Assembly (NCBI GenBank): GCA_014898425.1
Contig: RCSZ01000014.1
Location: forward strand, 1,054,001 to 1,118,000
Reading direction: 5' to 3'
Source of the DNA: Botryotinia globosa
Taxonomy: Eukaryota; Ascomycota; Leotiomycetes; Helotiales; Sclerotiniaceae
DNA length: 64,000 nt
Made by a program: the position numbers and the translations under genes. The first letter of the stretch is position 1, and every line of letters starts with the position of its first letter. Positions 1 to 64,000 of the stretch are shown piece by piece. The notes beneath the pieces are model-generated. The model made no database searches and was not told the DNA's origin. It saw only the letters and a program-made list of their open reading frames with translations.

Positions 1-934
1 ATGCACCATCTCATCCATTGCTCTTCATTAACAGTCCACGCTAACATGGATCGTTTTGCAGCTTTGGCATCGGCCATAAATTTATAACCACCAGGTCCGA
101 CTAGAATCTGCCGTAGCATATTGAAATTTATATTAGGTATGGATAAAAACTCTCTCGCATACCCTATTGAAAATCCAATGTGCGTTATGGGGAAATCCGG
201 AAGGTATTTAGCGCACAGAGGAACATACTTGGCCTACATGAATGTCCGTCAGTAACCCTTCAAAAATGCGCAGAAAGATAGCTGAGAAGGAAAGGTTTGA
301 GTTGGAGAAAAGGAATTACTTACTGCCCAGCAGCCTAATAGAACTCTCTGATTCCAAGGTCTTGTTGGCTTCACCTCTCTAATCGATGAAGCGATTAAAC
401 TCATTAATTGTTCTGCATCATTATCCAGCTTTTTACTCTCGTTAGCTCGAATTATCTCCTAGCGTTGTTATAGCGGCAAATGTACCTTGATATCTAACAA
501 TATCCATATATCTTCTAGCCCAGGTGTAGTGAGGTATTCTAAGAGATCGGTAAGGCGAGGCATAGGTTCGTGAGGGGCCTGGACAGTGCGAAGGGTAGAT
601 ATATATGACCAGTCGCAATCTATAATCTTTGCGTTTTTGCCAAAACATCTCTTAAGGCTTGGATCCTTGAGAGGCGTGTTAGCCATCGTTCTCAGCGAGA
701 AATGAAATCCTTAAGGTTACAACACACATGTGAAATAACCAAGACCCCGTCCTTTGTGATGTGTAAATCGGTTTCTATCGCATGCGCGCCTATTTCAACA
801 GCACCTCTGAATGCGCCCATTGTATTCTCTGGATTCGCAGCTTTGTACCCTCGATGTGCAATAGCTTGCGGGAATGTTCGACCGCGCCGATCCGGTTTGG
901 CTAATGTGAAAGTTGCTTGCGCGGCATTAGCCAT
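1..934 (-). CDS. Glycerophosphodiester phosphodiesterase (GDPD family), partial
   Basis: Hydrolyses glycerophosphodiesters to glycerol-3-phosphate and an alcohol. Four exons read on the minus strand (728-934, 486-665, 324-428, 1-233) and all join in phase 0; the C-terminus lies beyond the left edge. The start ATG at 934 gives MANAAQATF. The GDPD signature is clear in exon 1: AHRGYKAANPENTMGAFR (active-site His-Arg-Gly and the Glu-Asn), then ETDLHITKDGVLVISHD with the acidic metal ligands and second catalytic His, split by intron 1 between H and D. Exon 2 holds LKRCFGK and the DIK motif; exon 4 carries LAWTVN, typical of the family's last barrel strand. No signal peptide is seen, so a cytosolic enzyme is likely. 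No damage is visible. Family assignment is firm; the substrate is not determined. Confidence 0.9.
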
Positions 935-2361
935 GATTCTGAGGATCCTCAAGCAAAGAACTTACAATGAGGAACCTCCATTTTCTCCTGCGACAAAGCC
1001 TATGGTTCTCCAATTCTAAGTTTGCAGATAAGTTGGTCGCAAGATTGATACCTAGTAGGCTGAGATATGAATGGCAAAGATGTGAAGTGTTAACTGCGGG
1101 CCGCTTCAATCGATACAGGAAGTCGTTGCAGGAAGTCGAAAACCTTGATCCTGGGTGAAGATAAGTGATGGGCTTGAATTTTGGCAACCCATGTACATGA
1201 ATGATGATACCGTAATTCGATAAGACGATCACTTGTTTGGTAATTTCCTTTTCGCAGACTTCAGAAGGAATGATGATCGATGTTATAGACAGTTCTGAGA
1301 GTGTTTCAAGTACACGATGGGATCCGCAGATGTGAAAGTAGGCGCGGGAGCCGTATGTGTTTGTTAGTATTGTCTGACCGTGATAGATAGATAAAGTGAG
1401 AAGGAATCAATCAATACGACGAACTGCGGATTTTGTTCTCGAATTCAAAACAAACAAGAAGCATAGTAAATGTATCAATTATTTAATATCAATTGATTCT
1501 AAGGATTCTTGCACCTGTGAGTGTGAGTGTGAGTGTGGTATATGGATTTGTGAAGTCTTTCCAAAAGATGTCGGTATTGCCTTATCGGACAGGGTATGGA
1601 ACTTGGGCGCAAGAGACGTCGTCCGTCCACGGGTACTGTAGTCGTGAATGCGGAGGATGTAACCAGACTTGGCCTAACCGCCATGAAGAATGGAGTTATC
1701 TAGTACCTCCCTCCAGCTACCTAGTACGCTTCATGTTTGACTGCTTGAAGATCTCTTATTATCTTCTTCGTGATTCGTGAACCATACAAACATCAACGAT
1801 ATGTAAACCTTGCCACGTTAAGTTAAGCATTGTCAGAAGCGAAAAGCTTATGTAATTTTCCTACATATCTACAAAACTTCAGACTTTTGTATCTCATCCA
1901 TCACTTCTATTGTTTCATTATGCCTACTGCTCACGCATCTTTGGACCTGATATGGCTTTGTTGCAGTTTCACAAGTCCGTTCGAAACTAACCTGATGCAT
2001 GAAGGTTGATGGCTCCAAAATAATAACTTCCGTCTCAATCTTATCTGACAGTATGCTTGTCTGTCATGCTTCAGAACAGAAATTCAAGTCACCACCTAGG
2101 TAAGCGACTTGTTGCAGGAGACAAAAGCATAGATACCTAAGTATACAACTAGACATACAAAGATTTCTGTTCATCGCCATTCATTATTGCTTGCTTAATA
2201 ATGTCTTTTCCCTCCGCAATTTTTCTCACAGGTCCTCATAATAGGGAGTGGAGATTTTTGGGTCGTACACACACAGAACTCAACTCAGTTCGCACGTTAA
2301 ATAAAGCAAGAAACTGACTGTTTGCCAACAACCTCGCTTGCACACATATGAGAACCCACGA
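935..2361. other. Intergenic region
   Basis: No convincing gene. This is the upstream side of the minus-strand GDPD gene and the downstream side of the zinc-finger gene. Short open frames here lack recognisable motifs. A small GTGAGT/GAGTGT simple repeat lies near 1513-1537. Confidence 0.5.
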
Positions 2362-5300
2362 TCAATAATTATAGCTGATTCCCTCGGCATTCAAAAGGTC
2401 GGCATTAAGAATATCGGCAATAGCGTTACCAGATTTTCGCTGGCGATTACCGAAATCTCCCTCTCTTGTCACATCGTATACCACCGGCTGTGTTGATCCC
2501 TGGGGCTGTCTTCTCGCCACGGTATGATGATTTTCATAAGCAAAGGGCTGGGCAGGAAAATTGAGAGGTCGAGACCCGTTCATACAAACTGCTGACCTTG
2601 AGGAAGGCACAAGATTTTCATTGTGGAAGTCCTGAGGGATGCTGAAAGAATTTTGGCAATCTCCCAATGAACCCAAGAAACTATCGTGATGAGAATCGAA
2701 GGCGATATAATCGCTTCCCAAATCCCAGGCGTTCCGAGGGTGTGCAGAGTTGTCAATGCTGAGACTTTTAAAATCCGTTCCCGATCCCCGTTCATTGGAT
2801 TCTATAGGAGCAACAGTCTGCCATTTCTCAAACTCGAAAGCGGTAGATCGAGAGGGAATCGGCGCTTGTACATGATGGCAACTGAATTCGAGTGTTTTCT
2901 GATCGGAAAAGCTTGGAAGATTTGTCATTGTAGCCGCTTCTTGCGTGACATCCAATCGACCTGATGTTGTCAGCTATTGTTTTCGTAACAATCAATTTCA
3001 CTTACGCAATTTAGTTGACCGCATGTTTTCGGTTTCTCCAGTAGCAAAACCATCCCTCAGTGCCTGTAGCTTTTCTGTGTTTTGGTCACTATAGAGCCTT
3101 GGTCGCTTTGGTGGATCTTGTAGCGGAGTTATTGCAAGGACAGGAGACTTTTCAAACTCGGAGAGCGGAGAGCTTGTCTGACTACAAACTGCATCTACTT
3201 GTAACTTATGGCAATCGTCATTTGATGCTTTCAGGCTCTCCGTTACTGGATCTTCTGACGATTTAGGACTAGCTTGCGTAGTTGCAGCAGATATTTCATC
3301 CCCATCAAGCCTATGGGGCTCAGTAATGGCCGTTTTGTCGCACTCTGGATTTGTGTTTTTTGGTTGGTTGCAACTATGTTTGAGCAACTGCTTGCGGCCA
3401 AACCAATTTCCACACTTAGGGCACGCCTTACAAACTAAGGTCGCTGGTTAGCTCATGGTTCAACATAGTACATGGCTCTACCACACCTTTCATTCTTTGG
3501 TGTCTGACGACGCCCTCACGAGATGTGAACATCGCCCCACACTTTTCACAACTTGGAGACTCCGGTATCACTGGTCTTATTTCAGTTTCGTCGACTGCAG
3601 AGGTGTCGCAGATATCCTCAGCTTCCACGTCAAGAGGAACATGGCAATTCGTCTTGGGAGAACTGACGTCCATCACTTCGGGTGGCATTTCATCTTCTAC
3701 TTCAACAGCTCCTCCTTCTTGGCCATTCAGCCGCGTTGATCTCCTGTTGGATCTTTGTCTCGATTTACCAGAAGTCTTGTGTGGCAATTCTACTTTCGCA
3801 ACTTTTGTCACCCGATCGGCATCAATTTTCTTTTTTGCGACTTCTACTAAAAAGTCAAGGGGAGATGCTTTTATTTTGTTGGTACCGTTGAATTCTGCAT
3901 CGAATCTTTGATTCTTTTGGTGTTGTTTATGTTTAGCAATGTCCGACATTCGAGTATATTTCCCACTGCATATAGAGCAAGGAGATTGGCACCAAACAGG
4001 TCCTGCATTCTATTAGTTCTATTAGTTCGAATACAAGGTAACTTACTTTTCTTCAGGTGCTCTTCGAGGATTGCTTCTGGGAACAGGTTCAAGCAGGTCG
4101 AGCAATGAGATGATGAATCCCTAGGCGTCTCACCGCACTGCTTTAGTGATTCTTGAGAATATCTACCTGTTCGATCAATTATTGATGGCCCAATACCCTG
4201 CTGCAATCCATTCTTCGTGGAGAACTTCCTAACGTTTGCCGCATCACCAACGTTTGAAGTGATCTGATGGCCCTTTACACCTCTTTTGGCTTTTTCTTTT
4301 TTCCCGAGTCCAGTCTTCGCTCGTAAAATGATTTCTTCATTGGCATCCCAACGGATCTCGTCAAAGTCTGAGCAGTTGTCAGCCCTGTCCATGATTATTC
4401 ATTAAAACGAATGTTGTCTTACTCTTTAAAACTACTAGTTCACTTTTGAGGCAAGATTTCTTCTCGCGCACTCCTGCTTCATGGATAATGAAATTGTTTG
4501 GTTCGATCATCATACCCGCAGGATCATTCCATTTTGAAGCAGTCTCTATTTCATAAACAAATAGAGAAGCATGTCTCCAAAATTCGCAAGTTGAGTCTTT
4601 TCCTGGCTGTTCGGATGCAACAATGTCATCAGAAACCGGCATAGCTTCAGTTGTTGTCGTTCCTGGTGGGTATACAACAAATTCATACTGCTGTCCAGTG
4701 GCAACAGTACTCGCTTTGAACGTCAAGGCTGTTATAAACAACGTTCCGACTGTGCCTTCTGAATCGACCCATATATTACTGAGAATTTTTTCAGAATTAT
4801 GCGGAGGTTTGCAAAGAGGAGCAATGGCCTTGGAAAATCTCGAAACAAGATTCTGTGTTTCCTCGCGCAAGTCATTCTCTGAAAAAGAGGGATCCCGTAT
4901 TATACTGATGTAGCTCTCCAGTGCAAGTTTGCGAGCACATTGCCAGTCACCTTGAAGATTGAAGTATGACCGATTAGCATGCTGCAATAAATGAAGGGGA
5001 CTTCGCAATATACCTTTCTGTGATATAACTTTCATTTGCGCCAATGATAAGCGATTTTCCTTGAATACTGGGAAGTCTGTCATGAAAATCCACTGCTTCA
5101 CCGCTGCCAATGCGAGACCACGAAGCAAGAGCTGTGGATCTAGATGCATCATGAGTTTCTCAATTCCCAAATTCGTTTCGGTACCATATAAAAGATGGAA
5201 AAGATGCTGGAGATCAGTATTGGTGTCTACAATATCCATATTGGTGCGTAGGCTGATACCGTTCTTGTGCATTATGGACTCCAAGGCCAGTCTCATCCTT

Positions 5301-5881
5301 TCCATGAATGAATTGATTTGTTTGGAACTCAGTCGTACTTCAAGCTGCCCGTCCAGATTTCTGAAGCTTGCATCTTTCTCCAACTCTTTGATTCGTTGAA
5401 CTTGTTGCCAATTTTGCTGTAGAAGGGCGTACCAAATGGTCTCAGTTGAATCTTTGCTGATTTCTCGTCGGTTCCGTGCATCAATTAAATTTGTGTTTTG
5501 GGCCTTGACTTCGATAAGCTGAGACTTCAGGTTCCCGTTCTCTTTCTGAGAGTTGGTGGCGATCATTTTCCAGTGTTCAAAATTTTCTTCCGAGAATGAA
5601 GCCATCCTAGATTGGGACTTGATACTTGAATGATGTCCGTTCTCAATATTCGAACGGGTTTCTTGATAATTGTGTGAGTCTTGGTGATTTTGAGATGCAT
5701 CTTCGGGGGACCAAGGAGTATTTGGAGGGGCTAAGGTGGGATGCATCGACTGAGCATTCTGGGCGGTGAATTCGACGTTTTCTTCTCTCTGGGCAGATAT
5801 GCTTTCAAGTTGTGTTTTGAGGATATAATCTTCACGGCTGCCGAAAAGAAAGTTCTTGGGAAATTCCTTAGATTTCATCAT
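2362..5881 (-). CDS. Large protein with coiled coil and four C2HC/C2H2-like zinc fingers, function unknown
   Basis: Five exons on the minus strand (4423-5881, 4047-4367, 3487-4002, 3006-3434, 2362-2960), with introns of 55, 44, 52 and 45 bases, join in one frame to about 1107 residues. I do not recognise the family. The first ~90 residues are polar and low complexity; ~95-180 look like a coiled coil; ~190-470 form a long unbroken, probably globular region. Zinc-binding-type motifs follow. Finger 1 is C575-x2-C578-x11-H590-x7-C598. Finger 2 is C602-x2-C605-x12-H618-x2-H621. Finger 3 is C745-x2-C748-x12-H761-x5-C767. Finger 4 is C770-x2-C773-x11-H785-x-C787. A basic stretch (SGKSRQRSNRRSTR, ~671-684) between fingers 2 and 3 could be a nuclear signal or bind nucleic acid. 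Three fingers straddle or abut introns, which supports the splicing model. A nuclear role is an inference. Confidence 0.7.
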
Positions 5882-7808
5882 GATGATAATTAAGTATCAG
5901 GTATTTCTAGGTTTCAAGTTTTACCTTCATATGGTTCGGCCATCACTTTCCAGTTGGCACAGACTGGATTGCTCTATTTATTTATTCAGCTACTATGGAC
6001 GCCTCATGAAAGTTCCAGTAAGACATAAGTGACTTGCTTTTTTGGAGCAAAATGAAGAGTGTGGGAGTAGGGGTTCAATGTCGACCAGGGTCTCATCGAA
6101 TTGCTTTACGATTCATCATGTTAGGTTCCCGGCACTTGCAAGCCCGCGAGACACAAATAAGTTCAATTGGTGCCGGATCATTGAACGAATTAATCGCGCA
6201 CATGGTGGAATCACAAACGCGTAACGCAGCAAACGGAAAATCCTTGGCGTTACACAGCCTTCAGTTTGTACTACACACGACCCCTCAAACCAATCAGCTC
6301 AAATAGGATGAGGTGTTCATTTGATGGCGGCTTGTTCTGACAGCATATCCGACGATTGATTCAAGCCAAAAGTTGGTACCTAATTGAATGGCTGAACAGA
6401 AGAAGCGCGTTGCAGCAAACAGTATGTTTCGAGTGGTCTTATTATCAAACGAGAAACCAGGTGGGTGGGAAGTGGCATCTACAGACGTATATGCCTGCAA
6501 ATTGAACGGAATTTTCTATGCCTAGCCGGGAGACTACATTGACTTTCACCTTTTTTTCATTCTTTCTGTTTGCTTCATTCTGATTTTTGCATATCATAGC
6601 TTTCTATCTCAATTTTCACCACGATCAGTTTGGACCTGTGTGGAGAACACGAGGATTTCTATGTAAAAAATATGTCTTCCATTTTATGCCCTGACATATC
6701 CCCAAGGCGTCCTGTATATCAAAGAAGGCGAACCTTCACCTGGATCTATGTTTATATTCATGTTTGCGTGCACGCGATGTGTGTAATCGAATGTGGAATT
6801 TACTTCACTATAGTTGTCGATGGCTGTGATGCTGTTCTCATCTTAGCTAATTATACGTAAACGGCCAGTCAGACTAAAATGAGTAAATGCGAGACAGCTG
6901 CTAACGGGAGCAACTACGGCAACCGGTGCCTACGCGCTACCTATATTCCGATTCGTAATGGAGCAGCTTTCCTTGCCTACCCAGTATATAAAATTCTGGA
7001 TCCGACGGAGTTTGCCATACTCGGGATGTTACATAATACATATGCATTCCTCGAAGGCTACTGATGACCAAGTAAATACCACGCTGAAGATCGCCCGCAC
7101 TGCTTGAACCTCGGAGATCAACCCATTCAAAAGACTAAGTATCATACGCCTTGCTCCAGGCCCTCGCAGCATTAGTCACGTCCTCCCGAAGTGACCTTTT
7201 ATTGGTCTGATTCAAGGTCTCCTATTCGATCTTCCTCCTTGAGGGTCCATGATGCTTCTAAGATTCATGTGTGACATGTCTATCTATCAAGCTATCTGTT
7301 CTGTATGAGATGTTGAAAGGGCAAGAGACACAGGGCTGGCTATGAGGTTCAAATGGAATGTTGCGTGCTATTGAATCATTACTGACTTTGCTTGTGTAAA
7401 ATATCCTTTTCTTAGGTAGATGCGTGGCATCATACGTGCGCAGATAATTTGTCAACTCGAAATAAATGATTTGATGCTTTCAAAACACTGTGGTATTCTC
7501 AAATGAGACTTCTGTCTGGCATTCTTCCATATGCGCATATCCAATAGAGTCTACTTCATTTGTGATAAGGTTCACCGCGCCCACTTTACCAGTCCTGTAA
7601 ACCTTGCATGAGAGTTTTGTGCCAACGTTCACTCACTCGTACAACGCCTGGACAACCTCATGAACCAGTACCTTTAACAAGATAATTGAAATCCACAAGC
7701 TAGTAATAAAATCGATCACAACAAGAAAACTCACAAATCTTCTGCGACCTCTTTTATTAGACAGTGCTTTCATCGCCTGGAAGATCCATATATCCCCAAT
7801 TTTAAGAC
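5882..7808. other. Intergenic region
   Basis: About 1.9 kb between divergently oriented loci. It contains only short open frames without recognisable domains. I see no RNA gene or repeat. Confidence 0.5.
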
Positions 7809-9619
7809 ATGGCTACTAACCATGCGCTTGAAATAATATCGACAAGCGATCTATCACCGAATAAACATTTGCTCCTAAAGTACTTTATCGATGGGGCAGT
7901 CGATTCGGATTTAGGAGCAAACTATCTGACCTCGATGTTTAATCTCAATCAGGATGTTGAGCCTCGAATTTTTCGATTCTTACTGGATTGGAGAAAGCTG
8001 GCACCCAATGCAAAACGATTTCCCGTTGCTTGATCGAACTGACAACATCCAGTAACAACATCCGATCCGATACCTAAGCGTTTTGAAGATCTGCTCCATG
8101 AGCGAGATGGTTCCCGCTGTTCCTTGACCAAAATGCGACATAAGGATTCGATTTCACCTGTAGGATCGGCGCACGTGATCCCCCAACCATGCTTGACGGG
8201 ATTGAATCGGCCAATGAAGTGGGTTACAATCACTACACTCATGATTAGAAAAAATCACATATCACTGCTAACAAGCATCAGGGACGCCTTCTTCGAATCT
8301 TAGAGGCATTCTGTCACCTTCTTATGTGGCACGGCTGCGTAACATACTCTCAGACCAAGTGAAAAATGACGAAAGCTATCTCAAAAACTTGTGGCTCCTC
8401 ACCCCGAGTAGGCATAGTGCTTTTCGGGGGGGAACATGTTGCAATGAGCTTAAAGACCTACCGGAGTGTCAAGCGAGTTGAATAAAAGGAGATGGTGAGC
8501 AATAATATCCACAAATTGAGTTCTGTATTGATATGTGTTAAACAGTACGGGCTGTACAGGCTCTTCCCAGAAGACTGTTACGGCCTTTTCCTTGGAGATG
8601 GTACGGAATGGAAAGATTATATATTGTTTACGCAAATATCCACACCTGATGTGAAACGCCTTCCACTACCGAGCTGTCATCTCTTCGAGGTTCATTCTCG
8701 ATTCGCCTCTGCATTACATCAATTTTTTGTCGATAACAAAATTCCTAAAGGTTGGTCAAAGGGTCAACGCTTAGGATTCCTCTCAGATTTTTTCTTTCCC
8801 CCAATCAGGCAGCTTTTCTATAACTTATGGCTCTGTTTAACGTCTACAGCCCGCGTATACTGCTATCACTACTTGGTATGATTCGGGAGATGACTCTACG
8901 GACCCACTGGAGCGATATCAGTTACTCGAATCCCTCTTGGGCTTTACATTAAGCAAACCACACGTTCTGGCCTGAACGAAACTAATGCCCTCAAACTCAT
9001 CGAAGAGTATCCATCCATTCCTGCACTACGTTTCGTCGATGTCGCAGAACATGGGGATGAGCATTATCTCGTGATGACACGTGTCCGTGGTCAACAGCTT
9101 CGACACATTTATCATTTGATGTCTTACACCGAACGCGATTGCCTTGCAGATGATTTGGCCGGTTATATTGCACAGTTAAGGAAGATTTCCAACCCTACGG
9201 CATATATGATAAGTGACACATTAGGAGGCCCGGTATTCGATCATCGTATTCTCAATCATGGAATTGGAGGTCCTTTTAATTCAGAAGCCAACTTTAACAA
9301 TTTTCTTGTTAGTCGCATAGACTCTACACCTGCTAGAGCTCTCGGGAACGAAAATGTGCCGAGAAATCATCGTTCTGTATTCACACATTCAGATCTTCAT
9401 TGGTCGAATATCTTAGTAGATCAAGGATAGCTATCTGGGATTATAGATTGGGAATGCGCAGGATTTATGCCAGAATATTGGGAGCTTGCTAAGGCTATGT
9501 ATAAAATCTTGTTGCACAAGGATAAGATGGAACTCATAAGGAGGGCATTTGGGAACAAGTATGAGAAAGAATTGAAGGCCGAAATAAAGTTGTGGGAGAT
9601 GACCCCTTTTGGTTGTTAA
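7809..9619 (+). pseudogene. APH/phosphotransferase-like gene, broken copy 1
   Basis: Remnant of a fungal protein of the APH (phosphotransferase enzyme, PF01636-type) fold. The catalytic loop HSDLHWSNILVDQG and the metal-binding GIIDWECAGF motif are still readable near 9385-9470. The N-terminal segment starts at ATG 7809 (MATNHALEIISTSDLSPNKH) and matches the copy at 11192. Damage is extensive. There is a TGA at 8031-8033 with no usable splice donor. A frame change near 8310 separates LLRILEAF from the continuing ARLRNILSDQV. In-frame TGA codons lie at 8879 and 8891 just before LYGP. A TAG at 9428-9430 sits between VDQG and SGIIDWECAGF. The last readable codon is the TAA at 9617-9619. Because the lesions fall between conserved blocks, this is a decayed gene and not a set of small genes. 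Original substrate unknown; members of this family are often annotated only as kinase-like. Confidence 0.8.
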
Positions 9620-10165
9620 ATTTGACGAATCGGTGTCTGAAGCTTAAAACCTAAGATAAGTTACCTGTGAGATTTCGAGAACTGGCCTGATATTTTACGG
9701 TATAATCGGAGATTCTCATGACTCAGTAATCCTGAGGTTGAAGCTTGAAGTTTGGCATGAGTAGTCGATTTTGGTCACTTGGTTCTTGAAATATATATAA
9801 GGCTATTTGTACACTTGGAACTACTCACTCTATCCGAAAATTCTGTATAATGATAGTAGCATGCTATTGATAATCCATATGTATGTTTCAGTAGTTGGTA
9901 CAGCATAGCATTCAATATCCATAGTTTTTCGCGTAGAGTTGAGTTTCTAACAGCGTCACTACACCGTATCACACAAATAATCCATTATTTCTCATCATTT
10001 CACATCGATCTGTTGTTTCAGGGCTCTTAAATATCTCCAACAATTTCTTAGATTTGAAATTCTCAACTACTATCCAATGGCTTTACGCCTTTCCATTCGT
10101 TGATGGACCATCATCTTTCCTGAGTCTTTCTACTTCCTACAACCACATCAACAGAAGATAAATGA
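9620..10165. other. Intergenic region
   Basis: Nothing recognisable; AT-leaning spacer between broken APH copy 1 and the convergent small hypothetical gene. Confidence 0.5.
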
Positions 10166-10636
10166 TCAGAATTTGCAGTGATTGCTTTGCTCGATGATCC
10201 TTTCCCCAATTCTTGCATAAGTCAGACATTCCCGTTCGATGCTTTTGACGCCATCATCCTTCAATTTGATAAGCCCTTCTTCATTGAGGACTTTCAGTGC
10301 TTCCAAAACCCATGTGCGGCAAGTGGTTGATGCACGGATGGGCACCAGACTCAATAACTCTCCCAGGCTATTCCAGTATGCAGGCTTGATGATAGCAATC
10401 TTCAATGCTACAAGCACATTTATGGCTCCTCGTATATCAGGGCTGCGTGTATCTTCATACGAAAACTCGTGCAGACTATTTTTGTCAGTGGCATGAAAGT
10501 ATTTTCCAATATCATCTGATTTGGCGGAAAGGTCTTTCCATAGATACAATCCCCAATGGAACTGAGTCTCATCGCCTCCGAGATCGTTCAGTGTGATGTA
10601 TAGACTTTCGCGCTCTAAGATCAATGGCGATTCCAT
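10166..10636 (-). CDS. Small fungal hypothetical protein (resembles DUF6914-type)
   Basis: A 156-residue protein if translated from the ATG at 10636 (MESPLILERESLYITLNDLG). The open frame continues upstream to about 10759 but has no ATG there. A TTTCAG acceptor near 10751 suggests a 5' untranslated intron. The layout, ESLYITLNDLG then a short YHWG-like block (FHWGLYLW), a central VALKIAIIKPA strand and a C-terminal CRTWVLEALKVLNEEG block, resembles a fungal family of unknown function (DUF6914-like in my reading; not verified). No signal peptide or membrane segment is seen. It lies between the two broken APH copies on the opposite strand and appears intact. Confidence 0.65.
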   Translation of the reverse strand: MESPLILERESLYITLNDLGGDETQFHWGLYLWKDLSAKSDDIGKYFHATDKNSLHEFSYEDTRSPDIRGAINVLVALKIAIIKPAYWNSLGELLSLVPIRASTTCRTWVLEALKVLNEEGLIKLKDDGVKSIERECLTYARIGERIIEQSNHCKF

Positions 10637-11191
10637 ATCTGAACCCGTTTCGCGAAAGAGATAGTCCGGAGCGAGAGTGATATGAGTGTGAGAACTAGAA
10701 CTGAAACTCGGAGAGTGAGTACGCAAAGATTTTAGCAAAATTAATCGACTGAAAGACAATAAGGGAAAGGGGATTTAAGTAAGACATTGGATAGGCAATC
10801 ATGAAGGTAGCGAGCTATTTTGTGGGTGACTGGTTGAGATTTGCTTGTGTGGAATAATCATTTAATTCTAACAATGACTTACTACTTTACTCGATTACAC
10901 GCAGTAATGATTATCATCTATAATAAATTATGACTGACAATGCTCATAGTATCTAGGTACCTGCCTAGTAGGTAGTCACTACAAACTTTTCGCTGAATAC
11001 CTACGTAGATATATATACCTACCCTACTTTACGCGAGCGGCAGCTTGCAAGGTGTTTGTGCACTGGCCAATCAAGAATATGACAATATCAACATCAACGT
11101 CTTCTAGCCCTGACAAAATATCAGCACCTTCAAATCCAACACTACATTTTGGTCGGCTTCTTTGAGTTGTGTTGAGCACATACATCGTATT
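10637..11191. other. Intergenic region between the small hypothetical gene and APH copy 2
   Basis: A shared upstream region of two divergent loci. It includes TAGGTA-rich sequence near 10955-11025 and probably the 5' untranslated intron of the minus-strand gene. No further gene is seen. Confidence 0.4.
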
Positions 11192-13007
11192 ATGGATATT
11201 ATCGAGTCCGTCAACAGAGCAACCTCGGCCGCGGAGTTGTCCCCAACTGAACATTTACTCCTGAAGCATTTCATCAAAGAAGCAGCTGAGCCCAAACTTG
11301 CTGCTCAATTCATACAGTCAATAGTCGATCAAGATAAAAACAATGTGGAGAACAATTTACGCGAATTCAAAAAATATTGGAGAAAGCTGGCTAGCCGGTG
11401 TTAGTAAGGTGACTAGTCTTTGGACTATGCTGACAATCAATAGTAAAGGTTGTTGAGCCTATCTCTAAGTCACTTGACGCATTGGTTAGAGAAAGAGATG
11501 GGCCATATTGCACCATGTCAATGCTTCGAGAGGGCAATACAAGGCCGGTGCCGACGCCGGTTGAGTCTGCTCACGTGATACCACCCTCTTTTCTTCGAGA
11601 CATCGAGTCCGCCGCAGAGGTGAGTTTGTGAAAGGAAATTTTGTAATAAGATAATTTCTCATGTTTAGATATACGGAAGCTTACTTCGCATCCTTGAAAC
11701 TTTTGTTTCTACACCTAATGTGGATCGGTTGAACACATTGCTTTCTAGTCAAATTCAAGATAATGCAATCGTCTTGCGTAACCTATCTTTGGTTACTTTC
11801 ACCGAGTGTGCATAAGGCTTTTCGGGCTGGTCACATAGAAGTGCGGAAGAGTGTCGACGATTCCGAAGACGCAGATACTGGGACTATGCACCTGGAGACG
11901 GCGAGTAAAATTATTTTGAACACGAGTTTATTGTAAATGTTGATTTTAATCTTAGTATAAACTGGCATACAAGTATCCCGAGCCACTCAAAAATCTATTC
12001 TTTGGGAATGGATTTTACTTTTCTGGATCTCTAGAATGGTTTAAGATATCTACAACAAATCCTACAGATCTTCCTTTGCCAAGCAAATTTCTTTTCGATA
12101 TCCACCGCCGTTTCACCACTGCTCTTCACCTTTTCAGTATCGAGGATCAAATTGGTCGTGGCTGGCCTAAGCCTACTAGTAGCATCTTACAGAAAGTATT
12201 TGGATCTCCCATCACAACTTTCAAACGAGCTTTTCACAATTTGTGGTTGTGGGTACCAGACTTGATATGATTGCGCTGTTATCGTCATATGTGGACCATT
12301 GGAAAATGGTTGTATGGGCCAGAAGAGGTACAATGGGTTCAAAGAGTTCCTTTCGGTCTTTACATAAAAGAACACGGGGGACCTCATGGAACGAATCAAA
12401 TGCTCTCAATATGGTTAAGCGATACACCTCTATACCAGCCCCTCGAAGCGTCGATGTTGTGGAAGACTCAAGCCAAGGTATTACCTTCTTAGTTATGACA
12501 CGCCTAAGCGGGGAAAGTTTTCGACGTTCGTTTCATCTAATGTAAGATGCGGAAAGAAATCAATTTATGATCCCAAAGACTACTCCTTATCTTTTTTCTG
12601 ACACGCTGGGTGGTCCTATGTATGATCATCTCATACCGAATCGAATTGGCGGTCCTTTCAATACCGAGCTCGATCTCCACACATATATGTACAGTGAGGT
12701 AGGCGAGGGTCAATCACTTGCAGAGATATATGATGGGGAAGAAAATATACCTCATGGCTACCAGTCAGTATTTACACATTCCGATTTACACTATTCCAAT
12801 TTGTTGGTGGACCAGGGGCGATTCTGTGGTATCATTGATTGGGAGTGTGCTGGATTTAAGTCGGAATATTGGGAATTTACACACGCGAGCTTGGGAGTTT
12901 GGGGTAATAAATATGAGATGTCGCTGCTGCAAAGGATACTTGGAAATCAATATGATAGGATTCTTGAAAAAGAAGAGATCCGATGGAGGTGTGATCCTAT
13001 ATTTTGA
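11192..13007 (+). pseudogene. APH/phosphotransferase-like gene, broken copy 2
   Basis: Second tandem copy of the APH-like gene. ATG at 11192 gives MDIIESVNRATSAAELSP; the C-terminal end keeps HSDLHYSNLLVDQG and CGIIDWECAGF (about 12778-12855) and the frame closes at 13007. Intron-like sequences with good borders remain (11621-11669; about 11900-11955). Lesions differ from those of copy 1. An apparent 4-base insertion near 11790 knocks LWLLSPSVHKAFRAG out of frame. TGA lies at 12268-12270 inside the NLWL...YRHMWTIGKWLYGP block. A frame change near 12370 separates VPFGLYIK from TRGTSWNESNALNM. TAA at 12543-12545 is followed by loss of roughly 13 codons that in copy 1 encode LADDLAGYIAQLRKI. Compensating small introns could rescue one of these but not all. 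Confidence 0.78.
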
Positions 13008-14085
13008 ATGGTATGTATTGTTCTATCTCAGTCCGGTATCACACTAATGTCATGAGAAAGCAATACTCTGCCAGGCTTGAAACATGAAAGATGGAAAGGC
13101 TGGGGAACAAAAATGACGATGACAAGCCTCGATTGCCAAGAAACATTCATCTTGACTTCAAAAAATTGAAAGAAATACAGATAAGAGCTTTAAAATTAGA
13201 TCGCAACTAGGGATATCGGTTAGCGATTTACTAATAGTAACGACTCGTTGACAAATAATGTTACATATCTTACATGTATACATCCACCTTACAAAGTCTG
13301 TTTATTAAGCACGATATTATATACTAGTATTCATTAATACACATGTACAAGCTATCTGCCTTGAGTTCACATAGCAAGCAGATCTAATTCGGGCCGTCAA
13401 CCGATCATCTTGTAACAAGCGAGCCTCTTCAGACTTGGCCGACATACAGAAGTATTATGAGACTACGACACGACGATAATAGTAATTTGAATTGACAAGT
13501 TGTTTGCAAAGAAGCAAGTGGATCATAAGGATCTGAGAATCTAAATACAAGTGTGTACTCAGGAGATGCGATGTCGGAAAGCAAGTAAACGAAATAGTGT
13601 GTCATAAAACGTCATATGCACCATGCCTAAAACACACTTGTTTGTATGCAAATCAAAGTCACATAAGAAAATCTCATAAAATAATCGTTGCGAAGCATTT
13701 GTATTCAATCTGTCCAGGCAAGATAACTAGTCAAGAATAGAAAACAGTTCGGTCGAAAGATTAATGCAATACTAGGAATACTTGAGAAGAAAACGATAAC
13801 TTTTTTTTCCGACTTTTTTTTCCGACTTTTTTTCCCGCTTAGCCTGAATTTGTTTGATCTGATTCGATTTGATATGATAGAACTGTGAAGCTGCTTACAA
13901 CAAGTGATAGTAAAAGAAAGGAAATATTGAGATAGGAAATACTCGGTGTGTATTATCTTGCTGACTATGATCTGAATTTACAGTTGACCATTAGCAATGA
14001 CGAGTTTGAGGAATTTGGAGAAGAGATAGAAATAACTGACTAAGTCACAGACTGCCATATACCATCACCATCACATATAAATCTA
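13008..14085. other. Intergenic region
   Basis: No gene seen. Contains a T-rich tract with three TTTTTTTCCGAC-like units at about 13800-13838. The right part is the downstream flank of the minus-strand Vps62-like gene. Confidence 0.5.
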
Positions 14086-15392
14086 TCAAAGAGTGCAACC
14101 ACCGAGATGCACATCCTCATTTGCCACAGCCTCAATCTCACCCAAAATAGTTCCGCCGTTATTCATCGTCCCCTTCATATAAACGTGCTTACTAAAAAGC
14201 ACCGTACAAGTTTTGGGTAGCACTTCGAATCTCTGCATAATCTCCGTTTCCGTAAACTCAGTAAAACTCGTTGATTGTGTATGTGTAAACTGATAATTCA
14301 ACGTAACTGACATTTCGGCGAGTTTGAAACCATGGGAAGCAGTAATCGAAATGCCAACTTGATGTTCAAAAGTTTCCGTCTGTGTTGTGGAGATACCGGA
14401 TTTGATGCGTTGTTCGCGTGTGAAACTTCCACTCCCACCGTTTTCGTACACACCTTCAACATACCAAGCGATCGCTTTGCTAATTGATATAAAAGGCTTT
14501 TCAATCTGGGCAATGGTACGGGGGTCTTCGGACCAGAAGAAGCAGCGCATGGGGAGAGTGACGGCGGCTTGTTCAACCACGGCATAAGTTTTTCCCGTGT
14601 TTGGGATGGAAGTTTTTGAGAAAGTGGGAACGGATTGATCAAACTCTTGGAATTCGTTCCCTAGGTCTAGGACCGGTACGAATGCGAGTCCGGTGTGAGG
14701 TGGACTGTAGTTATTGGAGTGGATGAATGTGTCGGCGAAGAGGGGAATTTTTGAGCTGCCATTTACGCCCAAAGGCTCAGGGACTACCGCCCAGATAGAG
14801 ATGTCTGCGGATCTTCCGGATCCTCGGTCATTCCATACATCAGCGGGCCAGTAGCTGGCGGGTTTGACGAGATCGGCTCGTAAACACCAGAGGTAGTCGA
14901 CACTTGGTTTGTCGACACTGTTGACCATTAAATCTCCAAGGGCAACATAGCCAGCTGGAGCAATTCTATGAAAGTGAATGACCGAGTCAGTGCATGATTA
15001 CTCCTCATTTTATGCCACCTTTTGTTTCAAAATAGAAACAAAATCAAGACGGCTGAAGACATTACTTACGGACGCCAGACAGAACCCATATGCCAAGAGT
15101 GATCATTAGACTCCCACCACAATCTAGTATAATCAGTCGGTCTCTTGACTGCCGGATTTGGATTCGTCGAATTTGGGTTGGGTCCAAACAAGATTGTAGC
15201 TCTCCAATTGGCCGCCCAGTAATTTTGCTTGCCTACGCAGACTGTACCCAATGTACGCATATCTCCCTGTGGTACAGGGTTCCAGAAAGTGCATCCTCGA
15301 TGGGTTCCGTATTTATTGTTGTCCCAAGCCCAATGGTAGTCTTTCGTCATGGTGACTCTCAGGTCTCCATAGTCGCGGGTTTGGTTGGGCAT
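14086..15392 (-). CDS. Vps62-domain protein with a possible aerolysin-like C-terminal half
   Basis: Two exons (15070-15392 and 14086-14965; 104-base intron) give about 400 residues. Residues ~9-210 match the Vps62 (DUF946) family in layout: DLRVTMTKDYHWAWDN, the FWNPVPQGD block, RLWWES and APAGYVALGD, the last created exactly by splicing. From ~230 onward the sequence changes character. It contains SKAIAWYVEGVY (~270-281), then long strands of alternating Ser/Thr and hydrophobic residues (~298-352, e.g. VGISITASHGFKL and TSFTEFTETEI), ending in GCTL. Such amphipathic strands are seen in aerolysin-type beta-pore-forming proteins; this second-half assignment is inference. No N-terminal signal peptide is evident from the start at 15392. 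The frame is intact and the gene stands alone. Confidence 0.78.
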
Positions 15393-15766
15393 TCTGTAAG
15401 GAAGCTTGAATTTTGATTTGGATATGATGTTTGTTGGAATGGGTAATGAGATGGATCTGTTCGCTTGGTTAGGAAAAGTAATAATATTTTGAAGGAGTGA
15501 ATTCAGGTACTTATATGTAGAAAGGCGGATGTCAGGATATGGTATTCACATGTTATGGATTTTCTTTCTCCTTTTTGAGAGTATCACATTAGCAATAACA
15601 TGTACGCAAATAATATGCCACTCTGGATAATCTGACCTTGTTGACGTTGACGCCTTTCACATTCAGCTCATCTGATTACTCTGCCATGACGGGAGAACAT
15701 ATTGCGTATCCGAGCACATCCCAATGAGAAACCATTGCTCTTCTCCTAGCCCGATGACCCCGCACG
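15393..15766. other. Upstream region of the Vps62-like gene
   Basis: No gene seen; probable promoter of the minus-strand gene, ending at the tandem repeat. Confidence 0.4.
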
Positions 15767-16230
15767 CATCCAACTTCATTAGGTTTTATCCCCCCTCACA
15801 ATATGTAGTCCTACAATCAACCTCGTATTTCAAATCTAATTCTGCTATATCAAGTATCTCATTCGTGATATCGATTGCTTTACATACAAATCCAGGATCG
15901 TTACCCCTCTTTTAATCTAGTCAGCTCTATATGCATCCAACTTCATTAGGTTTTATCCCCCCTCACAATATGTAGTCCTACAATCAACCTCGTATTTCAA
16001 ATCTAATTCTGCTATATCAAGTATCTCATTCGTGATATCGATTGCTTTACATACAAATCCAGGATCGTTACCCCTCTTTTAATCTAGTCAACTCTATATG
16101 CATCCAAACCTATTAGGTCTTATCCCCTCTCAAAAAATATGTAGTTCCACAATCAGACCCCCATTTCAAATATGACTCTGCTGTGTCAGGAGTTTGATCT
16201 GTCATAGTGATTCTTCATTTCCAAATGCTG
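15767..16230. repeat. 167-base tandem repeat, two near-identical copies plus a diverged third
   Basis: Units begin CATCCAACTTCATTAGG at 15767 and 15934, and CATCCAAACCTATTAGG at 16101, so the period is exactly 167. Copies 1 and 2 differ by only one or two bases over 167. Copy 3 carries many substitutions and small indels and fades by about 16230. The pattern indicates a recent duplication of one unit next to an older one. Confidence 0.9.
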
Positions 16231-16578
16231 TATTAATTTGTGCTCACCCACTAGTATATGTTGTTGTTGCGATGCAATGATGTGCATGCGATGTGCGTTA
16301 GCGCACATCGCGTGCATATAGGCCTCGCTGTCTCTAAATCTGAAATAGTATCAACGATAGGAGTGTATCGAAATCCTTTTCTTCTTCGAAGAAATCATCA
16401 AAATGATAAGGATGTTGAATATTAAAGCTAATTTATTCGCAATAATATCAAATCATATAGAATAATATCTAAAAAAAAATTATTATTAACTACTATTTAA
16501 GAAAAATTGAAGTATTTATTTCTTTAATTGAAGATTTATCTCCTTTATATTCTTACTATTTACGAGGATTATTAGTAC
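16231..16578. other. Transition from gene-bearing to AT-rich DNA, with a hairpin
   Basis: Contains an imperfect inverted repeat at 16284-16319: GATGTGCG and CGCACATC around a TTAG loop, extended outward by GTGCATGC/GCGTGCAT with wobble pairs. From about 16430 the sequence becomes strongly AT-rich. No gene seen. Confidence 0.6.
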
Positions 16579-17012
16579 TAATAGTCGACTCTTATAAGCG
16601 GCCGACTAATTAGTTCCTAATCGGGGAAAGCGAATATCCCCGGAAAGCGAATTATCCCTACTCAATAATAGAATATCATAATATATTAAATTTAATAAAT
16701 CACAATTATTAAACACTTTATTAAAATTAATAAAATACTATTTCTTATACTTTATTCATTATACCACCTATAACAATAACATTATTGATTTAAACTTTTA
16801 TTAATAAATAATATTAAATAACTATATGATTCAATTAAACTCTCTTTAATCGATATTAATAGTTTAATTCTATAATACTTTTATTAATAAACTATTTTTT
16901 AAAAGAATCAAATATATAACATTTTGAATTTAAACAAGAACAATTCGCTTCCCGTAGACATTCGCTTTCCTCGACTAGAAACTAGTCGGCCGCTTATGAG
17001 AGTCGACTATTA
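16579..17012. mobile_element. Miniature inverted-repeat element, about 434 bases
   Basis: The left end reads TAATAGTCGACTCTTATAAG followed by CGGCCGACTAATTAG. The reverse complement of the right end reads TAATAGTCGACTCTCATAAG followed by CGGCCGACTAG. Similarity continues inward through AAAGCGAAT motifs for roughly 80 bases per arm with small indels. The interior is AT-rich and non-coding. TA at both tips fits a Tc1/mariner/pogo-type (TA target) non-autonomous element, but the superfamily is inference. Confidence 0.75.
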
Positions 17013-17558
17013 TATATATACGCGAAAAAGGAAGTTTCGCCTAGTGACGCTCGATTCAAGCGATACAAATATCTAGTCTATACTATTTTAACTTTCTCAA
17101 CATTATAATAAAACGTAAAGAATAATTAATGAATTAATGAAACCATTTAAATTATTTTATTAAAGCCGATTTGAAATAAACAAAAAGTAATAAATACATA
17201 GGATAAGATAAAGATTTTCAAATCACATATTTTCAAATTTCAATCATTAACTAAATGAAATCATTATTTCAATATCTTGATTATTATTTGTGATTAATAC
17301 TACTATACGTCCCGCCGTTTGGTATTGGCCTCGGTAGTAGATCTGTACCCTGTCAGCATTCCCACCCCGGGAAACCCTACTCGATACCCGATCCCACGCA
17401 TCTTCATGTTGTACACGGTAGTACATTCTGTATATTAATAAACCTATCATGTCATCGCCCTCTTTTTAATATACTGACTATCAAGAATACCCCCAGCTGC
17501 GGTTTATGTATAAAATGATTCCTTGTAGTTACAGAACTGAAATTGTCAGTCCTACAAC
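17013..17558. other. AT-rich spacer
   Basis: Contains GAAAAAGGAA...TCGCCTAGTGA...CGATTCAAGCG at 17025-17062, which resembles 55370-55430, so it is probably a repeat fragment. The moderately GC patch at 17300-17410 has no recognisable gene. Confidence 0.4.
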
Positions 17559-17981
17559 TAGGGTTGGGATTTTTGATAATATATAATATCGTATATTCGT
17601 CACTCAAATATAATATCTAATATTAATCAAATTGTATTATATATATGATTAATTCTAAAATCTTATAAATTCCTATAAATTTCTATTAAATCCTATAAAA
17701 AATTTGTAAAAGGTTAATTTGAAGTTATTTTGAAAAGGAGATAATTTTTGTATAAATTATATAATTAATATTTGACTTTTAAATCCAATTATATACTAAA
17801 TTGAAAATTAGAATTTTTTAAAAACTTTTCTCAAAAATGATTTACTTTCATTTATTCTGATAGTTTGATTGGTCCAAAAAACATATGTATAAGCTTAGCA
17901 TAATAATTTATATGCCTCAAAAAGTACAATAATATAGATTTATATAATGAATTCTAAGATTATGTAATTCGCTCATCTCTA
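17559..17981. mobile_element. Degenerate hAT-like miniature element (relative of 54423-54815)
   Basis: Begins TAGGGTTGGG at 17559. The right end (reverse complement) reads TAGAGATGAGC, the same terminus with transition changes. The flanking octamers CCTACAAC (17551-17558) and TCTACAGC (17982-17989) match at 6 of 8 positions and both differences are transitions. Length (423) is close to the cleaner copy at 54423. Confidence 0.55.
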
Positions 17982-18458
17982 TCTACAGCAACCGTGCACT
18001 TCTATTTGATCGATCTCAAAAATACACCCAAATACACTATTTTATTACTTTTTAGAAACTAGATTATTATTCTTTTGAATAGTTTTTTTTAGAATAAATT
18101 CAATAATTTAATTATTTATATATAAATAATATTTATAATAAGATTTAATCCCACCTTCTTTTTAAAGAAACAATAGATATAATATATATTTTTAAAATTT
18201 TCTTATTAAAAAGTTCTTGAGAATTCGCTTATTTTGGCTGTAATTTCTAATATATTAGAATTTTAAAATATTAAGTGAATATTTTATAATATATAAAATT
18301 TCTAAAAATAAAATAAATAATTTTTATCAAAGAAAAGATAAAAATGAATAAATTAATATGACTATTCCAAAAATAAATATATAATTTTGTTTAAAACTAA
18401 ATATATTTAAATGATGAGTTTTGGTGCAAAATGACTATCGACTAAATAGAAGTGCCCT
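17982..18458. other. AT-rich non-coding DNA
   Basis: Very AT-rich, with no open frame or motif of interest. Consistent with RIP-mutated repeat DNA. Confidence 0.5.
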
Positions 18459-19891
18459 AGTAACCGATATCCCTATATCTTGCACATCCCTGTATCTTGC
18501 ATATTTTAACTTATTAAATCAGAAATCAATTTTAAATTCAAATATCATTATAATAATTTTAAAATTTAAGTAATAAAACTTTATATTTATTCAAAAATAA
18601 TATTAAAAATTTAAAAGATTTGAAATATTGAATTAAATATTAATCGATTTTCAATAATATTATTCTAAGATACTAATAATATAATAAAAACTGATATTTA
18701 AATAAATTATATAATTAAAAATTAGCTTTTTATATTCTTTTTTATTATTATTATTAACTGAAAATTTAAAATTTATAAAAATATAAATAATCAAGTTTTA
18801 TATAAAACTTTAAATTTTATATAACTTTAAAAAAAAGAAAAAAGATTTAAAAATAATTGTTTTTAAAATATTTTGATATATTTATTTATAATATTTTTTT
18901 TAAAAATTGAATATTTAAATTCCATTTATAAAATTATATTTTTATATACTAGAAAATATATAATATAATAATAATAAATGATATCAAAATAAAATATTAT
19001 TTAGAAATTTTAATAATTATATTATAAAATAATATATAAAAGAAAATAATAATAATTAAAATAAATCATTTTAATATTTGAAATAATAAAGCTATTATTT
19101 ATCTTTTTTTTTAATTAGAAATATTATATTTTCTTTTTTAAAAGAATTTTATTTATCAAAAAGTCTTTAAATTATATAATATTTCTAAGGTTTTTGAAAT
19201 TTAAATTCAATTCTAATTTGATTTTATAATATTAAATATTATTTATTGATTTCAAAATTTCAATTATATTCAAAATTCCTTTTTAAAAAATATTTCAATA
19301 AAAACTCTTCATTATTAATTATATAATTCTAATATTTTAATATCGATATTTTTTAATAATTAATTATATATATAAATATATAATAAAATATAGTTTTTTA
19401 TTATTTCAATATTAATATTAATATAGAAATAATATATTATAATTAATTACTTTTCAAAATATCATAGATATTTAATTTATAAAAGATTCTTATTAAAAAG
19501 AAAATTAATTATTAGAAATCTTATTATATATTGATATAATTTCAAGTTTTTAATATAAAATGTAACTTTTTTTAATTCTTTATATTAAAATATCTTCAAA
19601 TTTATATAAAAATATTCTAAAAGCAAACCTTTATTATTTTTACTATTAAATAAATTAATATATAATATTTTTATCTCAATAAACTTAATATCAAAATTTC
19701 TATTTCATTGATAATTATAATTATAATTTTATTTTTTTATATAAAAGAAATAATATTATAATATTTGTATTATAATTTTCAATAGAATCTAATGATTGAT
19801 TGATTATATATTATTTTTGAAATATTACTTTTAGAAGAAATGAAAGTGTGCAAGATATAGGGTTGTATAAGATGTAGGGATATCGGTTACT
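18459..19891. mobile_element. Inverted-repeat element with iterated 43-base termini
   Basis: Left arm 18459-18501 begins AGTAACCGATATCCCTATAT. The reverse complement of the right arm (19849-19891) begins AGTAACCGATATCCCTACAT. The 43-base arms match at most positions. Within each arm a CCCTRTATCTTGCA-type unit occurs twice, like the repeated binding sites in some transposon ends. The ~1.35 kb interior is extremely AT-rich with no surviving open frame, so any transposase is unrecognisable. Superfamily unknown. Confidence 0.7.
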
Positions 19892-20717
19892 GTACAACTC
19901 TCATTTTAGATTATACCCAAGTACAACCATCACAAGCACTTCCCCTCATCAGAATACACCGATTTCAGTAGTATTTCTCGATCGTGAGCAGTGAGAATGA
20001 ACGTTTCGAATTTTCTCGCATGTCGACTCTCAAATTAGTCGATTTGCATGATGATTTGGGTGGTTGTACAATAGTACCTCACAGCCCCTACCACAAACAG
20101 AATATTGGATTGGGCTGATAACAACAATCTTTTCAATCTGGAAAGCATGTTATACTGATGATTAATGGTATCACAATACATCAAGCCCATTTTTAGTCAC
20201 CACTTTTGAAGACCACAAGATTGATGAAGTGCAAATTTTGGGGGTTGTAAAAGAACGGGGGTGTAAATACTGAGCGGCTTGGCCAGCGGTCAAGTTTACA
20301 TGGAACCGCGACTAATGCGGCATAATCCCGTACTCCAGACCATTACTGATTGAATAGCAAAGTCATTGGGGGTTTGACTATTTTCGAATCTTTATGGCCT
20401 GGTTTCATGGGAAGTACCTATATCAACCATCGTAGGTCATGAGTATATAGTGAATTTGATTTATAAAAGAATAAAACTACCTTATTGGGAATTGAGGCAT
20501 TTTAGAACGGTTCTATATCGGATATTCAGTTGTATTATAACTATTATATTCACCTTTTCTGATTTTAATTTAGATTGTAATTCTTTTCATTAGATATTTA
20601 AAATGTATATAAATTAAATAATTATAAAGCTTTTTACAATTGTAGAATAAAAGATTTCTTAAATATTGCTTAGTAATCTTAAAAGTTGAAAGCTATTTAG
20701 AATTCTAATATTAGGAG
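19892..20717. other. Less AT-rich island between repeats
   Basis: About 19900-20460 has ordinary base composition, unlike the DNA on both sides. It holds no open frame of note and no recognised RNA gene. It may be a repeat fragment that escaped or predates the mutation process. Confidence 0.4.
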
Positions 20718-20880
20718 TGTCACGGCGCCAACTACGTTGCCTTTGTACCTTAGGTATAGATCCTTAATATACCCTTAGTAGACCCTTAGTGTACCCTATT
20801 TCCTATAATAGAGTCTCAACCTTTTATAGCATTTAGAATTCTTATGGTATAATATAAGTTTTTATCTATATTCTAATAAT
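20718..20880 (+). repeat. LTR-like direct repeat, left copy
   Basis: Starts TGTCACGGCGCC, a common style of fungal gypsy LTR start, and contains GTACCCTATTTCCTATAATA near the middle. A clear copy in the same orientation lies at 29787-29945. Most differences between the two are C-to-T or G-to-A, with the right copy more mutated. Probably a pair of LTR segments about 9.07 kb apart. Confidence 0.6.
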
Positions 20881-22790
20881 TTGTATTATCTTTTATAAAC
20901 TATTATAACTTTATTTGAAAAACCAAAATTATTATTAAAGTTATACTCTGATTATTTTATTAATCGTTTTGATTATATTTATTGTTAATTCATTATATAT
21001 TCTGATTATATTTATTATTAAAATAATTTTACTAAAAAGTAGTAAAGTTATATTAATCGATTTTAAACTATTTTTACAGAAATTATATTTTAATTACTTT
21101 ATCAATCGCTTTGATTGTATTTATTATTAATCTATTATATATCCTAAATATATTCATTATTAATCTATATTATTATCAAAAATAATCAATTAGATATCTA
21201 TATTTAGTTTATTTTTATAATTCTTTTTATTTATTTATATTATCAATTCTACTAAAGCTAATATCTCTTTATTTATAGATCTATTTAATAATTTAGATAT
21301 TATATATTTTGTAATTACTAAAATTGTATTTGCTTTGATTAAATCGATTATGAATTCATTATAAGTTTAAATTATTAATGCTTGATTATAGATTATTAAT
21401 TTAAAAAATATAATTGAGATATTGAAAATTATTATTTGTAATAATCTATAAATTCTATTTTGTTAAAAATATTTGATTGTTTTTGAGAAGTTTAATAATA
21501 ATAAGCAAGATATTACAAAATGTTAAGATTAATATATAATATTTTATAATATAATTAATTATTATTTGATTATAAATTATAAAAACAAATCGGAATTTCA
21601 AAAGATTATATTTCTTATCAATCTACTTTTTGATTTAATTTATATAAACAATTAAATATATTTCGATATAATTATTGATAATATATATGATTTCAATATT
21701 TAATCTTTTAGATAATATATTGTAATAAACATTTGATATAAATTGAACAAGCAATATTAAATCTTTGATTTGTTATAAAAAATCTTTATAGATTACAACA
21801 AATATAAGATAAAAAGGATTTTGTTTGATAATTTTATTATCGAATTTAAGTAGTTTATTATTAGATATAAAAAAACTATTAAATAGCAAATCATTGATTT
21901 TAAACTTAAAATTTTATAAGAATTAATTGATATCTTAATTAATTATATTAACAAACCCTTTGTTATTGATATTAATATATAAATAATCTAATGGTAGAAT
22001 ATTTATAATAATTTAGAAAAAAAGGTTTATTTTGATAACTAATATAAAAGCCAGAATATCAATTTCAATTGTAATTAATCGAAATCTTATAATAGAAAAC
22101 CAACTTCAATTACTATTTCTTTTATATTAAATCCCTTTAATAACTTTATATAATTGGATATTATTTGTTAAGTTTAATACCCTTAGCCTCATTATACCCA
22201 AAAACAATATCTTGAATATAGCCTCTACTTTTATTATAAGAAATCTAATTATATTAAGAATAATTATAATAAGAAACAAATCAATAATATAAAGTATAAT
22301 ATTAATATTAATATAAAATATAATCTTTATATTAATTACTTCTCTGTAATCAATTAATATTAGAGCCCTAAACCCTATCGTAATATCACCATTCCTATAT
22401 ATCAGAATCCGCTTATCAATTATTTTTCAATTTATTATAATATTATTGTTCTCTTATATTAGAATTTGCTTGCTAATTGTTTTTCAATTATATTATTATA
22501 CTATACTATTTTTATTTCTTCTAGTTTTATTTAAAAAGATTAATTTAGAAGGATATATTAAGGGATTTGTTTATTCAAAAAAAAGCGAGAACTTAATTTC
22601 CCAGTTTGATATTATTGGTATTACCATGGGGAATGGTGAAGACAATATAGTACTATGATTTATATTGTTATAATATTATTTGAGATTTTAAAAGCTAAAG
22701 CTATGAAATGTTTATATTTATAATATCGAAGCATTAGTATAAGTATTAATGTAGTTATATAATCTCTATCCCGATATTAACAACTTTTTA
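20881..22790 (+). mobile_element. RIP-destroyed gypsy-type retrotransposon, gag region
   Basis: The plus strand at about 22211-22270 still spells a gag zinc knuckle. The spacing of CX2CX4HX4C is kept, but all four ligands have become Tyr (codons at 22226, 22235, 22250 and 22265, in context LYFYYKKSNYIKNNYNKK). Cys-to-Tyr is G-to-A and His-to-Tyr is C-to-T, the transitions RIP makes on either strand. Many stop codons interrupt the frame. This fits an element entering from the LTR-like sequence at 20718. Confidence 0.65.
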
Positions 22791-25700
22791 AAATCATTGA
22801 ATTATATTCTTTTAATTAATGCCTTTTTTATTTATATAATCATTTATTCTTTTAATCTTTCTCAATCTATTCTATAATCTTAATCCTTATAATATTATTA
22901 TCAATCAAATCTTGTAAGGTTTGATATAATTTAGATTTAGTTATTGTATCAATTGAATTAGATTTTTTATCAATCTATTTAATCTTTATAATCTTTTATT
23001 TCTTGTATATTTTTCAAATAGCTATTATATTGATTATAAGTTTCTTTTCATTAATAGTTTCGAGTTTTGTAAAACAATTGTAAAGTAATTTGAAATCGAT
23101 GTATATGATTAATAGGATTTTATAATTTAGAAAGATTTTATCAATTGTATTTTTAATTGTTGTATTAATATCGAAATCTAAAACTATATTATAGAGTTTT
23201 AATGTTAATATATTTCTAATAATTCTTTTGTATTTAATAAATAATTAATAGATAATGTTAGTTTTATTATATTTATTTATTAGAATAATAATATATTCAA
23301 TTTGAAAGAATAAATCTTTATTATTAATAAAGGATATATTAATGAATATAATTAATTTGAAGAAGTTTATATCAAATAGAATAAATTGTAATCTTTTTTT
23401 CGAGTTGTTGATTTGCTATTGAATATATTTGTTAAAGGAATTAATATTCTCTTTTTTCGAATTGATAATTTTTATAATATAAAATAGATTAAAAGCTATC
23501 TCTAATTGATATATAATTGTAATATATATTTTTCGAATATATTATATAATATATTGGTTTTTTATTATTACTAATTTTCTTAACTTATTATATATATTTT
23601 GTATATCAAATGGTTTCGATTTAACTAAATAAAGGTTTTTATATTGTTTTTTTTAATTAAGATAGATTATATTATTATATTATTGAATAATTAGATTATT
23701 ATTGAATTTAAGTAATATATCTAATATTGTTCACAATAAAGAAGCAGGCCAGTGGAATACATGTATTATTGATTATATAGATTAATTATACTAAGGTAAA
23801 ATCTAATTATAAAGTGGAAGTGATATATATATAGTAGTTTAGAGTATATATTACAACTTCTAATACTTCTTTAAAAAGCTTATTCTTTCAACTTTAGTAG
23901 TTAGTTTCTTTAAAATTCCTTTTATATATTTAATAACTGATTACTTCGAAATTTATTATTTTTTGATTATAGAATTATTATTTTAATATAATAAATTATC
24001 AAAATCCCATTGTATATGAATAGATTTTAAATTTATTTATTATTTTATATAATTTTCTTGAAATTATTAATTTTTGATAAATTCGATGTAAAATAAATTC
24101 AATAAATTTAATGAAATAAATGAAATAGATAGATTCAGTGATTTTGATTGATTTGATTAATTTAATCAATTTAATCAATTTAATCAATTTAATCAATTTA
24201 ATCAATTTAATCAATTTAATCAATTTAATCAATTTAATCAATTTAATCAATTTAATCAATTTAGTTAATTTGATCGATTTTGAAATACAAATTACAATTT
24301 CCAATACTTTTCCAAAAAGCTTATTTTCTTTGAAATCTTAATATATTTTTAAATCTCTTAAATATTATTCTTATATATAGTTTTATTAATTTATTTATAG
24401 CTATATCGCTTATATTGATATAATTAATATTAATTAAATATTTTTCTATAAAATTTTGAATAAAGTAATAATACATGTTAATATATTTTAATCGTTTATA
24501 TAAATATAGATTCTTGATTAATATTAGTATTCTTTAATTGTTTTCGAGCATTTAGATTTTATTATTATTTCTGATATATTGTAATTACTTTAAATCCCTT
24601 AAGAGTTGAGCTATCTATTACTTTTGTTTGATAAATATTATTATGGAAATGTATTCAGTTTTTATATTAAATATAGCTATAAATATCTGCTTTTTATTTG
24701 CTTATAAAATTAATCTATTATAAAACATTACTATCCTATTAGAAATGCTTTTTCAATCAATTCTATTATTTGCTTAATTTATATCAATATATACTTTGAT
24801 AATATATTATAAAAGATTATATTCTTTATAAATATCTAATTGAATTTCTTCAAGTCTAAAATATAGTTTTTATTTAATAATTGATTTCAAATATCTTATA
24901 AGATTTTTAAATATAATGTTATAATATTTGATAAAATTAGATATAGTTTATATTAATCTCTTGAAATTAAATGCAATATTTGGTTTAATATAAATTATAA
25001 AATGGATTATATTATTAATTATTTATTAATATTCATTTATATTAATAAGCTTGTTATTTAGAAGTATTAGTTATAATTGATTGTAATCCGAGATTGATAT
25101 CTTTCTTGAAATGTATTGATTATAAAAGATCTCAAATCAAATAAGTATTATATCTAGATATTCTTTTTAATTTATAATTAATGCTCTTTTTAATTTGTTA
25201 TAAATAATATATACTTCTAAAATCTTATTAATTTTCTTTAGATCTTTAATATTGAATTGAATAGAAAGGTTATAATAAAACTATTTAATATTGTATTTTT
25301 ATATAACAAATAAAATAATCCAATTTATTTTTATAATGTTATCAATAATAAGAAGAAAATATTTATATTCTCAAATAGATTTTGGAAAAGAGTTAGTAAT
25401 ATCAAAATAGATTAATTCTAGTTTTTTGGATTTTTATATATTTAATTGATTTGGGATTTTATTAATTATTTTTGTAAAAATATATATTTTATAAATATCA
25501 AGAATTAAAAAGATCTTGATAGATCTTTGAAATATAATGATTTTATATAGATTTCTAATTTTATTAAAATCAAGATAATTGAAATATTTATATCAAATAA
25601 GGTATCTTTTCTTTTTTGTTATAATTAATTCTTCAATTTTCCCTTTTATTTTATTAATGATTTCTATAGAGAATATAAAGAATATAGAATCTTTGTATTT

Positions 25701-26345
25701 TGATTTTATATATAAGATAATATACATCCCATCTTTTATTATTGCTTTGATAATCTTATTATTCTTATCATTTTCTAGTGTGAAATATATCTTTTTGAAA
25801 TTAAATATATCCTTGAATCCTACCTTACAAATTCTTTTGGTTGAAAATAGATTGATTCTTAATCTAAATATATATAGTATATTAATTAATAATATTTTCA
25901 TTTTATTCTTATATATTATATCCATTATTTTTTATTTATTCGAATATATAGCTTCCCTATCAATTGTTATTCTTTATTGTGAAATATAAATTAGACTTTT
26001 GAATAAAGAATATTAGTTAGATATATATAAAGTAGTATTGATATTAGTGTATTATTGTAATAGAAATATCTTACTAATATTTTCTTTAATAAAATGATAA
26101 TATTTAGAATTAGATTTATTATCGATAATACTTTCAGTAATATCGGAGCTTGATTTGATGATATAAGCCTTGTATTTCTTGTATTTGTTTTTTTGTATTG
26201 AAAAGATAGATTGTTTTCTTTTTTGTTTATATTTTAAATCAGATTTCAAACAATATTTAATACAATAAAATTGGAAATATTTTAAAACTGAATGATTAGA
26301 TTTGTTATAAAATTCACAAGTGATAATAGATATATTAATTTCCAA
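22791..26345 (-). mobile_element. RIP-destroyed copia-type retrotransposon (gag knuckle, GAG-pre-integrase, RT/RNase H tail)
   Basis: Read right to left on the minus strand. At 26270-26320 a gag knuckle survives as CEFYNKSNHSVLKY, which is CX2CX4HX4C with the second and third Cys changed to Tyr. At about 25850-25925, NILYIFRLRINLFSTKRICK matches the copia GAG-pre-integrase motif (usually NVLYVP.L..NLLS). At 22921-23040, KIIKIK then stop then IDKKSNSIDTITKSK matches the copia RNase H tail (KWID...NPAD.MTKS), the stop replacing Trp. The domain order agrees with one minus-strand copia element. Numerous stops make it non-functional. An AT-rich 9-base tandem repeat (24156-24262) lies inside it. 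Confidence 0.7.
24156..24262. repeat. 9-base tandem repeat (AATCAATTT)n, about 12 copies
   Basis: Near-perfect AATCAATTT units inside the copia relic. Because the unit is three codons long it creates artificial open frames on both strands (repeating Leu-Ile-Asn on plus, Leu-Ile-Lys on minus); these are not genes. Confidence 0.9.
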
Positions 26346-26900
26346 GTTTGTATTAATTTTATATTAATAATAAGGTGGGATATATTTCTTTTCTTTTGTA
26401 AGGTATATCGAGTTTCTAATGATTTGGATTTCTACTTTTTTGATTTATAAATATTTGATTTTATTGTTAATATTTAAAATAGAATTAACAATACGAATTA
26501 TATTAATAATGATTTTGTACTTATTAAAAAGAGATAAGGTCAGACTTTGAAAAAGTGATTTATTTGTATACAAAGTATTATTCAATTTTAGTATTAACTC
26601 TTTTCATTTGATTATTAGATTCGAAATGAAATAAGGAAAATCGTTTCAAAGTAATTAATAAATATTTAAATAAATGCTTTTAAAACTCAGAAATAAATTG
26701 GGAGTCTTTATCGAATACAATATTATTAGAAATATTATATAAATAATAGATCTTTTCAACAAATCGATTTGTAAGTTTCTTTATAAATAGCTTTATAATT
26801 AATATAAAGTGTTGTATTTTGATTAGATAGTAAACGATTATAATAATATATTGATATTTTTTTTATAATATTTACTAATTGATAATAATGTGATATAATT
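26346..26900 (-). mobile_element. RIP-destroyed gypsy-type integrase fragment
   Basis: One continuous minus-strand frame at about 26565-26725 reads VFDKDSQFISEF, stop, KHLFKYLLITLKRF, then FHFESNNQMKRVNTKIE, stop, YF. This matches the gypsy integrase core (SDRG.QFIS.FW...HP.TDGQTERVN..LEQYL). Stops stand where Trp and Gln are expected. The fragment lies immediately beside the copia gag region, so the two elements are probably nested. Confidence 0.65.
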
Positions 26901-28484
26901 AAGTCAATCACCCTACTTTCGGGCCACCCCTGTTTCGGGTCACCCTTTTACATCAAAAATCACTTTTTTAATCTATTAATATCTCTATCAATATTGAATA
27001 TAATTTAATAAAAATTTATAATTATATAATATAAGCTATTTTAAGCTTATATTAGAATTTTAGATTTTTAGGATTTTTCTGGATCGATTTCTAAAGCTTC
27101 GAATATTTTTATAAATTTTTATTAAAATAATTAATCCAATTAATTCCTATTCGCAAAATTTGTATTGAATAATATTATATCAGAAACTATTAGTATATTC
27201 CTATTCTTTATTAACTATAATTATTATCTATATCTTAATATTAAACTATCTATACTAACTTTATTAAATCTATTATATCAAAGGAAATAGGAATTCCTAA
27301 AAACCAATAAAATTATAAATAGATTCAATGTCATTCTAATTAAATTAAAAATATTTGTAATCTAATCGATTCAAAAATACAAAGATTATATTTGTTGTTT
27401 TTAATAAATATTAATTAAATCACTTAATATTATTATAATATTAAGGGAACTAATTATAATAATAAAATTCTATCATTATAATAAAATAATAAAAATTCAA
27501 TAATATAAGAAAAATTTCTTATATTCTTTATTCTCTTTATATAAGGAAGAATATTATCATAAAAATAAAATAAAGAACTCTTTATTAAAAAGGAAATCCT
27601 TTATTAGTTCTTTATTCAAAATAATAATTCATTATTTTGAAAAATTTGAAATATGACGTAGGAGCTAGTCCGAATGCGGAATGACAGACGCAATCTTGTG
27701 CAATATTATTTTTCCTTTTTCTTTATTATAAAAAATTGATTGTAAATCAATAAAGAAAATTAATAAAATTGATTACAAAATCAGAAATTTCAAGTACGCT
27801 ACGTACGTATTATGGGCTTGCGCCACCTACGTACAGAGGGTAGGAAAAAGCATAAATAAGTAGCTTGGATCTCTGTATTCAGATCTTTTTCTAGTACCCA
27901 CTTTTATATATACATATGAATATACAATATAATATAATACAATTCAATAATAAATTCTATCTATTCTACTAGCCTAAGCTTCCAATATAGTATTATTTTA
28001 ATACTATTCCCAATTCGGCTTAGCTTATCCCACGTTAAGCGAGTGACCAACGACAATATTAATAAAACCTATATTAATACTTCTTTTTATAAAAAAGATA
28101 ATAAGGTATAAATTAATATAAATAATATGAAAACCAATCGCTTAATAAAAAAGAATAATAATAAATAAAATAGCCTTTATAAAATCCTTAAAATTTACAA
28201 ATAGATCTATTTATTACAATTCCCAATTAACTTCAAGATTTTCTTAATATTCTATAATTTATTATGGATTCGTAAGAAGCAAGTCAAGTTTTTTTGTACT
28301 CATGTATTATATAATTATATATCTCTATAATCATAGCAAATTTATTAATTGGTATATATAAGGTTTCTTCTGATTGATTATAAGTAATATGCGAAATTTT
28401 TTATTAATTGAAGCTTAGTTTTTCCGGTCGGTATAGTTTTTCCAGTCAATATTGTAATTAAATTAATAATAGAATCTTTTGAAT
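26901..28484. other. AT-rich repeat DNA with small GC patches
   Basis: No intact gene. The patch at 26908-26955 (ACCCTACTTTCGGGCCACCC and a second GGGTCACCC) looks like a transposon terminus. Patches at 27655-27700 and 27790-27845 contain CTACGTACGTA motifs. A TATA-rich, LTR-like stretch lies at 27845-28050. Confidence 0.4.
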
Positions 28485-28990
28485 CAGCTTATTTAAATTA
28501 ATATGAATTGAATAAAAAAGAAAAAAAGTGATAATTATATATAAGAGATTAAAGGCTTTCAAATAATTTATTTTTTATATTGTTAGCTTTAAAACTAAGG
28601 TTTTTATAAAAGATTGAAGTTGAAATAGTATAAATATAATTAAAGTTTATATAATCAATTAAAAGAGGTTTATATTGAATGTAGTTGATTTAATATTAAT
28701 AAAAATTATTTTAATATTATAGTTTTTATAGTTTAATAGTATAATTGATGATTTGATGTGAAGTGATTTACTAAAATCTAAATAAAATTAAAAAATCTGA
28801 ATAAAATTAAAAAATCTAAATAAAAAAAGGTAAATCGATTTCGTTTGTAAGCTTTCAATAAAATTTCTTTTTTATTTTTAGATTTTTATAATTATAAATA
28901 TAATTATATAATACTTTCTCAAAAAGCAAAGGATTTGAAGGCTTGTAGACTTTTAGTATTATTAGAGAATAATTGCTATTCCTTATATAA
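28485..28990 (+). repeat. Dispersed repeat, copy A (related to 55500-56270)
   Basis: Shares long stretches with the 55.5-56.3 kb block in the same order, including GTATAATTGATGAT, TAAATCGATTTCGTTTGTAA (TAAACCGACTTCGCCTGTAA in the other copy) and ATATAATACTTTCT. Differences are mostly C-to-T and G-to-A, with this copy more mutated. The repeat type is unknown. Confidence 0.7.
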
Positions 28991-29786
28991 GTAGGTCATT
29001 ATTATTTATAATTAAATTTCGAGTGTAGCGAGGATTAGGGGTTTGGGGGTTGGCCTCTATAAAAATTAAAGAAATAAGAGAAAAAGCTTTTACGAATTCA
29101 TGGTCTGAAAAATTCTTTTTCCCCGACGGCTAGTTTCAATCGCTTTATTACTTGCTAGAATTATTAAATCAAGATATTATCAATATTATTAAATCATACA
29201 AAAATCAAAGCCGAATTTTCGAAAGGGATAACAAAATATATAAGAAGATTAAATAATAAAAATTCAAAGAGATTCTTAATTATTATAATAAATATAACTT
29301 TTTATTATTATATCAAATGAAAGCATTATTTATTATTAGAATAACCAGTTAGAGATTTCTAAGACTAGGAACAAACAATTATTGTATTTTATTTAATGAA
29401 TCCAAACAAATCGAATCCGTTTGTATAGATAGAATTCGAAAGATCTATTATTATAAATACTGATATTATTATATCAAATATAATTTCTAAATAGAGACTA
29501 ATTAGATTAAAGAAAATCTACTAATTGATTATAACCCTTAGAAAACTCAAAAGAGTTTATTTTAATCTTTTTATAGAAATTAAAGTTTTCTAATATTATT
29601 TCAAATAATTTGAAATTTATTTTAGAAAATATTGGAGTTTTATTTGATTATTTTTATTGTCCATTTAATTTAAATATAATGATAAACTAATCTAATAGAT
29701 CAATTCCCTATAACTTTGCTATTTTTTAATAAAATTAATATTATACTTTAATTTATTTACAACAAACAAACTCTAAAAAAAAAGTA
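28991..29786. other. AT-rich repeat DNA
   Basis: A G-rich patch (GAGGATTAGGGGTTTGGGGG, 29029-29048) stands out; otherwise AT-rich with no usable open frame. Confidence 0.4.
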
Positions 29787-29945
29787 TTATCACAATACTA
29801 ACTATATTATCTTCATGCCTTAGATATAAACCCTTAATATATCCTTAGCAGGTTTTTAGCATACCCTATTTCCTATAATAGAATCTCAATCTTTTATAAT
29901 ATTTAGAACCCTTATGATATAATATAAGTCTTTACCTGCACTCTG
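29787..29945 (+). repeat. LTR-like direct repeat, right copy
   Basis: Counterpart of 20718-20880. Shares CATACCCTATTTCCTATAAT and a following ATGATATAATATAAGTCTTT. The start that reads TGTCACGGCGCC in the left copy is TATCACAATACT here, differing mainly by G-to-A and C-to-T. Confidence 0.6.
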
Positions 29946-30899
29946 ACAAGGAGTTTAATTAATTATATATAGATTCTCTATTTTATTCTTTATAGAACTA
30001 TATTTAATATTATTAGAGTAAACTTTAGTTAATTCGAATTATTCTAAATTCAGATTTTTAAAATATATAGAATTTCAAGTTTTATAGTAATAACAAATTC
30101 TTTATATATAAATTTTATATATAAATTTTATATATTTATCAAAATATTTATTAACATTAATTGAATTAATAAAAAGGGGGAAAAGATATATCTAGATTTG
30201 AATCTTAAATCTAAGAAACTTTAGATAATCTTGATATTCATTTTATATATTCAACTATTTTTTATTTCTAATTATTTATTAGTTTTAATTGTATTAATTT
30301 ATTTTAAAATATTGAAAACTATAATTTTTATTTAAATCTAATTAGAAATAGATTTAAAATTCTAAATGAGTGTATCGTAGATGTACTAAATAAAGTAATT
30401 ATAGATTGGTCCTGAAACCCCCTCATTTTCTATACGGTAGGAATTTTAATCTTAATGAGATATAGACCCAGATCAATAACTGATAATGATTTATATAAGC
30501 AAAGCGATATATGATTTTATTCAATCTCCATGTGATATTTGTTCTTCTTATTTTAAATGTAGTAAGTATTACTCTCAGATCTAATCACCTCGTTACTCGT
30601 AATTAATAAATTTTTCAAATACTCCCTCAACTAATAACTACCCACATAGCTAGGTATATATCTAAAGGCAAAACTCCTCTTCACCTCCTGCACCTCGATA
30701 GATAGACGATTTCGACAAAGGAGAGTCTATCTCTAACTTATTTTCGAAAGTATTTTCCATTCGTGCTTCATCTCTCCTGTATTTTTATTCTTAGTTTTAT
30801 ATATACCTTCTCATATGCCTAAATGAAGGTGATATTCATTCCGATATTATAGCCTGTTTCATTATAACAAGAGCAATATTAATAGGAATACAAAGAGCA
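29946..30899. other. Right edge of the AT-rich block
   Basis: AT-rich to about 30400, then base composition returns to normal. No gene seen. Confidence 0.45.
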
Positions 30900-32632
30900 A
30901 TGACACAATACCCACAAATCGATATTATCCCTCCCCTCCCCTCCCCTCCCTCACTATCCCCAGAAATAAAAGCCACAACCCCTCAGTTCTTCTATCTTCT
31001 ATCTTCTACCTCTCACCTCTCACCTCTCACCTCTCACCTCCTTCCCTTCCCATCCCATATATCCTCCCTTATTCATTTACATAAAGCATTTCCCAAACCC
31101 AAACCCAACAAATCACAAAAAGATACACAAAAATTCACCACCATTAAAGAATCAAGATTAAACGAATCCATGGCTCGAATTTTCACTACACAGAATACAT
31201 ATTATACACATACATACATACATACATACATTTCCCAAGCGAGTATTTTCTTCTCTCCTCTCTCCTCTCTCTTACACAAGATATAAATCATCATATACAT
31301 ATACCTACCAACCCCCTAATCTTAAACAAATAAGCAATCTCCTATCCTCAAGAAAAAACCCAAGTATTATTAAGGTTCCATATAATTTCATCCCAACCCC
31401 TCATGCGATTCCATCTCCCATCTCCCCTCTCCCCTTTACAACAACCCTCTACCTCTACCCATACCCCTCTCCACATCTCCACCATACACCCAGATTCCTT
31501 TCGAGCTCTATATCTTGAGAATAAACAATCAAATCAATCAAATCAACAACTCTGCGTAATACAAAAATTCAACACTATGCTCTTTTTTATATAAACCCCC
31601 CTTCTATCTCATCCCCTCCTATCTCATCCCCTCCTATCTCATCCCCTCCTATCTCATCCCCTCCTATCTCATCCCCTCCTATCTCATCCCCTCCTATCTC
31701 ATCTCACTAAAACAATACAAACAACGATACAATCAAGAGAATCCATACTCCCTTCCCCTTCCCCTTCCCCTTCCCTTTCCCTTCCCCTCACCCTCTCACC
31801 CTCTCACCCTCTCACCCTCTCACCCTCTCACCCTCTTACCATATCCCCTCTCTTATACAAACTCTATACCTACCCATCTATTTATTCCACCCTACCCAAT
31901 CCTCACACCTCTCAATAATCTAAAATCATATTATCCCATCCCATCCCATCAATCCCATCCTATCCCATCCTATCCTATCCTATCCCTTCCCTTCCCAGAT
32001 ACTTAACCAACCAAACAATCAACCAACCCTCACACCCTCATCACATCAAACCCCCCATCAACATTCTCCCGAGTTTCAACTCCCAATCAGAAGAACCGTC
32101 CCCTTTTTTGAATCATCATCTATCTAACCTACCGAGACTTCATTCACCATCTAGCATCTTTACTACTTTCCTGCTTTCCAACAGGCCGTAAAGCATTTCA
32201 TCAGATTCCATCTCGAATTTGGGTTCGAGTTGAAGTTTGTTGCTACTGTTACTGTTGTCATTGAGGTTTGTATGCCCGGCCAGAGTAATAATGTCGTTTA
32301 TTCTCACTTCAAGATTCAAGATTCAAAAAAGTAAATATAATTACCATACAATCCAAAACAAAAAAGCACACAAACATGACCCAAGAAAACAAAAACAAAA
32401 GAAAACAAAGGAAATATAAAGTGTTTGGTTTAGAATGTGTTTTATATTCTTTTATCCCATCCATCGTGTAGAAGAGTAAAGGTATCATACTACCACTGTC
32501 CATATGTTATCTTCTCCATTGATCAACTTCTCTAAAAACCTAATTTCTGATTTGAAACATACAATCCAATCCATCTTCACCTTAATCTTATGCATCCATC
32601 CCAACCATTAAATTATACACACCACCTTAAAT
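30900..32632. repeat. Pyrimidine-rich simple-repeat cluster downstream of the GH72 gene
   Basis: The plus strand is dominated by C and T over more than 1 kb. It contains CCCCTCCCCTCCCCTCC near 30929; CTCACCT repeats at 31013-31040; CATA repeats near 31208-31230; a 15-base TATCTCATCCCCTCC unit seven times at 31604-31703; CCTTCCCC at 31750-31780; CACCCTCT at 31786-31836; and ATCCC/TATCC at 31934-31995. Open frames here are compositional artefacts. The right end (about 32400-32632) is likely the 3' untranslated region of the minus-strand GH72 gene. Confidence 0.8.
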
Positions 32633-34098
32633 CTACAAAAGTGCGGCACCGACAAAGGTCAGACTAGCAATCAATCCGCCAAGGATCATTGGGGTCTTAT
32701 CCATTGGGCTCAATGAGTTACCTGCACTGGGCTTGCTGGTACCAGTAGCAGAGCTAGCACCAGTGGCAACAGCAGTGACTGATCCAGATCCAGCAGAGGC
32801 AGTTCCGGTAGAGGTTCCTCCAGCGTTTTGGGATCCAGCACCAGTCAAACCAGCACCCTTACCAGCACCCTTTTTCATGAGTTCAGCGGCACCAGATGGG
32901 ATAGCTGGGAGACCATCAGAGGTAACGTTCCAGGTAGATGATTGAGCTGGGCAGTCAGAAGCCTTGTTGGTAGAGCTGTATCCACCATCTCCAGTTGGGT
33001 TGGCAGTTCCGGCGAAAGCAGACTTGAGAGCGGTGAAATCATCTTTATCGGTGACGGTATCGCCATCGATCTTTACGAGACCGTACTTGGATCCTTCCTC
33101 GGAGTATTCGTAAACGAGACCGCCAGAGTAGACGGCAGTCATCTCAGTGCCGTAGAGAGATTTGACTTCTTCGAATGCACGGGTGTTGATGTTGCAACCA
33201 TACTCGGAAAGGCTACACCATGTTAGTTTGGCATTTTTGAATCAGAAAGTGAGTACTTACAAAATAGGAAGTCCATAATCAGTGAAGTTCTTGACCTTTT
33301 GATCCCAGCCAGAGATTTTGAATGAAGATGGGTCACACCAAGAGTAATCGTTGAAAGCGAAGAAATCACTACGCTCGTCATCGGTACCGCAGTTCATGTA
33401 TTGAGCCATCTCCAATCTGTTGGAATCAACATCAGCTGCAGAGTAACCGACTGGGATCGAACGGTATCCACGGCTTCCGATATATTGTCTCATATCACGG
33501 GTAACTGCCTTGACGTATGGAGCAGCACTGGTGGTGGTGTCATCGTTGATAACCTCATTTCCTGAGAAGAATGCCAAGACGTTGGTGTAGTTGGCAAAAG
33601 CATCGATGGTGGCAAAGATGTTTTGGAGGTAGACGGAGTTGTAAGAAGGAGCGGGGGTAGCACGGTTAAGGGAGTATAATGGTGTGTTGACATCGAGAAC
33701 CAAGTAAATTCCTGCATCGGCCAGAGCGGTCATACAGTCATCGTGGTTGGCAGTGTTGTCAACGGAGTAAACACGAACAGTGTTGATACCGAGTTCCTTG
33801 AACTTTGCAATATCACGGGTGCAAGTGGACTTGTCGGCAATAGGGTCGATGAGTTTGGAAGATCCTCCTGGTTGATAATCGACTCCACGGATGTAGAATC
33901 TGTTGTTTCCAGCGAAGAAAGCTATGGCAGGTTAGTAAATTGATCTCGAGTCCATGGAATCCACACAGTCTTACCATTTCCCTTGGTTGTGATGGCAGTA
34001 AGAGATGAAGCTCTTGGTGCCAAATTCTCCACTGGAGATGGAGCAGCCAAAGCAGAGCCAGCAGCGGCCAAAGTAGCGATTGTATTGAAAGTCTTCAT
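32633..34098 (-). CDS. GPI-anchored 1,3-beta-glucanosyltransferase (GH72, Gel/Gas family)
   Basis: Cuts and rejoins beta-1,3-glucan chains in the cell wall. Three exons (33975-34098, 33261-33921, 32633-33212; introns 53 and 48 bases) give about 454 residues. Residues 1-19 are a signal peptide (MKTFNTIATLAAAGSALAA). The GH72 core includes FYIRGVDYQPGG (~50-61). The acid/base Glu is E164 in FFSGNEVIND and the nucleophile Glu is E265 in PIFLSEYGCN, created across intron 2. A Ser/Thr/Gly-rich tail (~375-430) ends in a hydrophobic segment (PMILGGLIASLTFVGAALL), the pattern of a GPI-anchor signal. There is no Cys-rich X8/CBM43 module, so it is of the shorter Gel1-type class. The frame is intact. 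Confidence 0.95.
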
Positions 34099-37000
34099 TT
34101 TGAATTTAATCTTTTGAATGGGTTCGGATTCGAAGTGTTGGAGAGATAGGAAAGAAGTTGACGGATCAAGAGAAATCGAGTGAGGTCAAGGGAAAAATGG
34201 ATACAAGTGTAAAAGATTTGGCGAATGCTCCAAAGTGAGTGAGAAGCAGTTCAAGAAGGATCCAATTAGAAGATTGTTAATAAAATGGCAACTACAACGA
34301 ACGACAGTGCCAAAAAGTAAATGGAAGAAGGTTGGAGAGGTTGGAGAAGAAAGGTTTGATTTGATGTATGAGTGGAAGAAGAAGGAGAAAAGAGAATTGA
34401 GAGAGTGAGAGTGAGAGTGAGACAGAAGAGAGAGATTTAAAAAGGGATGGGTCCAGAAGATCTGGAATAATTCATTCATAGCCAAGATTACCTAATTACC
34501 TACTTCTGGACTCCAGCTACTTTGTGAAGAACGCTAAGCCCAATGAAGTATAGATCTTTCCCGATCATGGTGATAATCAGGAGTTGACGCTTGGCATTCA
34601 AGGTTTAGACTGTAGAGCTAGTTGATAGGTCCGAGCTTTTATAACGCGCCAGGATTATTTGCAGCCAATCATCACTCCACTTTAATTTGATTGGATATCT
34701 GGGTGGGGAAAGGCTCGTGTTGAGGGTTATTTTGAGAGATGGATACTCTGTACGTACGGGAGAGAGTGAAGCGTGAAAAAGCAGTGTATTTGTTAAGTAG
34801 AAGTAGAGGTAGAGGTAGAGGTAGAGAGATACGGAGCATGCTTGTAGGGTAATTAAATGCTTCGGAGTGGTAACTTGTAAGATACTGTAATGAGATTATG
34901 AGAGACAGGGCTCCCAAGGTCATGTAATGAATGAGCAATGAGCACTGCCTCAATACTTCAGTGCCTCGATCTTGGAATGGAAGCTTAAATGTAATTCGAT
35001 ATTGATTTGTTTATTGATTTATTATTACCTACTTGGGTAATAGTTGATTGATTATTTGGAATTTGATAATCTGTAAAATCACTCCACTCACTCCATTTCA
35101 AACTAAATATAAAACACGACTCCATTCTTTTCATCTCCACTCTACTCCACTCCACCCCACTCCGCTCCACTCCCTTCCCTCACTCTTCTCTCCATCTTCA
35201 TCCATCCAAACCTCAAATTCAACCCACACCACAAGGCAATCATCTTTATAATCCCACGTGACCCCAACAACTAACCGTCAATTCCTACAGTGGAGGCCAA
35301 ACATCACATCAAATCAAGGTCACTTCCAGTACATATCTATATCTGTTGGTTGTGTTATTCAAAATGATACTTCTCGGCGCGTAATTCCTCATTACAACCG
35401 ACGACACAATACATAATTACGATATATATCCCTTCCACATCCAACCCAAGTTAGCCAACCACTCCAATCCCTACTCCTACTCCTACTCCTTCTCCTTCTC
35501 CCGAATCCCCAATTCCAATAAACAAATTGCCGATTTCTTCCCGCAAGGATTGACGTTGCATGTTACATTACATGTTCATTCCCTTTCCGTCCTCCGATCT
35601 TCAAAGGGGGTTGATTTTCTAACGTCTCTGATACGAGGTAACAATCAGTATTCTGTGGCTTCTAGAAGCTGATTGCTCTTCTTATACACAAACTACTTAA
35701 CCAGCTAGGTAGGTAAGATTACATCGTAAATACCAATATCCATTACACTCACTCCCAATCTCCAAGCAAGCAAGTCCACAGAATACCTTACTACCATGCT
35801 GTACTCCAAGAACTGGATTTCTCGTTTGTTTGTTTGTTTGTTTACCTGTTGCCTTGGATGTCCTTGGATAACCTTGGATAAAACTTGGCTTGCTTGAATG
35901 CCGATGGAGATTGAGATTGAGATGGAGATGGAGATGGAGATGAACAGGTAGGTAGATTGTCTATATATCAATCAATCAATACTGTAGATAAATAATTAAT
36001 AATCAAGGAGATGAATAAATAAACAGAAACTATAAAATAGATAGAAGATAGAAAATTCAATTTACAAATGAAATAGAAGATATAAAATTCTTTCTGTGAT
36101 TATCTTATCATAGGATTCTTATTCTTATAATTCTCATTCTTAGTATTCCTTGATTTCCAATCTCTTGGACTTTGTAGGATGGATGGTCTCTTGGGGCTTG
36201 GGGCTTGGGGCTTGGGGTTTCTCTTGGGGTCTTGGGGGTCTTGGGGTGGGGAGTAATAAGTGAGTGAGTAAATGAATGAATGAATGCATGAATAATAAAT
36301 AGTATTTATTATATACTTCATATATCCATCTACTTTATATTTTTCTTATATATTTTTATGAGTAGGCTTGTAGGTTATATATCTCATTACGTTTCACCTC
36401 ATCTCATCTCATCTCATAATTACACCATCTATCTAGATATCACTATTGCTGTAGAGTATACAGAGTAGTTAGTATGGTATATATCTAGGTATATATCTAG
36501 GTATATATCTAGGTATATATCTAGGTATATATCTAGGTATATATCTAGGTATATATCTAGGTATGTAGCTGGTGATAGCTGAAAGCAAGATTACGTCCAC
36601 ACCCGATATACATGATATGAGCGAATTTTTCTCATCTGGGGAAAATGCTTTCTCGGTTCGCTTTGTATCGGTTCGCGTTGGATTGGATTGGTTGGGTTCG
36701 CATGGGCGGGTTGGGAGGGGGAGGGAGGCTGAAGGGATGGATGATAGATGGGAGAGAAAAGCTTCATAGAAATACCTATCTATCTACCGAGTCACCTATC
36801 TACCTACCGTGATAAACAAGTATATCGTCCCGCTGGGTATATGTGCAAGTCAGCACTGTGTCCTGTTGTGTTGAGTTGTGTTGTAACCTTACAAGATTAC
36901 TGGGTATAATGGAGATGAATTGTGATATGATGGGATGTTTTTGAATGGTGGTTTGAACTTTGAAGATGTTTTATATATTTTTGGTGGAACGGAGGGATGG

Positions 37001-37531
37001 ATGAATGAATAGATGGTTAGGAATTCAAAGTAGGTTGCAGTGTACTAGATATCACTATCGCCGTGGTGTTCATTTGCAAGAAGTGTATATCAATGGATCA
37101 CTACCAGATAAGAGTGTCAATTATCCTTCCTCAATGCGAGGAGTGAAAATGGGGTAAGGGAGGGGAGTGAGCGACTGGTTGAATATCTCTAGACAGTCAA
37201 TCCCCTCCTCGTCAATGTCGCTCATGACAGATTCTCGCTATAGCTTGGGTCGGGAATGGTTCTCACAGTGGTGATATGGGCTCGGAATCTGGGCATCCTC
37301 GAATTTTGAATATTTGTATTCTTTCTTTCTCAAAGATGATTCTTCATCTGCTTGCTAAGTATGCTGATTTACCTAATGGCGGAAGTAGAATTTACAGCAA
37401 GTGCTCTATGTTTCTCTCATCTAATTTCTATATCCATATACAGCACAGTGCAACTCCATTCAGAAGATTGCAGGAAAATATAGACAAGTTCAAAACCTCA
37501 CTTCCCCAACCCTCTACTCATCTCCACTCAA
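34099..37531. other. Long intergenic region with several simple repeats
   Basis: The left part is the GH72 promoter and 5' region, with GA/TC-rich tracts at 34375-34435 and GTAGAG repeats at 34800-34826. Further repeats are GTTT near 35825, GAGATG at 35910-35943, GGGGCTT at 36192-36220, and a 12-base GGTATATATCTA unit about seven times at 36475-36562. None of the open frames has a recognisable domain. Confidence 0.55.
36475..36562. repeat. 12-base tandem repeat (GGTATATATCTA)n
   Basis: About seven perfect consecutive units. Confidence 0.9.
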
Positions 37532-38442
37532 CTACCAATCACACCCCTCTGCCAAAACCCCCGCCAACTCCTCCAACCACTTCCGATCCACCTCATCAAA
37601 CCCCTCCTTGACCCCACAATCTACATCGATAATCGCCTTCACCACTCCATCCACCACAATCGGCACCACAATCTCACTCTGACTGGCGGCATCACATGCA
37701 ATATGACCCGGAAACTTCTCCACATCGGGAACGAGCTGCGTCGTCCGAGTCGAAGCGGCGGTACCACATACACCGCGGGAAAAGGCGATGGTTTGACAAG
37801 CGACTTTTCCTTGGAAGGGACCGAGGATGAGGGATGGCTTGGAGGAGGTGGATGAGGGATCCAGAGTGTAGAATCCTGGAATGGGTAAGTTGGTGGTTTG
37901 GGAAAGGTAAGAAAGGAAAGAGACGTACCAGCCCAGTTTACCTCTGAAGAGGGGGAGGGGAGTGATTTATATGCGTGCCATAGTAATGACGCTGCGTTTG
38001 ATAAATTACTATGTCCATTTCGTTATTCAATATTCTTATTTATGTCATCTGACTAGATCATATCATATCACTTGATATAACGACTCGAAAATTTTGAATA
38101 TTTACCACACCTATATACCGTTAGTACCTACTCATATTCATTTTACTCGCTTCTCCAATATCAGTAACCACAGTTTCCAAACGAAGAAAACGTTAAGAGG
38201 AAGGAGGAAAACATACCCAATTCCTCTGCCCATCAATTAATCCCCTCGCTTCGTCTAATACCTGCGCATAAGCTTCCGCTTTGCTGATATCGGCTTTGAA
38301 AGTCGACGAGTCGGCGTGTACCTGTGGGTTTGGGAATTAAGTGTCAGTTGGAGATTTGCTATTAGATGAGGCGAGAGAAATAAAGTTCTGTATATGCTTT
38401 TCTCGCGGGTGTAAATTTGGGAGGGGTGATTAGCTATACCAT
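37532..38442 (-). CDS. GAF-domain free methionine-(R)-sulfoxide reductase
   Basis: Reduces free methionine-R-sulfoxide, protecting against oxidative stress. Readable exons on the minus strand are an ATG-only exon (38440-38442), 38217-38321 (VHADSSTFKADISKAEAY to GQRNW), about 37948-38009 (NLSNAASLLWHAYKSL to NWAG) and 37532 to about 37893 (FYTLDPS onward). Family signatures are clear: LGPFQGKVACQTIAFSRGVC, AFSRGVCGTAAST, VEKFPGHIACDAASQSEIVV and DVDCGVKEGFDEVD, with the redox Cys in the GKVAC, GVCG and HIACDAAS blocks. Odd points: the start codon is alone in its exon, followed by a 118-base intron. The junction between GQRNW and NLSNAA is one base off with the obvious donor (GTATGT) and acceptor (ACATAG), so either a less obvious splice site is used or the gene has a lesion. 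Family call is firm. Confidence 0.82.
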
Positions 38443-41277
38443 TGTGAATCTTTCTCTCGGGAGATTTGCTCGGGAGATTAGCTCGGACGGTTCGGCTCGG
38501 GATCGGGGCGTTAATAGACAAGGGACTTAGAATTGGAATAGGCGGGATGGAGAAAAGCTTGGATACCCGTCGATACCTACTGAGGATAACTAGGTTATGA
38601 ACTCACAATCGTATATGAATGTGCGCTTCTTTTCTTGCATGTGTGAGGGGGAGGAACAGAGTTTGATGTGTGGTCTGTGCGTTTGAGAGTGGAATTTTAT
38701 TACGCGAGGTCTCGTGATTTGGAGGATTGGATTGTGGGTGAACAATTAGGAGAATTTTGATATTTGTTGTTAATTTGATTTTTCGATATTTAGAACTAAT
38801 GTATTGATAAAAATGTAGAAAATTTGCAGTTTATGATTGAAACTTTCTTAGTTATATTTGAAATGTTTTTTGATGGTGTTATTTGACCTCGAAATGATAT
38901 TGATTTAAAGTCTTTCGAATTTTAACGAGATTAAAATTTGGTGTGCTAGTAATATCCTCCAGCTGGAGTCTAACTGACCAAAATTACTCTCTTACATACT
39001 ATTCCAGTAGTCTCGATATTTAATTAAATCGAGTCTTAAGCCTCGAGACAAGTTATTTGATCACTTCATTCTCTTCTCTATAAAAACTTTAGTAAGTAAG
39101 AGTTCTAGCCCCTGCTCATAGCATATATAACGCTTTTCCGACTAAAATATATAATTATTCAGCTTTTTATCACACCCCAGTTTATTTATTATTGTATAGG
39201 AGAAATCTGGAAATTATATTATGAAAAGATTTAGAATTATTTGAAATATTGAAAAGAAAATATAATTTATTTTTAAATAATTTTTGAATTATATTTTCAA
39301 AAGAATAAAACAAAGATTTTGAAAAAAATTGAAAAATTCGCTTATTTTGTATAGGAAAAGTATTACAAATTCTAAATTCTAAATTTTTTTATTTAAAATC
39401 TTATATAAATTTTCAATAAAAATATTTAAAAATAAATTGGAAATTTTTTAATATTAATATTAGATTGAATTATCTATTATAAAAGTTTTATAATTTAATA
39501 TAAAGATTTAGATTCTACACTTATATAATACTTTAGTTTATATGGAAACCCCTGAATTTTACAGGGATTATGTTACTCGATACTGAATTCGGGGTTTGAG
39601 ATATATCTCGAATTGACCAAAGTATTGCCTCTCAGCAAAAATTTAGACGCAGGAATAAAATGAGGGGAGATAACCCATCTAAAAGGCTCGGGAAAGAAAG
39701 GACGCTGCGGCCCGCGTTCGGACTCGGATACTTTACCAAAATGGAAGTGTCCGAAGTATTAATTTCGCTCGCAACTCAATCTAATTCACCGAAAGCAAAT
39801 AGCATAGTAGTATAAAATACCGAATTATCTATGCCTCAAGACGCCGATCCTCATTTCGTTCGAAAATCTCATGTGACGTGAAAACGTGACGGTGTGAAAT
39901 CCACGCACGTGACTATACGGGGGCTAGTGGTAGCTCTCGTCCGATTCCCGAGTTCGTCGAGCGCCTCTCATGCAGTGGCCTAAATATTTGAAGGCTAACT
40001 ACCCCGATACAACTGGGCAGTGATCTCTATGACCAAAATTCATGCTCTGCCAGCTGACGGTGATGTCTCATCGTCGTTTTTAGCTGTTGTTGAACCCTCC
40101 GGATAAAGAGGCGGGAAGCAACTCGAGGTCAGACGAGCTTTCACCTTCGAATTTTCATTCCATGGTACTAAATCTCCCTGTCGCTACTGCCGAAGTAGAT
40201 CAAGTTCTGTCGGGAATATTAGGAACAGATCAAGCAGTTGTGATTGGCGTGGAATTTAGTATACATAAATAGTCTAACGAAGTGAGGATGAGGTGTTTGG
40301 GGATCCTCCCAGGGTAGAAAAGGCAAAATATCTCGCAACATTCGAACAGATTGAAGTCTAAGGACTTGGGGAGTACTTCAATAGAAAAAAAGATAGATCA
40401 CAGAGGCACAAACGCACGTGATTGGGCACTCTGATGACAACTAAATAGGTTGAGATCACATAGAATTTGAACGAAGTGAAGCCTAAAAATCTATTTAGCA
40501 CTCGCATAAATAAAAGGTAACGATCTCATGTCATTTAAATGAATTATTAAGATCCGAGGGCTTGAGAATACCCCAAAAGAAATAAATTTATTAGAAATAA
40601 ATAAATGAATTCTGAACAAAATGTTATGCTCTTCCCAATATTTTCAGCCCTTTGTATGCAACTTTCCAATGATTCCTGCCCGAAACCTCGATGTTTCGCT
40701 GGTATGAGAAGTTATCTCTAGGGTCATGTAGAATTGTCTAGAGACCTTTCGAGGTGATTCAAATTGAATGCCAGAATAAAATTTCGATTAAAGAAAATAA
40801 CGATCGTAATACTCGTAACTTTGCATCTACCTAGGCGGAGATAAGTCTAGAGATAATGAAGATATTGATAGAAAGCTCTGCACACTAATCGCACCGCTAG
40901 ATTTGATTGAGGCATCGAGTAGCCCCGACAACTTTCACTTTCTACGCAAACGATGAAGAAATTCCATTTCTCAAACAAACGTTCCTGCTCTGTAATCCTT
41001 TGAGTCGGCATCGACTTATCAAATATGGCATGATCGAGTCACCTGATCATATCTCCCATAGCACGTAATGGTTTCCTATAGATAATTCTCTTTCCCTTCA
41101 CTTACTGGACCCAAACTCATAAGGCCTTTGCTGACCTTGCAGCATCCCGCAAGATACCCTTTGCGCAAAGATGCATCATCTGACGAATATTTCAACCTCT
41201 CTCAAGTCCTTGGATCTACCTCAACGAAAGTTCTTCGATCCAAAAACGAGATGCTTGTCTATACAAATCCTTTTCCC
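38443..41277. other. Intergenic region with an AT-rich relic
   Basis: The left end is the promoter of the reductase gene. 39160-39540 is an AT-rich patch like the transposon blocks (it contains AAATTCGCTTATTTTGTATA), probably a small repeat remnant. A short open frame at 40087-40272 has no recognised domain. No gene supported. Confidence 0.5.
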
Positions 41278-42912
41278 TCAAGAATCGTGAAATGTAATCG
41301 CAATGCGCTCTTTTAACTTTGCCTCCACTCTCCGCGCATCGACAATTGCACGAGCATACAGCTGGCGCGAGGCGATAGCTTTGTCAACCGCCTCAGAAAT
41401 TCCACACAGAAGATGTAGTACGTATTGACTGAGCAAGCGGGCCGAGAGCATGCGATCAGTTTTAGCTGCGAAAGACCCAAAGCGCATCTCGACATAACTT
41501 CCTGGACATTGGAAATCGCGGTGGGTTTCAATGATGAAGACCACAACGTCAAAAATTTGGAGGAGACGCACTAGAAGATCAGAGAGTCAGTGTTTCCTGC
41601 TGTAGCAAGACTTGAAAGAAAGTAAGGAGATAAAGCTGCGTTAGAAAATAAAAGGAGAATACATCCTCGAGAGGGAAAAGGGAATGCAATCCGGGGAACA
41701 TGATTATGTATTAAGAACAAAGAAATTGGTGAACAGATTGTACTGACTGTAGTAGCTTATGATCATGAGACCTGTGGCTGTGTCTGCTTCGTCGGTGGTC
41801 GTTGGCTCCTGGGTATCCAAACTGCTGATGAGGCCTGCTGATAACGTTTCAGCATTGCTTGGAGGTAGGTTATTGCCGGCATAGCTTGTTAAAGCATCGA
41901 TGAATCGTTCTGTGGTTTGAAATAATTGTTGCAACCAACTGGTGTCGACGCTGCCATCTTGTTTGGGCGGATTGAGCATTTTATCTTTCTTAGCGGTTTC
42001 CACGGCCTTGACAGAGGTGAGACAGTGATATAATTCGAGATGTAGTTTGGTGAGTTGTTCGACTGGATCGTTGGGTGTATCGCCAAGTTGTGACTGTAAA
42101 TCTGTGATGCTATCTGGTTCTGTGCTTGCTCCGATGATAGTCGCATCAACACCATGAGCAAATAAGCTTGCCGGCAAATCGTTGTACTGTGGGAACAAAG
42201 AGTTTGAATTTTCTAGCCCAGCAAAGGGATAATTCGCATGAGAATTTAGTTGACTTGGGACTTCCCATAACGACCAAATATCAAGATCCGAACCCGTGTA
42301 TGAGGTTGGAGTGATTTGTGTCAAAATAGTACTGCTGCTGCTATCATTGCTGCTACTGTTACCCACGTTTTTGTTTTTCTCCACAAATACGTCCACAGGC
42401 GGGTACATGGCAACACCAATATTATTCGGAGATAGTTCAGCAAATTCAACACCAGCGCCGGCACCCCTACAGCTAGACGTGGAGTCACCGTCAGCTGAAG
42501 GAGACAACGCTACAACCCCGCAATCACTATCCGCCACGGATAAATGTCTCGACTCACTCCCGGAACTTGTCATGCTAACAATTCTAAGACTTGTACCGCA
42601 ATATGGGGATTTATTTTTGTACCGAGCACCATTTATGCTGGCGCTGCCATTATGATTCTTGCGGCGACAGTAGTCTGCTGGCCTGCCCATGCGCTGTAGC
42701 TGTCTGGCAACGCACTCGACGTTGGTAGCCAGGCAACGGTCACAGGCATGTTCACCAGATGACTTTCGAACACATCGTAGCTTTTGGGTATGACATTTTG
42801 CGCATGCAAGTTGTCTCTGTGACTTTTGAACGCCAATATTGATACTTTTGTCAGAGAAATCGAGGAGACGCTCAGAGTGGAACACACCCGTATTCGCCGA
42901 CAAGCGTTGCAT
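41278..42912 (-). CDS. Zn2Cys6 transcription factor, AflR-like
   Basis: Two exons (41748-42912 and 41278-41570; 177-base intron with GTCAGT donor) give about 485 residues. The binuclear zinc cluster is at residues 37-67: C37-x2-C40-x6-C47-x9-C57-x2-C60-x6-C67, within ACAKCHTQKLRC. A basic stretch and RMGRPADYCRRK follow. The middle is Ser/Asn/Asp-rich, as in activation regions. The C-terminal part (TATGLMIISYYMRLLQIFDV, spliced) resembles the AflR-type regulatory domain found in controllers of secondary metabolism. It should act in the nucleus as a DNA-binding activator. No polyketide, peptide-synthetase or tailoring gene is adjacent, so its target is unclear. The frame is intact. Confidence 0.82.
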
Positions 42913-43284
42913 GTTGTCTCATTGTGTTCCTAGTAAACTACCGTAATGGCCAGCCATGCAATAATGAAAAACTCGATGAATGCCGAAATAAACTCGCCAA
43001 AGCTTGCTTCATCGACCGAACTGAGTCACTCTCCGTGATCCATCCACTACTAGCGTCCTCTCTGTCTCCGAGCGTTTCTCTCAGCAACAGCTCTATCCCA
43101 TCCTTGCATTACCTCATCGAGCAATTGCACTTTCCTGCAATCACTGTCATGTCCACGCAATACATCTCGAGGCAATGGCATCTATCGTTCTTTTCTCCAT
43201 TGATTTCAACCAATTCCCTCATCGCCGATTCCGAAAAACCGACCGTCCCCTCATCAAATCGCGTGTTTTCTTCCTGCATACAGA
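42913..43284. other. Intergenic region
   Basis: Upstream of the AflR-like gene and downstream of the coiled-coil gene, both on minus. The plus-strand open frame spanning it runs on into the antisense of the coiled-coil gene and shows no domain. Confidence 0.5.
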
Positions 43285-44085
43285 TTATAGCAGCCTCGCC
43301 AGGGTTGCCTCCAAAAGCGCAGTGCGATTTTTTAATATCAACTTCTCTGTTGCTTGAGCAGTTGCGGCGCGCTCAAGCTCGTGTAAATTGGCCGTCAATC
43401 CTCTATTCGCCATCTCTAACTGTGAATTGCGTGCCCTCAATCCATGATTAGCCGCCTCCAACTCTAGAATGCGTCCCCTCAATCCATCAGCCTCTATTCC
43501 TCGTCTCGTCTCTGCTTCTGTAGACTGGGCCGTCCATCTATCATTCGCCGCCTCCAACTCCAAGATGCGTCCCCTCATTTGTTCGGTCAGTCCGCTAACA
43601 GCCCGTAGTATTTGTGAAGTGCGCGCTGCTTGTGCGTCTAGAGACAGCTCCGATTGTGCACAAGGATTCTGCATCGCATTGTTCAGTACCCCAGCCCCTG
43701 CTGGTAGAGGCGGTTCCCTATTTCTAAGGTTCAATCTGATTCGCGGTTGAAGTCTATTGGCTCTAACTGCAACACGACGACGACGACGTGCTACTCTTCT
43801 AGCAATAGGTCGTGCAGCACGTCTATTTCTGACGATATGTTCCTGACGCCAGTTTCTTTGCCTATGTCTATCGGTGAGCATATTGACAGTATCTGGCCTA
43901 AGTCTGTCCAGCAGGCTATCTAGCCGACGCATAAGGACCGGTCTCGTTTCCCCTGGCCGATGTAGCTCGATAAGGTAGTTCTCTCTGGCCAATTCCTGAA
44001 TAGTGCCCCTCAAAAGGTTGAGAGTCCATCGGTCTCGGTTAAGGCCGAGCAATAAAGGACTTTCTGAAGCCATGTTGTCTATCAT
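43285..44085 (-). CDS. Arg-rich coiled-coil protein, function unknown
   Basis: A 266-residue open frame from ATG 44085 (MIDNMASESPLLLGLNRDRW). I do not recognise the family. The N-terminal ~60 residues (LNLLRGTIQELARENYLIEL then LMRRLDSLLDRLRP) have a helical pattern somewhat like a SAP-type motif. Residues ~75-125 are extremely basic (ARPIARRVARRRRRVAVRAN), suggesting nuclear targeting or nucleic-acid binding. From ~165 to the end runs a leucine/heptad-rich coiled coil with a repeated RGRILELEAAN unit (twice) and related LEMAN/HELER blocks. No cysteine or histidine cluster is seen. The lack of introns, motif repetition and tandem location with the AflR-like gene on the same strand are the only context clues. 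Confidence 0.6.
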   Translation of the reverse strand: MIDNMASESPLLLGLNRDRWTLNLLRGTIQELARENYLIELHRPGETRPVLMRRLDSLLDRLRPDTVNMLTDRHRQRNWRQEHIVRNRRAARPIARRVARRRRRVAVRANRLQPRIRLNLRNREPPLPAGAGVLNNAMQNPCAQSELSLDAQAARTSQILRAVSGLTEQMRGRILELEAANDRWTAQSTEAETRRGIEADGLRGRILELEAANHGLRARNSQLEMANRGLTANLHELERAATAQATEKLILKNRTALLEATLARLL

Positions 44086-47000
44086 GTTTCCAACATTAGT
44101 ATGCAATCGATAAGCAATGAGGTAAAGGTAGAAGATTTAAGACCCCAACATCCTCATCAACGCATAGCTCCACTTGAAGAGTATTTTTCAAAAGAAATTC
44201 AAGAGACACTTACTGGATATATCTTTCTCTTGCTCGGCAACTGAAAGAAAGTGGAGACTATCGAGGAGCCTTCTTCGACGTTTAATTTTGCTATCGAGGT
44301 AAAACTGCCAGGAAAGAGAGAGGTCCTTATCGCAAAAAAATCTTGAATCGAATTGGAGAAGGATTTAAGTGTTCAAAAGCTTCTCTTTCAATCTCGAATT
44401 GATGAAGGATGTATGAGTCGTTTCTGCAAACCACGATCAATCGAACTGTTGAATTGATGGTTGTTTGTGTAGAGGAGAAGAAATTTTGTGAAAAGAAATC
44501 AAGAGGGGAAGGCTATTTATGAGCAGGAAAATTGGATTAACTGAAGTGACGATTGAAAGTGATATTCAAATTCGCTTCGAGTGAAAATTTTGTAAACAGA
44601 TTCACTAATGAGGAGTATTTTATAATTGAAAGATTGAGTTGATTGAAAGTGATAATTGATCGAAAGTGAACTTAGATGGAATCTGATATCCAGATCACTT
44701 TCAACGATAAATTTCCTAGAGGTAGAGAGAAAATCATCATGTCATAGGTAGGTAAATGTCCTTGAGCCATTTATTCAGTACTAAGCGAGAGCGCTAGGTC
44801 CGGATTGCTTAACCCTACACATCCATAGATAGCTCTCTAGACAGTATCATATTGGCATTTAGGACCTACATCGTAAGTGCTGCTCCATCTGTACTCTACT
44901 CGATCAGACTTGCTATCAGCCGAGAAGCATTGGGAAGCGAGGCCTCTCAGGTTATATGATGTCAGATGTCACCCTTAGCGTATAGTATTTGAGGTCGAGG
45001 ATCCTTAGGGTCCTTCTCAACCCTTCATGGAATTCTACTTTACAGCTACTTGAACCCTGGTTGGTTCCGTCTAGGTTGTTAGAAAATGCCTATCAACTCA
45101 AACGCCTTTTCAAACCAAAACTCATCGATAACATCGGCAGATTTCCTATTAAATTTGTGTTAAGAATTTATTCGAAAATTCATACTATAACTGATAGAGT
45201 GTGATAAGCGATAAAACATATATTTTCGTTCTAATGATGTATCAATCGTAGAAACCTCGAGCTAAACTGACTTCGAAGTACAATAGCCGAAATAAATAAA
45301 AAGACGAAAAGAATGAGGTTTGATTTACCTGATTATCAGTACTAGCGATCAAACCTATCATCCTCAAGAGCTCTCCAGATTTTCAGTTGAGTAAAAGTGA
45401 ATCCCGAAAATATAACCAGATCTCGGTGTCGACCAGTGAGACAATAAGTCGAAATAAATTATTTCGAATAATCTAAATAGGGTAATTAGTAAATAATTGT
45501 CCCTCGGAAGTAAACATAATTATGCATTTTTCGCTTTCGATTGTGAGTGAAACTATGCTTCTAGAATTTACAGAAGAATATAATTGTTCATAGGACTGGA
45601 GACGGAAGATGGTATTTCGGGAGAGCTGAAGGTTTGATAGTAAAGAAAATGCAATTTCTTGAATGAGTACTACATCTGGCATCGTACCAAAAACTTATCT
45701 GATAAAAACCTTTAAAAACACTCGAACACAGTGAGCCTATTAAAGCAAGTGTTGTGAAAGGTGAAATTGAGACCGGGCGAGATAATGGGAAAGGAATGAA
45801 CCAAAATATGGAACGAAAGCATGAGAAGTTCAGAAAGCATTTTGTCATGGCTGGTCATACGACGATATGAAACGAAAAGATGGGGATTATAAAATCTGTT
45901 CCATCAACGCCTACTTCTAATGATATAGAAGGAGATGCAAGAACTACTGCAGCAATTATACAAGCAGGGTCCAGGCTGCAGTCCGACAATCGATGACTTT
46001 CAATGTTTGAATTTAATTCCAATATTCAGATCGAACAAGATTCCGAGTACATTCTGGATGTTGAAGTGGCCCATACTACTGGAGAGGGTTACCCGGTCCG
46101 CTAGCCTGAACTATTGGAAATCTGCGGGGTTTGGAGAGGAAGAGGTCGATCTCTCGGTCGAAATGTCTTATGAAGAATCTACCTAAGTATGACTGACTCT
46201 TCCCTTAACCATGCTACCATTGGAAATACGCATTGAGATATGATACTTGTTGAACGTCGAGAGAGCAAAGCGACCAGCAACCTTTGATAACAAATTTCAT
46301 TGCTACACTTAGCGTCTCCCCTAATGCAGTATCTGAGTCCGGTTGAGAGCTACGTGAACTCAATATCGAGATGAGTTTGGCTCCAATGTGCCAGGTAAAT
46401 AGAAGGAGAGCAGATCTGGAGTGGGAAAATGTGGAAGGTGAAAAGCAGAATTCATGAAATAGAAGAAGACAATAGAGATATAACGGTGCCAATATTAATA
46501 CACATCTTCAAGAAGATAGTACCCGTGTAGTGGAGAAGCGGGGGAGGTGAAGATGCTTTGTTGGTGAATCTGAGAAGGTATGCGAATAAAATCATCTTGA
46601 AAAGGACGAGAGACAACACTTTTTGTAACTGATGGAGGTAACAGGTACAAAATGGAATGATCATGACCAGGTATAATTGGTCTGCGGCTATCTGAATGCT
46701 TCTGGCAACGAGCAATTGTGACAGAGATTAGTATTTATCATGGTGTCTGCAAATCCAATAGATATTACCTCTACCTTACGCCAATGAAATCAAACTGGGC
46801 CGCCTCCTGGCGAGCAACTTCACGGAAGCAGATCAATCGTACATATGAAATTGAAATGGATATTCATCAGTAACTTATCCAAAGCAGTGTACAAAGTCTG
46901 CATGCAAAGGTTGTTGTAGATGCAGACTCCATCAATCTTAATCACGTGAACATCATCCACTAACAGGGGATGCGCATTCGAAATTCTCTGGAACCAAATA

Positions 47001-47411
47001 CTAGCTGGGTAGGTATTAGAGCTTCAGCTTCATCGTGGTTTGGACTTTGTAGCTGGACTACTATTAGTAGGTTCGTAAAGAGGAAATCGAGTAGAATGAA
47101 TGAAGTTGTATAGGTAATTCTTCTTGGGCAGTTCAGTTGAACATGATTTATTAAGGGCTAAGGTATACAGAGTACACATTAGGTAGTCCGTCCATACAGT
47201 GCAACTTCCTCATTACACAAAAAACGAAGTGGATCATCTCGAATGGAGAGGTTGCAAGGTGACCAAAGGTTGAGGTGTTGGCAGAAAGAGACATCATACA
47301 CATCCATACGGCAGAACAGGCGGTCAAGGCTGTTTGTCACATTTGTTACTTCGTCAAACATGTTTGCACTAACTGGCCTCTCCCTTAGTGCGCACAGGCC
47401 ACTACCCAGCA
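44086..47411. other. Long intergenic region
   Basis: About 3.3 kb. It has several open frames of 60-92 codons on both strands, including 45935-46186 plus, without recognisable domains or splice-linked partners. I see no RNA gene or repeat. The right end is the upstream region of the U2 snRNA gene. Confidence 0.5.
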
Positions 47412-47419
47412 TCTATATA
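47412..47419 (+). promoter_or_regulatory. TATA-like element of the U2 snRNA gene
   Basis: CTATATAA lies about 41-48 bases upstream of the U2 5' end, a reasonable position for the core promoter of a fungal snRNA gene. Confidence 0.5.
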
Positions 47420-47459
47420 AACGTCTTCTCTCTCCCTGATTCAAGATTTTTTTTTCTTT

Positions 47460-47720
47460 AGCTCTCTTTGCCTATTGGTAAGTTACCCCCTACTTTTTAC
47501 AACTCTTCACAATCTTTATTATGATTCTTTTGCTAACAAGACTTTCTCTATAGGCTTAGATCAAGTGTAGTATCTGTTCTTTTCAGTTTAATCTCTGAAA
47601 GATCGTCACAGACGGTCACATTGATTATACTTATTTTTGTCCCTCGGGATTGGTCCGCTGTGCTTGCGCATGATCACTCCCACGGTTTCCCTGGTATTAC
47701 ACTGCCTCCAGGTGAAGCGA
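47460..47720 (+). ncRNA. U2: U2 spliceosomal snRNA, interrupted by an mRNA-type intron
   Basis: U2 snRNA base-pairs with the intron branch site in the spliceosome. Exon 1 (about 47460-47477) is AGCTCTCTTTGCCTATTG. Exon 2 starts at 47554 with GCTTAGATCAAGTGTAGTAT. Joined, they give the conserved fungal U2 5' domain. Landmarks: branch-recognition GTAGTA at 47567-47572; stem-loop IIa with TTTCAG/CTGAAA at about 47581-47600; a hairpin GATCGTC/GACGGTC at 47601-47617; the Sm site ATTTTTG at 47633-47639; a stem-loop III-like GGGA/TCCC structure at about 47645-47681; and stem-loop IV with CCTGG (47690-47694) and CCAGG (47708-47712) around TATTACACTG. The exact 3' end is uncertain, about 47712-47725. 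The order, spacing and motifs fit a genuine gene; it is the only copy seen in the window. Confidence 0.93.
47478..47553 (+). other. 76-base spliceosomal intron inside U2 snRNA
   Basis: Donor GTAAGT at 47478, branch site TGCTAACA at 47531-47538, acceptor CTATAG ending at 47553. The branch A lies about 18 bases from the acceptor, normal for this genome's mRNA introns. Removal joins GCCTATTG to GCTTAGATC, restoring the stem-loop I sequence that is otherwise uninterrupted in U2. Confidence 0.88.
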
Positions 47721-48184
47721 ACAACTTCTTTTCATTACAAATTTGGGCTTGCCTGGGTTGTGAAGAAGAGTCTTGGGGTGACATGGTTTAAGTTATGTTC
47801 CAGTAAGTGGTGTGAATTCTTTTGAACAGCATGCTTTCTGTTGAATGCCGCGGTGATGAAACTATAGTGATGTGGGTTTAAATGCGGTTCTGGCAACTGG
47901 CATGTGTAGTTGTATTGTTGTATCTTGTAGTTAGTTGTATTTGCATTTAACATCATCATGAATCATGGTAATTCTCATTTTGAACCTTTCCTTTTTCATG
48001 CGTTGTATATAAAATCGCGTGCGCGACATTGATGTCATGACGCGTTGTGAAATGTACCATTCGTATTGATGGTAAAATATTTTGCTTGTGTGACGTGAAA
48101 TTTATTCTTCAAAGCTCAACCTTTGAAGCAAATCTACAAAGTAAACCCCCCACCACATTACCCCTCCAATAATCTTCAAGTAAA
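47721..48184. other. Downstream of U2 / upstream of translin gene
   Basis: No gene seen. GTGATGA at 47853-47859 resembles a snoRNA box C, but no box D follows at a suitable distance. Confidence 0.45.
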
Positions 48185-49061
48185 ATGTCGGATCTCAATG
48201 GAATGGTTGACCCAAAGATCTTTGAAGATCTACAAACTAAGATTGATGAAGATGCGGAAGTAAGAGATCAACTGAAAGCTATTCTACAAACATTGGAGAG
48301 GCAATGCAGAAATGCTCAGTCAGTTTTATCTCGAGCTCATTCCACGCCTGCTTCTCACTGTAAGTCTTCCAAAGCCGGCTGTTTAGACCCCGCCATCTAA
48401 CATTTCATAGTGCAGCCCGTTCTTGTCTCTGCAGAGAATGCCATAAAGGAAGAAGCTGAAAGTATTCAAAAGCTTGCGGGCATTGCTTCAAACCATCCAT
48501 ATTACAAGTATGCGCTGCGGATTCTACGATGAAATGCCTCACTAACAAGAATAGATATAATGGGATCTGGACAAGAGATGTGCAGAATGTGATCTTTGCC
48601 ATTCTTCTCTGCGGATGGCTGGGGGGTTTAAACAAAGATGGAAAGCCTGCTCAGTCAGGAAGACTTCTCACTATTGAGGAAGTAGGAGAGATTCTCCAAG
48701 GTACTTTGCACACAGATTCTCTACGAATAGCACAGCTAACGAGATAATAGTCCCCGTCAACCTCAAAGACCGAGACGCATTCCACATCAGTATCGAAGAA
48801 TACCTCCTCTCCCTCATTTCCTTGATCGAAGAGCTTTCACGACTGGCTATCAATTCCGTTACTCTCGGAGATTACCAGAGACCTCTACAAATCAGTCAAT
48901 TCGTTAAGGATTTACATGCAGGATTCCAGATTCTCAATTTGAAGAATGATGTTCTGAGGAGAAGAAGTGATGGTATCAAGTACAATGTGAAGAAGATTGA
49001 GGATATTGTCTACGATCTTTCGTTGAGAAATTTGGTGGCTAGACCTGAATCTTCATCTTGA
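48185..49061 (+). CDS. TSN: Translin
   Basis: Translin is a nucleic-acid-binding protein that, with TRAX, forms the C3PO endoribonuclease. Four exons (48185-48359, 48411-48507, 48555-48700, 48751-49061; introns of 51, 47 and 50 bases) join in frame to 242 residues, close to the usual length of about 230. Family blocks are DPKIFEDLQTKIDEDAEVRD near the N-terminus, AENAIKEEAESIQKLAG, the FAILLCGWLGGL segment, and the C-terminal FHISIEEYLLSLISLIEELS and RLAINSVTLGDY blocks ending in YDLSLRNLV. The protein should be largely alpha-helical. TRAX is not present in the window. The frame is intact. Confidence 0.92.
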
Positions 49062-49541
49062 GCGATGGATGATCGGTTGAAATGTTGCTTGGATGGTTCC
49101 TCGATATCATAAGAAGAAGGCAGATCTGAACATTTCTGCTACTAAGAAATTGCTATACATGGACTAGATCTCGAGAGTAGAGAGAAGTACTTAAAGATTA
49201 CTTGTGAGGTTCTGCAACGTCATGAGAAGGGAGCTGGGTTAAATATTGCTGTTACGAATGTTACGAGCTGTGTCAAAAAGTAAAAGGATTGCTTGAGTAT
49301 TGCGGAGTTGGCTAATAAAGCCTTAAAAAATGGCGAGAATAAATCATGAATATTCTCAAATTACAATATCTCCAAGCTACTACTTTTACTAGTACATATC
49401 TACTTTATGATGCATTTAAATTCCAATATCAAAACTTCTTCGGCACCCCACCGAAAAATGCCGACGCTAGTGACGGAGCTCTAAAACACGCAGCTCGCAA
49501 TCCCAAAAATAAGTTACATCTCGAAATTGACAACACCAGAA
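49062..49541. other. Intergenic region
   Basis: Spacer between translin and GPI11; nothing recognisable. The open frame at 49346-49870 is a different frame of the GPI11 region. Confidence 0.5.
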
Positions 49542-50357
49542 ATGCCATTGATCGATCCCGTCACCATGTCCGGAATCAGCCCAGTATCTGGAGATATCTC
49601 CAAATCCAAATCATTCCCCACGGAGTTTCTTTCTTCAGATATGGCTCGTATCGTCACGCACATCCAGCCAGCTATCCTTTTATCTGCATATTATTTCCGA
49701 TTCAATGCTTTGGTCGCAGACCCGGTACACACCCTATTACACTCGCTGTTGCCTGTCGCATTGTTGCAGGTAGCGTATGCCGTTGTATGTTTACCAGCTG
49801 CTGGATCAAACATGGCGAAGAAATTGAAGCCGGGGGAGAAGCGGAAGGGATTGGAGGGCGGAGAGTATAATCACAAGATATTTGTACGTCTTTTTTTTAG
49901 TATCGCCTCCAAGCGTTATGATTGTACAATTACTAATATTCTTGCCTAATAGACTACCATATTCGCTCTCATTCTGACAGCCACAACCGTCCCTGCCGTC
50001 ACAGCCCTTCAAATCCTCTTTGGCGCTCCCTTCACCACACATATCGAACACACACTTCTTTCTTCCGCCCACATCTCGCTTCTAGCACTCTTTCCCCTCT
50101 TCTATATCCATGGTGTAGATTCAGCTCGATGGCTCGAAGTAGCATCATTGTATGCGCCAATTGATGAAGTTTTCGGTGCGGCATTAGGATGTGCGCTTGG
50201 TGCTTGGTTGGGTGCAGTACCTATTCCTTTGGATTGGGATAGGGAATGGCAGAAATGGCCTGTTACGGTTGTTACTGGAGCATTTGGAGGGTATGTAGTT
50301 GGGAAGTTTGTTGGAGGGTTCGCGGGGTTGAGGGGAAAGAGAATTGAGTTGGAATAG
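49542..50357 (+). CDS. gpi11: GPI11/PIG-F, ER protein for GPI-anchor ethanolamine-phosphate transfer
   Basis: PIG-F/Gpi11 is the small membrane partner that helps add phosphoethanolamine to GPI anchors in the ER. Two exons (49542-49883 and 49953-50357; 69-base intron, branch TACTAAT) give 248 residues. The start ATG at 49542 gives MPLIDPVTMSGISPVSGD; the frame extends upstream only to a TTG. Predicted membrane segments are HIQPAILLSAYYF (~39-51), LLHSLLPVALLQVAYAVVC (~63-81), the first part of exon 2 (TIFALILTATTVPAVTAL), HISLLALFPLFYIHG, and the Gly-rich VFGAALGCALGAWLGAVPIP and WPVTVVTGAFGGYVVGKFV near the C-terminus, characteristic of the family. Works in the same pathway that would anchor the GH72 protein at 32633-34098. 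The frame is intact. Confidence 0.88.
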
Positions 50358-52187
50358 AGGGTGAGGGGAAGAGGTAGGGGGGTAATAGGAAGGTGTATTA
50401 TATGATATAAGGGGCGGCGCTTGGGATATGATGATGATGACGATGGATGGAGAGGTCTAGGATATTTTCGCATTTACATGGGCGCATGGAAAAGAAATGG
50501 AAGAAAATACAATTTAGATACTTTGAATGGGATATCTGGCGTGATCTGGCACGAGAAATCGACTTGGGTATTTGGATACGGTTTGAGGGGTCCACATCTA
50601 TTATCAATGCTGATTAAACCGTTGCAGATTACGTCGTACAATGGTTATTGAAGCACTCAGACCTGAAGGATTTTTGCTCTTTACACTCGTCTAGTTCATA
50701 CACTACCTAGTACTTACTTTTATCATTATCTTAAATTACTCACGTGTCCATCTGAATGTCGTTTCTGTATCATAGTATCTAAATTTTCACGTCTATCCAT
50801 TCCTCATTGCAACTAGTAACCCTGTTGCGCTTATCATACCTTATGTTATCTTCTCCCTGCCATTTTTCCTTGCATATTCAGTGCTGTTACATTGCATATA
50901 GTAGTATCGCGGGATAAGTAATTCAAGAGTCGGGTAGAGCGGGAATTCATGTGTATTGAAGCTTCTGCCTGGTCTGGTGAGATTAGATACGTACATGGCA
51001 TTGCTTGGGCTTAGGCTTGGGCCTGGGCTTGGGCTTGGGAGAGGTGAGGAGGGAAGGGAACGTAATTTGAGGTGTGATGGCAAGATGATCGGAGAGGGCT
51101 CCGAATAAAGTCGAATTCGTCATGTCTGGGTCTTCATTTTGTAAAGAAAATGAACGTCTTGATTGCAGCACTGGAGGTTAATCAACACGGTAGAGTTTCG
51201 GAAATACGTATGAATTCTTTTTCTGCTTGGTTTGCATCATCTGCCTCAACATCTCGCCATCTTCTACGTACACGACACTGCATTCCAATCCGAGTCCTGC
51301 ATGGGAAGCGGAACGGGGAAGGAAAGGCCTAGCGAGAAGGAGATTCTTCACCATGCTGATCCCGTTGAGGGCTGGGCGGGTGGCTTTTCTTGGACGAAGG
51401 CATCGGCTAGGTGATGATGGTTGTGGAGTCATGGATTGCCCAGGTGTGAATTGGTGAAGTACGCTAAGAGAGTGGCGGGCTTGTTGACGAGGGGTAGAGC
51501 TGGGCGGCTCGTCGTGGAAGGCCACTTATTGAGAGGCTTGGAGAAGGTTGCGGTGGATGAGATGATTTTGGATAAGAGGGATTAGTGAACTGGAAGGGGG
51601 AGGGAAAAGGTGTATGGGTATTGATATGAAGGGTTGGACGGGGGCTCGAGGGGGAAAGTGATTGTCGTTTCATTCTTTGGACGATTCACTATGAGGAGAG
51701 TGTTATAGAGGGGCGTGTTAGATTGAAAGGATGTGAGCTTGATATTGTTGGATAATTAGGTGTACCAGACTATCGTATTTTGAGAGTAGAGATGCTGGGT
51801 AAGCTTGAGTGAGGATGGGATCATTTGATGCACAAATGAGATGTATAGGAGGGAGAATTGAATGGTAGCTGATCGATTTAGATGTTGATGAATACTTTCT
51901 ACTTGCCAGGTCTCGTCGAAGATGGTGAACGGCGGAGAGCCCTGGAGACGATCAATTGTCCCAATCTGGAGTGGAGGAATTAGAATAAACCATTTCACCG
52001 CCTTCTGGCAAAACAATTAATATTTTGGCGGCAGGAACACTCTAATGATAGAAATTGCAATACTATAACAAACAAACAAGCACTACTAGACTATTGTCCT
52101 TCGTTGTTTCAGAAATCGAATGAGATTGATTCTAGCAAATTGATATCAAATAACTTCACTACTACATTAAATACACATCCGGCGAAA
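50358..52187. other. Intergenic region with a possible small unassigned gene
   Basis: Minus-strand open frames at 51178-51525 (115 codons) and 50983-51171 (ending in a Pro-Lys repeat from a GGGCTT minisatellite at 51006-51041) might be exons of one hypothetical gene. However, I find no domain and the overlapping plus frame is equally open, so I do not call a gene. Confidence 0.35.
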
Positions 52188-53796
52188 ATGCATTTTGCTC
52201 CTCTTCCTCTTTCTTCCTTACCTGCCTGGTGCAAGTTGAACAATGTAGATTTCCTCGATACTATTGTTTCCTCGTCTAAGATATGTCTACAAGGAGAAAA
52301 TAGCAGCCTGCCAAATGGTATCATCACTACAAAAACGTTGAGCTCAGTGGATGCGCATGATCTGCCCACATTACTCGACATCCCTAGTGACCTTATCCTA
52401 GGTAAAGATTTTCTGTTAGAAATGGAGAGGGTAGATTCCCATTTCAAACAGTTGAGAGAAGCAGTTGGGGGAAAGTCGATTAGAGAAGACGCGAAGTTAT
52501 TCTTACTGCTACAGATGACTATTGCAAGGAACAATATGAATGTGCAGTCAGAAACTGCCCTCAATGTCGGGGTGAACAATCCGTGGTCAGAGTATATACG
52601 ATTCTTACCAGAGAAGATTCCAGTTCCAACAATGTGGACTGAAGAAGAGAAAACTCTTTTGAGTGGAACGTCTCTAGAAGTATGATAAACGCGAACAATG
52701 ATTGCCACAGTGGGACTTGCTAATTATTTTGTCAGAACTCTCTTGCTAACAAAATGGTCGCGTTATCACGAGATTTCGAAAATCTGCGCGAGAAGACCAT
52801 CCAAATACCGTGGTGTCACTCGTGTTGGTGGAAAGAAGATGGTCCATTACAACCATTACTACTGTCAGACTGGATACGAGTCGATGCTTGGTACAGATCA
52901 AGAAGTCTAGAAATAGAAACTGGCGAAGAAGTGATGGTGCCTGTTCTTGACATGGTCAATCACTCATTCACACCCAATGCACATTGGGAACACACGTCGA
53001 ATGGCAATGCCTTACTTGTCCTTGCACCAGATATACTCTTGGATGAAGGAAGTGAAATTACCATTAGTTATGGAGTCAAGAGTGACGCCGAGAATCTCTT
53101 CAATTATGGTTTCATCGACTCAGAAGTTCCCTTGACATCATTAATTCTGGAAGTAGAGCCAATAGCAACTGATCCTTTGCGTGTAGCGAAGGTTGCTGCG
53201 TTTGGAAAACGCCCATCCGTTCGTATTTTTGGCCATTCGAACGGAGAAACTTCATGGGATTGTCCATTTGTTTACCTTGCGTGTCTAAACGAAGAAGACG
53301 GCTTGGAGTTCAAAACTGTGCAGGAAGTTGGTGGCTCACAATCGTTGAAAGTTTTCTGGCAAGATGTAGACGTCACAGAATCTACCGATAAATTTGAGAG
53401 ATTGATTAGTGGTCACAAACGCGAGGATATTCTCAAGTTTCGAGCGCTGAATTTGATGCGAGATAGGATTGAATTGCAACTAGAGCGTCTTCAAGAAAGC
53501 GAAGAAATAGTGGAAACATTATTGGACGGGGAGACGGTCGACCCCAATACTCAAGCCAATGTATTGGAGTTGAGACAGATAGAGACCGACGTATTAGGCG
53601 TTGCTTATGGGGCTATCAATGAAGAGGTTTGTTGTATTTGTTTGTGTTTGTTGTCTTCTAGAAATGCTGATAGTGCCCATAGATATCGAATCTGTCCAAA
53701 GTCTCAAGTATTTCTCAACTTCTGACATCAGTGCAAGTGGATACGAAACATGATGATCCCAGCGCAGAAAGTAACGAAGAGGACGACTTTAGTTGA
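52188..53796 (+). CDS. SET-domain protein lysine methyltransferase (Rubisco-LSMT/SETD6-like)
   Basis: Transfers methyl groups from S-adenosylmethionine to protein lysines; fungal relatives modify ribosomal or other cytosolic and nuclear proteins. Three exons (52188-52679, 52736-53626, 53683-53796; introns 56 and 56 bases) give 498 residues from ATG 52188 (MHFAPLPLSSLPAWCKLNN). The N-terminal SET start has NGIITTKTL; a long insert follows, typical of this class. The core motifs are WYRSRSLEI, VPVLDMVNHSFTPNAHWEH (the N-H-S cofactor/substrate motif) and EGSEITISYGVKSDAENLFN with the catalytic Tyr. The C-terminal half (~300-480) matches the Rubisco-LSMT substrate-binding helical region in position. 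The frame is intact. Substrate is not deducible. Confidence 0.87.
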
Positions 53797-54414
53797 AAAA
53801 AGTTACACATTGTATCCCAACTACAGTTCTCCCGCATGCTGAGAAAGATATCCTGGAAGGGCCCGTGAATTCGACAACGACGTGGGATAGAGAGATCTTT
53901 TATTGGATGGAAATACAATTATTTATCATTGGCCTTTCGGAACGATATACGTTTATGTGCGAAGGGTGAATATACTATTATAGTTCGGATTCTGGATAAT
54001 GTCCGGAGGGGTCAAGCATTCGTATCATATATGTACACTAGAAGTAAGATGCGCTAAATGCATCGCATTTTTGTACCAATTATCAGAGAAGAATTCCAGA
54101 ACCTCGATTTCGGGGAGCACGAGTTGACCTATGATTTGAATGCTAGTGAGATTAGTGGAATTTGAGGCGCAATCAATTCCGTATATCGCCGAATCTAACT
54201 AACATCAGCACGAGTCAAGACCAAGAGATATCTGCGGACATCTATCTATAATTGTTGGAACAATACGGCATCTGTAAAGCTTATAAGACAAGCGTGCGCG
54301 TGCGACTATTTCCTCTGTGCCTCCTTGCTAGCCTACCAACCTGCCAATTGCTTAACAGCTAAAAGCTAGTACCATTAATGATGTTCCCAAGGATTTGGGC
54401 ATTGCTGATCTTTC
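53797..54414. other. Intergenic region
   Basis: 3' flank of the SET-domain gene; no gene or repeat seen. Confidence 0.5.
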
Positions 54415-54823
54415 CTTACTACTAGGGTTGGGCAAATTATATAATCCGGCTGAGGATTATATATTTTTATAATATAACGTTTTTTGATTGGTATAAAATA
54501 TTACGCCAAGATTATACACGTGATTTGACGGCCAATCAAATCCTTAGAATGAATAAAAGTGGGGGAAATTCGAAGGCATTCTTTGATGGATTGTCAAAAA
54601 AGCTATTATGGATTTTTATATCATATGATTTATATCATATAATATAAAATTATATGATTTTAAGAAAAAAATCTTATTTTTAAGGATTTCAGCTTGATTT
54701 TTCTTTCAAATTTATTGTATAGGAAAAATCGATATATAATTTGCTTAACTAATATTATATATCATAATTTATTGATCAATACGTTCAAATATTATATTAT
54801 ATATGCTCAACCCTACTTACTAG
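54415..54823. mobile_element. hAT-like miniature element with target-site duplication
   Basis: The element spans 54423-54815 (393 bases). The left tip is TAGGGTTGGGCA; the right tip is its near-complement TGCTCAACCCTA. It is flanked by CTTACTAC (54415-54422) and CTTACTAG (54816-54823), an 8-base duplication matching at 7 positions, as made by hAT transposases. The AT-rich interior has no coding capacity. Confidence 0.75.
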
Positions 54824-55062
54824 TTATGAAAGTCAAAGTTCAATCTCAAATGAAGGCTTAATAAATGGTTCACATGATACTGTTCTTTCAATAGATATTT
54901 AATATTTTCGGAGTTGGAGATATGTTACAATTAGCCTAATTAGAGAATATGGGGGAGAATCGTAATAATTCTATATTATTGTTATTCTATATCAAGGTGT
55001 AATCAGCCACCTCTTGATGTTCAATATATAGATAGGGTGATGAGGTCCGAAATTCGGGGTTT
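54824..55062. other. Spacer entering the second transposon block
   Basis: No gene seen. Confidence 0.4.
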
Positions 55063-55158
55063 ATACCGAGGCTCATTTGAATCATTTTGCGAATACCTGA
55101 AAAATAGGATTCTGCCTAGTACCAAAAAAAATCTATAATTTGTATAATGTAACCTTAT

Positions 55159-56579
55159 CCCCTAGACTGCGTAAAGAGGACACCTCGCTTATATAGGGAT
55201 TATATTAATCAATCAAATCATTAGGATATTGAATATTCTCATCAATTTAGAGGCCTATTCTATAATAACTAGCAAAACACTTCCTATTATTATATAAAGG
55301 GATATTATTGGAGGTTTACCTCCTTAATATTCTTGTCGCCTGCGAGAGCTGAAGGTGTATATAGACACGAAAAAAGAGAACCTCGCTTAGTGAGACCCGA
55401 TTCAAGTAATCTGATTGGCTGGATTCAAGCGATTTGATTGGCTCGACTTTCTTGGCATTGTGGCCATAGCGCAACTCCTTACTTTTTCAACGAAATCATT
55501 TAAATTAGTTTATTTAAGTTAATATGAATTTAATTAAAAAAAAGAAAAGTGGTAACTATATATAAAAAATTAAAGGCTTTTAAATGATATATTTTTTATA
55601 TTGCTAACTTCAAAACTAAGGGTTTTATAAAGGATTGAAATTAAAATAATATAAATTTTATAATATAAAATTCTAGGCTTTTTTAATAAAATTATTTAAA
55701 TTAGTTTATTCAAGCTAATATAAATTGAAAAAAAAATAATAATAATCATATATAAAAAACTAAAAGCTTTCAAATGATATATTTTTTATATTGCTAGCTT
55801 CAAAACTAAGGGTTTTTCAAAAGGTTGAAGTTTAATTAATATAGATATAGTTAAAGCTTATATAATCAATTGAAAAAGGGTTATATTGAATATAGTGAGT
55901 CTAAAATTAATACAAATTATTTTAATACTATAGCTTTCATGATTCAGTGGTATAATTGATGATTCGAAGTGAAGTGACCTACTAAAATGTAAAAAAAGAA
56001 AAAGAAAAAAAAAGAAAAAAAAAAATAAAAAAAAATAAAAAAAAAAGAAATAAAAAAAAGAAATAAAAAGAAAAAAAAAAGAAAAAAAAAAGAAATAAAA
56101 AGAAATAAAAAAAAAGAAAAAAAAAGTAATATAATGAGGTAAACCGACTTCGCCTGTAAGCTTCCAATAAAATTTCTTTTTTAGATTTTTATAATAATAA
56201 ATATAATTATATAATACTTTCTTAAAAAGCAAGGGGTCCGGGGGCTCGCAGGCCCCTGATACTTCTTATATTTATATATATTTATATATCTAATCTCTTT
56301 TTATCAAAAATTTCCTAATATTTCTCTTAAAATCATTCTTTTTGAATCTAAATATTGATTCTTATATATACAACAATCTTTTTTTTCCTAATATATATCA
56401 ATTAATAATTTGTAGAATAATTGGAATTTTTAATTGGGTCCTTCGGAGCTTGTTTTATATCTCTATAAAAGCATTTAGAACCAAATTCGTTAATTAATCC
56501 CCGATATATCGAGTTATATTATTAATGATTATATCTATACACGGACTACTTAAGGTGTCCTATGCCCGCAGTCTAGGGG
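55159..56579. mobile_element. Inverted-repeat element, 1421 bases
   Basis: Left arm 55159-55185 starts CCCCTAGACTGCG and ends GAGGACACCT. The reverse complement of 56553-56579 starts CCCCTAGACTGCG and ends TAGGACACCT. The interior is AT-rich and lacks an open transposase frame; superfamily unknown. Confidence 0.6.
55500..56270 (+). repeat. Dispersed repeat, copy B, with internal partial duplication
   Basis: Matches 28485-28990. Here the first part (TTAGTTTATTTAAGTTAATA ... TTCAAAACTAAGGGTTTT) occurs twice, at about 55508-55635 and 55692-55825. A long A/G tract (55991-56126) made only of A-runs with single G and T sits where copy A has short AAATCTAAATAAA units. This copy keeps more G+C (GGGGTCCGGGGGCTCGCAGG at 56232-56251). 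Confidence 0.7.
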
Positions 56580-57534
56580 ATATATATAAATCTTAAAAAG
56601 AAAATTTATATTATATAAAACTATAAAAATTATAATAATATTATAATAAATATTATATTATTAAAAAGCTTTTTTCTTAATATTACTAATATTATTTTAA
56701 ATTTTATCTCAGAATTTTTTATAAGAAGAATACTAATATTTAAATTCTAATATATAATTTTTTTGAATAGTTTTCTTTTTATATACAAATTAAGGGATAA
56801 TAAGCAAGAGGATTCCTTATCTTATTTATTTCGAATCAAGATATATTTAATATTGAAAAAAATTATTCAATTTAATATATAGCTTTAAAAGAATAAATAA
56901 AATAAAATAGAAAAAGAGAAAACTATTAATTCAAATTCAAGAAATAGATCAATATAATTTCTTTTTGATTTATTTCGAAAATTAAAACTCAAATTCAATT
57001 TGATAAAATTCTAATTATAAATATTAAATTGTTTTTTATTTATATCTCAAATATTAGGTTTTATAACTAATCAAGTTTCAATTGATATATTTATAATAAT
57101 AAGAATGTTTAATTTAATATATAGAATTTTTAATATATAGAATTTTAATTTATAATAATATCTCACTTCTTTTTGTTTCATGTATTTTTTTTAAGATTAT
57201 ATATTGAATTAAATTGAATATTCTTATTATTCTAAAAATGTTAGTTCGAGAAGAATACGAAAGACGTAGCACCCACGTATTCGTAGGTCCTATATGTCTA
57301 ATTGTATTCTATCTAAAGAGCTAGCTATAGAGGAAAGTAGTAGGCCTTATATAGATACTACTGAAAGAGCTAGTCTCCTTCGCATTCGCTTAATCCCTTT
57401 AATACAGTTGTCTTTGTATTGAAGTCATTCCTTTGAAGTGAATTCCCTTTGTTCATATACTAAATACACTTTTAGCCCATTGAAAACCTTATTTTTCAGG
57501 TATTGACAAAATGATTCAAATGGGCCTCGGTATT

Positions 57535-58724
57535 TTAACGTCGACGTTGTGTAGTAAATCTTACCTAATCTTGCTAGCGAAGGACTGTATGGTCTTCGGA
57601 ACCCTCGCATCAAGATCTTTCTATAAATCCCGCAAAGAAATTTACGAGGAGATATAACAGTAGACCTATAACACTAATCGAATAACCTTTTCTGGGGTAA
57701 CTTACTAACCTCACATAGGTAGTTTGGAACGATGGCAATACTTCTTGGTACGTTTGGTCCACCTTGAAAAGTCTGCATTCAAACACTTTTCTTTTGTCTT
57801 CAATCGGTATGTGTGCTTGTTGACCTACCGGTACAACTAAGTTTCGATAGTGACTGCTAAGTGCTTAAGTCGTTGTAGTGCAACGATCGCCAAGAAGAAA
57901 GTTGATTAATGTATGTAGACATTGGTATCTATATCGATGCCTCTCGCAAACCTTCAAGGTTGTACCAAACCGCAAGCCATGCAAAACCAACACATCCAAA
58001 ATAGGTCACCTACCCAGATCTGAGGAAATCATCATGCTCGTTGGGCCGCTTTGGTGATAGCCAAGATGACCCATTGTGTTACCTGTACACCCTGTAGGTA
58101 CCGTGCCTCTGTGGGTACCTTCCTCCAGATCATCCCCGCAAAAAACTTTCTCTTTAGTTTGAGGGTTTCTGACTTTGTGGATCAGCCACCGGCCGGTTAT
58201 GCAGTTAATCATTTTACCACCCAATCACAATCATACAACCGTCAATAAAGCAGTCTGTTATTGGATGGATGAATGAACACCGACAATGTACCAAAGTACC
58301 TTGCCCCAGATCGCTTCTCCATGCCCATTTGCTATAAGGATCCGGCCCTTTCAGTTTAGTTGCCTTCAAACACGTTTATATGCAACCCCTTCACCCTCTT
58401 ATCCGAGCGAGTATTTCTTCATCTAACGACATAGAACATACCTAGAACATCACATACAGGTATCACATCTCCACTATCTCCACTCCATTCACGATTGGCA
58501 AATCAGTCCTCTCAATGAATGTTAAGGTTTATCACGAAGCCGCTCAATGTTACATTGAATGATTGACCCCCGATCGCAAAAAAAGATAAGCTGAACATAC
58601 AAACGTTGAGCATACCGGCATCGACCGAAAACGTACCGAAACCTATTCTTCAAGAGGCAAAGAACATTTACCACTTCTTGCTGAACAACACAACATTGAA
58701 AGAGGACGGAAAATTATCTTCGAA
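57535..58724. other. Intergenic region upstream of the FacB/Cat8-like gene
   Basis: Base composition returns to normal. No gene seen; 57700-58724 is the likely promoter and 5' untranslated region of the transcription factor. Confidence 0.5.
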
Positions 58725-61648
58725 ATGCCTGGAATCTTGCCCATGAAGATCATAAAGGTGGGCTCGTCGAGTTCGCAAAGTCGGATTGCCCAAGCCTGCG
58801 ATAGATGTCGAAGCAAAAAGATACGCTGCGATGGCATTCGACCATGTTGTTCACAGTGTTCTGGTGTTGGGTTCGAATGTAAGACAAGCGATAAATTGAG
58901 TCGACGAGCATTTCCTAGAGGATAGTGAGTATAACCGTCTTTCATACCTACGGTCGTTACCCATATCTTTCTCGGTATTTGATTGTCTAGCATAGCATTG
59001 GTTCCTCCTTTTCTATGAACAATCTTCCGTTCACAATTGCTGACTTGCTGTCCTGTAGTACTGAGTCTTTAGAGGAGAGAATTCGTACGTTAGAGGGAGA
59101 GATGAGGGAGATGAAAGAACTACTCGACGGAAAGGATGAGAAGATAGATATGCTCTCGAAGATGCACGACAATCGGCGTCCTTCACTGTCTTCAACGTCA
59201 GCTTCGCCTCCTGTCGAAAGTCGAAAAGAGTCATCACCTCCGAATGAAGACATTTTTAAGGTCCAAGCTTCACCCCATTTATTGGAAGGCGATCATTCCA
59301 ACTTATATTTCATGGGAGCATCGAGTGGAAGAACTTTTGTCGGTAGGAAAGCATTTTTAAAAAATCATTTGAGGTTTACCTCGCTAATATCTTTCTAGAT
59401 ATCTGCACGCGTAAAATCCAAGACAGCGGAAAGTCTTCCGTAGGATTTGACACAGAAACATTTTTGAACCCCCAAAATAAATCCACCTCATTATCAACGA
59501 TTACACCTGCCCCAAGTTTCGCACCCCCACGCTTATTCTCAGACAAATGTCTAAATGTCTTTTTCCAAGAATGGGCACCATTGTTTCCGGTCATACACAA
59601 ACATAGTTTCTTGACTCTCTATGATGAATACTCATCAAATCCGCATCAAGTGAAAGACCAACATAAATTGGCTCAGTTACACCTTGTCTTTAGTATCGCT
59701 GGACTCTCCACCGATTGTCCTGATACGGAACAGATATCATTATGTGAGAACCAATGGCGCACAGCTCTCAACATTATTTTGATGGAGAACAACATCTCGA
59801 CACTGCAGTGTCTGATTTTAGCGATTATTTATTGTATTCAAAAGGGGGATTACAATAGCCTACAGCATTACAAAGGAATTGCTGTTGGTCTTTCTCACAG
59901 ACTTGGTTTACATCAAAGTCAGAAGCGATTCCCTTTTGATTTATTGGCTGCTGAAACGAGAAAGAGGGTGTTTTGGACTTTGTATACTGTTGATTGGTAA
60001 GAACTATGCTAGAGGTTGTATTGCAAAGCTAATATTCTATAGCTTTTCTGCTTCCCTCCTTGGCCTCCCTAAATTGTTAAGCGAAGATGATATCTACGCG
60101 GAGTATCCCTCGGATATAGATGATGAACATATGAATGAGAAAGGATATCAACCCATGCTTCCAGGGGAACCTACTAGACTTTCTAGTGCTCTTGCTCTGT
60201 TCCGATGCTCACGCATCCTGTCTAAAGTCTTGGAGCAAATTTATCCCTCAGCTGCAACTCACGACTTATCGTTGCAAACACTTTTTGCTCTGGTGGCTGA
60301 ATTGAACGAATGGTCTGATAATTTACCGACTCATCTGAAGCTTACATTCGTTCAAGATAAACCATCAACAGATGTTACTGGCAGTCGATCAGCTTTATTA
60401 GTAAGTCAAACAATGGTGTGTGAATTTAGGTTTACTCTAACCAAATCATAGTCTCTTGCTTTTTATTATATTCAATCGTTGATTCACCGCCCTGCTATTG
60501 GTTCCTCCCTGGGATCTAAAACTTCACCATCCATCATTGCCTTGGCTGATTCTAGCAAACATCTCATACAAATCACACAGCTCCTCGAAGAAAGAAATAT
60601 GACATTCTCATTCTGCATAAATAAAAACGCAATGCTTACATTGTGTGGCCTAAGCCTTCTGTATCAAGGTCTCGATATTAAACAGGAAGGTAAGCTGATG
60701 CAAGAAAGTCAACGACTCATCAAAACGGTTATCAGATTCCTAGAAAAGGCCAATGCTCCTGGTGCAACCGACTTTAAGAGACTTGCGTCGTCTTTGATTA
60801 CTTTGGACAGTCAAAGTCTAGACTGTAGAACCAAGTCGGCACTATTACGCACCTCTTCGGCTATGTCTGCCCCAAAAATTTCAAAGCCAACACCGTCCAC
60901 CTCCGTCTTTCCAAGAAAAAATAATCAACAACACCCATATACGCATATTAGTGCTAGCATGAGCGAGAATGACATGTTAGCCCAACAAGAGAAGATTCGA
61001 CGAGCTACGTTACCAAATTTATACAATCACACTTCACAAAACCAGGCATCGGCTCGATCATCCTATGACGGAACAAGGACCGATTCTCCGATGACCAAAC
61101 GCAAAAATCGCAGCTCCCTCTCCCAACTACCGAAGCCTCGATATAACACAAATACAAAACCACCAAATCTGGATTATTTATCCTTGAGCAATACGCCAAT
61201 TACTTCACAACAATCTTCACCAACGATTTCGCGCACTGCTCCTCCAGTATCAAGTTCTCACAGCTCTCACCTGATGTACAGCAAGATTGAACAAAACGAA
61301 TGGGCTATACTCGCTTCCCTAGAAAGTGGTGAAAGCAACATACACAGTGCTATATATGGTGGACCACCGCCTAGTCTAACGGAGACGACTCAAAGTGCAC
61401 CTTCAAATTCGAGTTATGAGGATTGGTCTTCAACTGCCTTTTGGGACGATATGACTTCTTCAAATACTCACGATCCCTTGACAAATCCCGGACCTCCACA
61501 GAGTGTATTAAGTTTTAGTGGGGAGAGTCATAGTTCCGGTGACGAAATATCCACTAGTGATCTTCGAATGAACGGAAACACGCAGTACCTACACGAGTCA
61601 TTGCCACATTGTGATGATTACATACTTCAACTCATGCAGTATTCTTAA
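58725..61648 (+). CDS. facB: FacB/Cat8-like Zn2Cys6 activator of acetate use and gluconeogenesis
   Basis: FacB (Aspergillus) and Cat8 (yeast) activate acetate-utilisation, glyoxylate-cycle and gluconeogenic genes when sugar is absent. Five exons (58725-58924, 59059-59342, 59399-59996, 60043-60400, 60452-61648; introns 134, 56, 46 and 51 bases) give 878 residues, close to FacB's usual length. The zinc cluster is C25-x2-C28-x6-C35-x6-C42-x2-C45-x6-C52 ([17 protein letters not shown]). It is followed by [20 protein letters not shown], a family hallmark, with RGY/TESLE joined across intron 1. A coiled-coil dimerisation region ([19 protein letters not shown]) is next. The fungal transcription-factor middle domain runs ~240-560 (e.g. 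[16 protein letters not shown] and [20 protein letters not shown]). A Ser/Thr/Pro/Asn-rich tail (~620-860) is a likely activation region. Intact. Confidence 0.88.
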
Positions 61649-62514
61649 GCACTCGTCTTTTTAAATACCCTTGGCGTCTTGTTAGTCTTATCATGGGAGA
61701 GGTTATGCTGTGTTGTGTCTCGAGAATACCCATATGAGCGTGAGATTGGCGTTCAATGCTGGGAGAGGCGAGATTTACAATTTGATCCTATGAATGGGCT
61801 GGCGTGGTCTGGGCAAGAATTGGTGGTTGTTAAGGCGTTCATGATTGATAGCTACGTTCGTTACTACTTGGCATACTCATATCACTTGGTGCACTTAGTT
61901 CGGAGCTACATGCACTTACATACTTATTTCATCTTTAATAGATTAGTACTTAGAAACTACTGTAGATAGAAAATGTAAATATCAAACTAAAATTCAAACC
62001 AGGCTCGCTAAAATTTAATGTGTTCCTTAACATGTCTATTGGCTCCCGTCAATCCTCTAACATGAATGATACATGCACCTCGGCCCTATATATATTACCC
62101 ACGAGAAGTCTATGACACTTAAACGTTTCTACTTTCCTAAATAGTCCGTCCAACTTCCTTCCCCACAATCCCAACTGAAATCTCAAATCATAAATTTCCT
62201 CGTGAATATTGCGCGTGTCATGAGCTTCCCCGGATTTTACCGAAACAAGACTAGTGTCATTCACCGGACCTCGGTCATTATCACATGCTAGTGTGGATGC
62301 GACCCTGCGACTCGTGAACAACCGTTACTGCTTGCGGACTTCATTTAAGTACCTTTAAGTTACTCCCGTACCTGAATTTGTTGAATGCAATTATATCATT
62401 TACCACTCAGCGAATCTGCAAATCTGTTTAAATTATCGATTGATACATATTACATCATATAGTTGAAATCCAAAACTAAAGCAAGACTACTCTATCATTA
62501 CAGCAATTACAATC
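61649..62514. other. Intergenic region
   Basis: 3' flank of the FacB-like gene and 5' flank of the SCP2 gene. Open frames at 61679-61969 (plus) and 62049-62321 (minus) have no recognisable domains. Confidence 0.5.
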
Positions 62515-62967
62515 ATGTCTCTCAAGAACGGTAAGCTCCTTCATTTCCGGACTTTGCCATTCCACATCATCGTTTTACTAACTCATCAACCCGCAGACGC
62601 ATTCCCCTCCTCCGCAGCCTTCGACGCCATCTCTTCCTCCCTCGAATCATCCCCCACCGACCGCGCCGACGCCATCAAACAAGGCAACGCGGTCTTCGCC
62701 TTCACTCTCAAGAACAAAGCGGGCGAAACAGCCGACTGGCACATCGATTTGAAAAAGGAGGGCAAAGTCGGAACAGGACTTGGAGAAAAACCAACAGTCA
62801 CATTGAGTCTGAGTGATGAGGATTTTGGAAAATTGGTCGCGGGAAAGGCGAATGCTCAGAGACTTTTTATGGGGGGAAAATTGAAGGTCAAGGGAGATGT
62901 GATGAAGGCGACGAAGATGGAACCGATTTTGAAGAAGGCGCAAGGAGGTGTGAAGGCGAAGTTGTAG
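62515..62967 (+). CDS. SCP2-domain sterol carrier protein
   Basis: Single-domain SCP2 protein that binds fatty acyl and sterol ligands, usually in the peroxisome. Two exons (62515-62530 and 62597-62967; 66-base intron) give 128 residues starting MSLKNDAFPSSAAFDAISSS. The SCP2 core is obvious: GNAVFAFTLKNKAGETADWH, IDLKKEGKVG, KPTVTLSLSDEDFGKLVAGK and RLFMGGKLKVKGDVMKATKM. It ends in AKL, which fits a type-1 peroxisomal targeting signal. Peroxisomal lipid use would match the metabolic programme of the neighbouring FacB-like activator, but co-regulation is only inference. Coding DNA is GC-richer than the flanks. Intact. Confidence 0.93.
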   Translation: MSLKNGKLLHFRTLPFHIIVLLTHQPADAFPSSAAFDAISSSLESSPTDRADAIKQGNAVFAFTLKNKAGETADWHIDLKKEGKVGTGLGEKPTVTLSLSDEDFGKLVAGKANAQRLFMGGKLKVKGDVMKATKMEPILKKAQGGVKAKL

Positions 62968-64000
62968 ATGGGTGGATCCAGACGTGGAAGGGGAATGGGA
63001 ATGAGAGTCCGGGTTTGCTGCGCTGTGTAATGGGGGGGTAGATGTTGAGTCGATAGATATGATGTTGAGTGATATTCTTTGGTATCTTTCGACCGGAGAA
63101 ACGAGAATTGGCTTGGATAGATTAGTTTTGGTTTTTGGTAGCAGGATAGAATGCGTGCGGATCTGCCGGGTGAGAAGACTTAGCTAGTGGAACCATATTT
63201 GTTTTGATATCTTCAAACAGGGAATGAGAGATGTGTTATCGTTTTTATTTTGTTATTCTACTATTGCATACGATTCTTCTGGATAACATTGAAATTCGAT
63301 GCGTTGAATTTTGCATAGTTTGCTTGTTTCACACATTTGCTTACTTCTAGAGAATCCAAGTCCATGAAATTATATCCTCTACCCAACTAAGTGCATCTCA
63401 ACTTCACTCGCTTGTTTACCTATCTACCTTGGATAAAAAGGGGGGCTGTCTCGTATGATTTGGCTTATGCATGCTCATTGTGCTCACTCCATTAGTTCCA
63501 ACGCAGCTGCAGGATTCATGCAGCGATGAAATTCTGGATAAAATCCAATTGAGTTATCCCATTCAACTTGATCGATGAGTTGCGACTCATGTTTCATAGC
63601 AGATATCCCTACTCTCTCCCGATCCCTATTCGATCAGACATGATCAAACCTCTGGTTTCTTACTTCTCTCAACCCCATTGTCTGAATTCATATCTCATTG
63701 TCGTCTCCAGATATCCCATATTGCGTACGTGTTTTTGCACCCTCAGATCCCCACATCGCAGCTTTTTGAGTCGCTGTAAAGTCGTCTGTTTGGGCGTCAG
63801 TTTCATATTAGGATTAGCACCTGTCAATGTATATCGGGATATGGAGATATTCTCACAAATTTCAAGTGCATGGGGTGTGAGTATTTCTGTTGTTTTGTTC
63901 TTTTCGGATACTTCCTCTCTCTGGCGTCTCGCTGGTTGAATGATGGAACTTTCACATGCATGCAACTTATTTTTCTTTTGGAAATGGCTATTCTCTGGAA
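62968..64000. other. Region to the right edge, no gene assigned
   Basis: 3' flank of the SCP2 gene. Overlapping open frames at 63568-63939 (plus) and 63669-63965 (minus, ~98 codons) could contain an exon of a gene lying mostly outside the window, but neither has a recognisable domain. Confidence 0.4.

Follow-up and report, generated by a model that had tools for sequence, protein, structure and literature searches.

Is the U2 snRNA gene of the ascomycete Botryotinia globosa split by a spliceosomal intron, and would its RNA then be needed for its own maturation? The locus lies in a window of 64 kb, by which we mean the whole stretch of DNA that was analysed (C14:1054001-1118000, in a genome of 45.7 Mb on 27 contigs); positions given without a contig are those of the window. 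A sequence-only reading had proposed a 76-base intron near the start of the gene and a built-in feedback, in which U2 would have to recognise the branch site of its own precursor.

Parts of the window U2 gene and the boundary of its intron

In an Rfam scan of the window, RF00004 (U2) gave a single match above the cut-off within the 64 kb, at 47539-47726 with 130.9 bits (gathering score 46). The alignment is good from GGCUUAGAUCAAGUGUAGUAUCUG on, and stem I is the part that fails: letters of the intron are forced into the 5' end of U2, leaving 4 empty model positions, and the four inner pairs of stem I are unformed.

The order at the locus is CTCTCTTTGCCTATTG, then GTAAGT...GCTAACA...CTATAG, then GCTTAGATCAAG, all on the plus strand. 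Exon 1, whose start is presumed, occupies 47460..47477 (18 bases, with AGCTCTCTTTGCCTATTG as its end at 47477) and holds the helix II strand and the 5' part of stem I. The spliceosomal intron covers the 76 bases 47478..47553; its branch site GCTAACA is at 47532..47538 with the branch A at 47536, and 17 bases lie between this A and the final intron G inclusive. Exon 2 (47554..47726), which starts with GCTTAGATCAAG and carries the 130.9-bit match, contains helix I and the branch-binding core (GTAGTA), stems IIa and IIb, the Sm site, and stems III and IV. The ATTTTTG at 47633..47639, positioned from the sequence, is what we take to be the Sm-type site. Outside stem I, 35 of the 38 helix pairs of the window U2 are standard pairs, and the fold of exon 2 has a z of -3.27 (0 of 200 shuffles equally stable). 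RNAfold predictions for whole U2 sequences departed in places from the textbook U2 fold, and the pair counts were made independently of it.

The downstream neighbour at 48185-48747 on the plus strand is likely a multi-exon translin gene, with a PF01997 match to the open reading frame at 48529-48744. Among the other proteins of the window, that at 41704-42909 equals EAF00_009878 of Botryotinia globosa at 100% identity over 97% of its length, and one with a SET domain shares 87% identity with its B. cinerea relative.

PMC5832005 gives the fungal intron consensus as GTRWGT, RCTRAY and YAG, with 6-36 bases from branch to acceptor. The 76-base intron fits this consensus in its GT-AG ends, donor, branch, length and branch distance. 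The strict pattern GTAAGT-N30..110-RCTAAC-N6..36-YAG has one plus-strand match in the 64 kb, starting at 47478, and none on the minus strand; a chance occurrence is therefore unlikely. The proposed split of U2 by a 76-base intron with GTAAGT, GCTAACA and AG was thereby confirmed at 47478-47553, within the gene that RF00004 scores at 130.9 bits.

To locate the boundary we scored 180 deletions, starting at 47353-47532 and all ending at 47553, against the Rfam U2 5' consensus. The deletion starting at 47478 ranked 1 of 180 with a score of 44, compared to 26 without deletion. The neighbouring starts 47479, 47480, 47477 and 47481 scored 42, 39, 36 and 36, and the runner-up among the six deletions that begin with GT scored 33. 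Removal of the intron at this site restores the conserved start of U2, as the sequence-only reading had claimed. These results demonstrate, at the level of the DNA, the parts of the gene, their spacing and the rebuilding of U2 by exact intron removal.

Stem I was calculated at -7.7 kcal/mol with the exons joined and at -2.5 kcal/mol in the unspliced sequence, which agrees with the earlier placing of the intron within stem-loop I. Stem-loop I and the helix II strand are present only once the exons are joined. The 25 bases that end together with exon 1 were calculated to pair with the 3' portion of the fungus's own U6 at -14.6 kcal/mol, a value equalled by 21 of 1000 shuffles, compared to -7.1 kcal/mol for the unspliced 25 bases (572 of 1000 shuffles equal); 10 of 1000 sampled 25-mers from the window reach -14.6 kcal/mol with U6. 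Deletions that start 1-4 bases later pair with U6 equally well or better (-16.0 to -16.7 kcal/mol), so that the helix II test speaks for exon 1 but does not fix where exactly it ends.

Promoter elements of the window U2

From a TATA box (TATATAA, 47414..47420, plus strand) it is 46 bases to 47460, where the RNA presumably starts, and 125 bases to the unspliced Rfam start. The distance from TATA box to Rfam start is 51, 39 and 53 bases at three U1 loci, 45 at U4 and 30 at U5, where the start is uncertain. The box at 47414 is the only TATA[AT]A in the 150 bases before the donor and its spacing fits exon 1. There is no TATA[AT]A box inside the 76-base intron.

Farther upstream, at 47363..47378 on the plus strand, lies an element, TTTGCACTAACTGGCC, that is common to two U1 loci and U4. 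A matrix made from U1, U1 and U4 only, that is, from three training sequences of which two are U1 genes that agree at 141 of 145 positions, ranked the U2 site as the best of 127,970 window sites, with a score of 23.1 against 12.9 for the next. A genome-wide pattern, written from U1, U1, U4 and the window U2 themselves, had 5 exact matches, namely these four genes and a further locus, L018; with at most one mismatch it had 12 genome matches compared to 5 for a reversed control. A strong upstream element is absent from the third U1 locus (5.1), from U5 (7.9, weak) and from the second U2 locus described below (1.8). As the third U1 locus lacks the element and that of U5 is weak, the element is not required of every snRNA gene. 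A second shared motif, GCGCACAGGCCA, was picked out by eye at 47390..47401 on the plus strand, and a similar motif occurs upstream of one U1 and of both U3 loci.

The locus L018 (C15:948934-948949, minus strand) has the exact element together with a TATA box, and the sequence downstream contains internal repeats. Up to an E of 0.1, nothing in Rfam matched this downstream sequence. L018 is possibly an undescribed small RNA gene.

A second U2 locus and its bearing on self-dependence

A covariance-model search of the genome, which the sequence-only reading had suggested as a check on whether the window copy is the only one, showed that it is not. Two U2 loci were found among the best 46 of 1418 candidates scored, the window gene and a copy on contig C2 (L002, C2:1961777-1961972, minus strand, 68.9 bits). 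With up to 2 mismatches, the core TTAGATCAAGTGTAGTATCTG likewise occurs at two places in the genome only, the window and C2; further copies are possible, given that only the best 46 of the 1418 candidates were scored. By covariance-model score both loci are U2: cmscan matched U2 in both and no U12 (RF00007). A genome search with RF00007 gave 0 matches, but the control likewise gave none. In exact scans for the U2 core there were 0 occurrences in viral contigs and 0 in bacterial and archaeal contigs.

The C2 copy is intronless and runs uninterrupted through TCTCTTCGAATTTTGCTTAGATC. Its core is close to that of the window U2 (29 of 32 identical at model positions 19-50), while over positions 19-192 the two agree at 90 of the 169 positions with letters in both, and over 51-192 at 61 of 137. 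In alignments that were each fitted to the U2 model, a procedure that favours pairing, 17 of the 38 helix pairs outside stem I are doubly changed between the copies with pairing kept, 4 are changed on one side and 8 are unaltered; of the broken pairs, 6 belong to C2 alone, 1 to the window copy alone and 2 to both copies. With the partners slid by 1-3 positions, the doubly changed pairs fell from 17 to 1-4, and when the 3' letters of C2 were permuted, at least 17 were reached in 20 of 10,000 trials (mean 10.8). The 30 of 38 standard pairs of C2 were reached in 0 of 10,000 letter permutations.

Other features of the C2 copy are uneven. A TATA box lies 51 bases before its Rfam start, and it pairs with U6 at -12.8 kcal/mol (25 of 1000 shuffles equal). 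On the other hand, the 300 bases upstream contain no snRNA upstream element (best score 1.8), the short fold has only -2.0 kcal/mol with the canonical stem I absent, and the overall fold has a z of -1.75 (9 of 200 shuffles equally stable). The 17 of 38 helix pairs that are doubly changed yet paired suggest that C2 is probably a real U2. It resembles an ancient duplicate whose structure has stayed under selection, and from its sequence features we think that it may be a weakly or specially expressed U2 variant.

An intact, uninterrupted and expressed U2 gene elsewhere, together with the lack of a spliced transcript from the window locus, had been named in advance as the observation that would turn the window locus into a pseudogene. 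An uninterrupted locus was found on C2, at 68.9 bits, but it is the poorer copy and lacks the upstream element. Could the window gene be a decayed U2 broken by an insertion, with C2 as the true U2? The uninterrupted C2 sequence, its TATA box at a fitting distance, its 29 of 32 core positions and its U6 pairing of -12.8 kcal/mol agree with this reading. However, the window copy scores higher as U2 (130.9 compared to 68.9 bits) and folds better (z of -3.27 compared to -1.75), it has the upstream element that is missing at C2 (best 1.8), and the insert carries full intron signals at the exact place. Given this score, fold, element and set of intron signals, a broken copy is very unlikely. It could also be supposed that the intron is never spliced and that U2 has an alternative 5' end within it, which would account for the start of the Rfam alignment at 47539, inside the intron. 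An RNA of this kind would have to start from an intron with no TATA[AT]A, although the sole TATA[AT]A in the 150 bases before the donor suits exon 1; its intron-derived 5' end would leave inner stem I unformed and pair weakly with U6 (-7.1 kcal/mol), and Rfam errs in the same way at the intron-bearing U3 and U6 loci. With no TATA box in the intron and inner stem I unformed, we consider such a start extremely improbable.

The remaining alternative concerns C2, which might be a dead pseudogene and leave the intron-bearing gene as the sole, strictly self-dependent U2. The absence of the upstream element and of a canonical stem I (short fold of -2.0 kcal/mol), the 6 of 38 helix pairs broken in C2 alone and a fold only modestly above shuffles (z of -1.75, 9 of 200 equally stable) are in keeping with it. 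Neutral decay would not be expected to leave a core of 29 of 32 identical positions beside 61 of 137 at positions 51-192, nor does it sit well with 17 of 38 pairs doubly changed with pairing kept, as against 1-4 when slid and a count reached in 20 of 10,000 permutations. The 30 standard pairs of 38, reached in 0 of 10,000 permutations, speak the same way, with the caveat that the alignments were fitted to the U2 model. We therefore regard a dead C2 copy as unlikely. The explanation in which we have considerable confidence is that the window holds a working and probably the main U2 gene whose precursor is spliced, that C2 probably encodes a U2-like RNA, and that self-dependence is likely partial. 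Transcription, splicing and main-copy status of the window gene are what we infer from its sequence.

For the window gene the following maturation pathway can be proposed. A snRNA-type promoter would give a U2 precursor with the 76-base intron after about 18 bases; the spliceosome would remove the intron, rebuild stem-loop I and connect the helix II strand with the core that pairs with U6 and with the branch site. Unspliced U2 would keep the branch-binding core and lose stem I, with the helix II strand 76 bases away. The intron interrupts the 3' strand of stem I behind its first G and immediately before GCU. By analogy to other species, we take these three bases to be the partners of U6 AGC in U2/U6 helix Ib; the letters for this pairing are present in the window U2 and in U6.

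Since splicing requires U2, the feedback would be a positive one: low U2 would lead to less U2 maturation. The feedback in the sequence-only reading is thus possible, but obligatory self-splicing does not follow, as there is an uninterrupted U2 locus on C2 and both may work. The strict loop in which U2 needs itself is not established in view of the intronless C2 locus, and the existence of this U2-like locus means that the window gene need not be spliced or used for the U2 of the cell. The C2 RNA could help to splice the window precursor or provide a minimum of U2, and for this reason the self-dependence is likely partial. It could be speculated that there are two distinct working U2 RNAs, a canonical one that needs splicing and an anciently diverged intronless starter, and that these form a positive-feedback circuit with a U6 that also bears an intron; we doubt that the full circuit exists.

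Introns of other small RNA genes and known systems

The search for U6 reported one locus (L004, C4:934494-934597 and upstream, minus strand) among the best 47 of 3947 candidates scored. An intron of 54 bases, GTAAGT...ACTAACA...TTAG, apparently splits this locus between GGGCATT and TGGTCAATTTG; the exact exon joint is presumed from the splice signals and from fungal U6 sequence. Two U3 loci were found (L026 and L027, C11:312560-312825 and C9:1340275-1340535), of which one is uninterrupted and the other has an intron of 107 bases; the flanks of this intron, when joined, equal the intronless U3 sequence exactly. At the U2, U6 and intron-bearing U3 loci alike, the Rfam models pull the end of the intron into the 5' end of the RNA, so that similar introns may be hidden in other fungal annotations.

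Three U1-like loci scored 65.5, 65 and 54.2 bits, all below the cut-off of 69.5. The last of these (L011, C3:2601719-2601872) is diverged, with 118 of 159 aligned positions matching the first U1, and the upstream element is missing from it (5.1), as it is from the C2 U2. No intron-sized gap was found in the three U1-like, one U4 and one U5 loci, all of which were matched by their models from end to end. Where the 5' end is poorly conserved, these models can take up an intron unnoticed, so that a hidden intron is possible, in U5 especially.

How does the window U2 compare to known systems? The U2 intron of Rhodotorula hasegawae, a basidiomycete, reportedly lies just downstream of the branch-recognition region and has a length of about 60 bases. 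In contrast, the intron of B. globosa, an ascomycete with an additional intronless U2 locus, interrupts stem I, upstream of that reported position. As the R. hasegawae intron is reported to lie at another site, that of B. globosa looks like an independent insertion in Ascomycota. Among the references of PMC2586383 is a title that puts on record an mRNA-type intron in the U2 gene of R. hasegawae (Takahashi et al. 1993, Mol Cell Biol 13:5613), and on the strength of that title the two fungi are alike in having a U2 with an mRNA-type intron. The sequence-only reading knew of no documented case in this fungal group. Consistent with this, there was no report of an ascomycete U2 intron among the matches listed in the open-licence literature, which does not establish the claim.

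Introns in fungal U6 genes are a known phenomenon, and mRNA-type introns in U6 of Schizosaccharomyces and of many fungi are said to have been described by Tani and Ohshima in 1989 and Canzler et al. in 2016. The fungal U6 introns resemble that of the B. globosa U2 in that the gene of a catalytic snRNA is interrupted, and the U6 of B. globosa apparently is as well; they differ in that Schizosaccharomyces and the other fungi have the intron in U6 while the gene in the window is U2. In fungal U3 genes, as PMC5832005 describes them, the introns are in the 5'-most stem-loop, as in the B. globosa U2. The same paper lists U3 genes of B. cinerea with and without intron (2 and 1, respectively), the pattern seen in the U3 of B. 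globosa and, in kind, in its U2. The U3 pair with and without intron, as in B. cinerea, is a check of our approach on a known case. Unlike U2, U3 is a snoRNA outside the spliceosome, and its introns therefore entail no self-dependence.

For the U6 intron of fission yeast, a passage of PMC10484740 gives reverse splicing as the presumed origin. Reverse splicing had also been put forward for the window U2 intron, and the position of the intron beside the U2/U6 helix I strand fits such an origin. A donor for the insertion did not emerge: when the genome was searched with the intron at E up to 10, by a method that skips very common words, no similar sequence was found apart from the intron itself.

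What appears to be new here is the lineage, apparently also the position, the presence of a diverged paralog that has no intron, and the apparent interruption of both U2 and U6 in one genome. Introns in snRNA genes bear on reverse-splicing insertion near the catalytic core and on a splicing machine that depends on its own product. As B. globosa naturally has one U2 gene with an intron and one without, self-dependence can be put to a direct test. If the circuit of two U2 RNAs were true, both catalytic snRNAs of this fungus would need the spliceosome for their own making, with a built-in starter.
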